A DNA stretch of 44,831 nucleotides from Candidatus Obscuribacterales bacterium (lineage in GTDB: Bacteria; Cyanobacteriota; Vampirovibrionia; Obscuribacterales; Obscuribacteraceae). The position numbers and the translations under genes are program-made. The stretch is taken from contig JAGVKG010000042.1 in assembly GCA_020050685.1 (NCBI GenBank), forward strand, positions 1-44,831. The letters are read 5' to 3'. Positions 1-44,831 of the stretch are shown piece after piece (the stretch's first letter is position 1; every line of letters starts with the position of its first letter). The notes below the pieces were generated by a model. It searched no databases, was not told the origin of the DNA, and saw only the letters and a program-made list of their open reading frames with translations.

Positions 1-77
1 AAATTAGTGCCTACACCGGTCGGCACAAAAAATACCGCAAACCCCTCTCACCCCGTGCTTGTCTCACTCAAGAATAG

Positions 78-1094
78 TTGTCAGAAAGGAAGTTCCGTTG
101 CAAAGGTAAGCCACCATTCGTCTATCGGCGCTGGCTAAGCTTAAGTGACTCGGGAATTATCTTTGGCATCAGGCAAGTTTCCTGGGCTGCCATTGATGGG
201 CTTGCCTTGAACTTTTTTGGCAATCTCTTGATTCAATCGCGGGCAATTTGTGGACCTAATAGTCTTCATCCGGATGTAGTTCTAGCAATACCATTTGGTC
301 TGGCAGCGCCAGAGGCGCAAAAGGCTTTTATCGATCAGGCCCAGAGGAAAAATGAGAAGCTCTTGCTCAATCGTCGCTTGATTAAGCGCATGGGCAGCCG
401 CGAGCCAAAGTTTGCGCCGGCTGTCAGTTTGATTGGTCCTGTGATCATGCTTTTGGTTTTGCTTGATCTTGGTAATTCGACATGCGCCTATTTGGAAATG
501 GTGAAGAACTACTATTTGGCACAGTCTCAAGCGCGGGCAGGAAATTTGTCCCAGGCGCGCGAGCATCTTGTGAAGGCTGATTGGCAGCTTGCCCATCCGC
601 AGATGCTTTCATTGGTGAATATCAAACTCTTGCGTGAAGGATCAATTGCTGCCGGTGTACATCAGGCTCGGGCCGAAGCCCTTTGGTATATGGGTCTGAA
701 AGCTGAAGCCGTTAAAGAAGCAAGGCAAGTCACCACACTTGCTCCTAAGCAGTATCGCAACTGGCTTTTCTTGGCCCGGCTTCTGGCAGACACTGGCAAG
801 GAAAAACAAGCACGCGCTTGCGTGGACATGGCTGTCGATCTGCATGATGAGGCACTCTTGCCTCGGCTTTATGTCTTGGCCCTGCTAGCACAAGATAAGC
901 ACTCAGCACGCGATTATTACCAAATTTCCTTGGCTGATTTGAAAGAGAAGGTTTTTGGCGACGAACCAAACTGGCCGCCAGGAGGCAATCGTTTTCTCGG
1001 TGATCTCTTTTTTACAGACGACATTCGTTTTGTCTATGACCGCCTAATTGCGCCGCCAGTCCCGGTCAACCCACCTCTTGGCGCGCCCAATTAG
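78..1094 (+). CDS. PH-like/TM/TPR protein of unknown function
   Basis: The N-terminal ~95 residues contain a beta-rich stretch (DSGIIFG...VSWAAIDGL) resembling the PH-like part of the larger protein at 20024-21793. One hydrophobic helix follows (about residues 115-132), then TPR-like helical pairs through about residue 270 (SQARAGNLSQAREHLVKADW, ALWYMGLKAEAVKEARQ, LLADTGKEKQARACVDMA). It is probably a single-pass membrane scaffold with TPRs on one side. The TTG start sits directly after an in-frame TAG and has no convincing ribosome binding site. The N-terminal membrane pair of the larger paralogue is missing here, so the protein may be 5' truncated. The specific role is unknown. Confidence 0.65.
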   Translation: MSERKFRCKGKPPFVYRRWLSLSDSGIIFGIRQVSWAAIDGLALNFFGNLLIQSRAICGPNSLHPDVVLAIPFGLAAPEAQKAFIDQAQRKNEKLLLNRRLIKRMGSREPKFAPAVSLIGPVIMLLVLLDLGNSTCAYLEMVKNYYLAQSQARAGNLSQAREHLVKADWQLAHPQMLSLVNIKLLREGSIAAGVHQARAEALWYMGLKAEAVKEARQVTTLAPKQYRNWLFLARLLADTGKEKQARACVDMAVDLHDEALLPRLYVLALLAQDKHSARDYYQISLADLKEKVFGDEPNWPPGGNRFLGDLFFTDDIRFVYDRLIAPPVPVNPPLGAPN

Positions 1095-1120
1095 AGTTTC
1101 CCCTGAAAGAACTTTCAGCC

Positions 1121-1161
1121 AGGCGATGACTATTCTTGACAAATTCGCGGTATCATCGCCT
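1121..1161. promoter_or_regulatory. Inverted repeat upstream of the SGNH gene (possible operator)
   Basis: AGGCGATGA (1121-1129) and its exact reverse complement TCATCGCCT (1153-1161) flank a 23-base spacer containing TTGACA (1136-1141). The right arm ends 5 bases before the ATG at 1167. It could be an operator or a leader hairpin that hides the start. No good -10 box lies at normal spacing from the TTGACA. Confidence 0.3.
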
Positions 1162-1166
1162 AAGCT

Positions 1167-2375
1167 ATGAAAAGTTTCTTTATTAGCACCACTATTTGCG
1201 TTTGCGCTCTGGTTATCGTTCTCGATCTCTGGCTCAATTTGGGCCATCCGTTGGCGCATGCTCCAACTGCTTCTCTTGATCGCGGCGAAATATTTACTGC
1301 CACGCAAGAGTACAAGAAAGTAGCCAAGGCACCAGATGTGGTGCTATTAGGATCATCGCTTGTTACGGCTCCAGTAATGCAAGCCGATGCAATTCTGGCC
1401 AATCAACCAATTTCCCGTTTCTCACAGCGCAATTGTGAATTTCTCGAAGCGGCGTTAGCTAAGAAGCTCGACAGTCATGACCCAAGTACAAGTCCAAAAA
1501 TCTTTTGTTTGGCTGTTGGCGGCGAAATGGTATCAGATGCTTATTTGATCGTGAAACATGTTTTGGATAACAAAACACCATCGGCAATTATCTACGGCAT
1601 TGCTCCGCGTGATTTTCAAGACAACATCATGCCAGGCGTTCAATCAAGTGAGACATTCCATGTGCTTGCTCGTGTAAATGATTTGCCGGATCTTTTCCAA
1701 ACAGCCAATCTTACTTGGGAACAGAAGACAAACATTTTTCTTGAGAGAGTCTGGGGACTCTGGCGATATCATGCTGACATCAAAACCTATTTGACCTTGC
1801 GTGCCAAGAAATTACTGGAGGCTTGTTTGCCTTGGGTGATGTTTGATAAATATGGCGAAACGCTTGAGCTGAAGCCACGCAAGCGCGGGCAATTTCCGGA
1901 AGAGGCAATTGGTGTTTTGCAAGCTTTCCCAAATGTTGCCGTGGAACACACGTCGGCAGAGGCGGCTCGCTTTGAGTATATAAGACGATACAACCCGCCA
2001 AATCAAAAAATGATTGATGCGGAATTTGAGTATTTGCAAAAACTTTTGGCTTTGTGCAGCCAACGCGGCACGCCAGTATTGTTGATTAATATGCCGCTCA
2101 GTCAATTCAATAAGAGTTTGATGCCCAAAGAGTTTTACACTGCTTATCTAAATCGCCTTGGAAGCTTGAGTAAGGCTTACGATGCAGAGTTCGTTGACTT
2201 AAATAAGAACCCCTGGGACGCTGAGGCTAACTTTGCCGACACCGTGCATTTAAGTCCAGCAGTCAGCCAAAAGTTTTTAGATCAAGTCGCTGCCGTTGCT
2301 GCTCAATCATCTGTTTCGATTGCCATACGCAAGTCTAATCAATCGATCGCCGTCATCAAGCAATCAATACACTGA
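1167..2375 (+). CDS. DUF1574-type SGNH-like protein (stand-alone paralogue)
   Basis: A 402-residue protein with an N-terminal signal anchor (about residues 5-24) and an extracytoplasmic SGNH-hydrolase-like domain. The nucleophile block is VVLLGSSLV (GSS at 62-64), a GIAPRDF block lies at 144-150, an NMPLSQFNKSLMP block near 308-320, and the Asp-x-x-His block is DTVH at 358-361. The same four blocks occur in the three paralogues at 7808-11861, which follow an MBOAT acyltransferase. By analogy with AlgJ/AlgX, PatB and DltD it probably transfers or removes acyl groups on a surface polymer. This copy has no MBOAT next to it and lies on the other strand. Its stop codon directly abuts a P450 remnant. 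Confidence 0.75.
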   Translation: MKSFFISTTICVCALVIVLDLWLNLGHPLAHAPTASLDRGEIFTATQEYKKVAKAPDVVLLGSSLVTAPVMQADAILANQPISRFSQRNCEFLEAALAKKLDSHDPSTSPKIFCLAVGGEMVSDAYLIVKHVLDNKTPSAIIYGIAPRDFQDNIMPGVQSSETFHVLARVNDLPDLFQTANLTWEQKTNIFLERVWGLWRYHADIKTYLTLRAKKLLEACLPWVMFDKYGETLELKPRKRGQFPEEAIGVLQAFPNVAVEHTSAEAARFEYIRRYNPPNQKMIDAEFEYLQKLLALCSQRGTPVLLINMPLSQFNKSLMPKEFYTAYLNRLGSLSKAYDAEFVDLNKNPWDAEANFADTVHLSPAVSQKFLDQVAAVAAQSSVSIAIRKSNQSIAVIKQSIH

Positions 2376-2376
2376 T

Positions 2377-2556
2377 TCGCAAAGAATGTGTATTGGCAAT
2401 AACTTAGCTATTATGGAATCGGTACTGGCAATTGCAACAATTGCTCAACAATTCGAGTTGAAGGTTGTAAAAGATCAAATAATTGAAGCAGAGCTAAAAA
2501 TAGTTTTCAGGCCAAAATATGGTAAGAAGGCTAGGCTGAGGAGATTAACACTATGA
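2377..2556 (+). pseudogene. C-terminal remnant of a cytochrome P450
   Basis: The reading frame immediately after the SGNH stop encodes about 59 residues matching the end of a P450. It starts inside the heme-binding loop (QRMCIGNNLAIME; the heme-ligand Cys codon is 2389-2391), continues with the L-helix, and ends with the typical VFRPKYGKKARLRR tail. Everything upstream of the heme loop is missing, including the I-helix and the ExxR motif, and no initiation site precedes it in a plausible position. The stop overlaps the next gene's start as ATGA (2553-2556), so the intact P450 was probably translationally coupled to the alarmone hydrolase. The loss looks like a deletion or replacement whose breakpoint is near 2376. 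Confidence 0.75.
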
Positions 2557-3125
2557 GCGGCAAGTCTGACACCGATATTCCCAAGATTTTTGCGGCTTTG
2601 AAGTTTGCCGCAGAAAAACATAAGGGACAACACCGCAAGGGTAAGGATGCTGCTCCCTACATTAATCACCCAATAGAGGTGGCGGAGATCCTGGCACGGG
2701 TTGGTGGTATTTCCGATACTGATATTTTGGTGGCAGCCATTTTGCACGACACACTTGAAGATACCCATACAACTGCAGATGAGTTGCGCACGATTTTTGG
2801 TGATAACGTCATGTCCATGGTCAAAGAGTGCACTGATGATAAAGAGCTGCCAAAGACCGAGCGTAAGCGTTTGCAAATTGAGCATGCCAAAGATAAATCC
2901 GCCGCTGCCAGACAAATTAAAATCGCCGATAAGATTAGTAATATGGCATCCATGGGCAGTGCGCCGCCGGTCGGCTGGCCCCACGAAAGAATTCTCCAAT
3001 ACATTGCCTGGTCGGAAAAGGTAGTGCAAGAGCTTTCTGGCGTAAACCAAAGGCTGGAAGACTTTTATAGCCGGGTTCTGGAGCAAACCCAGAAACAAGT
3101 TAGCGGCAAGCAAGGCAAGTCGTAA
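2553..3125 (+). CDS. Small alarmone hydrolase (MESH1-like HD-domain protein)
   Basis: A 190-residue stand-alone HD-family phosphohydrolase of the RelA/SpoT hydrolase type, close in length to MESH1. Metal and catalytic signatures are visible: H39 in INHPIEVA, the HD pair H65-D66 in AAILHDTLEDT, the adjacent E69-D70, and D126 in KIADKISN. There is no synthetase, TGS or ACT domain, so it should only degrade (p)ppGpp; MESH1-like enzymes can also act on NADPH. It is cytoplasmic, with no signal sequence. The ATG overlaps the stop of the P450 remnant, so translation may once have depended on the lost gene. The exact physiological substrate is not readable from sequence. Confidence 0.85.
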   Translation: MSGKSDTDIPKIFAALKFAAEKHKGQHRKGKDAAPYINHPIEVAEILARVGGISDTDILVAAILHDTLEDTHTTADELRTIFGDNVMSMVKECTDDKELPKTERKRLQIEHAKDKSAAARQIKIADKISNMASMGSAPPVGWPHERILQYIAWSEKVVQELSGVNQRLEDFYSRVLEQTQKQVSGKQGKS

Positions 3126-3181
3126 GCCGGAACAAATTAAATTTGCGGACGTCGATAAATTAAGGGTCTTAAGAGCGTAAA

Positions 3182-3583
3182 ATGAAATTGTTGGTAGGGG
3201 AAGTCGGCAAAAATGAAACCCTAATTTTCTTTCTTAGTTTTCTAGTTCTTTTCTTGAGCAGTTGGATTGTTTTACCAGAAAGCAATGCTCAGGCAAAGGT
3301 CATGCCTTGCTGTGCTTCCGAGGTAACTACCAGCTGTCCTGCGCACATGCCGACACAACAAATGTCTGAGCACTGCGGCTGCTGTGACTCTTCGCCGCTG
3401 CAGGACTCCACTCCCCAATTCCAGGCTAGCGAATCCTCACCAAAGCCGCAAGCGCTCCGTCAGGTCGGACTGGTTGGACTTGTCTCAGAGCCGACTGCTA
3501 CTGGGACGCTCAATTTTTCACAGCACAATCACAAGCTTAAGCCCGAGCGATTGTACTTACTCAATCGTGTACTTCTGATCTAA
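3182..3583 (+). CDS. Secreted Cys/Met/His-rich protein, putative metal binding
   Basis: A 133-residue protein with a long hydrophobic N-terminal segment (about residues 14-33) and a plausible signal peptidase site after ESNAQA. The mature part opens with clustered soft-metal ligands: CC at 42-43, then SCPAHMPTQQM, then HCGCC, followed by a Ser/Pro-rich linker and a conserved-looking end (LYLLNRVLLI). I do not recognise the family. The ligand composition and the Csp copper-storage gene 77 bases downstream suggest copper or a similar metal. A secreted regulatory or chaperone role would be inference. The gene may be cotranscribed with the next one unless the hairpin between them terminates. Confidence 0.6.
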   Translation: MKLLVGEVGKNETLIFFLSFLVLFLSSWIVLPESNAQAKVMPCCASEVTTSCPAHMPTQQMSEHCGCCDSSPLQDSTPQFQASESSPKPQALRQVGLVGLVSEPTATGTLNFSQHNHKLKPERLYLLNRVLLI

Positions 3584-3605
3584 AGATTTCTCCAAATCAG
3601 ATCCA

Positions 3606-3629
3606 CAAATCACTTGTGTAAGTGATTTG
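3606..3629 (+). promoter_or_regulatory. 10-bp stem hairpin between the metal-related genes
   Basis: CAAATCACTT, loop GTGT, then AAGTGATTTG is a perfect 10-bp stem followed by TTTT. It lies 22 bases after the upstream stop and 31 bases before the Csp start. It could be a weak intrinsic terminator or attenuator, or a palindromic operator for a metal-responsive regulator. The AT-rich stem makes strong termination doubtful. Confidence 0.45.
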
Positions 3630-3659
3630 TTTTGCAACGTCTATTTAAGGAGAAATGAC

Positions 3660-4097
3660 ATGAAGAGATTATTTTGTTTGTGCATGCTAATTCTGGGGGT
3701 GCTAGCCACTTTCGGTTTGGCGCAGGTTGGTTTTGCTGAAGATAGCAAAGCTGCCGAATCATCACATCCAGCCTGTCGAGCCGAGTGTGGCACGTGTGCT
3801 GAGATGTGTGAAAAGACACTTGCCTATTGCGAGAAGCAAGGCGGCAAACACGCTGATCCTAAACACTTGGCTTTGCTGAAAGATTGCATTGCTACGTGCA
3901 AGTTAAGTGAACAGTTTATGAAGACTGGTTCGCAATTCCAGCCTCAAGCTTGCACGCTTTGTGCGGAAGTTTGCACCAAGTGCGCTGAGTCCTGCGAGTC
4001 TATTAAAGACAAAGAGGGCAAAGTGGATAAGCAAATGCAAGCCTGCGCAGAGGAATGTCGCAAATGTGCAGAAGCTTGTAAGAAGATGGCAAGCTAG
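3660..4097 (+). CDS. Csp-type four-helix-bundle copper storage protein, exported
   Basis: A 145-residue protein from the ATG at 3660, which has AAGGAGA (3648-3654) at good spacing. A signal peptide (MKRLFCLCMLILGVLATFG..., cleavage likely near GFA) precedes a four-helix bundle lined with cysteines. The mature part has 16 Cys in CxxC/CxxxC series such as CRAECGTCAEMC, CTLCAEVCTKCAESC and CAEECRKCAEAC. This is the pattern of Csp1/DUF326 proteins, which bind many Cu(I) ions inside the bundle. The leader implies storage outside the cytoplasm, like Csp1 and unlike cytosolic Csp3. A His/Cys/Met-rich secreted protein lies upstream and a strong terminator downstream. Confidence 0.88.
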   Translation: MKRLFCLCMLILGVLATFGLAQVGFAEDSKAAESSHPACRAECGTCAEMCEKTLAYCEKQGGKHADPKHLALLKDCIATCKLSEQFMKTGSQFQPQACTLCAEVCTKCAESCESIKDKEGKVDKQMQACAEECRKCAEACKKMAS

Positions 4098-4114
4098 CCC
4101 AGCTTGATGCAGTG

Positions 4115-4150
4115 AGCGCCAGAGCCCAATCGGCTCTGGCGCTTTTCTTT
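4115..4150 (+). terminator. Intrinsic terminator after csp
   Basis: A 12-bp GC-rich stem, AGCGCCAGAGCC (4115-4126) and GGCTCTGGCGCT (4132-4143), closes a 5-base loop and is followed by a T-rich tract (TTTTCTTT). It lies 17 bases after the csp stop. This is the clearest rho-independent terminator in the window. Confidence 0.9.
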
Positions 4151-4208
4151 GCCAAGGGCAATGTCTTGTTTGCTTAGAGATATAATGTAGTCTTCAAGGG
4201 AGAAGACT

Positions 4209-5225
4209 ATGGCAGACAAGAATAAGATTGTAGAAGGTAATGTGGCGGGTGATTTTTTTGTTGATACCACTTGTATCAACTGTGACAATTGCCGCGAGAT
4301 GGTGCCTGAAGTTTTTGGACGATTTGGATCTTATGCGGGTGTGAAAAGGCAGCCTCAATCTGCCGAGGAGATTCATCTCTCATTGCAGGCGCTGGTTTGC
4401 TGCCCAACCGGTTCGATTGGCACCCATGAAAAGCACGACATCAAATCTGTGATTGATGAGTTCCCCATTCTCATTGATGAGAATATCTATTATTTTGGTT
4501 TCAATTCACCCAAAGGTGCTGGTGGCAAAAGCTACTTTGTCAAACATCCAAACGGTAATTGGATGATTGACAGTCCAAAGTTTCAACCGCGGCTGCTTGA
4601 GTGGATACAAGCTAATGGTGGTTTGAAATATATTTTCTTGACGCATAGAGATGATGTTGCCGATGCTGGATCATATGCCACCAAGCTAAATGCTAACCGG
4701 ATTATTCATATTGAAGACATCGAATCTCAGCCGCATGCGGAAATGATTCTTGAAGGATTAAACCCACTTACCTTGGACAATGACTTCATCATCATTCCCA
4801 CGCCAGGACACACTGAAGGACATTGCATGTTGCTTTACAAGAATAAGTATTTGTTTTCTGGCGATGTATTAACGGCGAACTTTCGATACCATGAAGGTTT
4901 GGAAGTCTGGCCGCCATTGTATTGTTGGTATTCGTGGGGCGAGCAGATTAAGTCTCTTGAGCGTTTGCAAAAATATGACTTCGAACGGATACTGCCGGCA
5001 CATGGCCGCAGATATTCTTGCGACCCTTCGAAGATGAAAGAGCAATTGGCAAATGTCATAGAGCGCTCGAAGTCAGAACCAGATCCCAATCCTTGTACAC
5101 CGGAACGTATAGCGTTTTTGGAGCGCCTAGCTGTATTTTTTGACGAGCAGGGTCAACCTGTCTACGCTGATACAATGCGCATGCGCGCCGAAGCCGCAAA
5201 CCTGCGTGCAGCTGAAATGCGCTAG
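4209..5225 (+). CDS. Ferredoxin / metallo-beta-lactamase-fold fusion protein
   Basis: A 338-residue protein with two domains. Residues 1-70 form a small ferredoxin with C22-x2-C25-x2-C28 and a later CCPTGSI (C64/C65), enough for a 4Fe-4S or 3Fe-4S cluster. Residues 85-270 form an MBL fold, with THRDD (145-149), PTPGHTEGH (197-205), SGD (217-219) and PAHG (263-266). The first metal motif departs from HxHxDH: Arg and Asp occupy the usual spacer and second His positions, so the metal site is altered. I believe similar fusions occur in cyanobacteria and plastids. The reaction is unknown; an iron-sulfur-dependent hydrolase or oxidoreductase is possible. ATG start follows GGGAGAAG. The gene converges with the next one with one base between them. 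Confidence 0.8.
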   Translation: MADKNKIVEGNVAGDFFVDTTCINCDNCREMVPEVFGRFGSYAGVKRQPQSAEEIHLSLQALVCCPTGSIGTHEKHDIKSVIDEFPILIDENIYYFGFNSPKGAGGKSYFVKHPNGNWMIDSPKFQPRLLEWIQANGGLKYIFLTHRDDVADAGSYATKLNANRIIHIEDIESQPHAEMILEGLNPLTLDNDFIIIPTPGHTEGHCMLLYKNKYLFSGDVLTANFRYHEGLEVWPPLYCWYSWGEQIKSLERLQKYDFERILPAHGRRYSCDPSKMKEQLANVIERSKSEPDPNPCTPERIAFLERLAVFFDEQGQPVYADTMRMRAEAANLRAAEMR

Positions 5226-5226
5226 G

Positions 5227-6045
5227 CTATCGATTCTTCTCAATATATTTGACAGCGAAATCCACAAGTGGTCGTTGAGGAAATAAGAATGCATCTGCTT
5301 CGGCAATCTTGCCTTTGATCACAAGACCGGACTCTTCGGCAAAGGCTTCGCCAATTAAATCAAAGTCGGAGTCGTCGAGATTATTGATGTCTTCAAATAT
5401 GACCCATTTTCTTTGTCCATTATGCGATACGGGTGCACCATATTGGGTGACATCTTTGCCTTTGTAATTGGCCCGATATTCGGCAAGGTGAATTGAAGTA
5501 TTACTTGTATGATCGACTCCCAAAAGCAATACCCAAGCATCGAGATCATAAAGACGGGCAAGTGGTGAACCTTCACCTAAGCAATGATGCAGCTGGTGGT
5601 TTCTGATTATTAGTTCTGCCTTCGGTCCATGGGCCGCAAACGATGTATGCGGGTGATCGCTGCGAATTACGCCAGGCATTTTGCGAAAACATTCAGCAAT
5701 GGCACCCATTTTGCGTGATGGTGTAATTGCTGGATCATATGCCGGCATATTTTCTTTGATAATTTCCCACCAGTTGGTTGGCACCGGTGGATTTTGCCAA
5801 GCTGTTGGATCTGAAAGGTGAGCGGTGTGCGTTGGTACGACGAATGTTCCTTCCGGACCAAGTGCGGCATGTAGGGCTTGAATCACAGCGACTTCGCCAC
5901 CACATACCCAACCTAACTTTGATAAGGATGAATGGACAAGCACGGTCATGCCTGGCTGAATTCCGAGTTTGCGGAAATCATTAGTCAGTGATGACACTGT
6001 TGCTGGTGCCTTATGTGTTGCTTCAACCAGATCACGTTCTGTCAT
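5227..6045 (-). CDS. AAC(3)/YokD-family N-acetyltransferase
   Basis: About 272 residues from the ATG at 6043-6045. An upstream in-frame ATG at 6105 would add 20 residues of unlikely sequence that overlap a promoter-like region. Family signatures are present: LVHSSLSKLGWVCGGEVAVIQAL near the start, then SRKMGAIAE...PGVIRSDHPHTSFAAHG, then LLLGVDHTSNTSIHLAEYRA. The family transfers acetyl from acetyl-CoA to the 3-amino group of aminoglycosides, but many chromosomal members have other or unknown substrates. Nothing here shows it is a resistance gene. It is divergent from a GNAT acetyltransferase with about 110 bases between the starts. Confidence 0.85.
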   Translation of the reverse strand: MTERDLVEATHKAPATVSSLTNDFRKLGIQPGMTVLVHSSLSKLGWVCGGEVAVIQALHAALGPEGTFVVPTHTAHLSDPTAWQNPPVPTNWWEIIKENMPAYDPAITPSRKMGAIAECFRKMPGVIRSDHPHTSFAAHGPKAELIIRNHQLHHCLGEGSPLARLYDLDAWVLLLGVDHTSNTSIHLAEYRANYKGKDVTQYGAPVSHNGQRKWVIFEDINNLDDSDFDLIGEAFAEESGLVIKGKIAEADAFLFPQRPLVDFAVKYIEKNR

Positions 6046-6157
6046 CACAATCCAAAGTATAGAAATTAGTAAGATTGACAACCGGTCTGGAGTCAAATAT
6101 AGCATGTAAAATAGCAGTCTAAACTGGAATTGGCTTTATCGGACGCAAGGAAACATT

Positions 6158-6730
6158 TTGGCAACTACATCCATACCCTTATTAACAAAGAGATTAGTGC
6201 TGCGCGAATGGCAAACAGACGATTGGGTTTTTGCCCATCAATGGTCCTCTGATCCGAAAGCCGTTGCTTATATGCAATTTGGGCCGAATACAGAAGAAGA
6301 AACAAAAGAGTTCATCTTCAAGGTAATCACTTACCAAACAGAAGAACCCAGATTGCATTTTGAACTGGCAGTGACACTGAAGGAAACAGGCGAAGTTATT
6401 GGTGGTTGTGGTATTCGCATTGTTGATGCCGAAAACCAAACTGCCTCTATGGGTTATATGTACACCCAAAGGTACTGGGGGCATGGCTATGGCACAGAGG
6501 CTGCTGCTGCCTTGGTTGACTTTGGCTTTTCCAAATTGAAAGTTCATCGCATCTGGGCTACTTGCGATCCGGAAAATATTGGCTCAGCTCGCATCTTAGA
6601 AAAGGCGGGCATGCGAAAAGAGGCGCACTTCCGACAACATATGCTGGTGCGCGGCCAATGGCGCGATTCTCTCCTCTACGCAATCCTAGAGGATGAATAC
6701 GCGGCTCTTAAGCAAACTGACAAGCGCTAG
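6158..6730 (+). CDS. GNAT-family N-acetyltransferase (RimJ/RimL type)
   Basis: A 190-residue protein starting at TTG with AAGGAA just upstream. The GNAT fold is clear: an N-terminal TKRLVLREWQTDD strand, FELAVTLKETGEVIGGCGIRI (strands 2-4), the acetyl-CoA loop YWGHGYGTEAAAALVDFGF, and IWATCDPENIGSARILEKAGM (motif B). It is closest in pattern to RimJ/RimL-like enzymes that acetylate protein N-termini or small molecules; the substrate is unknown. The stop overlaps the stop of the convergent Nudix gene in a shared CTAG (6727-6730), leaving no room for a terminator between them. Confidence 0.85.
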   Translation: MATTSIPLLTKRLVLREWQTDDWVFAHQWSSDPKAVAYMQFGPNTEEETKEFIFKVITYQTEEPRLHFELAVTLKETGEVIGGCGIRIVDAENQTASMGYMYTQRYWGHGYGTEAAAALVDFGFSKLKVHRIWATCDPENIGSARILEKAGMRKEAHFRQHMLVRGQWRDSLLYAILEDEYAALKQTDKR

Positions 6731-7752
6731 AACAAGACGAACTGGCCCGTGCGTTTGAATTCAGTTAGTTTTTCGATCGTGCGTTTGTGGTGCGGTAGCA
6801 TTTCGGGAAGCGACTTGGGATCGAAAAAATCTATCTCTAAAGATTCGTCGTTGCTTTGCATGAGGGTGCCTTGCCATTTGGTGGCATGCCAAATCAATGA
6901 GAAGCAGTGGATTAGATCACCATTGGGATATGAGACTATTTCAAAATTTGGATCAGAGGCAAAACCAAATGCTTGATGATTAAGCATTTGTAAACCGGTT
7001 TCTTCAAAGACTTCTCGCCAGATACATTCTTCTATACACTCACCATCTTCTGTGCCGCCGGTAGGCAGTCCCCAGATGCCGAAGTCAGGACGTCTGTGCA
7101 AAAGAATTTTGCCGTCCTCGCGTTCCAAGACGGCTCTGCCACCGGGGATCATCAGCAAATGATTGCCGACTATTTTGCGCAATTGTCCGGCATAAGAATC
7201 GGCAAACGGCTTGGCATTTCCGGGAAGCGTGACGGACAATTCTGAGAGCTTCTGGGATTTATCTTTGCACGAGGCTTGGAATTTGCCTGTACGCTTGAAT
7301 GTTTGCAATTGCTCAATGGCAATTCGATCGCATTCAATCATATCGGGTAGCTGATTGGGCGCGAAAAAATCAATTGCCAGAGTCTCATCGTTGCTATCTA
7401 TGAGCTCGCCTTCCCACTTGGTTGCATGTAGGACTAAGCCAAATCCGTGCACGCGATCACCGTTTGGATAAGTGACTATTTCATACTCTGGTTCAGAGGC
7501 GAAGGCGCAAGCTTGATATTGTTTGATGGTCAAACCGGTTTCTTCAAAGATTTCCCTGACGATTGCCTGCTCGCACGATTCGCGCTCCTCTGGTGCGCCT
7601 CCAGGCAGCGCCCAAGCCTTAAAATCCGAACGTTTGTGCAAAAGAATTTTGCCGTCTTCGCGTTCGAGAATGCCTCTGCCACCAGGCACATGCAAAAGCC
7701 TGTGACCAACAAGTGTTCTTAATTTACCGAGATATGATTGAGCGAAGTCCAT
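6727..7752 (-). CDS. Tandem double-Nudix hydrolase
   Basis: A 341-residue protein from the ATG at 7752. A longer frame up to 7833 exists, but it would cross a GC hairpin and overlap the upstream gene. It has two complete Nudix domains, each with a canonical box (Gx5Ex7REUxEExGU): GGAPEERESCEQAIV then REIFEETGL in the first, GGTEDGECIEECIW then REVFEETGL in the second. Both copies share flanking text such as GKILLHRRPDF and YPNGD. The DNA repeats with a period of exactly 540 bases (compare 7091-7140 and 7631-7680). Nudix enzymes hydrolyse nucleoside diphosphate-linked compounds; the substrate is not predictable here. It lies at the end of the MBOAT/SGNH operon and may be cotranscribed. Confidence 0.88.
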   Translation of the reverse strand: MDFAQSYLGKLRTLVGHRLLHVPGGRGILEREDGKILLHKRSDFKAWALPGGAPEERESCEQAIVREIFEETGLTIKQYQACAFASEPEYEIVTYPNGDRVHGFGLVLHATKWEGELIDSNDETLAIDFFAPNQLPDMIECDRIAIEQLQTFKRTGKFQASCKDKSQKLSELSVTLPGNAKPFADSYAGQLRKIVGNHLLMIPGGRAVLEREDGKILLHRRPDFGIWGLPTGGTEDGECIEECIWREVFEETGLQMLNHQAFGFASDPNFEIVSYPNGDLIHCFSLIWHATKWQGTLMQSNDESLEIDFFDPKSLPEMLPHHKRTIEKLTEFKRTGQFVLF

Positions 7753-7771
7753 AAAGTAATGATTCGTGTAG

Positions 7772-7790
7772 GGGCGGGGTCTCCCCGCCC
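7772..7790. repeat. GC-rich palindrome, REP/MITE-like
   Basis: GGGCGGGG-TCT-CCCCGCCC is a perfect 8-bp stem with a 3-base loop, lying between the SGNH stop (7808) and the Nudix ATG (7752). Its GC content is far above that of the neighbourhood. No T-run follows on the minus strand, so it is more like a dispersed extragenic palindrome or an mRNA-stabilising hairpin than a terminator. Only one copy is in the window. Confidence 0.55.
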
Positions 7791-7807
7791 TCATTGGATC
7801 GCAGCAC

Positions 7808-9067
7808 CTATTCCGAACGGTGCAGCCGTGCAATTGGTCCAGCGCTGTTTAAACTAGTAACCAGGTTTGGTTGCTTGCCAATGTATCTGGTAATTTCGGC
7901 AAATAGTTTGTCTCCACCACGGGCGGAAAGATGGACGGTATCCAAATAATCATCCAGGGTAAAAACATCGCTATCGGAAAGATCCAACCAGTCGGCTGAA
8001 TTCTTCACGCAGATGGACGATATGTTGTTATGGAAGTCCTGCCAGAAACTGTCAGGCAGAAGCTTGCGATTCGGGCTAACTGATGGCATGCCGACAACCA
8101 ATACCTTGACACCGTTTTGTCGCAGCCGTGTGAGCGCGTCGTTGAAAAATGAAAGTTCTTGCGGGTATATGGGTGGATTCGGGTTTGTATAACGGTGGAT
8201 GTACTCTTGCGTATTGTCGACAAACAAATAAGGAATATTGGCTGGCACAAGCCATTGTCCGGGTGAGATATTGCCACCAGAGGCAGAAATGCCTTTGAGA
8301 AACTCTTGTTTGTTAGTTGTTGCTGGTGCCTCGCCGCTTGCCATACAACTTGCGACTTTTCCGTGCAATTGACTCATCGGCAAGTATCTATTCAATAACC
8401 AGCCAAAGCGAGAGAGATCGTCGGTGAAAGCCCAGGCAGCTAGTTTGTCCGGCTCGACAAAGCGCGAGAAGAAACGAAACGGCTCAGTTGCCGAAGCGGA
8501 AGGCAAAGTATTGTCAATGAAATCACGTGGCGAGATACCAATCACTACCATCTTTGGTTTGAGTCTGCCGGTAAGCAAAGTGCGTGTGATCAAATTTTGA
8601 TCTGAAGCCATTGCACCGCCCATAGACCAATTGAATATGGAAATAGGATGACCAAGACGATGAGTCAAATCATTTTCCAAAGTGGTGGCACGGCGATAAG
8701 ACACGCAGTCCAATGCCTTTTGTAAAGTTTGCGCATCAGCGGTAAAAACAGCCGTAGCCATTTGTGAACTGCCAAGCAAGACGATATCCGGTGCTTGCAC
8801 TTGAGCAAGGTAAGATTTTGATATCCACCAAGGCCAAGTACCTTTGATGTTTGATGCGGAATCTGGTTTGGACAGTTCTTCGTCAATAGTTGTGGTTCGC
8901 AAATTGACAGAGAAAAGCAAAGTTAGATTGGCAATAAAGAATATGCTCAGCGCCATGAGAAACTTGCTGGTTGATTTGGTCGACTTGAGCTTTCTGGCAG
9001 GTGCTTGTCCTGCCTTCAGTCTTGGACTGCGCTCTATTGTTTGTGTGTCTTGACCGAGATTTTGCAT
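7808..9067 (-). CDS. DUF1574-type SGNH-like protein, third paralogue of the MBOAT operon
   Basis: A 419-residue protein with a basic cytoplasmic N-terminus (about 35 residues), one TM anchor (about 36-55) and an extracytoplasmic SGNH-like domain. The nucleophile block is DIVLLGSSQM (GSS 99-101), followed by VVIGISPRDFIDN, VLVVGMPSVSPNRKLLP, and the His block DTVHLS with D376 and H379. The putative Ser-Asp-His set is therefore intact. ATG start; it begins 6 bases after the previous gene ends. It probably finishes or modifies acyl transfer to a surface glycan supplied by the upstream MBOAT. The acceptor and acyl group are unknown. It differs from its siblings in the sequence around GSS (SQM versus SLM). 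Confidence 0.82.
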   Translation of the reverse strand: MQNLGQDTQTIERSPRLKAGQAPARKLKSTKSTSKFLMALSIFFIANLTLLFSVNLRTTTIDEELSKPDSASNIKGTWPWWISKSYLAQVQAPDIVLLGSSQMATAVFTADAQTLQKALDCVSYRRATTLENDLTHRLGHPISIFNWSMGGAMASDQNLITRTLLTGRLKPKMVVIGISPRDFIDNTLPSASATEPFRFFSRFVEPDKLAAWAFTDDLSRFGWLLNRYLPMSQLHGKVASCMASGEAPATTNKQEFLKGISASGGNISPGQWLVPANIPYLFVDNTQEYIHRYTNPNPPIYPQELSFFNDALTRLRQNGVKVLVVGMPSVSPNRKLLPDSFWQDFHNNISSICVKNSADWLDLSDSDVFTLDDYLDTVHLSARGGDKLFAEITRYIGKQPNLVTSLNSAGPIARLHRSE

Positions 9068-9073
9068 GCTTCT

Positions 9074-10504
9074 CTAAAGTGGCTTATTCGGATTCCATTT
9101 TGGTGCATCTTCTGCATCCTGCTTCTGCTCATGGCTATGATTGCGCTCATTGCTTGCCAGGGCTTCGTGCTTAGCCAGCGCATCACCTGCCAATGATAAT
9201 GCCGTGGCTGACCGTCCATCGCTTGCCAGAGTCTTTGATAAATCCTCAAAAAACTTCTTGCCACCATAAGCATTTAAGTGAACTGAATCATGGAAGTCAG
9301 AAATTGAATAATGTTGGAAGTTGGAGAGATCGTAAAACTCAACATTGTTATTTGCAGCAAAGGCGCGCATGTCTTGCAAGTACTTCATGTAAACGCCTGG
9401 AGGCAACATGGAAACGTTATAGAGTGTAATTGGCATGTTGACCATAATCAGCTCCATGCGCTCTTTCTGGCAATAACGAGCTAATTGTCTGAGGAAGTAA
9501 ACTTGCGTGCGATAAGTGTGCAGGTTCGGATGCTTATAGCGTTGGGCATATTCCATGCGATTATCTGAATAACGTGCTCTGGCGGTCTTTTCATCAATTG
9601 GACCGGCCATCACGGCTTCCGGATGAATTTCAGTTGGTAAGTAGTTGGGAATTAAACGAACCCGATCCCACCAGGTGAAAGGCGGATTGTTGTATGGTTT
9701 AGGAACCGCCTGGGCAAGGAAGTTGGTGGACTCTTGCTTGAATGCCATTTGGCAATCAACCGCTTGTCCATAAAGATAGACTGTTCTTTGCAGCCACCAG
9801 TCAAGTTTTGCATATGGTGATTCGAATATCTTGCCGGCAATGTCGTCAATGGTCACCAGGCGCTTGAGATATCTGAAAGGTTCAGTATCGGCTGGTGTGG
9901 AAAGAGTGCTGTCGATGAAGTCACGCGGTGCGATGCCATAAACCACAACATCCGGACGATTGGCACAATTGACAGTTGCCTTGAGAGTAAGATAGGCATC
10001 AGAAGGCATTTGACCTGGAGCCGATAAATTAGCCGTGGAGAAGGTGCCACCAAATCTGGTGCGCAACAAATGCTCAAGATAGGAAGCTTTGTGGTAGTTG
10101 GCCAAATCAAGCGGCTTATTCAAATAATTTGCGTCGGTACCGGCAACCGCGCTGACCATTAATGACGATCCTAATAGCGCAACATTGTGCTCCGCAGTTT
10201 GTTTGCGTAAATCATTTATAGTCCACCAGGACCAGCCGCGATAGGGAAAGGCAAAAGAGTCGAAGCGGAATGGTGTTGCATAAGACAAATAGTGGTTGAG
10301 CAATAAGAAGACAACCAGAGTAGCAATAAACAAGCTTCTCGGTCTGCGAATGTTTACAGCAAAGAAACTGTGATGATCTCGATGAGCCTCCTCGGCTGCT
10401 CGCTTTGCTTGTTCGGCGGAACTCAACACGTGAGCATTCTCTACGCCAGGACTTTCTTGTCCTGTCAGTTTATTGGGATCTGGTGAAATAGTTGGAGTTT
10501 GCAT
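9074..10504 (-). CDS. DUF1574-type SGNH-like protein, second paralogue of the MBOAT operon
   Basis: A 476-residue protein with a hydrophilic N-terminal extension of about 55 residues (Ala/Glu/His-rich), a TM helix (about 56-74) and an SGNH-like ectodomain. Visible blocks are NVALLGSSLM (GSS 112-114), VVYGIAPRDFIDS, IMVNMPITLYNVSMLPP, and DSVHLNAYGG with D406 and H409. A charged C-terminal tail of about 45 residues ends in NKPL, as does the preceding paralogue. ATG start; the gene begins 13 bases after that paralogue ends, so they should be cotranscribed. The role is inferred from AlgJ/AlgX, PatB and DltD partners of MBOAT enzymes. Confidence 0.82.
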   Translation of the reverse strand: MQTPTISPDPNKLTGQESPGVENAHVLSSAEQAKRAAEEAHRDHHSFFAVNIRRPRSLFIATLVVFLLLNHYLSYATPFRFDSFAFPYRGWSWWTINDLRKQTAEHNVALLGSSLMVSAVAGTDANYLNKPLDLANYHKASYLEHLLRTRFGGTFSTANLSAPGQMPSDAYLTLKATVNCANRPDVVVYGIAPRDFIDSTLSTPADTEPFRYLKRLVTIDDIAGKIFESPYAKLDWWLQRTVYLYGQAVDCQMAFKQESTNFLAQAVPKPYNNPPFTWWDRVRLIPNYLPTEIHPEAVMAGPIDEKTARARYSDNRMEYAQRYKHPNLHTYRTQVYFLRQLARYCQKERMELIMVNMPITLYNVSMLPPGVYMKYLQDMRAFAANNNVEFYDLSNFQHYSISDFHDSVHLNAYGGKKFFEDLSKTLASDGRSATALSLAGDALAKHEALASNERNHSHEQKQDAEDAPKWNPNKPL

Positions 10505-10517
10505 TTTCTTCCACCAC

Positions 10518-11861
10518 CTATAACGGCTTGTTGCCAGAAAGGGAAAGCCGTGTTTCTCTTGCCTTGCTTCTTGCCGCCTTGATCACCTTTGGGGAACGAG
10601 CCGCCGTTGCATGTCGCAAGCCAGAAGCTAATTGCACACCTTTTGGTTTTATTCCTAATGCCACCAAAGTTGGGCGGTCAGCTGAAAGTGTGTCTGCCAA
10701 GCAATCAAGCATCTTGCGTCCGCCACCAGTGTGCAAATGCACTGTGTCCATGAAATCAGACAGCGCGAATTTCTTGCTGGCATCGAGATCGATAAAGGTT
10801 GCACCTTTTGATAAGGCAAAACTGCGAACACCGGTGCGGTAGACGTCCCAGGCTTGCTTGGTCAAAAGCGAACGATTGATATCGGTAATTGGCATTGCCA
10901 TTACTACTACATGAATTCCACGCGCGCGAGCCACATTCATCAGATCGGTAAAAGAACGCATTTGAGTTATATATGTATCCCACTTAAGGGACTTATAGCG
11001 CTTGCGATATTCAATTAAGTTGTCGGCAAAGGCTTCGCGTTCGCCAAGCTCATGAGGGCGGAAGAAGGCTTCTCCCACGTTCAGTTCGCCTGGTCTATAT
11101 TCCGGCATCAAAGCCCGCCGGTCGAAAATCGAAAATCGTTTTTCTGTTTGCGGCAGAGGAATATATTTTTCTGCCTTGCTGGTCGCCAACTGGTTTGCTT
11201 TGCAAGTTATGTCTTGTTTCAATCCATATAAGTAAACCGACTTGCTCAGCTCATAGTTGAGGCGTTCTTTCCAATCCGGGAAAAAGAGCGAGGCTTGTTC
11301 TTCCACCGAACCTAAACGACTGAGGGAATGGAACGGATCTGTTGCCGAAGGACTAGGCAACAAATTATCCAAGAAGTCACGCGGGCCGACACCATAGACA
11401 ATTATTTTTGGTGCCTTTTCATGTCTAAGCAAAAACTGAGTGATCAAGTCTGCATCCGAGGGCATTTCACCAGGTAAAGCAAAGTTGAAAGTCGAAATGG
11501 CTTTGCCTGATTTCCTGGAAAAAACATCTTCAAAGTAAAGACTCTTATGATGCTGGCTGCCATCGATACGCTTATGCGTGTAATCAGCATCGCAGCCGGC
11601 GAGAGGAACAAGCATCAGCGATGAGCCAAGGAAAACCAAATCAGGAGATTTCTTTTGTTTGAGAAAATCACCGATTGCCCAACTTGTCCAATTCTTCTCC
11701 GGAAACTTAGTTGCTTCCGTCTGGCCAAATCCATTGACCCAGGCCGCATAGTTGACTAGCCAGTAGAGCAAAACCGCAAAAGCAAAAGAGCTAACAAAGC
11801 AGACATCTTTTGCTTGATGGCAACTTGCTTCTTTTAAATTGGCTTTCTCAGAGTTGTCCAC
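10518..11861 (-). CDS. DUF1574-type SGNH-like protein, first paralogue after the MBOAT gene
   Basis: A 447-residue protein starting at GTG. It has a short cytoplasmic N-terminus, a TM anchor (about 22-41), then the SGNH-like ectodomain: LVFLGSSLM (GSS 79-81), IVYGVGPRDFLDN, VVVMAMPITDINRSLL, and DTVHLHTGGG with D372 and H375. The C-terminal tail (about 60 residues) is rich in Lys, Arg and Ala and ends in NKPL. It follows the MBOAT gene by 57 bases and is the most likely direct partner for it. As with DltD and PatB, the ectodomain could pass an acyl group from the membrane enzyme to the glycan. Confidence 0.82.
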   Translation of the reverse strand: MDNSEKANLKEASCHQAKDVCFVSSFAFAVLLYWLVNYAAWVNGFGQTEATKFPEKNWTSWAIGDFLKQKKSPDLVFLGSSLMLVPLAGCDADYTHKRIDGSQHHKSLYFEDVFSRKSGKAISTFNFALPGEMPSDADLITQFLLRHEKAPKIIVYGVGPRDFLDNLLPSPSATDPFHSLSRLGSVEEQASLFFPDWKERLNYELSKSVYLYGLKQDITCKANQLATSKAEKYIPLPQTEKRFSIFDRRALMPEYRPGELNVGEAFFRPHELGEREAFADNLIEYRKRYKSLKWDTYITQMRSFTDLMNVARARGIHVVVMAMPITDINRSLLTKQAWDVYRTGVRSFALSKGATFIDLDASKKFALSDFMDTVHLHTGGGRKMLDCLADTLSADRPTLVALGIKPKGVQLASGLRHATAARSPKVIKAARSKARETRLSLSGNKPL

Positions 11862-11918
11862 TATTTACGGTCCATTGGAAATTGGCAAATTGTCGGAATT
11901 AAGTCGGACAAACGCTCT

Positions 11919-13370
11919 CTAGAATTGGAAGTAAATGAAGCGTGGCGAAGTGTCCGGACTGAAAATAGTCAGAAGACACATTAGTGCCACCATTACAGTT
12001 ACTTGTACAGGCCATGGCGGACTTAAATAGAAACGCTTGTCGTTAAGCCAATCCACAACTGGCTGCGCAATCATTAGCACCGGCAAAATTAGAACTAAAG
12101 CCGGGAAAATAATTGGATCACGAATTTGCAGAATTGCCAATTGCGCAGCGCTGAAGTGTGCCAACTCGATTGGTGCTTGCGCCAATTTTTGAATGATGTT
12201 CCAAGCAATGGTCAGATTCTCAGCCCGGAAGAATACCCAGCCGACACAGACAATGTGGAATGTGATAACCACTGACACAGCGTGATAAATCTTGGACGAT
12301 AATAGTTTTTCTGCTACGCCCACGCGGACAAGCATTTTTGAATATTCTTTGTGCAGAATCAAAAGCACGCCTTGGTACGCACCCCAAGCCAGGTAGTGCA
12401 TAGCAGCACCGTGCCAGAGTCCGCCCAGTGCCATGGTCAAAAATAAATTGCGGTAGGTGAACAATGTGCCACCACGCGATCCACCGAGTGGAATAAACAA
12501 ATAGTCTCTCAACCAGGTTGACAGACTGATATGCCAACGATGCCAGAAATCGGAAACGTTTGCGGCGATGTAAGGCAAGTTGAAGTTGATTGGCACCTTG
12601 TAACCGAAGAGCATGGCTGAGCCACGGGCAATATCCGTGTAACCGGCAAAGTCAAAGAAAATCTGGAAAGCAAATGCGTAAACAATTACCCAGAGATCAA
12701 GGCTCGAGAAATTTTCCGGATGTGTAAAACCAGCTTGCACAACAAGGGCAAGATTGTCTGCAATCAAAACTTTCTTGAAGAGTCCAAGCAAAATTTGTTG
12801 CATGCCCTCATCCACATATTCCCACTTGAATTTGGCAGGAATAGCAAGCTGGGGAATAAAGTCTTGATAGCGCTTGATTGGACCAGCAATTTGCGTCGGG
12901 AAAAACGAAGCGAAAAGCGCAAAGCCGGGCAAGGATTTGACCGGCTCTTTGCCGCGATAAACCTCAACGGCGTAATGAATGAACTCAAAAACGAAAAAGG
13001 AAATGCCCAAAGGCAGAAGAATATGCAAGTGTGGTTCACGCCAATTGATATGAGCTAGCGCCAAACCTTCTTTCAGTGTGTGCATGCCAAACGTGGCGTA
13101 CTTGAAAATTGCCAGCGTAATTAAGTTGCCTGCCACCACAATTCCCAAAATCAACTTCTTGTGTTTTTCGGTTTTTGTGATCAGGGGCACTAAGAAATAA
13201 TTTCCCAGCGTCAAACCGGCAATAAGAAATCCGTAGATTGGCCGCCACGACATATAGAAAACGTAGCTTGCCACCAAAAGTAGCGGCACACGCAAACGAT
13301 GTGGACAAATCCAAAAAAGTAAAAATACGGTCGGAAGAAAGACCAAGTACTGCAGACTGTTAAATTCCAA
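11919..13370 (-). CDS. MBOAT-family membrane O-acyltransferase (AlgI/PatA type)
   Basis: A 483-residue polytopic membrane protein with roughly ten hydrophobic segments. The family hallmarks are present: PLGISFFVFEFIHYAVEVYRG (the Q usually found after SFF is replaced), FFPTQIAGPIKRY, the FDFAGYTDIARG segment, WHRWHISLSTWLRDYLFIPLGG (His277, His280) and the catalytic-type His320 in LGGLWHGAAM. AlgI, PatA and DltB use this fold to move acyl groups across the membrane onto exported polymers. TTG start at 13370 behind AAGGAGATGGAAGG. It is the first gene of a minus-strand operon with three SGNH-like partners and possibly the Nudix gene. Confidence 0.93.
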   Translation of the reverse strand: MEFNSLQYLVFLPTVFLLFWICPHRLRVPLLLVASYVFYMSWRPIYGFLIAGLTLGNYFLVPLITKTEKHKKLILGIVVAGNLITLAIFKYATFGMHTLKEGLALAHINWREPHLHILLPLGISFFVFEFIHYAVEVYRGKEPVKSLPGFALFASFFPTQIAGPIKRYQDFIPQLAIPAKFKWEYVDEGMQQILLGLFKKVLIADNLALVVQAGFTHPENFSSLDLWVIVYAFAFQIFFDFAGYTDIARGSAMLFGYKVPINFNLPYIAANVSDFWHRWHISLSTWLRDYLFIPLGGSRGGTLFTYRNLFLTMALGGLWHGAAMHYLAWGAYQGVLLILHKEYSKMLVRVGVAEKLLSSKIYHAVSVVITFHIVCVGWVFFRAENLTIAWNIIQKLAQAPIELAHFSAAQLAILQIRDPIIFPALVLILPVLMIAQPVVDWLNDKRFYLSPPWPVQVTVMVALMCLLTIFSPDTSPRFIYFQF

Positions 13371-13669
13371 CCTTCCATCTCCTTATAACAAGGCAACCTC
13401 GCACTTGCAAAAATTCTGCAAATAGATTGCCGGTTTGCACGAGAAGTCAATAACAAGACTTCAGAATAGACCTAGATTGTAAATCTTAGATTTCAAGTAC
13501 GTCTAGCGAAAGGCAGATCTCTTAATGTAAATGTTTCTACAGGCTTTTGTTGTCAACATCGAGTAAGCGCCCGCACAATATCGTGTACCGACATCTTGAA
13601 AACAGGCGCGTACGATTCTAGCGAACAAATCACCCGGCAAACATTTGGCAACCGATCGAAAAGCGGAGA
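13371..13669. promoter_or_regulatory. 299-bp gap between the rpaA-like gene and the MBOAT operon; candidate minus-strand promoter
   Basis: No coding signal is seen here. On the minus strand TTGACA (13556 down to 13551) is followed after about 17 bases by CATTTA, a weak -10, roughly 180 bases upstream of the MBOAT start. No clear terminator for the rpaA-like gene was found, so read-through from the operon upstream into the MBOAT operon is possible. Confidence 0.3.
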
Positions 13670-14401
13670 TTACTCTTCGTGCTCGGGAGCATCTGCTGCC
13701 TTGGTAATTCCATCTGGAATTAATTGATAACCGCCGCCGTAGACTGTTTTGATGTACTTGCGCTCTTGAGTTTCCAATCTGGTTCTCAAGTGGCGAATGT
13801 GTACGCGAATCGTATCAACATCATCGTCCGGCGAATAGCCCCAGACTTCTTCCAAGAGCTTGCCTGTGGACACGGTTTGACCGTGATGCTGCATCAAGCA
13901 ATGCAAGATCTCAAACTCGGTTGGCGTCAGTTTGATAATTCTTTCCTGGACTTTTGCCTGTAAGTTTTCCGGAATAAGAGTAATTTCACCGGCTGTGAGA
14001 ATTTCCGGCAAGCTGGCGGATAAGGGCGCTGACCCGGCACGCCGCAAGAGCGCACGCACTCTCACCTGCAGTTCCGGAATTTCAAATGGCTTGACAAGGT
14101 AGTCGTCAGCACCGGAATCAAAACCGGTAACTTTATCTTGTGTCATGCCAAGAGCTGTGAGCATCAAAACCGGAATCGGATTGGTTTGGGGGTTGTGGCG
14201 CAAACGCTGGCAGACTGTAAAGCCATCCAAGTCTGGCATCATCACGTCAAGAATAATCATGTCCGGACGATTTTGCTGAGCTAAAGCCAGCCCCTTGATG
14301 CCGTCTGAGGCAACCGATACCTGGTGCCCAAGCAGCTCAAGATTGACTTTTACAAGCTCGACGATGGATGGATCGTCGTCAATGACGAGAATTCTACTCA
14401 A
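13670..14401 (-). CDS. rpaA: OmpR-family response regulator, RpaA-like
   Basis: A 243-residue protein starting at TTG behind GAGGA. The receiver domain has the acidic pocket IDDD (8-10), phosphoacceptor D52 in [11 protein letters not shown], the LTA Thr and K104 of VKPF. The winged-helix domain has [46 protein letters not shown] and [10 protein letters not shown]. From memory of the family, stretches such as [24 protein letters not shown] and [20 protein letters not shown] match cyanobacterial RpaA more closely than generic PhoB/OmpR. RpaA is the circadian/stress output regulator in photosynthetic cyanobacteria. No histidine kinase is encoded in the window. It is the last gene of the five-gene operon, 30 bases after the protease gene. 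Confidence 0.85.
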
Positions 14402-14431
14402 GGATATATCCTCAAAATTTGGACCGAATGC

Positions 14432-15520
14432 TTATTGTGTATTACTGCTTACCAATTTTACTGGAATTTTAGTTAATTTCCCTTGCCGGAGCACACCCAA
14501 GGTGACGATTTGCCCAGCCTGTTTATTATCGATATAAGAAAGCAGATCGTCTGGAGTGCGTACTGGTTGATTGTCAATTGAATTGATAATGTCGGCAGAG
14601 GCATAGTCAATTGATTGGACCGTGAATGGTCCTTGTTGACTTACAACAAGCTTTCGTCCCTTTATGCCGGCTTGGGCTGCCGGCCCGTTTGGATCGACCG
14701 TTACAACTCGCAAACCTTTGTCCGTTTGTTGGACTTGCAAGATGCCGAGGTCGGGGCGAACTATTGCATGGTGGGCAATTAACTCTGGTATCAAACGCTT
14801 GGCGATATTGATAGGAATAGCAAAGCCGATGCCGGCAGATTGGCCAGCACGGCTAAAGATAGCTGTATTGATACCTATCATTTTTCCTTGTGTATCTAAT
14901 AATGGACCGCCGGAATTCCCGGGATTAATGGCTGCATCGGTTTGAATAATGCCCTTGATCAAACGTCCACCGCCTGTACCAAGCGTGCGTCCAATGCTGG
15001 AGATAATCCCTTGGGTGAGAGTTCTGTCCAAACCAAACGGATTGCCGATAGCAAAAACACGTCTGCCTACTTCTAAATTGGCCGAATCACCAAGCGGAAT
15101 TGCCGTTAACTTCATGCCGGCCGGCGGTGTGATTTTCAATACGGCAATATCGTTGGCTGCATCGGCGCCCACAACATCAGCCGGTAAATTAGTACCGTCG
15201 TAAAGTGTAATGCGCACCTTTTGCGCGCCTGCCACCACGTGGTTGTTGGTGAGAATATAGCCTGAGGAATTGATAATTGAGCCAGAGCCAAAACCTTCGC
15301 GCGGTACGACATTGAACAAAAAGTCTTCCGCTTGGGCCATGGTGGCAACGTGCACAACGCCTTGATTGGTGGATTTGTAAACTCTGATGTTTACTGCCTC
15401 ATCCGGTGTGATGGCTGGCGTCGTGCCGTTTTTGCTCACTGCCAAAGCAGTATTTGCAGTGAGCAAACTAACGATAAATGGTGCAAGCATTGCAATTGTT
15501 GTCATTTTCTTCGTGTTCAT
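14432..15520 (-). CDS. HtrA/Deg-family serine protease with one PDZ domain
   Basis: A 362-residue protein with a signal peptide (about residues 1-27, ending TALA), a trypsin-like protease domain and one C-terminal PDZ domain (about 250-355). The catalytic triad is intact: H94 in TNNHVVAGA, D124 in ANDIAVLKI and S203 in NPGNSGGPL. It is a secreted or periplasmic quality-control protease of the DegP/HhoA type, where the PDZ senses unfolded C-termini. Its ATG overlaps the plsY stop as ATGA (15517-15520), indicating translational coupling. Ribosome binding sequence GGAAAGAG lies inside the end of plsY. Confidence 0.93.
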   Translation of the reverse strand: MNTKKMTTIAMLAPFIVSLLTANTALAVSKNGTTPAITPDEAVNIRVYKSTNQGVVHVATMAQAEDFLFNVVPREGFGSGSIINSSGYILTNNHVVAGAQKVRITLYDGTNLPADVVGADAANDIAVLKITPPAGMKLTAIPLGDSANLEVGRRVFAIGNPFGLDRTLTQGIISSIGRTLGTGGGRLIKGIIQTDAAINPGNSGGPLLDTQGKMIGINTAIFSRAGQSAGIGFAIPINIAKRLIPELIAHHAIVRPDLGILQVQQTDKGLRVVTVDPNGPAAQAGIKGRKLVVSQQGPFTVQSIDYASADIINSIDNQPVRTPDDLLSYIDNKQAGQIVTLGVLRQGKLTKIPVKLVSSNTQ

Positions 15521-16170
15521 TGGCTCTTTCCTATATCAACCTTTTCTCCAACTTTCTGACCAACCCGAGGCTCTTGACCAGCAAGAAGCCTGACAATATT
15601 TGATTTGTGGCGGACAATTACATAAACTCCGGCCGCCAGTCCATAAGCAGCATAACTCGCCGGCGCACCAAAAAGATACATCAATACCGGTGTTAGTCCG
15701 CCTGTAATTATTGATGCCAAAGAAACAATTCTGCTTATCGCCAGCACAAGAAGCCAGAGGGCAAAAAGCGCTAAGCCCGCCTGCCATTGCAAGGCAAGCA
15801 ATGTGCCTAATCCAGTTGCTGCACTTTTCCCGCCGGCAAAGCCCAGAAAAATTGATTTGCTGTGTCCGATTACCGACAAGAGTGCCATCGCAGGTGGTAT
15901 CAAGAGAAAATTATCCACAGGTAGTAAATTTGGGTATGCTTGCTCCAAATAAATTGCCAACCAGACCGGCAAATAACCTTTGCCAATATCGACAATTAAG
16001 GTAATTAGGGCCGGAACTTTGCCTGCAGTGCGTAGTACATTGGTGGCACCGGTTGAGCAAGAACCGCTTGTTCTCACATCTACACGAGCAAATAATTTTC
16101 CTGCCCAATAACCTGTGGGTATTGAGCCAAGCAGATACGCGGATAAGGTAAGCAGAATTAAGGCAAGCAT
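15517..16170 (-). CDS. plsY: Glycerol-3-phosphate acyltransferase PlsY
   Basis: A 217-residue integral membrane protein with about five to seven hydrophobic segments. PlsY motifs are clear: LLGSIPTGYWAGKL near residue 14, RTSGSCSTGATNVLRTAGK (33-51) and GHSKSIFLGFAGGKSAATG (102-120). The enzyme transfers the acyl group of acyl-phosphate to glycerol-3-phosphate, the first committed step of phospholipid synthesis. It lies 8 bases after der and overlaps the protease gene by 4 bases. The C-terminal cytoplasmic tail of about 20 residues is charged. Confidence 0.95.
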   Translation of the reverse strand: MLALILLTLSAYLLGSIPTGYWAGKLFARVDVRTSGSCSTGATNVLRTAGKVPALITLIVDIGKGYLPVWLAIYLEQAYPNLLPVDNFLLIPPAMALLSVIGHSKSIFLGFAGGKSAATGLGTLLALQWQAGLALFALWLLVLAISRIVSLASIITGGLTPVLMYLFGAPASYAAYGLAAGVYVIVRHKSNIVRLLAGQEPRVGQKVGEKVDIGKSQ

Positions 16171-16178
16171 GATTTGGC

Positions 16179-17543
16179 CTACCTTTCTTTTGATCTCAAA
16201 GCCACAACTATTGGTGTGCCAGCAAAACCAAAGGCTTCACGGATTTTTCTTTCTATATATGTGCGATAGGAAGGCGTGAGCAATTTCGCATCATTGGAAA
16301 ATAGGAGAAAGGTTGGTGGAGAGGTTGAAACTTGCGATGAGTAATAAATTCTCAGTCGTTTGCCGCGCTTAGATGCTGGTGGTGGCACCAGTGCGACAGC
16401 TTCATTAATCACTTGATTAACCAGTGACGTGGAGATTCTGCGCCGTCCTTGTAAAAGTGCCCGTTCGGCGGCTTCCATGATTTTTGCTACGCGCTGTTTT
16501 GTTTGAGCAGATGAAAAAACCACTTCGGCAAATTTTAAGTGCGGCAATTCGCGATCTAATTCTTCCTGATACTCTTTCATGGATGATGACGAGCGGTTCT
16601 CAACTAAGTCCCACTTGTTCAAAACTACGACACATGGTTTTCCCGCTTCTTCTATTTTTCGCGCGATCTTTTGATCTTGATCGGAAACGCCTTCATTGGC
16701 ATCCAAAACAATAGCCACAACATCGGCGCGCGAAAGAGCAGATAAAGAGCGGACAACGGAAAATGCTTCCACGCCGTAAGAAACTTTGGACTTGCGTCTG
16801 ATGCCTGCTGTATCAATCAGCGTGATGTCCTTGCCTTTGTATCTAATCGTTGTATCAATGGCATCACGGGTGGTGCCAGCTTCCGGCGTGACGATGCAAC
16901 GTTGACTGCCACAGAGGAAATTGACGATTGATGATTTACCGACATTTGGCTTTCCGACAATGGCTATAGAAAAGGCTTTTAATTCCTTCTCTTCTTCGCT
17001 TACCTCGCCGTCTTCTCCCTCTTCAATATTTGGTTTCGATTTTTTCGGGAAAAACGAGACGATTTTATCCAAGAGGTCGCCGACATCACCAGTGCCGCGC
17101 ATGGCCGAAAGTGCCATCGGCTCTCCTAAACCAAGCTGATAAAACTCATGGGTATTTACGGTTTGCTTTGGATCATCGATTTTATTCACAGCAACCAATA
17201 TTGGTTTTTTCACACGTCTAAGTTGATTGGCGATGTCCTGGTCTTGCCCGGTCAGGCCCGCCTTGCCGTCGACGATAAAAACAATTACATCTGCTTCATC
17301 ACAAGCCAGACGAACTTGGGCAGCGATTTCAGATGCCAGGGGCTCATCCGGGTCGGCAACCAGACCACCTGTGTCAATCAGCAAGAAATCATGTCCCGCC
17401 CAGTCGCCATCGCGATAAATGCGATCACGGGTTGAGCCAGCGAATTCATCGACTATGGCTGTTCTTGAGCCAATCACGCGATTGAAAAAGGTTGATTTGC
17501 CGACATTGGGACGGCCAACAATTGCAATTACCGGTTTGTACAT
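16179..17543 (-). CDS. der: Ribosome-assembly GTPase Der (EngA)
   Basis: A 454-residue protein with two tandem TrmE-Era-type GTPase domains and a C-terminal KH-like domain (about 365-454). Domain 1 has GRPNVGKS (10-17), DTGG (57-60) and NKID (120-123). An acidic linker (about 172-187, Glu-rich) separates it from domain 2 with GKPNVGKS (197-204), DTAG (244-247) and NKWD. Der binds the 50S subunit and is required for its maturation. ATG start with a weak ribosome binding site; it begins 14 bases after the HTH/J-domain gene ends, so the two are likely cotranscribed. Confidence 0.96.
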   Translation of the reverse strand: MYKPVIAIVGRPNVGKSTFFNRVIGSRTAIVDEFAGSTRDRIYRDGDWAGHDFLLIDTGGLVADPDEPLASEIAAQVRLACDEADVIVFIVDGKAGLTGQDQDIANQLRRVKKPILVAVNKIDDPKQTVNTHEFYQLGLGEPMALSAMRGTGDVGDLLDKIVSFFPKKSKPNIEEGEDGEVSEEEKELKAFSIAIVGKPNVGKSSIVNFLCGSQRCIVTPEAGTTRDAIDTTIRYKGKDITLIDTAGIRRKSKVSYGVEAFSVVRSLSALSRADVVAIVLDANEGVSDQDQKIARKIEEAGKPCVVVLNKWDLVENRSSSSMKEYQEELDRELPHLKFAEVVFSSAQTKQRVAKIMEAAERALLQGRRRISTSLVNQVINEAVALVPPPASKRGKRLRIYYSSQVSTSPPTFLLFSNDAKLLTPSYRTYIERKIREAFGFAGTPIVVALRSKER

Positions 17544-17557
17544 AACTCTATAGTTTA

Positions 17558-18763
17558 CTACTCAGCTTCGCCTGGCTCAGTATCTTCCGGCTTCATGGCC
17601 GGGAATTTACCCGATTCTTTGCCAAATTTCTTGGCCAGTTTGGGTGTTTGGTTCTCCAGCCAGTGGGAAAGTACGTCCTTGGCAGTATTTAAGTAGACCG
17701 CCATTTCCGTATCGCCACCAACGTCCGGATGGGTGCCAGGTCTGGTCATTTCCGTCTTCCAAGCTTGATGGACCTTTTCCGGAGTAAGTTCTTCCGGCCG
17801 TATTCCCAGCATCAGGCAGGCCTTGCGAATGTCAGGAGGAACTGTGCGAATCACAAAGCTGTGTTGCCCTGTGTCGGTGTCCTTTCGTCCGGCACCAGCC
17901 AACTTGCTGCCCATCAACCCCTTGTCTTGCGTTTTGTTTTGCTGAGTTTGCGAAAGCCGCCGTTTGACTAAGTCCTCCAATTGCTCTTGTTCAAGTTGTT
18001 TGTTGGCATTATCAGCCGCTGGCTGCACGGTGAGCTCTGGGTCAGTTACGCCATAGTCCGGTGCGAGCTCTGTTTCTGGTTCAGTAGTCGAGTCAATCGC
18101 ATCATGAGGTTCGCTTATGGCATCACTACCTTCCGGTGCTGCAAATTGATCAAATTGATAGGCATTGAAAACCGGCATTTCCTGCGTGGCATTGGCGTCA
18201 TCAAATTGATAAGGGGCAGCGTCTGCATGGACGTCTTTGGCATCAACCGGCATATCCGCATGAGAAATGGAATTAAATTCTTGCCCGGCTTGCGGTAAAT
18301 CTGTCTGAGAATCTGTGGCGAAATTGAGCGGACTTTCGACAACTTCGGTTTGCCTGTTAGTCTCCATGGCTATCTCGTCTGCTTGAGCCAAATATTTGGC
18401 TGCTTCTTCCCAGCCCTGCTTGTAGCCGGCCTGCCAGGCTTCCTGTTCGCGTTTTTGTATATCTTGATTTTGCTGCTCGAGTTTGAGCATTTGCTCTTGC
18501 AGCTCTTGATTCTCATGTTCCAAAATACCCGAGCGTTTGATGATTTGATCGCTGGCTAAGTCGTTGGGGCGCCCGCTTTGCGCGCGCGACTGAGAGATAA
18601 TGTCCATCAGCTCGGTATTGCGGTAAAGTGCAGCACGCGGCACCCTGAGTTCGTCTGCAACCGTGTAGGCATTGACATCCCAGCCTTTTGACTGAATCGA
18701 CTGTACCGCAGCCAGAACAGCGTCTTTATCTATGTTCTTTTGATTGCTGAGGTCTTTTAACAT
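17558..18763 (-). CDS. HTH / coiled-coil / J-domain protein of unknown function
   Basis: A 401-residue protein with an unusual domain order. Residues 10-60 resemble a helix-turn-helix of the KfrA or TetR type (DAVLAAVQSIQSKGWDVNAY, VADELRVPRAALYRN). Residues about 75-135 form a Gln/Glu-rich coiled coil, followed by a long acidic, low-complexity linker. The C-terminus has a J-domain-like helix-HPD-helix segment (HPDVGGDTEM, H345-P346-D347) as in DnaJ co-chaperones. It could recruit DnaK to a DNA-bound or membrane-associated client. It heads the operon with der, plsY, the protease and the rpaA-like gene. I know of no characterised protein with this architecture; both domain calls are by eye. 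Confidence 0.7.
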   Translation of the reverse strand: MLKDLSNQKNIDKDAVLAAVQSIQSKGWDVNAYTVADELRVPRAALYRNTELMDIISQSRAQSGRPNDLASDQIIKRSGILEHENQELQEQMLKLEQQNQDIQKREQEAWQAGYKQGWEEAAKYLAQADEIAMETNRQTEVVESPLNFATDSQTDLPQAGQEFNSISHADMPVDAKDVHADAAPYQFDDANATQEMPVFNAYQFDQFAAPEGSDAISEPHDAIDSTTEPETELAPDYGVTDPELTVQPAADNANKQLEQEQLEDLVKRRLSQTQQNKTQDKGLMGSKLAGAGRKDTDTGQHSFVIRTVPPDIRKACLMLGIRPEELTPEKVHQAWKTEMTRPGTHPDVGGDTEMAVYLNTAKDVLSHWLENQTPKLAKKFGKESGKFPAMKPEDTEPGEAE

Positions 18764-18903
18764 GGTTTATATTGCGCGCAAGTCCACTCAATTCAATATT
18801 CCCAATTGATCAAATAAGCTAATGGTTTAGAGTTGAATATGTCAGGCAAATTTCATCTAAATTTACTTATGCAAATATCTTCATAAGGGGTTTATAAATT
18901 TCT

Positions 18904-19212
18904 ATGTCGGAAATTGCTCCGGAAATTGTTAGAGTCCGAGCCAAAATAAGCGGGCGTGTGCAGGGCGTGTTCTTTCGCCAATCCACTCGTGAGCAAGCCC
19001 GCATGCTTGGCCTCGCTGGCTGGGTGCGTAACATGGATGATGGCACTGTGGAAATGGAGGCCTGCGGACCGAAGCAGAAGGTAGATGCTTTGGTAGCTTG
19101 GTGTCACGAGGGACCGTCGGCAGCAAAAGTTGATGCTGTACAAATTATTCTGCAAAATCAGCTCAATCAAGATGCTCACAAGCAAGAAACTGGCTTCGAA
19201 ATAGTTGGCTGA
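18904..19212 (+). CDS. acyP: Acylphosphatase
   Basis: A 102-residue protein with the acylphosphatase signature GRVQGVFFRQSTREQA (17-32) and GWVRNMDDGTVE (39-50). The catalytic residues Arg25 and Asn43 are both present. It hydrolyses acyl phosphates such as 1,3-bisphosphoglycerate; the physiological role is often unclear. ATG start behind AAGGGG. It is transcribed away from the J-domain gene and converges with the gene at 19215, with 2 bases between the stops. PlsY, encoded in the divergent operon, uses acyl-phosphate, so a functional link is conceivable but unproven. Confidence 0.93.
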   Translation: MSEIAPEIVRVRAKISGRVQGVFFRQSTREQARMLGLAGWVRNMDDGTVEMEACGPKQKVDALVAWCHEGPSAAKVDAVQIILQNQLNQDAHKQETGFEIVG

Positions 19213-19214
19213 TC

Positions 19215-19934
19215 TTATCTCTTCTTCCCAAGTGGAATTATCTTCGACATTTCCATGACCAAGCCGGAGCGGCTGACCTCAAGCGAATTGGGAATCTGGT
19301 AGCCACAATAAAAATTCAGACCCAAAGGCAGCGAGTAAGAGAAGCCTGGAATCAAATATCCGAAGGTATGAGTGCCTGAGTACCATTCAGTAAAGGCGGT
19401 CAATTTTTTTGTAATTGGTTGTTCGATGCCACCAAGGAAGCAAACCATATTGTCAAAAAATATTTGTTTGGTGCCGGTGGAAACTCCAGCAGTTATGCGG
19501 GTGTGAAGACGAGGCAGACGAAAGGAACCTTCTACATATGTCCAATTACCGACGCTTTGACCTTCAAGCGAAATAGGCACCATTTCGCCGACTACTAGTT
19601 TTAACTCTTCTTCTGGTAGGCGCTTTGGCAGTATGGGAAAGATTTTTTTGAAACCAACCCCAAGGGAAATGTTGTTTGAGGCAGGAGATGTGACATTGAA
19701 TAAGGTGCAATCAAGTTCTGTGTTATGACCGATACCGAGTGCTGCATAGTGTGTGCCAAACCAGTATTGCCCTGGCTTCCACCATCTATATTGTGATTCG
19801 TGTTGCAAAAAAAGCTTGCCTGCCGGTGTTACATCAGCAGACGGGACGTTGATGATTGTTTGCTGTGCCAATGACTGAGAGCCGCAAATCAAAAAGCCAA
19901 AAACCAAAACACTTATTTGGCAGGCCTTGAGCAT
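19215..19934 (-). CDS. Exported protein, probable outer-membrane beta-barrel
   Basis: A 239-residue protein with a signal peptide (about residues 1-23, cleavage near SLAQQ). The mature part consists of alternating-pattern strands rich in aromatic and Gly residues (YRWWKPGQYWFGTHYAALGIG, FTEWYSGTHTFGYLIPGFSY, LNFYCGYQIPN), as in transporter-like outer-membrane barrels. The last residues (SKIIPLGKKR) do not end in the classical aromatic residue. Function is not recognised. It lies 89 bases downstream of the TPR protein gene on the same strand and could be cotranscribed with it. Confidence 0.65.
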   Translation of the reverse strand: MLKACQISVLVFGFLICGSQSLAQQTIINVPSADVTPAGKLFLQHESQYRWWKPGQYWFGTHYAALGIGHNTELDCTLFNVTSPASNNISLGVGFKKIFPILPKRLPEEELKLVVGEMVPISLEGQSVGNWTYVEGSFRLPRLHTRITAGVSTGTKQIFFDNMVCFLGGIEQPITKKLTAFTEWYSGTHTFGYLIPGFSYSLPLGLNFYCGYQIPNSLEVSRSGLVMEMSKIIPLGKKR

Positions 19935-20023
19935 ATTTGGTTTTACTTTCTAGTTGATCGGACTTGCTTGCAATTAATCGCCTGCAAAATCATATCCTAA
20001 TATCTAGTAATCTGCATTTAGGT

Positions 20024-21793
20024 CTATTTTTTCTGGTTTGTACTTTGCAAAACAGATTGTGCTTCCACATTTGTCGGTTCAATTTTCAGCGCTTGTTCGG
20101 CTAAATATACTGCCTGCTTGGTCTTGTCCAAAATCTGCGAGAGTCGGGCTGCTTCTGCATAAGAATTGGTATCTTGACCGGGTTTGGCCGTGGCAGCGGT
20201 GACGGCCAGCAAACAAGCGTCCTGATCATTGCGGGAAAGGGCAAGCCGGGCACGAATCAGCCAGACCCAAGGATTTTGCGGAGAAATTTGGCAAGACAAA
20301 TCTAAGAGCGGTTCAGCTTGGTCGGGTTTTCCTTTGATGATGTAAACGTTAGCCAAGCCAAGTAAGGCATCGACATTCATACTATTGGCAGAGAGAACTT
20401 TGGCATAAAGTGCTTCTGCTTGATCGGTTTGCGAAAGGGCAAGATGTGTTTCGGCTTTCACCAGTAAACAAAATTGATCTTCGGCAGATGTGGTGGCATT
20501 GGATGAGGAATGCAAATCCGATTTCTTTTCTAAAAGCAAAAGGGCTGCTTTCGGGCTTCCTAGTCGCAGCCTGCCTTGAGCAAGCAAGCAAGTGGCTAAT
20601 TTGTTGTTTTTGTCTTTGGTAAGTGCTTGTCTTGCATATCGGACAGCCTCGCGCACATGACCTTCGCGCATGTTTAGTTCTGCACTGTTTATTAGTGCTT
20701 CCAAATTCCAAGGGTCGAGTTTGCGGGCTCTGTCCAATAGTTCTTTGGCGCGGGCAAATTCGCGTTCTTTTAATGCCAGATAGGCCAAGCTCACTTTTGC
20801 CTCTACTAAGTCAGGCTTCAAGCTTAAGGCAATCTCCCAATGTTCCTTGGCTTTGTCAACTTGTCCGAGTCTAAATTCAGCGCCGGCCAGATTGTTCCAA
20901 GCCACAGCAAAGGTGGGATCTAATTTGGTGGCAAGTTCAAATTTGGCTTTAGCCTTTGGTATGAAACCTTGCTTGAATTCGCGATTGCCGGAAGCATAGG
21001 TATAGTTGACGCAGGCTTTGCGCCCGAGCCAAAAGACAAGTCCAAAGGCAATCACCAAAGTAAGCAATGCACGTTGAGCTTGCCGCAATCTGGTAATTCT
21101 TTTCAGTGTGACTAACCGGCTTGGTGTGGTGACCAGCGCATTTTCACTTTGCGGTACAAATGCAAAAGTCTTCTGGCATATTGTCTGATAAAGATTACTA
21201 AACACTTCCTCGCTAAACCAGAAGGAAGGAATTTCCCGTGGTGCAAGCGATCCGCTCTTGGCTTTCTCAATATATAGAACCAGACGTGAGGCAGGCGGGC
21301 GATAGCCGGCCAGAAAGGAAAATATTTTTTGTGGTTCGCAACTAATGGCAGCTATTGAGGTCCAGGATATCTTTCGGCCAAAGCGCCAAAGTCTAATGCC
21401 TTGATCGTCGGCCTGGATGCCGCCAGAAAGAAAGCGAACTATATGTAGAATGCCTAAAAAGGCGACAAACCATAAAATCACAGCTGAGAGCCAGACGCCA
21501 AGCAGTCGGAGCAGCCAAGAGATTGGTGTCTCGGAATTTGGCACGAGTGCAATGGCATCCGGTACGGCCAATAAAGTGCCAACAATGATGGCTGTGGCTT
21601 GAGAAAGTTTGGCTAGGGCTTGAGAACTAGATTCAAAATCTTGCTTGGTTTGCTTTTCCGCGCAAATTTGACCAGGGGTGCCCTGGCTTAAGCCGGTCTC
21701 ATTTGAGTTGGGTTGACCGATATCGTCCAAATATATCCGCCCCTTGATCTGCTCAATCGCGACTTTTTTGATTTTGTTTTGCTTGATAACCAA
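20024..21793 (-). CDS. Membrane-anchored PH-like/TPR protein
   Basis: A 589-residue protein starting at TTG. The order is: hydrophilic N-terminus, two hydrophobic segments (about 65-85 and 95-118), a PH-like beta domain (DDQGIRLWRFGRKISWTSI...), a further TM helix (about 240-258), then at least eight TPR units from about residue 270 (for example NREFKQGFIPKAKAKFELAT, WNNLAGAEFRLGQVDKAKEH, AEALYAKVLSANSMNVDALL). The shorter protein at 78-1094 shares the PH-like/TM/TPR order. It is likely a scaffold for a membrane complex; no enzymatic motif is seen. A 275-base gap separates it from the divergent response regulator. Confidence 0.8.
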   Translation of the reverse strand: MVIKQNKIKKVAIEQIKGRIYLDDIGQPNSNETGLSQGTPGQICAEKQTKQDFESSSQALAKLSQATAIIVGTLLAVPDAIALVPNSETPISWLLRLLGVWLSAVILWFVAFLGILHIVRFLSGGIQADDQGIRLWRFGRKISWTSIAAISCEPQKIFSFLAGYRPPASRLVLYIEKAKSGSLAPREIPSFWFSEEVFSNLYQTICQKTFAFVPQSENALVTTPSRLVTLKRITRLRQAQRALLTLVIAFGLVFWLGRKACVNYTYASGNREFKQGFIPKAKAKFELATKLDPTFAVAWNNLAGAEFRLGQVDKAKEHWEIALSLKPDLVEAKVSLAYLALKEREFARAKELLDRARKLDPWNLEALINSAELNMREGHVREAVRYARQALTKDKNNKLATCLLAQGRLRLGSPKAALLLLEKKSDLHSSSNATTSAEDQFCLLVKAETHLALSQTDQAEALYAKVLSANSMNVDALLGLANVYIIKGKPDQAEPLLDLSCQISPQNPWVWLIRARLALSRNDQDACLLAVTAATAKPGQDTNSYAEAARLSQILDKTKQAVYLAEQALKIEPTNVEAQSVLQSTNQKK

Positions 21794-22067
21794 ACAAAAT
21801 GGTAGCCAGACTACATTTTTCTCCTAATTGATAACTAACCCCTTTTCTATAGATTAAACACCTGCTAGATTATCTTGGTAAATGAGACCCTCATTAAATC
21901 CGTAGGCGTTTAGCCGGGTAGTTCATGTTCTGAGTCGAGGCTCTTGTCAAAAGAGAACCGCTTCGAGCATGTAACAATTTCGACACCTTCAGTGATCAAG
22001 ATTAAACGAGGTCAAATTGAATGGGGTTTAATATTAAAAGCTGGCGACTTTGTGCGAGGTGAGATCC

Positions 22068-22742
22068 TTGAAGATTCTGATTATTGAAGACGACGTAAAT
22101 ATTGCCCGTCTAATTGAGCTCGAACTTGGTTATGAAGGCTATCAAGTTAGCGTTGCTCATGAGGGTAATCACGGCATAGAGTTGTTCAAGAAAGACCAGC
22201 CAGACCTGGTTTTACTTGACATAATGTTGCCTGGACTTGATGGTGTTGAAGTTTGTAAGAAGCTGCGTTCCATATCTAAGGTGCCAGTCATCATGTTGAC
22301 GGCAAAAGATGGCGTGCAGGACCGCGTGGTTGGTTTGGACAGCGGCGCAGATGATTATCTGACTAAGCCGTTTGCCACCGAAGAATTGCTGGCTCGTATA
22401 CGTGCAGTTATGAGACGTAAGCCGCAAGAAGGCATTCTTACTTATGCCGATCTTTGGATGGATCAGCTTAACCGTGTGGTCAAGCGCGGTGAGCGTCAAT
22501 TGGATTTGCGCGCTAAAGAATTTGATTTACTGCGTTTATTCATGCAATATCCAGAGCAAGTCTTGTCACGCGAATTTATCTTCGACAAAGTTTGGGGTTA
22601 TGACTTTATTGGCGAATCGAATGTCATTGAAGTCTATATCCGCTATTTGCGCTCCAAGTTGGAAGATGCAAATTCCAAGCGCTTGATTCAAACGGTTCGC
22701 GGCGAAGGCTACGTCCTGCGCGAAGAAGAACCTTCTAGATAA
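22068..22742 (+). CDS. OmpR/PhoB-family response regulator
   Basis: A 224-residue protein from TTG at 22068, chosen because GAGGTGAG lies 5 bases upstream and the protein then starts at KILIIEDD. The receiver domain has D8-D9, phosphoacceptor D51 in LLDIMLPGLDG, the MLTAKDG Thr and TKPFATEELLARI. The winged-helix domain has LDLRAKEFDLLRLFMQYP, FDKVWGYDF, NVIEVYIRYLRSKLE and QTVRGEGYVLRE. It resembles RppA/ManR-type cyanobacterial regulators. No sensor kinase is adjacent. A dispersed palindromic repeat follows the stop by 14 bases. The 5' gap holds CTCTT-GTCAA-AAGAG, a small hairpin. Confidence 0.9.
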   Translation: MKILIIEDDVNIARLIELELGYEGYQVSVAHEGNHGIELFKKDQPDLVLLDIMLPGLDGVEVCKKLRSISKVPVIMLTAKDGVQDRVVGLDSGADDYLTKPFATEELLARIRAVMRRKPQEGILTYADLWMDQLNRVVKRGERQLDLRAKEFDLLRLFMQYPEQVLSREFIFDKVWGYDFIGESNVIEVYIRYLRSKLEDANSKRLIQTVRGEGYVLREEEPSR

Positions 22743-22756
22743 GCGGGATTGATTTG

Positions 22757-22798
22757 TAAGTGCTCCGGCGCTGATGCGAGCATCAGCTTCTCCGCGCG
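22757..22798. repeat. Dispersed extragenic palindromic repeat, copy 1
   Basis: A 42-base element with the internal palindrome GCTGATGC-GA-GCATCAGC. It matches 44689-44730 at 40 of 42 positions. Both copies lie immediately 3' of a plus-strand gene. It could serve as a transcript-end hairpin or be a REP-like element. The following bases (22811-22845) contain another inverted repeat, GCATTG with CAATGC. Confidence 0.75.
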
Positions 22799-22858
22799 AA
22801 CCGACGCTACACTGCGCATTGCTCACTCGCAATGCTGCGTTTCGCTGGGCTGTTGCTT

Positions 22859-23413
22859 CTACATTACTTGGCGTTGAACATGCCAGTTCATCATCATTTT
22901 GATGCGGGATTGGACTTGCGGGTCAAGCATTTGCAATGTTTTGAGAGCCCGGCAGCGAATGTAGGGATTGTCATCTTCGCTTAGCTTGAAGAGAATCTCT
23001 TCTGGCATATGGGGATTTTCGGCCACCCCATATCGGACATCCATGTCTTCATCTGTGGCTAACCAGGATAAAACATCGGGTGGTGTTGAGGGATTCTCGG
23101 CGACAGCCAGGCGTACATCGGAGTGTGCATCTCGTGCCAAACGACTTAGTACTTCGCTTGGAGTCTTGGGATTTTCTGCCACGCGCCTGCGTATATGCGG
23201 TGTGGAATCATCAGCTAATCGTGAAAGAACGAGTTGCGGCGTATTCGGATTGCCTGCAACTACGCGTCTAACATGCAGGACATCAAACTCGCTACATGTG
23301 CCTGTACTTGTGCCCACGCTTGTTTTGGATGGGGAGCTATCCGGCTGACCGGCATTAGGTTTGTACTGCTTATAAATTCTGTTGGCCTGGTTTTTGTGTC
23401 GTTCGTCCGCCAT
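22859..23413 (-). CDS. Protein with five 26-residue helical repeats (LRV/HEAT-like)
   Basis: A 184-residue protein. After a hydrophilic N-terminus, five units recur with an exact 26-residue period beginning at residues 48, 74, 100, 126 and 152. Four of them read (V/I)RxxVAxNPxTPxxVLxxLAxD; the fifth has decayed. This resembles the variant leucine-rich repeat (LRV) or short HEAT family, which form curved alpha-solenoids for protein or nucleic-acid binding. LRV proteins sometimes carry an iron-sulfur cluster, but the Cys cluster for that is absent here. No catalytic motif is seen. It is transcribed toward the response-regulator gene and converges on it. Confidence 0.75.
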   Translation of the reverse strand: MADERHKNQANRIYKQYKPNAGQPDSSPSKTSVGTSTGTCSEFDVLHVRRVVAGNPNTPQLVLSRLADDSTPHIRRRVAENPKTPSEVLSRLARDAHSDVRLAVAENPSTPPDVLSWLATDEDMDVRYGVAENPHMPEEILFKLSEDDNPYIRCRALKTLQMLDPQVQSRIKMMMNWHVQRQVM

Positions 23414-23795
23414 CTAAACGTTCCCTCGTAAAAATAAAGAAGGCAATATGATGCCCCAGTCGGGTTTTACCCAGCGGCTGCGATTTCGAAACGCCTGACA
23501 GGCCTTTCTGAGACAGTTATTAGATGTGAAGGCCCGTCTGGTGCGGCAGGCTAGACCAAATTTCATCGCTTTGACCAGCGCTTTTGTTAGCTAGCTAACT
23601 CCGATTGAATATCAAGGTGCTATCAAAGGGGGCACTGGTATCAATGAGAACGACTAACCAGTGTATGGCTCGCTATCTCTCGTAACTTCCCCAATGAAAA
23701 GAGGGCAAATTCAAAAATTCCCTTGTTTGTGACTTGTCCTTTGCGAAGTGTAAAGCTATGATGACTACAAGAGTAAAGCTTTTTTACGGGCGCAG
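23414..23795. other. 382-bp gap without a recognised gene
   Basis: No ORF with coding character is seen here. Several short inverted repeats occur, including GCCTG-A-CAGGC and GGGT-TTT-ACCC close to 23460-23505. They lie on the leader side of the repeat-protein gene and could belong to its 5' UTR. I could not match it to a known structured RNA. Confidence 0.4.
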
Positions 23796-23804
23796 TTGCA
23801 AATA

Positions 23805-24092
23805 ATGTCGCAAATCATGGCGAAAGTACAACAGTTAGACAAGACAGATTCCCACGAGCAAGGTCGCATTTGGTTTGATTTGGTCTCGCGTCCGGGAGCT
23901 GGTTCTTGCGTGTTGAGTTTGCCAGCATCACTGAAGCAATATCAAGGTGAGCTGGAATTGTTATTGGGCAAAGTCTTTGCTGGACGCCCACAATTGCCGG
24001 AGAACCTGGCACTTGCTCAACAGATGTCACTTAACTGGTGCCAAGCGAAATCTCAACAACTGGGCGTTCGTAACGAAGTCAGTTTCGAATAG
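23805..24092 (+). CDS. Small protein of unknown function
   Basis: About 95 residues from the ATG at 23805; TTG at 23796 and ATG at 23817 are alternatives, and none has a strong ribosome binding site. It is soluble, with no signal peptide. It starts with helical, charged sequence (AKVQQLDKTDSHEQGRIWF), then LVSRPGAGSCVLSLPASLK and a Leu/Gln-rich helix. I do not recognise a family. It converges with gyrA with only 4 bases between stops, which supports a real gene filling the space. Confidence that it is translated is moderate. Confidence 0.5.
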   Translation: MSQIMAKVQQLDKTDSHEQGRIWFDLVSRPGAGSCVLSLPASLKQYQGELELLLGKVFAGRPQLPENLALAQQMSLNWCQAKSQQLGVRNEVSFE

Positions 24093-24096
24093 CTAA

Positions 24097-26583
24097 CTAT
24101 TCTTCTCCAACTTCAGCTTCTGGCTCGACTAGTGGTGTGACAGAAATGACTGAATCGTCTTCAGCTGCTTGCTGAATGCGAACACCAGTTGCCATGCGGC
24201 CTTGAGCGCTGATCTCATCAACGTTCTGCCTGACAACAACACCATTGCCGGTGGCAATCATTACTTCCGTACCTGGTTCAACTACGCGTAAGCAAGCCAA
24301 TCTTGATTGAGCGCTCTTGAACTTGGTGCCAATTAAACCGATGCCACCACGATGTTGTCTGCGGAAGTTGTCTTCCGATAGCGTGCAGCGTTTGCCGTAA
24401 CCATCGTTTGTAATCACAAGTACGTGTAATCCAGTTCTTGGCTCAAACACGTCGAAGCCGACAATCTTGTCGCCGTCGCGCAAGGTAATTGCCTTGACGC
24501 CGCGAGCCGAGCGACCAAGGACAGAAACGTCTTGTTCGCTATATCTGATACACATGCCTTCGGATGTGCCGATGATGATATCGGAATTTCCAACAGATGG
24601 TCTGACCCATCCCAGCTCATCGCCGGAATTGAGGGTGATAGCAATAATGCCTGTGCGGCGAATATTGGCAAAATCACTTAGTGCTACACGCTTGATATAA
24701 GCTTGCTTTGTCAGCATGACAAGATACTTGTCTGGCTCGAATCCAGTCACAGGAATAACCGAGGTGACCGTATCGTCCTGGCTCATGGAAAGCAAGTTGA
24801 CGATGGCTAGTCCGCGTGCGGTACGTCCACCTTCCGGCAGATCCATTACATCTAAGGAATAGACTAATCCGCGGTTAGTGAAGATAAGCAATTTGTCGTG
24901 CATGTTGGCCGTGAAGAAGTGTTGTAAATCATCTTCTTCGCGTGTCTTCATGCCTGTCATGCCGCGTGTGTTGCGACGTTGACGCTTGAATGTATCCAAG
25001 GGCAAGCGCTTGATATAGTCTTGCTTGGTGATGAAGACGACCATCGGATCGTTTGGTATCAAATCCTTATTTGATAATTCGGTATCAGCCTTCGATCCTT
25101 CAATGCGTGTGCGACGCTCGTCACCATACTTGGTTTTTATCTCAGTCAATTCAGTCTTGATCAATTCAAGCACAAGCTTGCGATTTTCCAAGAGCTTCTT
25201 GTACTGAGCAATCTTCTTGTTCAGTTCAGCATATTCTTTTTCAATCTTGCCGCGTTCTAATCCTGTTAAGCGGCGCAATTGCATTTCCAGAATTGCGTTT
25301 GCTTGTGGCTCATCCAGTTTGAATTTGTTCATCAAGCCGGTGCGCGCTTCTTCGGTGGTATCAGCACTGCGGATTAGCTTGATCACTGCATCAAGGTTTT
25401 CCAGTGCCTTCAAATAACCTTCCAATATGTGCGCGCGCTCTTCTGCTTTCTTGAGCAAATAGCGTGTGCGTCTGGTCACCACTTCAATTCTGTGGTCAAT
25501 GAATTCCTGAATCATGTCGGCAAGCTGCAAGGTTGCCGGACGGTTGCGCACCAATGCCAGTGTGTTAACTGGGAAAGATTGCTGTAATTGCGTGTGCTTG
25601 TACAAGTTATTCAGCACAACTTCTGGTCTGGCATCGCGCTTCAGTTCAATCACGACGCGCAAGCCTGAGCGATCGGTTTCGTCGTTAACATCGGAAACGC
25701 CGGAAAGTTTGTCTTCGCGCACTAAGTCTGCAACACGCTTAGTGAAGGCTTCCGGACCGCAAAGATATGGCAAGGAAGTAACAATAATTGCCATTCTCGA
25801 TTGACGTCCGTGACCGCCAGCAATTTGTTCAATGGTGGCAATACCGCGCACAGGAATTGAACCGCGACCGGTTGTATAGGCCTCGACAATGCCTTCCTGA
25901 CCCATGATCACGCCGCCAAATGGAAAGTCAGGACCTTTGATGTATTGCATCAGTCCCTTTGAATCTAAATCGGGATCCTCGATCTTGGCAATCGTGCCAT
26001 CAATTACTTCGCTCAAATTATGCGGTGGAATATTTGTGGCCATACCAACGGCAATACCGGCAGAACCGTTAAGCAAAAGTGTCGGCACGCGTGATGGCAG
26101 AACCACTGGCTCGCGGCGGCTGTCGTCAAAGTTTGGTCTGGTGTCGACTGTTTCTGCTTCGATGTCGGAAAGCATTTCCATGGAAAGCGGAGCAAGTCTG
26201 GCTTCCGTATAACGCATGGCGGCTGGCGGATTATCGAGGTCGCCGAAGTTGCCATGTCCATCTACTAAGACATATCGGGAAGCGGAAGGTTGAGCCAATC
26301 TAACTAAAGCTTCATAAATTGCCGAGTCGCCGTGCGGGTGATAGTTACCCATGACGTCTCCGACGGTCTTGGCGGCCTTCCGGTAACGCTCATTGGGAGC
26401 CAATCCCAACTCATACATACCGTAAATAATTCTTCTATGTACTGGTTTCAATCCATCTCGAACATCAGGAATGGCGCGGCTGACAATTACTGACATTGCA
26501 TAGTCAATAAACGACTTGCGCATTTCGTCACGCAACTCAACAGTTACAATACGCTCGCCTGGTGCTGGTGTTTCTTTACTCAA
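24097..26583 (-). CDS. gyrA: DNA gyrase subunit A
   Basis: An 828-residue type IIA topoisomerase A subunit. The catalytic tyrosine is Y125 in [10 protein letters not shown]. The region matching the quinolone-resistance determining region reads [19 protein letters not shown], with Ser87 and Glu91, the common susceptible-type arrangement. The C-terminal domain has six-bladed beta-pinwheel repeats (for example [36 protein letters not shown]). The GyrA box at 535-541 is QRRNTRG, not the canonical QRRGGKG. It forms A2B2 with GyrB and supercoils DNA. It is divergent from lysS across a 185-base promoter region. Confidence 0.97.
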
Positions 26584-26688
26584 GATTGATGTCTCCTAGA
26601 TCTCTTCTAGACTTTTTCTTTCGGTCCGTCGATATGTTTTCCCGAGATGTTTCCTAACCGGATTGCCTCCAGCCAGCAAGCAGTCTCA

Positions 26689-26717
26689 TCGACTCGTCTG
26701 AGAAGACCAATTATAAT
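26689..26717 (+). promoter_or_regulatory. Sigma-70-type promoter for lysS
   Basis: TCGACT (26689-26694) and a perfect TATAAT (26712-26717) are separated by 17 bases. The -10 lies about 50 bases upstream of the lysS GTG. This is the best-matching housekeeping promoter I saw in the window. The gyrA promoter must lie in the same divergent region but was not resolved. Confidence 0.65.
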
Positions 26718-26768
26718 ATATTCTTTGCGTCTTATTGATCCTTTTGGAGTACTTGCGGGGGGCTCGCG

Positions 26769-28334
26769 GTGACCGTTTTAGAAATTGAAGAGACCAGGCT
26801 ACGCCAAGAGCGTTTGCGAAAGTTGGCACAACTAAAGGAAGAGGGAATTAACCCGTATCCTTACAAATTCGAGCGCACCCATCGTGCTTCTGATTTGCAG
26901 CACCTTTACAAGGGCTTGGCCAACGACACCGAAACCGAGGATGTGGTGCGGGTTTGTGGTCGGGTGATGAACGAGCGCAATACCTGGATGTTTGTCGATC
27001 TATATGATGAATCGGGAAAAATTCAGTTGTTTTGTCATAAACAAAATTTGCACGAACCAGATCTAAAGCGGCTTAGGCTCTTGGATAAAGGAGATTTCAT
27101 CGGAGCGACTGGCACAATCCGCCGCACTCGCCAAGGTGAGCTTTCCGTTAAGGTGACTGATTATGAGGTGCTCTGCAAATCTTTGCAGCCTTTGCCGGAT
27201 AGTTGGGATGGCTTTACCGATGTCGAGGCGCGCTATCGTCATCGTTATGTCGACATGATCATGAACCCGTCTGTGCGTGAGACGATGCGCAAACGTGCTC
27301 AAGCAGTAGCTGAGCTGCGTCGCTTCATGGATGCGCGTGGTTTTCTGGAAATTGAAACACCGGTCTTTCAGACAGAAGCCGGTGGTGCGGACGCTCGCCC
27401 GTTTGCCACACATCACAATGCCCTCAGTTTGGATTTGTATTTGCGCATTGCCACGGAATTGCATTTAAAGCGCTTGATTATTGGCGGTTTTGAGCGTGTA
27501 TACGAAATTGGACGTATCTTCCGCAACGAAGGCATAAGTACCAGGCACAATCCGGAATTCACCATGCTTGAGGCTTATCAAGCTTATGGTGATTACAACG
27601 AATTGATGGATATGACAGAGGAGATGGTATTGCATTTGGTGCACGGCGTGACCGAAGGCAGATCTTCGCTTACTTACCAAGGCACGGAAATAAATTTTGC
27701 CCGTCCCTGGAAGCGCATACCAATGGCCAAAGCCATTCAAGACGTATGCGGCATTGACGTTGATCAAATTGGCAGTTTTGAAGAAGCCAAAATTGTCGCC
27801 CAAAAACTGGGTGTGCCCTTGAAAGGTGAAGACAGTCGCGGGGCCGTAATCAATGCGATTTTCGAAGAGAAAGTGGAATCATCTTTAATTCAGCCAACCT
27901 TCATTATCGATTATCCAGTGGAGATTTCTCCTTTGACCAAAGTGCATCGAGAAAAGCCTGGTTATGTGGAGAGGTTTGAATTATTTGTTTATGGTCGTGA
28001 ATTAGCAAACGGCTATAGTGAGCTGACCGACCCACAAGATCAGCGGGCTCGCTTGGAAGAACAAGCACGTAAAAAAGCGGCCGGCAATGAAGAAGCGCAG
28101 CCCATGGATTTGGACTTTATTTTGGCAATGGAATATGGCATGCCACCAACAATGGGAATTGGCGTGGGCATTGATCGCTTGATGATGTATTTAACTGACT
28201 CGGCATCAATCCGCGATGTTATTGCTTTCCCGACGATGAAACCAATTGGCAAGAAAGCTTCAGAAGAACTAATAGATGAGTCAATGGATAATCTTGAAAA
28301 GGCGTCGAGCAAATTGAAGACCGAAGAAAAGTAA
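26769..28334 (+). CDS. lysS: Lysyl-tRNA synthetase, class II
   Basis: A 521-residue protein starting at GTG. It has an N-terminal OB-fold anticodon-binding domain (about 55-165, VRVCGRVMNERNTWMFVDLYDESGKIQLF) followed by the class II catalytic core. Motif 1 lies around 180-205, motif 2 is FRNEGISTRHNPEFTMLE, and motif 3 is MGIGVGIDRLMMYLTDSASIRDVI. It charges tRNA-Lys. The length is close to the bacterial norm of about 500. A G-rich stretch precedes the start at 26757-26762. The small gene at 28374 follows by 39 bases. Confidence 0.97.
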   Translation: MTVLEIEETRLRQERLRKLAQLKEEGINPYPYKFERTHRASDLQHLYKGLANDTETEDVVRVCGRVMNERNTWMFVDLYDESGKIQLFCHKQNLHEPDLKRLRLLDKGDFIGATGTIRRTRQGELSVKVTDYEVLCKSLQPLPDSWDGFTDVEARYRHRYVDMIMNPSVRETMRKRAQAVAELRRFMDARGFLEIETPVFQTEAGGADARPFATHHNALSLDLYLRIATELHLKRLIIGGFERVYEIGRIFRNEGISTRHNPEFTMLEAYQAYGDYNELMDMTEEMVLHLVHGVTEGRSSLTYQGTEINFARPWKRIPMAKAIQDVCGIDVDQIGSFEEAKIVAQKLGVPLKGEDSRGAVINAIFEEKVESSLIQPTFIIDYPVEISPLTKVHREKPGYVERFELFVYGRELANGYSELTDPQDQRARLEEQARKKAAGNEEAQPMDLDFILAMEYGMPPTMGIGVGIDRLMMYLTDSASIRDVIAFPTMKPIGKKASEELIDESMDNLEKASSKLKTEEK

Positions 28335-28373
28335 CTGTTCTGTGACGGTTTGTAGGAGTAAAGTCTTGCGATC

Positions 28374-28859
28374 ATGAGCCTTTATCATCTTTATGTTTAT
28401 AAGCAACAGGTCTTGATTCCCACTGTTTGCCAAACGGAAACCGGCGTTTATTTAGACGAGGCCCCAGTCACAAGTATTGATGCTGATGCCAAGGAATCGC
28501 TTGAGGCGGCACTAGTCAATTTGTTGTCTTCAGAAAATCCCAGGATATCTACTGCTGAGGCGGGTGTTCAGGCAGGGTCAGCAATTCTCGATCTGCTTGC
28601 CATCAAGAAATGGTCTGACTTCGAGAAGCAAGCAATCATGTATACGATTCACTCAGACAACCAGCGTATATCGATTTACATTACGGGGCGCGGGCCCGAT
28701 GGTATGTGGAAACAAGAATTTCAGCGAGAAAGTTCTTTTGAAATTTCTACAGCAAAGCCGGCTATAGTCGGCTTTCTGATTCAAGAAATTGAAAGGGACA
28801 TTCTTGACGAGGAGCAAAGACCAAGAGTTCTTTTGCTGCCACCGCCGCCTGCCAGTTAG
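28374..28859 (+). CDS. Hypothetical protein downstream of lysS
   Basis: A 161-residue soluble protein with no recognised family. It is rich in beta-strand-like segments (MSLYHLYVYKQQVLIPTVCQ, QAIMYTIHSDNQRISIYITG) and ends in a proline-rich tail (LLLPPPPAS). The middle resembles a small alpha/beta domain. Composition and codon use look like the neighbours, and spacing from lysS suggests cotranscription. AGGAG lies about 18 bases upstream of the ATG, which is longer than ideal. Confidence 0.6.
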   Translation: MSLYHLYVYKQQVLIPTVCQTETGVYLDEAPVTSIDADAKESLEAALVNLLSSENPRISTAEAGVQAGSAILDLLAIKKWSDFEKQAIMYTIHSDNQRISIYITGRGPDGMWKQEFQRESSFEISTAKPAIVGFLIQEIERDILDEEQRPRVLLLPPPPAS

Positions 28860-28929
28860 GACGGTCGACTAGTTGGCGCCCGGCGTTGATTTGCAGGCAG
28901 GACTTGCGATTGGCTATCTTTAAGTTCTA

Positions 28930-28958
28930 TGTCAAACGCTTGTCAAATTCTATGTCAA
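28930..28958 (+). promoter_or_regulatory. Three TGTCAA half-sites, Pho-box-like
   Basis: TGTCAA occurs at 28930-28935, 28941-28946 and 28953-28958, giving 11 and 12 base spacing on the same strand. The outer two sit in an 11-base direct repeat, TTCTATGTCAA. Direct TGTCA repeats at 11 bases are the form of enterobacterial PhoB sites, and OmpR-family regulators in general bind direct repeats at helical spacing. The sites lie about 93 bases upstream of the glycogen debranching enzyme start. Confidence 0.5.
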
Positions 28959-29050
28959 GAAATACGTAACATTTAAGATCTTAATTGAATTATGCAGAAG
29001 TGATTTGGGTATGTATTTCACAACACCCTCAAGTGAAAGCAGGCAATTAG

Positions 29051-31126
29051 GTGGGCTTTGATCTGACTGAATGGTTGAGGTTTCAAGCCGCGGACAAGCA
29101 CATCGCCGCGCCTCGGATTGATATTGCCAAACTTTCGGCTTCCGATAATCGGGAATGGTTAATTACCAATGGCTTTGGTTCGTATGCATCGGCCGCGATC
29201 ACCGGTGCCAATACGAGAAAGTACCATGGGCTTTTCGTTGCGGCCTTGGATCCACCGGTATCGCGGGCGGTGCTGCTTTCCCGCATTGACGAAATTGCCA
29301 ATGGCACAAATCTTTCCACAAATTTCTGGGGTCCAAATAATCTCAATCCGCGTGGCTTTGAAAGTCTGGTCGGATTTACGATTTATCCAGTACCGACCTG
29401 GGCTTATAAAGTTGGCTCGGGTTATTTAATCAAGCAAGTGGCCATGCAGTCTGGTAAACAGGAAGTAGTGATTGGTTACACTTATCTTGCTGGTAAAAAT
29501 ACTTCCCTTGATCCTTGCGAATTGGAATTGCATTTCTTGGTCAATAATCGCGATTTCCATGGTGAAACCAAGGGCTCGCCCGATTGGTTCTTTCAACAAC
29601 AGATGGTCGAAGATACTTTGCGCATTCGGGCTTGGAGTGATGCTCCTGAGCTGATGCTTGTTTTTAGTTCCGGGGCTTACCTTGAAGATCCTAGTTGGTA
29701 TAGTCACTATTTTTGGCCGCGCGAATATGAACGTGGTTTGAACGCCTATGAAGATAACTTCCACGCTGGTGTCTTGAAGTTAACTCTTACACCAAACGAA
29801 TCAACCACAATTCGGGCTGGCTTGAAGCTCGAGCCGCGAGCCATCACTATTGAAGATGTGGTCACACAAGCAGCTGCTCAGCAAAAATCGCTTTTGATCA
29901 AGGCTGGCAAACCGAAAAGCGGCAGCGTGCAAAAGCTGGTTTTATCGGCCGACAATTTTTTGGTCTGGCGCGATTCGACAAAGTCAAACTCAATTATTGC
30001 TGGCTACCACTGGTTCAACGACTGGGGCCGTGATTCGATGATTAGCCTGCCAGGACTGGCGCTAGCTACAGGACGCCCGGAAATTGCGCGCTCGATTTTA
30101 AAGACTTTTCAAAGTTATTTGAGCCAGGGCATGTTGCCGAATAACTTTCCTGATCGCGGACAAGAACCCCAGTACAATACATCGGACGCGACGTTTTGGT
30201 GGGCTTGGACGCTTTTAAAATATTTTGAAAAGACCAATGATGCGGACTTTGTCAAAGCAGCCTTGCCGGATTTGGATTCGGTTGTCGATTGGCATCGGAA
30301 AGTCACGCGTTATCGTTTGCACGTGGATGAAACCGATGGACTGATTTCTGGCGGTGAGCCAGGTGTGCAACTTACCTGGATGGACGCTAAGTGTGGTGAT
30401 TTTGTCGTTACGCCCCGGGCAGGAAAGGCTGTAGAAATTTGTGCCCTTTGGTATAACTTTTTGAAAATTCTCGATCATCTGCGCGAGACACTTTCTCTTA
30501 TCGGTCCTGATTATTCGGAATTGGCAGCTAAAGCAAAGCAAGGCTTCCAAGAATTTTGGAATGCCGAGCGTGGCTGCTTGTACGATGTAATAAACATGGA
30601 TGGCAGCAAGGATGCAGCGGTTCGCCCAAATCAAATCTTTGCTCTCAGCCTGCCCTTTGAACTGCTTTCACCGGAACAAGCTCGTTCGGTACTGGCTGTG
30701 GTTGAACTGGAACTACTTACACCATTTGGTTTGCGCAGTCTTTCGCCGCATGACACTAATTACCAAGGTAAGTATGGTCAAGGCAAAGCCCAAGCTAATC
30801 AATACGACCGTGACATGACTTATCATCAAGGCACAGTCTGGCCGTGGTTGATTGGACCATGGGTGGATGCGCGGATTAAGATTCATGGACGCACGCAAGA
30901 TAATTTGCGTTATATATCGGCCAAAATTGCCCCACTGAAGCACCACATTCTTGATACGGCTGGCTTAGGCAGTATTTCAGAAATATTTGATGGCGATGAA
31001 CCGCACGAGCCGCAAGGTTGTATTGCCCAGGCTTGGTCGGTAGCGGAACTTTTGCGTGTGCTGACTGAATATCCGGAGCTACAGATGCCGGCATCAGAGG
31101 CGGCTCTGGCTGCACGAACAGGGTAG
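29051..31126 (+). CDS. Glycogen debranching enzyme (amylo-alpha-1,6-glucosidase, GDE type)
   Basis: A 691-residue protein, GTG start. The N-terminal GDE_N beta domain carries EWLITNGFGSYASAAITGAN and TRKYHGLFVAAL (about 37-66). The C-terminal (alpha/alpha)6 domain has YHWFNDWGRDSMISLPGLAL and later GGEPGVQLTWMDAKCGDFVV, matching the archaeal/bacterial amylo-alpha-1,6-glucosidase family (GH133 type). It removes alpha-1,6 branches of glycogen. No signal peptide is present, so it acts in the cytoplasm. The antiporter gene follows after 25 bases. A GH15 glucoamylase 3 kb downstream would act on the same polymer. A Pho-box-like repeat precedes it. Confidence 0.92.
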   Translation: MGFDLTEWLRFQAADKHIAAPRIDIAKLSASDNREWLITNGFGSYASAAITGANTRKYHGLFVAALDPPVSRAVLLSRIDEIANGTNLSTNFWGPNNLNPRGFESLVGFTIYPVPTWAYKVGSGYLIKQVAMQSGKQEVVIGYTYLAGKNTSLDPCELELHFLVNNRDFHGETKGSPDWFFQQQMVEDTLRIRAWSDAPELMLVFSSGAYLEDPSWYSHYFWPREYERGLNAYEDNFHAGVLKLTLTPNESTTIRAGLKLEPRAITIEDVVTQAAAQQKSLLIKAGKPKSGSVQKLVLSADNFLVWRDSTKSNSIIAGYHWFNDWGRDSMISLPGLALATGRPEIARSILKTFQSYLSQGMLPNNFPDRGQEPQYNTSDATFWWAWTLLKYFEKTNDADFVKAALPDLDSVVDWHRKVTRYRLHVDETDGLISGGEPGVQLTWMDAKCGDFVVTPRAGKAVEICALWYNFLKILDHLRETLSLIGPDYSELAAKAKQGFQEFWNAERGCLYDVINMDGSKDAAVRPNQIFALSLPFELLSPEQARSVLAVVELELLTPFGLRSLSPHDTNYQGKYGQGKAQANQYDRDMTYHQGTVWPWLIGPWVDARIKIHGRTQDNLRYISAKIAPLKHHILDTAGLGSISEIFDGDEPHEPQGCIAQAWSVAELLRVLTEYPELQMPASEAALAARTG

Positions 31127-31151
31127 TATCCAACTTGCAATTTAGTCGGAG

Positions 31152-33209
31152 GTGGCAGAACACCGAATCATGCGAGAGCTGATGTTGATTCAAGATCTGT
31201 CTATTGTTTGGCTGGCAGCCTTAATTGCCGGTTGTATTTGTGTTGGTTTGCGCATGCCTGTGATTACCGGCTACATTCTTGCCGGTATTGTCATTGGACC
31301 ATATGGAATTAAGCTGATTGGCAATCCGGAACAAGTAGATGTTCTGGCTGATTTGGGTGTAGCGCTTTTGCTTTTTACCCTGGGAGTTGAGTTGTCGCTC
31401 CGACAAATCTTTGCTTCTGCCGGTAAAAGCATAATGGCTGGTATGACACAAATTGTTTCGACTGTGGCTTTGGCCTGGGCATTTGCGGTCTTGTTTGGTT
31501 TTGCTCTCACTGGACCGCAAGGATTTCTCTTTGGTTGTATCTGCGCCTTATCATCAACTGTGATTGTCACGAAAGTGCTGATGGATCGTGGTGAAAGCGA
31601 CGCCACTCATGGAAAAATCCTGGTTGCCATATTGTTGGTCCAAGATCTCAGCTTGGTACCTTTGATCTCAATTTTGCCAGCGCTCAAAGATGCAGGCAAT
31701 GGCGATCCGCTGCTAGCCTTGCTTCTAGCCATGCTTAAAGGGGTAATCGCTATTGCAGTAATTTTTTGGGGCACAACAAAAATTGTTCCACCATTTCTGG
31801 AAAAAGTTGCGCACTCAGGTTCGCGAGAACTGTTTTTGCTCACTGTGCTTTCGGTTTGTCTTGGTGTTGCGCTTTTAAGCAATGCAGTGGGATTGTCACT
31901 TGCCCTTGGTGCATTTTTGGCTGGAATAATGGTGAGCAGTTCTTCTTACGGACATCGAGCATTTTCGGATTTGTTGCCTTTGCGTGACTTGTTTGCCACC
32001 GTATTTTTTGTTTCGGTGGGAATGTTGGTTAACCCGACATTTGTGACAGCACACCCACTGGAGGTTGCCCTTTTCGTTGTCTTGCTAATTGTCGCCAAAA
32101 CTATTCTCGGCATGCTTTCCGCCTTGATTGTTACGCCCAGTTTGTGGAGCGCACTTCTGGTTGGAGTTGGCCTGGCCCAGGTCGGAGAATTTTCTTTTAT
32201 TCTGGCAACTTTAGGTTATAAATCTGGCCTGATTAACAGTGAACTTTACAATTTATTTTTTGCTGCATCTGTCGTCAGCATCATCGCTTCACCATTGCTC
32301 ATGTTTACTGTGCCGCATTTGCTGAGAAAGTTGACCTGGTTCCGTGCTAGAAATGTGGAAAGGAGATTGACCGACAGGCAAGCCGGCCCGATAAAAGAAC
32401 TTACCGATCATGTGATTCTTTGCGGCTTTGGTCGAGTTGGTCGCAATTTGGGAATTGTGCTTAAGTCTTACGACATACCATTTGTGATAATTGAAACTAA
32501 TGGCGCAATCCTTGCTGATCTCACGGCTCTGGAAATTCCACATATTTATGGTGAGGCCTCAAGCTTAGTTGTCTTACTCAGGGCAAATCTGAGGCGCGCC
32601 CGTTGTTTGGTGGTAACGGTTCCTGACCCGATAGCGGCTACGACAATCATTGGCATGGCCAAGCACTACAATCCGGAAATCAAAATTATTGCGCGTGCGC
32701 ACAGAACAGAGGACATTGAAATCTTCAGAGCCACCGGTGCAAATGCCGTTGTGCAGCCAGAATTTGAAGCGTCTCTGGAAATGTGCCGTGTCACTCTTCT
32801 GGGAATCAATCGCCCCTCAGAGGAAATTCAACAAGCGCTAAACGATCTGCGTATGCAGCGTTATACATTGTTTCAAGCCAGTATTTCTGAGCCATTACTT
32901 TCACGTGCTCTTGGACAGGCCCAAGATGATTATGTTGGTGTCTGGTTCAGAGTTGGTTCAGAGAGCGTTTCCGGAAGAAGTATTATCGATTTGGATGTGC
33001 GTAAGAAAACCGGGGCAACCGTTCTGGCAATTAAACGTGACGATAACGTCATTCCGCATCCTGATTCTTCGGTGACGGTAGAGCTTGGTGATGAACTGTA
33101 TGTCTTTGGCGCGAGCGACCAACTAGCTGCTTTTGAAAAAATGTTTGAATTGCCGCGATTCTGCCCATTGAGCGAAGCGACAAGCAATGAAATGTCACCT
33201 GGTCAATAA
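31152..33209 (+). CDS. CPA2-type monovalent cation:proton antiporter with TrkA module
   Basis: A 685-residue protein. Residues about 12-390 form a Na+/H+ exchanger-type membrane domain of about 12 helices, with the CPA2 signature VQDLSLVP (163-170) and VGEFSFILA (344-352). A cytosolic TrkA-N/RCK domain follows with CGFGRVGRNLG (424-434; NAD-binding GxGxxG), then a TrkA-C domain (about 590-670). This layout matches KefB/KefC and related K+/H+ antiporters. GTG at 31152 abuts GGAG, so the true start may be the ATG at 31170 or 31182. It lies between debranching enzyme and CorA genes in one orientation. Confidence 0.93.
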   Translation: MAEHRIMRELMLIQDLSIVWLAALIAGCICVGLRMPVITGYILAGIVIGPYGIKLIGNPEQVDVLADLGVALLLFTLGVELSLRQIFASAGKSIMAGMTQIVSTVALAWAFAVLFGFALTGPQGFLFGCICALSSTVIVTKVLMDRGESDATHGKILVAILLVQDLSLVPLISILPALKDAGNGDPLLALLLAMLKGVIAIAVIFWGTTKIVPPFLEKVAHSGSRELFLLTVLSVCLGVALLSNAVGLSLALGAFLAGIMVSSSSYGHRAFSDLLPLRDLFATVFFVSVGMLVNPTFVTAHPLEVALFVVLLIVAKTILGMLSALIVTPSLWSALLVGVGLAQVGEFSFILATLGYKSGLINSELYNLFFAASVVSIIASPLLMFTVPHLLRKLTWFRARNVERRLTDRQAGPIKELTDHVILCGFGRVGRNLGIVLKSYDIPFVIIETNGAILADLTALEIPHIYGEASSLVVLLRANLRRARCLVVTVPDPIAATTIIGMAKHYNPEIKIIARAHRTEDIEIFRATGANAVVQPEFEASLEMCRVTLLGINRPSEEIQQALNDLRMQRYTLFQASISEPLLSRALGQAQDDYVGVWFRVGSESVSGRSIIDLDVRKKTGATVLAIKRDDNVIPHPDSSVTVELGDELYVFGASDQLAAFEKMFELPRFCPLSEATSNEMSPGQ

Positions 33210-33323
33210 GCGCTGATCTTATACGTGAGTCTAAGCTTGTCTCGGCGGGTACAAAGTATTTGCCGCCAACTATGCTATGGCTAGGCTTGAAAAATTATCA
33301 GTCGTTTGCGAGGATTACCGAGG

Positions 33324-34223
33324 GTGCCGGAAGAAATAGTTATTGAGCGTGCTGATTTGCGCTGGCATCATTTCGATGATCCGGAAGATCCGGAGCTGGT
33401 TGTTTTGGCGGCGCAATATTCACTTCACGAACTGGCACTGGAGGATTGTGCTTCTCGCAGTCCCCGCGCCAAGATTGATGATTATGACGGTTATGTTTTC
33501 ATTGTTATCAATACGCCTAGTTTTGATGCTGTGCAACATCAGCTTGTGGAAGAAAAACTCTGTTGTTTTATTGGCGAAGAATTTGTTGTTACTGTTTGTG
33601 AGCGCACAGCATTGCCTGTCGCTCGAGTCAGGAGTGCTTTACGCAGTGGTAAAGCATTTCCCACCGCTCAGGATGTTCTTTATGGGCTGCTGGACAATGC
33701 TTGTGACGAGTTCTTAATTGTCATTGATGAAATTGCCGAAGACATTAGCGAGATGGAATTGCAGGTAGGTAGCGGACCGGATCACTCAATACCCACACGG
33801 GCGACCGGCTTAAAAAGGGTGCTGACGTTTTTACGCCGTTCGGCAGTACAACATCGCGAAGTGATCCACCATTTGCTCCGCATGCATCCACCATTTATTG
33901 ATGCAAGGCTAAATCTTTATTTCCGCGATGTTTACGATCACTTGTTGCAGTCAACAGAATTGATTGAAACGCATCGTGATTTGATCATGGGGATTATTGA
34001 AGTTAACATGTCTGCCACGGCGCACCGGACAAACGACATTGTGAAGACATTAACCATCTATGCCACAATTCTTTTGCCATTGAATGTGGTGACTGGTTAC
34101 TTTGGCATGAACTTTAGTGGATTGCCGCTGATTCACTCACCGATTGGTGTGCCTCTGATCACGCTCATACTCGTATGTATAGTTAGCGCTACGACCTTTT
34201 TCTTCTTTCGCCGTGCCCTCTGA
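33324..34223 (+). CDS. corA: CorA-family Mg2+ channel
   Basis: A 299-residue protein from GTG at 33324, which has GAGGA 9 bases upstream; an in-frame TTG at 33306 would add 6 residues. The N-terminal alpha/beta cytoplasmic domain is followed by a long helix and two C-terminal TM helices. The selectivity signature YFGMNF ends the first TM (LPLNVVTGYFGMNFSGLP), and a basic tail (FFFFRRAL) follows the second. CorA channels carry Mg2+ and sometimes Co2+ or Ni2+ as pentamers. The gene sits between a K+/H+-type antiporter and a glucoamylase, all in the same direction. Confidence 0.93.
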   Translation: MPEEIVIERADLRWHHFDDPEDPELVVLAAQYSLHELALEDCASRSPRAKIDDYDGYVFIVINTPSFDAVQHQLVEEKLCCFIGEEFVVTVCERTALPVARVRSALRSGKAFPTAQDVLYGLLDNACDEFLIVIDEIAEDISEMELQVGSGPDHSIPTRATGLKRVLTFLRRSAVQHREVIHHLLRMHPPFIDARLNLYFRDVYDHLLQSTELIETHRDLIMGIIEVNMSATAHRTNDIVKTLTIYATILLPLNVVTGYFGMNFSGLPLIHSPIGVPLITLILVCIVSATTFFFFRRAL

Positions 34224-34352
34224 GTATGTAACAGGATGTTGCTGGCCAAGGTTTCATAATTTCAGATACTTGGCATAGCTTTATCAGTCCAAGAAGTTAA
34301 TTTATCTATGAAATAGTAATTGTTGTTGGTTTGACGGGGCGAGGATTTAATC

Positions 34353-36350
34353 ATGCCGCGAGATTTACCGGTGGGCAATGGCAGAGTCTTGGTCAATTTT
34401 GACAAGGACTACTGTTTGAGAGACATCTATTGGCCGCATGTCGGTCAGGAAAATCAGACTATGGGCCATCAATCGCGCTTTGGCGTTTGGGTTGATGGGC
34501 AATTTAGTTGGGTTGGACCTGGTTGGCAAATTGATCGGCGCTACATCCGCGACACTTTGGTTACCGATGTTTCCTTGCGCAACGACAAGCTTGGTCTTGA
34601 GATTAAGACGCATGATGTGGTTGATTTTTATTTGGACGTTTATCTTAAGGAAGTCTATGTCCGCGATCTTTCTGGCAAACAGCGCCAAGTGCGCTTGTTC
34701 TTTCACCATGATTTTTACATTGACGAAAACGAAGTTGGTGATACTGCCTACTACGATCCCCAGACCGAATCTGTAATTCACTACAAGAAAAACACCTGGT
34801 TTTTGGTTTCGGCCGGATCGGCTGAAAAGGCAGGCGTTGATCAATGGGCTTGTGGCAAAAAGGGTGTGGGTGGTGCCGAAGGTACATGGCGCGATGCTGA
34901 AGATGGCGAGCTTGGCCAAAACCCGATTGCCCAGGGCTCTGTTGATTCTGTGATCCGGACATCATTAAATGTCTCAGCTAACGGCGCTGCTGTGGCTCAC
35001 TATTGGCTTTGCTTTGGCACTAAGTATGAAGACGTGGAGAAATTGCACAAAGTCGTCCTAGAGGAAAAGCCGGCCTATTTTATTGCCCGCAATCAAAACT
35101 ATTGGCGCTTATGGCTTAATCCGGAACCGGTTGATTTCCAAAACCTGCCAACCAAAGTTGTTGACCTCTTCAAGCGTAGTTTGCTTGTGATTCGCACGCA
35201 AATCGATGCTGGCGGTGCAATTATTGCTGCCAACGATCACGATATTGCGCAATTTTCGCGTGACACTTATTCTTACATGTGGCCACGGGATGGTGCCTTG
35301 GTTGCTTATGCCTTAAGTAAGGCTGGGCATCGAGATGTTTCGCAGCAGTTTTACAAATTCTGCATGGAGGTAATTAAACCAGAAGGTTACTTACTGCACA
35401 AATATAACGCAGATAAATCTCTGGCCTCGAGCTGGCATCCATGGATCCGCGATAATAAACTAGATCTGCCAATTCAGGAAGACGAAACCGCACTTGTGCT
35501 TTGGTCCTTATGGCAGCATTTCAAGAAATTCCACAATGCAGAATTTATTCGCCCAATGCTGAAAGAGTTAATTGTACCTGCCGCGGATTTCTTAGTGCGT
35601 TATCGCGATCCGGAAACGAAATTGCCTTTGCCTTCCCATGATCTTTGGGAGGAACGATATGGCGTACACCTGTTTACGGTGGCCTCTGTGATTGGCGGGC
35701 TGCAAGCTGCCGCTAATTTCTGCCATGCGTTGGGCGAAATGGAAAAGCAAAAACTTTATAGTGAGGTTGCAGACGAAATACAAGATGCCATGATCAAGCA
35801 CATGTGGAGCGAGAGCGATGGTCGCTTCTGCCGCATGGCCACGCGCGCTGCCGACGGGTATAAGCTCGACATGACAATTGATGCTGCTATGTATGCAATT
35901 TTTGCTTTCACAAGTTTGCCGCCTTATGATCCGAAAGTAAAAGCAACCATGAAAGCCATTCGGGACAGGCTCTGGGTCAAGACAGATGTTGGTGGTGTGG
36001 CTCGTTATGAAAACGATTACTATCACCAAGTAACAAAGGACAATCTCGACGCCGTACCAGGAAATCCGTGGTTTATTTGCACCATGTGGCTGGCCCAATA
36101 CGATATTGCTTTAGCTAAGAGTCCGGATCAATTGCATGATGCTCTTAAAATTCTCGAATGGGTCTGTGATCATGCTCTGCCGTCAGGTGTTCTGGCAGAG
36201 CAAGTGCATCCGTATACAAATGAGCCACTCTCGGTTTCACCACTAACCTGGAGCCATGCTACGTTTGTTGCTTGCGTTCTAGAATATTTGGAAAAGCGCA
36301 AAGTAGTTGCTGCTGAAAGCGCTTTTGCTTATACGATTACTCCAGCCTAA
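34353..36350 (+). CDS. GH15 glucoamylase / glucan 1,4-alpha-glucosidase-like protein
   Basis: A 665-residue protein starting at ATG behind GAGGA. An N-terminal beta-sandwich (residues about 1-270) precedes the (alpha/alpha)6 barrel. GH15 motifs are SYMWPRDGALVAYAL (about 307-321), QEDETALVLWSLWQHF, DLWEERYGVHLFTVASVIGGL with acidic residues E433/E434 in the general-acid region, and PLTWSHATFV near the C-terminus. The enzyme releases glucose from alpha-glucans. No signal peptide is seen, so it is intracellular and probably works with the debranching enzyme on glycogen. The stop converges with that of the kinase gene, with 13 bases between them. Confidence 0.92.
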   Translation: MPRDLPVGNGRVLVNFDKDYCLRDIYWPHVGQENQTMGHQSRFGVWVDGQFSWVGPGWQIDRRYIRDTLVTDVSLRNDKLGLEIKTHDVVDFYLDVYLKEVYVRDLSGKQRQVRLFFHHDFYIDENEVGDTAYYDPQTESVIHYKKNTWFLVSAGSAEKAGVDQWACGKKGVGGAEGTWRDAEDGELGQNPIAQGSVDSVIRTSLNVSANGAAVAHYWLCFGTKYEDVEKLHKVVLEEKPAYFIARNQNYWRLWLNPEPVDFQNLPTKVVDLFKRSLLVIRTQIDAGGAIIAANDHDIAQFSRDTYSYMWPRDGALVAYALSKAGHRDVSQQFYKFCMEVIKPEGYLLHKYNADKSLASSWHPWIRDNKLDLPIQEDETALVLWSLWQHFKKFHNAEFIRPMLKELIVPAADFLVRYRDPETKLPLPSHDLWEERYGVHLFTVASVIGGLQAAANFCHALGEMEKQKLYSEVADEIQDAMIKHMWSESDGRFCRMATRAADGYKLDMTIDAAMYAIFAFTSLPPYDPKVKATMKAIRDRLWVKTDVGGVARYENDYYHQVTKDNLDAVPGNPWFICTMWLAQYDIALAKSPDQLHDALKILEWVCDHALPSGVLAEQVHPYTNEPLSVSPLTWSHATFVACVLEYLEKRKVVAAESAFAYTITPA

Positions 36351-36363
36351 ATCAGAATGAAAA

Positions 36364-38697
36364 TCATTTGCCGCGCTTGATCTTGTTTTGCAGGTTGGCA
36401 TACATTTTCTGAGTAGCCACCAGCTCAGGATTGTCTGGTCGAAGTTGTTTCTGGCGAATTTGCATGGCCCGTTTCAGCAACGGGGCTGCTTTGGTATATT
36501 GCTTTTCTGCTTGATAGACGACTGCCAGATCGGTAAGAATATCCGCAACTGAAGCGTTGTTACTTCCCAAGGCGCTCTCTTTGATTGTCAGCGCCTGATT
36601 GAGCATGGCTTCGCTTTGTTGATATTCGCCGTGACGGAAATGAATCGAGGCAAGCCCCCTCAAGCAATCGGCAACTTTGGGATTGCCTGCACCAAGCTCG
36701 CTTTTCCTAATTAAAAGTGAGCGCGAAATATATTCTTCTGCCTTATCCAAATCGCCGGCAAAAAGATAGGTTTGCCCAAGGCGGTTTAAGCCTGCCGCTG
36801 TTTCAATATCACCGGAGCCAAATTTCTTTTCATCAATTTGCAAAGACTGAGTGGCATATTGAATTGCTTTATCTGGCTGATCTTGCCTTGTCGCCAAGCG
36901 TGCCATGACTGTCAACGTTTCTGCTTGCCGACCAATTTCTGCCATCGGCAATTTTTTGCCTAAAGCGTTGGATTGAGCTAAGTAACTAGAAGCTGATTGG
37001 AAGTCGTTCAAGGAAATGTCGACCATTGCCAGGCGATTGAGTACGTCAATTAGTACGGGGAGATTATCTTCCGTTGGTGTCTTGACCAGAACCAATGCCT
37101 TTTGTAAAACGTCTGCGGCTTCCTTATATCTGCCTGCCGTAAAGTAAGTTTCACCCAACAAGGCTAAAGCCTCGGCTGCTTGTGGTATACCTGGAGCACC
37201 TTGTTTTTCCGCTATGGCTTGGGCCTTTTTAAAGTCACGCTCGGCTGAATAAAAATCGGCATTGTCCAATTCGGCTTGGGCCTTTTTCATTATTTGGCTA
37301 AGTTCATCTTTCGGCCCGCCGCCTAGCGCATACCAGGCAAGCACAACGATTGCTGCTAGGCCGACCACTAGGTAGGAAATTATTTTTGCTGAAAGTACCG
37401 GCAGACGCCGCGCCATTGATGCGTGGTGTACGCCTGGCGTATGGGTAACAGTTGGTGGCACAGAGTATTGCATGGAAGCAGGTGGTGCTTGTGGTGGCGG
37501 AATTGATTGACCGAGCGAAGGTTCATTGGGAGAAATGGTATGCGAAATAACCACTTGGGGAATTTCTGTCGAGGCCGCCATTGCTTTGTCTTGTGAAGCT
37601 GGTTGAGCCGATGGTTCATTCGTAGTTGATTGTGAGGATGCTGCTTGATCAATTAGCTGGGTAAGTGCGGATTGAGCCGGTGCTGATTCTGAAGGCAGTG
37701 CCTGTGGTACCACGGATGGTGCCGTGCTGACGGCTGTGGCTGACAATTGCTCCAAGGCTTGCTTGAGATCATTCATCGATTGCCAGCGGCCTTCCACATC
37801 CTTGGCCATGGCTTTGAAGACAATTGCTTCCAACTGTTCGGCAATGCCCAATTCCGGACAGACGTCGCCAAACGGTGCAGGCGCCTCATTCACTTGTTTG
37901 TACATGCACTGCATGAGGTCTTGGCCAATCAGTGGTGCCTTGCCACTCAAAGTTTTGTACATTACGCAACCAAGCGAATAAATATCAGTGCGAAAGTCCA
38001 GCTCTTGTCCGCGGCACTGCTCCGGACTCATATATAACGGACTACCAAATACATCGCCAGTTTGCGTGAGATTCTTGGTTGTCTCTTCATCCTGAGTCAT
38101 GATTTTAGCGATGCCGAAATCAACTACTTTGACAAAATCTTTATTGCCATCAAGATCAACGAGCATGAGATTGCTTGGTTTTAAATCGCGATGAATCACG
38201 CCCTTTTGGTGTGCATGAGCCAGAGCCGCAGCTGCTTGAATAAAAATCGGCACGGCACGTTCTGGTTTTAAACTACCTTCGGCTTCTAAGACCGCCTCTA
38301 GATTTGTGCCTTCCAAAAAGTCCATGGCTAAATAAGGAAGCCCGTCTGCTGTCAAACCAAAGTCATAAACAGCAAGAATGTTTGGATGGTTAAGTTGGCT
38401 AGCTGCCTGTGCTTCTTTTTGAAATCGTTTGAGCGCATAGGCATTCGACACCGTATTCTGATTAAGCATCTTAATCGCCACTGTGCGCTTCATCAAAAGA
38501 TGCTTAGCTTTGTAGACAGTACCCATCGCGCCCGAGCCAAGCACACCCAAAATTTCATAACGATCGGCAAGCACTTGCCCGGTCATTTTATCTGATGTCA
38601 AAGTGGTGAGCACGGTGCCATCATCCGGACAAACAGTTAGTTCGCCTTCAAATTCTTTGCCGCAAGTAATGCACGCTTTGCGCAGCGTTGTGCTCAT
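36364..38697 (-). CDS. Membrane Ser/Thr protein kinase with extracytoplasmic TPR domain
   Basis: A 777-residue protein. Residues 9-27 look like part of a zinc ribbon (C9, C12, C23, then PDDG; the fourth Cys is missing). The kinase domain (about 47-318) is complete: glycine loop GSGAMG (54-59), K76 in VAIK, HRD at 169-171, DFG at 193-195 and the SPEQCRG activation end. A Ser/Pro/Gln-rich linker follows, then one TM helix (about 433-455), then TPR/kinesin-light-chain-type repeats to the end (for example AGDLDKAEEYISRSLLIRKS). With one TM, kinase and TPRs lie on opposite sides, so the TPRs are probable sensors. The substrate is unknown. Confidence 0.93.
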   Translation of the reverse strand: MSTTLRKACITCGKEFEGELTVCPDDGTVLTTLTSDKMTGQVLADRYEILGVLGSGAMGTVYKAKHLLMKRTVAIKMLNQNTVSNAYALKRFQKEAQAASQLNHPNILAVYDFGLTADGLPYLAMDFLEGTNLEAVLEAEGSLKPERAVPIFIQAAAALAHAHQKGVIHRDLKPSNLMLVDLDGNKDFVKVVDFGIAKIMTQDEETTKNLTQTGDVFGSPLYMSPEQCRGQELDFRTDIYSLGCVMYKTLSGKAPLIGQDLMQCMYKQVNEAPAPFGDVCPELGIAEQLEAIVFKAMAKDVEGRWQSMNDLKQALEQLSATAVSTAPSVVPQALPSESAPAQSALTQLIDQAASSQSTTNEPSAQPASQDKAMAASTEIPQVVISHTISPNEPSLGQSIPPPQAPPASMQYSVPPTVTHTPGVHHASMARRLPVLSAKIISYLVVGLAAIVVLAWYALGGGPKDELSQIMKKAQAELDNADFYSAERDFKKAQAIAEKQGAPGIPQAAEALALLGETYFTAGRYKEAADVLQKALVLVKTPTEDNLPVLIDVLNRLAMVDISLNDFQSASSYLAQSNALGKKLPMAEIGRQAETLTVMARLATRQDQPDKAIQYATQSLQIDEKKFGSGDIETAAGLNRLGQTYLFAGDLDKAEEYISRSLLIRKSELGAGNPKVADCLRGLASIHFRHGEYQQSEAMLNQALTIKESALGSNNASVADILTDLAVVYQAEKQYTKAAPLLKRAMQIRQKQLRPDNPELVATQKMYANLQNKIKRGK

Positions 38698-38830
38698 TTT
38701 GCTTTAGTCCCGCGCGTTCAACAACTGGTGATTGTCAGCTGTCAGATCCCCTGTGATTTATAGAAACATTCTCCTTTTATTTGGACTTCCTCTGGCCACC
38801 ACAGTCTAAATTGCAAGCAGATCTGCTCTC

Positions 38831-39550
38831 TTACTTGCCAAAAATATAAGGCTTACCTCCTGGCCCAGGCATGATGGTTTGAAATGAACCATCTGTACCT
38901 GTTACGTTGTAACCACCATCGGGTCTGGCATTCATTGTGCCGACTGTTCCGTCCGCACCCCAGAGGTTGTAGCCGCTAGCTCCATTTGGTGTCATGAATG
39001 TTGGTGAAGATTGTCCTGTGCCAAAGGCACTAAAGCCGCCACCTGGTTTTGGTCGAACGAACATGCCGCCGCCACCACCACTGGTACCTAGCACATTAAA
39101 GCCACCACCCTTATTTGGTGTCATTGTCCCTACGGAACCGTCTGGGCCCACTACCGTGTATCCGCCACGACCATTTGGTGCGTAAGTGGTTGGGCGTGAT
39201 TCAAATTGCGGCGCTTGTGCCTCCGGATAATTGCGCGGCTTCTTTCTGTTCCGCGTGGAATCGACAAATTCGTGATAGCGTGTTGGCTCCGTAATCGCAT
39301 ACGGCTGAGCCCCTTGCTCTCGCCACTTTTGTTCGAGCTTCTCCAACGGTGTTAGCTTGTGTTTCTTTTTTGGGCTTGTCTCAAGACTTGCCTGGTCGTT
39401 TGAACTGTCATCTATTTCCGGCACGAGTTGCTGATATTGTTGGTCTTGCTGAATCGGACCGCCAGCTTGCGCGTATGAGCCACAAGTGCCGCCATAGAGG
39501 CCTAAGGTCAGGCTCAGCCCAGTCCAGATAATTCGAGATACCAATTTCAT
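38831..39550 (-). CDS. Secreted glycine-rich repeat protein
   Basis: About 239 residues from the ATG at 39550, chosen because the signal peptide then starts correctly (MKLVSRIIWTGLSLTLGLYG..., cleavage near YAQA); a longer frame adds 14 unlikely residues. A Lys/Gln-rich helix is followed by about six imperfect 19-22-residue repeats of the form PN(G/K)xGGYxVxGxDGxxGTM from about residue 128 to the end. The pattern predicts a beta-type extracellular or surface fibre. I do not recognise a family. It lies upstream of the Ser/Thr kinase on the same strand with a 133-base gap. Confidence 0.7.
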   Translation of the reverse strand: MKLVSRIIWTGLSLTLGLYGGTCGSYAQAGGPIQQDQQYQQLVPEIDDSSNDQASLETSPKKKHKLTPLEKLEQKWREQGAQPYAITEPTRYHEFVDSTRNRKKPRNYPEAQAPQFESRPTTYAPNGRGGYTVVGPDGSVGTMTPNKGGGFNVLGTSGGGGGMFVRPKPGGGFSAFGTGQSSPTFMTPNGASGYNLWGADGTVGTMNARPDGGYNVTGTDGSFQTIMPGPGGKPYIFGK

Positions 39551-39767
39551 GACTTTCACCCGAGAGGGCGGTTGATTAACACCGGCAAACAACTAAATTT
39601 AGATTCAATAATCTAGACTCAATTCTCTACTAATAATGTTCCCAAAACAAGAGCGCCTATCCCGCCCAAATGGCGCTTCCCTCCATTTATGACAGTATGT
39701 TTCAAATTGTAAAACGGTTAGCTGTACAACAAAAACGCCAGCTGAATTTCTCAGTGCAAATTTGTGC

Positions 39768-40478
39768 TTACTTAGGGCGCTTTTTGAAAGTAGCCATGAA
39801 ATTTTCTTTCAGGAAATTTGGTTCGCTTTCTTTGATGAATCCAGCCTTTTCCACTTCAGCGATAAAAACTTTCTTGTCGGCGCGAACGTGATTTTTGGCC
39901 CACTCTGAACTGTCTTTTCTCAGATCAATCAGTACTAACCGGCCACCGGGGCGCAAAGCACTATAGATCGAAGCAAGGACACTATGGGGATATTCAAAGT
40001 GATGATAGGTGTCGCAAACAAAAGCTAGATCAATTGAGTTGGCTGGCAGACCAATCGAGTCTTCTTTGCCCAAGCGCGATTCTACGTTTGTTTGTTTGGC
40101 ATCTTTGGCTCGCTTGGAGATAAAATCAATAAATTCCTTTTTGATGTCTACTGCATAAACATGTCCTTTGGGACCAACTTGTTTAGCCAAAAGCAAAGTA
40201 AAAAATCCTGTGCCTGCACCGATATCGGCAACCCTCGATCCTGGCTTAACAGCGGATTTCTGGACTATTTGAAATCGATTGGCAAACAGTTCCCGGTCTT
40301 TCCGCTCAAAATTCTGCAGCCAATCTTCCAGCACTACATCCTGCTGGAAATATTTGGCGTTAATGCCAGGAGAAACACTTTCTTCGTGCGATTTTTTTGC
40401 TTCGGCTTTAGCCAAAGTGGTTTGTCCGCATAAAATGTACGCGGCAAGCAGTACTACAAGTGCGTGTTTTTTATTCAT
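39768..40478 (-). CDS. Class I SAM-dependent methyltransferase with N-terminal signal peptide
   Basis: A 236-residue protein. Residues 1-25 form a typical signal peptide (MNKKHALVVLLAAYILCGQT, then AKAEA). The rest is a Rossmann-fold methyltransferase: motif I VADIGAGTGFFTLLLA (83-98), an acidic motif II VYAVDIKKEF, a motif IV-like region LAFVCDTYHHFEYP, and GGRLVLIDLRKD. Export is odd because SAM is cytoplasmic. The leader may instead be a membrane anchor with an inward-facing domain, or the enzyme may have an unusual substrate or cofactor arrangement. It follows the DUF1292 gene by 29 bases. Confidence 0.8.
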   Translation of the reverse strand: MNKKHALVVLLAAYILCGQTTLAKAEAKKSHEESVSPGINAKYFQQDVVLEDWLQNFERKDRELFANRFQIVQKSAVKPGSRVADIGAGTGFFTLLLAKQVGPKGHVYAVDIKKEFIDFISKRAKDAKQTNVESRLGKEDSIGLPANSIDLAFVCDTYHHFEYPHSVLASIYSALRPGGRLVLIDLRKDSSEWAKNHVRADKKVFIAEVEKAGFIKESEPNFLKENFMATFKKRPK

Positions 40479-40507
40479 TGATTAATAGCTTCGTTCGTTT
40501 TAGAAGT

Positions 40508-40846
40508 TTAGTGACTGCAAGGACCTTCGTGGCTATGCTCACCCTCGTCATCGCACATGCCCTTGGTCATTTCCTCGACATATGCCACCACTTTTTGAAA
40601 CTCTTCTTCGCTCTCAATAGTTTGGAAAATTGCTTGATCGCCTTGTTGATCCAAGCGCATTACTACCAGTGAGCCGCCTTCTTCATCAGCGTCATTGGCT
40701 TCCTTCTCACCCATATGCAATAGCAGGGCATATTCTTTGTTGTCGTAATCAAAGATTTGCAGGATTTGGCAAGGATAATCTTGTCCGTCCTCACCTTGAA
40801 GTGTAATGAATTCTTCTTGTCCCTGTGTCTCAGGTTCCATGCTCAT
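40508..40846 (-). CDS. DUF1292-family protein
   Basis: A 112-residue acidic protein matching the DUF1292/YrzB pattern: EEFITLQGEDGQDYPCQILQIFDYDNKEYALLL, then GSLVVMRL and a final helix FQKVVAYVEEM. The biochemical role of the family is unknown. Its short C-terminal tail contains Cys and His (MCDDEGEHSHEGPCSH), which could bind a metal. AGGAAAG precedes the ATG. It lies 17 bases after the K+ channel gene and 29 bases before the methyltransferase gene, so the three probably form an operon. Confidence 0.8.
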   Translation of the reverse strand: MSMEPETQGQEEFITLQGEDGQDYPCQILQIFDYDNKEYALLLHMGEKEANDADEEGGSLVVMRLDQQGDQAIFQTIESEEEFQKVVAYVEEMTKGMCDDEGEHSHEGPCSH

Positions 40847-40863
40847 GTTCTTTCCTCAATAAA

Positions 40864-41907
40864 CTAATTTGGAATCGGGCTCGTAATTGACTGGGAATTA
40901 GTAAGCTGAACCAAATTTTTTAGCTCTACTTCTGTACCCAGAGCGATCATTATGTCACCAGCATTAAAGCTCAAATCAGGCGACGGATTTGTTATGAGCT
41001 TACCATGTTTGCTCACGGCCAGAACCATTACACCTGAGATTTGCTTGATGTTGGCATCTCTTAAGGTTTTATCAATTAAACCGGACTCTGCCGGAATAAC
41101 AATTTGCTCAAGTCTAAGATCAAATCCCGGACTATGCATTGCTACGTCGAGGAATTCTAAGACCAGAGGATGGGTGACAGCCGTTGCCATTCGACGTCCA
41201 CAAATCACATAAGGAGAAATGACCATGTGAGCGCCCGCCAGTTTCATCTTCGTTTCTGCGCCGGGATTAGCCGCACGTGAAACTATGTTGATGTTTGCAT
41301 TTGCTGCTCGTGCTGTGAGGGCAATGAAAGTGTTGGCCGTATCATCAGGCAGCGTGCAAATAATTCCTGAGGCATGCTGAATTTGCGCTTCTTGCAAAAC
41401 TTCATCGGTAGTAGCATCACCTTGCAAGACCAAAAGCCCCGCTTCTTCTGCGCGTTTCACGTGAATCGGGTCTTGTTCAACGATCACAAAGGGCACCTTG
41501 TTTTGCAAAAGGTGGGCGGCGGCTTCTTGACCGGTGCGTCCAAATCCACAAACAATTTGATGTCCCTGCAATTTGGCAATTTTTTGTTTCATTCGCCTTA
41601 GTCCAATTACTGCTGTTGGGTTAGCTTCCACCAAGATTTGTACCATGTCATTCAAAATAAAGAGAAAAAGACCGACTCCAGCAAAAATTAGAATAATAGT
41701 GAAAACCCGCCCCGCATCTGAAAGTGGGTGAGTCTCACCAAAGCCGACGGTCGCCAAGGTGTGGACGGTCATGTAAAGAGCATCTAAAAAGCGCCAATGC
41801 TCGATGAGCATATAGCCGGCTGTTCCCGCGCCTGCCAAAAGGACAATCAGGAATAGTAGGGTCAGGAAGCGTTGTTGAAGGGGTGAAGTCAAGTGTTGGC
41901 TCGGCAA
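40864..41907 (-). CDS. Two-TM potassium channel with RCK domain (MthK/Kch type)
   Basis: A 347-residue protein. TM1 (about 13-33), pore helix and selectivity filter TVGFG (53-57), TM2 (about 68-90), then an RCK/TrkA-N domain with CGFGRTGQEAA (120-130) and a TrkA-C domain (about 255-335). It is a ligand-gated K+ channel like MthK. The TTG start at 41907 lacks a clear ribosome binding site. Loss of the lead residues would not affect TM1. It is divergent from atpD across a 167-base region with a 9-bp palindrome near the 5' end. Confidence 0.92.
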   Translation of the reverse strand: MPSQHLTSPLQQRFLTLLFLIVLLAGAGTAGYMLIEHWRFLDALYMTVHTLATVGFGETHPLSDAGRVFTIILIFAGVGLFLFILNDMVQILVEANPTAVIGLRRMKQKIAKLQGHQIVCGFGRTGQEAAAHLLQNKVPFVIVEQDPIHVKRAEEAGLLVLQGDATTDEVLQEAQIQHASGIICTLPDDTANTFIALTARAANANINIVSRAANPGAETKMKLAGAHMVISPYVICGRRMATAVTHPLVLEFLDVAMHSPGFDLRLEQIVIPAESGLIDKTLRDANIKQISGVMVLAVSKHGKLITNPSPDLSFNAGDIMIALGTEVELKNLVQLTNSQSITSPIPN

Positions 41908-41927
41908 ATATTAGGCTCAGTAACTTT

Positions 41928-41957
41928 ATTTCATTGAACAAATGTACACAATGAAAT
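41928..41957. promoter_or_regulatory. Palindromic operator-like site between the K+ channel and atpD
   Basis: ATTTCATTG (41928-41936) and CAATGAAAT (41949-41957) are exact inverted repeats around a 12-base spacer. Because the two genes diverge, a terminator is unlikely, and a dimeric regulator site is the simpler reading. A smaller hairpin AGGTCT-CTTGC-AGACCT lies at 42011-42027 in the atpD leader. Confidence 0.45.
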
Positions 41958-42044
41958 CCTTTACAGGAAGCGCTATATCTAATGCGCTACTATTAGGTAT
42001 TCAGGTTCGCAGGTCTCTTGCAGACCTTGCTGTGCCGACACTAG

Positions 42045-43501
<1,457 letters not shown>

Positions 43502-43502
<1 letters not shown>

Positions 43503-44242
43503 TGGCCAAGAAGAACCAAGCAATTGACATGGCTAAGAGTCGCGCCAAAGGGCGCGCGGGGACGAGCACGGCGCCGAAAAGTCGCCGTGTGTATATCCTA
43601 GGCCGTTTGGAAAACGAGGTTGTTGAGCCGATCATCTCCAAGTTGCTCAAGCTCAACGACCGCGATCCGCGCACGCCAATTGATTTGTATATCAACTCCT
43701 CTGGTGGCAATGGCTACAATGCTGATGCCGTCATCGGTGTAATGCATTCAATTACGGCACCGGTAAACACAATTGCTTTGGGGCATGCTTTGTCTGGTGC
43801 TTGTGAAATTCTGGCATCAGGAACGGGCATTCGCTCTGCTTATGAATTCTCTACATTGATGTTCCATCAAACTCTTTGGGAGGCTGATGGCGACATTACC
43901 AATTTGGAAATTCAAGCAGCCCAAGGACAAAAGTTCCGCGAAGCCCAAATTGAACTTTTGCATCGTTGTACAGGCCAAGAGAAGAAGCGCATCCGCTCCG
44001 ACATTGAGCGTGATCACTACTTGTCTGCCGAAGAAGCATTGGAATACGGCATCATTGATCAAGTGATTAGTCACAAGAGCAAGAATCACAAAAAGGGCCG
44101 CACCAAACCGGCTGCCTTATGGCAAGCAAGCATGCCAGCACGCGAACAAAAGGAAACTATTGTTGTGCGTCCGAAATTTTCCAAATCTGCTTCTAAACCA
44201 GTAAGTGCTGCAAAAAAAGCACGTAAGAAACCAATTAAGTAA
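43502..44242 (+). CDS. ClpP-like serine peptidase, encoded between atpD and atpC
   Basis: A 246-residue protein with a ClpP fold. The substrate-strand motif PIDLYINSSGGNGYNADAV is present. The Ser-His-Asp triad is apparently intact: S98 in GHALSGACEI (aligned to GxAxSMxA), H122 in LMFHQTL, and D171 in ERDHYLSAEEALEYGIID. The Gly after the Ser replaces the usual Met. It has a 27-residue basic N-terminus and a basic C-terminal tail of about 55 residues (Lys-rich, ends KPIK), both absent from ordinary ClpP. The ATG overlaps the atpD stop. Function is unknown; it may be regulated together with ATP synthase. Confidence 0.9.
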
Positions 44243-44256
44243 GACAGGAGATAGCA

Positions 44257-44691
44257 ATGTCGAGCAAGTTGATGCTGAGAATCATTACTCCAGAGAGAAT
44301 TGTATTGGAGGAAGAAGTTCATCAAGTTATTGCTCGAGCCATTGATGGCGAGCTTTGCGTTTTACCGCACCATGAGCCGCTCTTGACTGCGCTCGATATT
44401 GATATGTTGCGCTTTAAAGAAAGTGAAGACCATGAAAGATCGGCTGCTGTAATGGGCGGCATCATGGAAGTTAACAATAACGAAGTGACTATTCTTTCTG
44501 ATCTTGCTGAATTAGATCACGAAATTGATGAAGCTGCAGCCCATCAAGAAAAAGAAAGACACGAAGCAGAAAAACTGCAACGCACAGACAAGCTTGATGT
44601 GCATATCAGAGAGTTGGCCATTGCCAGATCGCTTGCCCGCTTGCGCGTAGCCGAGCACCAACGTGTCCGCCGCGGTAGACACAATATATAA
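44257..44691 (+). CDS. atpC: F1-ATPase epsilon subunit
   Basis: A 144-residue protein starting at ATG behind ACAGGAG. The N-terminal beta-sandwich contains MLRIITPERIVLEEEVHQVIARAIDGELCVLPHHEPLLTAL, the usual epsilon/delta beginning, and the C-terminal helical hairpin is rich in Glu, His, Arg and Ala (about 85-144). It couples F1 to the rotor and can inhibit ATP hydrolysis. It lies 14 bases after the ClpP-like gene, so the three genes form one unit. The TAA stop is the first part of a dispersed repeat. Confidence 0.93.
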   Translation: MSSKLMLRIITPERIVLEEEVHQVIARAIDGELCVLPHHEPLLTALDIDMLRFKESEDHERSAAVMGGIMEVNNNEVTILSDLAELDHEIDEAAAHQEKERHEAEKLQRTDKLDVHIRELAIARSLARLRVAEHQRVRRGRHNI

Positions 44692-44730
44692 GCGCTCCGG
44701 CGCTGATGCAAGCATCAGCTTCTCCGCGCG
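44689..44730. repeat. Dispersed extragenic palindromic repeat, copy 2
   Basis: A 42-base element identical to 22757-22798 except at two positions, with the palindrome GCTGATGC-AA-GCATCAGC. It includes the atpC stop codon TAA. As a 3' hairpin it could end or stabilise the atpD-clpP-atpC transcript. No T-run follows directly. Confidence 0.75.
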
Positions 44731-44831
44731 CCAAGACGCTTCCATGATGCGCCGCCATTTGTCAAGGCCGGAATTTTCTCGTTTTTTCGTCAGGCACTGA
44801 CAGAGATGGAGATAGAAAAACAGTAGATTGA

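Follow-up and report, generated by a model that had tools for sequence, protein, structure and literature searches.

Organization of the MBOAT-SGNH locus

The window, i.e., the whole 44,831-nt stretch of Candidatus Obscuribacterales DNA that we analyzed, carries between positions 7808 and 13370 a gene encoding an MBOAT acyltransferase followed by three genes for SGNH-like paralogues, hereafter referred to as partners A, B, and C. This arrangement had been proposed in a preliminary description of the locus, and it was confirmed by the open reading frames, Pfam searches, and pairwise homology. The genes of the unit and two further genes of the window considered below are as follows.

11919..13370, minus strand: MBOAT acyltransferase, PatA/AlgI/DltB-like; 483 aa, TTG start, C-terminus FIYFQF
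10518..11861, minus strand: SGNH partner A; 447 aa, GTG start; predicted N-terminal membrane helix and SGNH domain; presumed triad Ser81, Asp372, His375
9074..10504, minus strand: SGNH partner B; 476 aa; presumed triad Ser114, Asp406, His409
7808..9067, minus strand: SGNH partner C; 419 aa; presumed triad Ser101, Asp376, His379
1167..2375, plus strand: SGNH paralogue no. 4 (clade O); separate orientation, no MBOAT of its own; DUF1574 score of 28 bits
13670..14401, minus strand: OmpR-type response regulator gene, directly upstream of the MBOAT gene (gap of 300 nt)

In the window, the genes of the unit are separated by 57 nt (MBOAT-A), 13 nt (A-B), and 6 nt (B-C). Pairwise searches from A recovered B with an E value of 2.5e-68 (33% identity) and C with an E value of 1.9e-44 (32% identity). 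The sequence blocks named in the preliminary description (GSS, PRDF, MP, and D-x-x-H) are present in all three partners, and the NKPL terminus that it had noted in two of them was indeed found at the ends of A and B.

The MBOAT ends in an acyl-shuttle motif

Assignment of the first gene product to the MBOAT proteins was supported by a Pfam match with an E value of 3e-33 (116 bits versus a cut-off of 27) and by a match to the solved DltB structure (E value, 2.7e-31), whereas its score with the NCBIfam DltB equivalog model (193 bits) was under the 375-bit cut-off. The sequence FIYFQF occupies the extreme C-terminus of all 42 MBOAT orthologues that were read, and each of the seven MBOATs encoded in the same genome ends in either FIYFQF or FVYFQF. 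This hexapeptide fits the FxYxxF acyl-shuttle motif as defined previously (PMC12148441), here fused to the MBOAT itself. In PatA, the Tyr of FxYxxF is auto-acetylated, and the acetyl-Tyr form of the motif peptide acts as the donor for PatB (PMC12148441).

Partners A, B, and C belong to one SGNH family

Searches of solved-structure sequences with profiles of A and C yielded no convincing match, and fold comparison was therefore needed. AlphaFold models of A and C (pLDDT of 89.4 and 85.6, respectively) both show an SGNH domain preceded by a helix at the N-terminus. The best Foldseek match for the A model was DltD (3.9e-05). VIA-align comparisons of the same model reached Z scores of up to 16.5 with SGNH hydrolases, 14.2 to 14.4 with PatB (14.4 for 8tlb), and 14.2 with DltD 3bma (rmsd of 5.5 over ∼270 residues), while C aligned with DltD 7dxm over 273 residues (Z score of 14.5; rmsd of 5.3). 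DltD is thereby the best full-length structural match for the models of both partners. A and C are thus predicted with high confidence to adopt SGNH folds, and B is probably an SGNH protein as well, as judged by its homology to A. The preliminary description had made its acylation reading depend on an SGNH fold with Ser, Asp, and His in place; this fold was found in the predictions for A and C, and the three residues are conserved, with triad geometry being judged in the two models by fold, topology, and conservation rather than from distances.

The order of the blocks, with the Ser after the first strand, the Block II Gly after the next, and D-x-x-H before the last helix, places Ser ahead of Asp-His as in canonical, unpermuted SGNH proteins. 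In all three partners, PRD stands in place of the Block III Asn. Positions G79, S80, S81, M133, S135, D136, R161, D165, M323, P324, D372, and H375 (A numbering) are invariant in the 14 paralogues of the genome. Similarly, the Ser, Asp, and His residues of A, B, and C are kept in every complete sequence among the compared loci, which amounts to 36 of 36 sequences in the case of B. The proposed relationship to DUF1574 (PF07611; cut-off of 29.1 bits) held for C (35.5 bits) but not for A (19.9 bits) or B (no match), which do not reach the curated threshold. The paralogues tested in the genome scored 28 to 42 bits, several of them above the cut-off. A 2022 review lists neither an activity nor a structure for DUF1574 (PMC9487903).

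Gene spacing suggests co-transcription

Scans for promoters and terminators returned sites no more frequently than in shuffled sequences, and co-transcription was therefore evaluated from gene spacing. Among the 36 three-gene sets, a number that includes one set with a mis-assigned later gene (L084), an overlap of exactly 4 nt between A and B was seen in 28, and the gap between B and C is of 30 nt or less in 34. Furthermore, the SGNH genes downstream of the orthologous MBOAT lie on its strand in the fetched loci. This spacing makes it likely that the four genes are co-transcribed.

Upstream of the unit, most loci share the gene order der-plsY-htrA-response regulator, and the response regulator gene itself is syntenic in 38 of those compared; its OmpR-type product is, from this position, a possible regulator of the unit. 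No DltA or DltC gene was seen beside the unit. Its conserved neighborhood contains no glycan-synthesis gene, no AlgF, and no polymer synthase, and thus does not point independently to any acceptor.

The four-gene unit is conserved across the family

Of 50 genomes from the same family (Obscuribacterales, "Melainabacteria"), 43 encode a distinct counterpart of the MBOAT; they represent 21 of 24 genera. These counterparts share 73 to 81% identity with the window protein (70% for one further copy), whereas other MBOATs mostly remain at or below 61%. The full MBOAT-A-B-C set was recovered in the same order at 35 loci from 17 genera, a recurrence that exceeds what chance would produce. A phylogenetic tree built from 140 proteins resolved separate clades for A, B, and C (SH-aLRT support of 100 in each case), and the order of the three genes along the DNA is constant. 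The tree and the gene order indicate that the unit is ancient in the family and that the split between A, B, and C predates its diversification.

Departures from the complete set are few in kind. Three genera of one lineage (g3, g4, and g20) carry A and C without B, with B-profile scores that stay below 280 bits versus more than 600 for B orthologues elsewhere. One genome (G005) has B and C without A, whereas its sister (G001) keeps all three partners. Another (G020) combines a complete set with the second MBOAT of 70% identity, which is followed by a B-like gene only (C63; L099 and L132). The other short loci stop at contig ends. The named matches of a search with the B-orthologue alignment were Candidatus Obscuribacterales or Melainabacteria assemblies, including Candidatus Obscuribacter phosphatis EBPR_351, and a B-profile search of 292 genomes of the phylum returned, beyond the genome of the window, a single weak match. 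Essentially no counterpart was found in genomes of the same order or class outside the family. A search of close-relative contigs with protein A alone and a search of plasmid records gave no match.

Wherever dS could be estimated, dN/dS values between close relatives were 0.02 to 0.13 for all four genes. Purifying selection on the three partners is strong. MBOAT orthologues share about 76% identity with the protein of the window, versus median values of 49, 50, and 40% for A, B, and C, respectively, a pattern that points to a conserved putative donor MBOAT and more variable end enzymes.

Separate roles of the partners had been deduced in the preliminary description from their different tails, which were taken to suggest separate acceptors, complexes, or locations. 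The comparison did not bear this out, since the tails are the least conserved part of the proteins: within orthologue groups, the C-terminal tails share 18 to 28% identity versus 41 to 53% for the cores, i.e., they change fastest. A role of the tails as specificity determinants therefore finds no support. Likewise, NKPL was discarded as a shared functional tail because it is confined to the host genome. Better evidence for separate roles comes from the antiquity of the three clades together with clade-specific residues beside the active site. The position directly after the Block II Gly is Glu in 39 of 41 A proteins (E132) and Gln in 36 of 36 B proteins (Q165), and it is mostly Ala or Ser in C.

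Some regularities were nonetheless seen at the termini. Proteins of clade A end in Leu in 33 of 40 cases, the tail being otherwise poorly conserved, and their end often reads (I/L)A-x(1-5)-G-x(1-3)-L; those of clade C often end in W plus one residue. A C-terminal Leu occurs in 66 of 194 members of the SGNH family versus 35 of 892 other ORFs.

Other MBOATs and SGNH paralogues in the genome

The host genome (4.2 Mb in 70 contigs) encodes seven MBOATs and 14 members of the SGNH family to which A, B, and C belong. Five of these MBOATs adjoin one, one, one, two, or three family members, and for the remaining two a different GDSL-like protein comes next; MBOAT-A-B-C is the largest of the several MBOAT-SGNH sets. 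Six family members have no adjacent MBOAT, among them the clade O paralogue of the window (1167-2375, plus strand), which might be a further client of the unit. This gene adjoins a TPR-like gene (78-1094), and in about a dozen relatives the clade O paralogue follows C at a distance of at most a few kb, in the opposite orientation.

One putative acyl-Tyr donor for three transferases

The predicted SGNH fold of A and C, the conserved Ser, Asp, and His residues, the shuttle motif, and the gene spacing together support the earlier reading of the locus as an extracytoplasmic MBOAT-SGNH acylation system. We favor, with a probability of roughly 0.6, a four-gene acylation operon in which one acyl-Tyr donor would serve three transferases differing in specificity. 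The MBOAT would take an acyl group on the cytoplasmic side, with acetyl from acetyl-CoA as the default guess, and load it on the Tyr of its own C-terminal FIYFQF, as suggested by analogy with PatA and DltX. The motif would then swing to the outer face, where membrane-anchored A, B, and C might each dock in turn and accept the acyl group on the catalytic Ser (81, 114, and 101, respectively), which would hand it to an extracytoplasmic acceptor. Docking of all three proteins on the window MBOAT and the use of different acceptors are what we infer from the data above. Since the A/B/C split occurred before the family diversified and each protein has been kept, the three most likely differ in their acceptor, or in the position on it, and are not redundant copies. 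As a counter-consideration, the six other MBOATs of the genome could serve A, B, or C. More tentatively, and at somewhat less than even odds, we propose a hub-and-spoke arrangement ancestral to the Obscuribacterales family, in which one acyl-Tyr MBOAT would feed three dedicated SGNH transferases (possibly more, counting the unlinked paralogues without an MBOAT) for different surface polymers or positions.

The main rival of this scheme is a relay or hetero-complex acting on one polymer in the AlgI-AlgJ-AlgX style, with one SGNH protein passing the acyl group to a terminal transferase. Precedent exists in alginate and cellulose acetylation, which employ one MBOAT and two SGNH proteins, AlgJ being the proposed intermediary and AlgX the terminal enzyme (PMC4148444 and PMC10302187), and a complex would fit the constant gene order and the translational overlap. 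However, the separate losses and additions described above have left A+C, B+C, and MBOAT+B sets, so that no member appears obligatory except possibly C, a pattern that disfavors an obligatory relay of three steps. In addition, Pfam searches revealed neither an AlgF-like nor a carbohydrate-binding domain in A, B, or C. We regard this alternative as unlikely overall, although a relay may still operate between some pairs.

Opposing activities, with one SGNH protein transferring the acyl group and another removing it, are an improbable explanation. The order MBOAT, SGNH protein, and SGNH esterase is that of gonococcal-type patA-ape2-ape1a clusters (PMC1199599), but A, B, and C are members of one family with a common N-terminal anchor and common motifs, all of them devoid of the Block III Asn (PRD instead), whereas Ape1 belongs to a different, CE3-like SGNH family. 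Still less probable is the retention of redundant tandem duplicates for dosage on a single acceptor: a pair of genes in the same genome (C7; 51% identity) demonstrates that tandem duplication does occur in the family, yet identity among A, B, and C is as low as about 27 to 30%, and they represent three old clades, each subject to strong purifying selection and marked by clade-specific residues.

Comparison with known acylation systems

The scheme of one donor for three transferases resembles PatA/PatB, the peptidoglycan O-acetyltransferase of Gram-negative bacteria, in having an MBOAT with a C-terminal FxYxxF and a membrane-linked SGNH transferase with the S...DxxH order, but PatA works with one transferase rather than three, the sequence family is different, and the acceptor there is peptidoglycan. 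DltD is, as stated, the best full-length fold match for the partners, and the MBOAT matches solved DltB; in DltB/DltD, which acts in the D-alanylation of teichoic acid, however, the shuttle motif resides on the separate DltX microprotein instead of on the MBOAT, and the unit described here has three SGNH partners. OAP clusters of peptidoglycan O-acetylation (patA-ape2-ape1a) similarly contain an MBOAT gene followed by two SGNH genes, but these belong to different families and have opposing roles. The ape2 gene of such clusters is now called patB, and its product is the transferase.

The AlgI/AlgJ/AlgX/AlgF and WssH/WssI/WssF/WssG systems also associate one MBOAT with several SGNH proteins in an operon. 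They differ in including AlgF and a synthase operon, of which there is none near the unit, whose three partners are instead paralogues of the same family. Furthermore, AlgJ, AlgX, and WssI are circularly permuted (H-S-G, with D-x-H before the Ser; PMC9487903), whereas A, B, and C show the S...D-H order. Polysaccharide O-acetylation systems have been described as comprising one, two, or four proteins, with a maximum of two SGNH proteins per MBOAT (PMC4148444 and PMC10302187), and the literature consulted on several SGNH partners per MBOAT yielded two-partner cases and no three-partner case. What is new here is thus an old and conserved one-MBOAT-to-three-SGNH set, in a comparison of MBOAT neighborhoods within the phylum; such sets may also exist elsewhere. 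The set makes it possible to ask experimentally whether one acyl-Tyr shuttle can supply several transferases and why some systems employ several SGNH proteins. DUF1574-like proteins, represented by C and several paralogues above the profile cut-off and by A and B below it, are also placed in a mechanistic context, and the set points to unstudied surface chemistry in a non-photosynthetic sister lineage of the cyanobacteria.

Other features of the window

The gene at 6727-7833 (minus strand) encodes two tandem NUDIX domains and is outside the conserved neighborhood of the unit. The gene at 4209-5225 (plus strand) joins a ferredoxin (Fer4_13) and a metallo-beta-lactamase-fold domain in one protein. 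Finally, a perfect GC-rich palindrome, GGGCGGGGAGACCCCGCCC, is located just downstream of C (7772-7790); it has 12 copies in the genome versus none for the reversed control, which marks it as an interspersed repeat.
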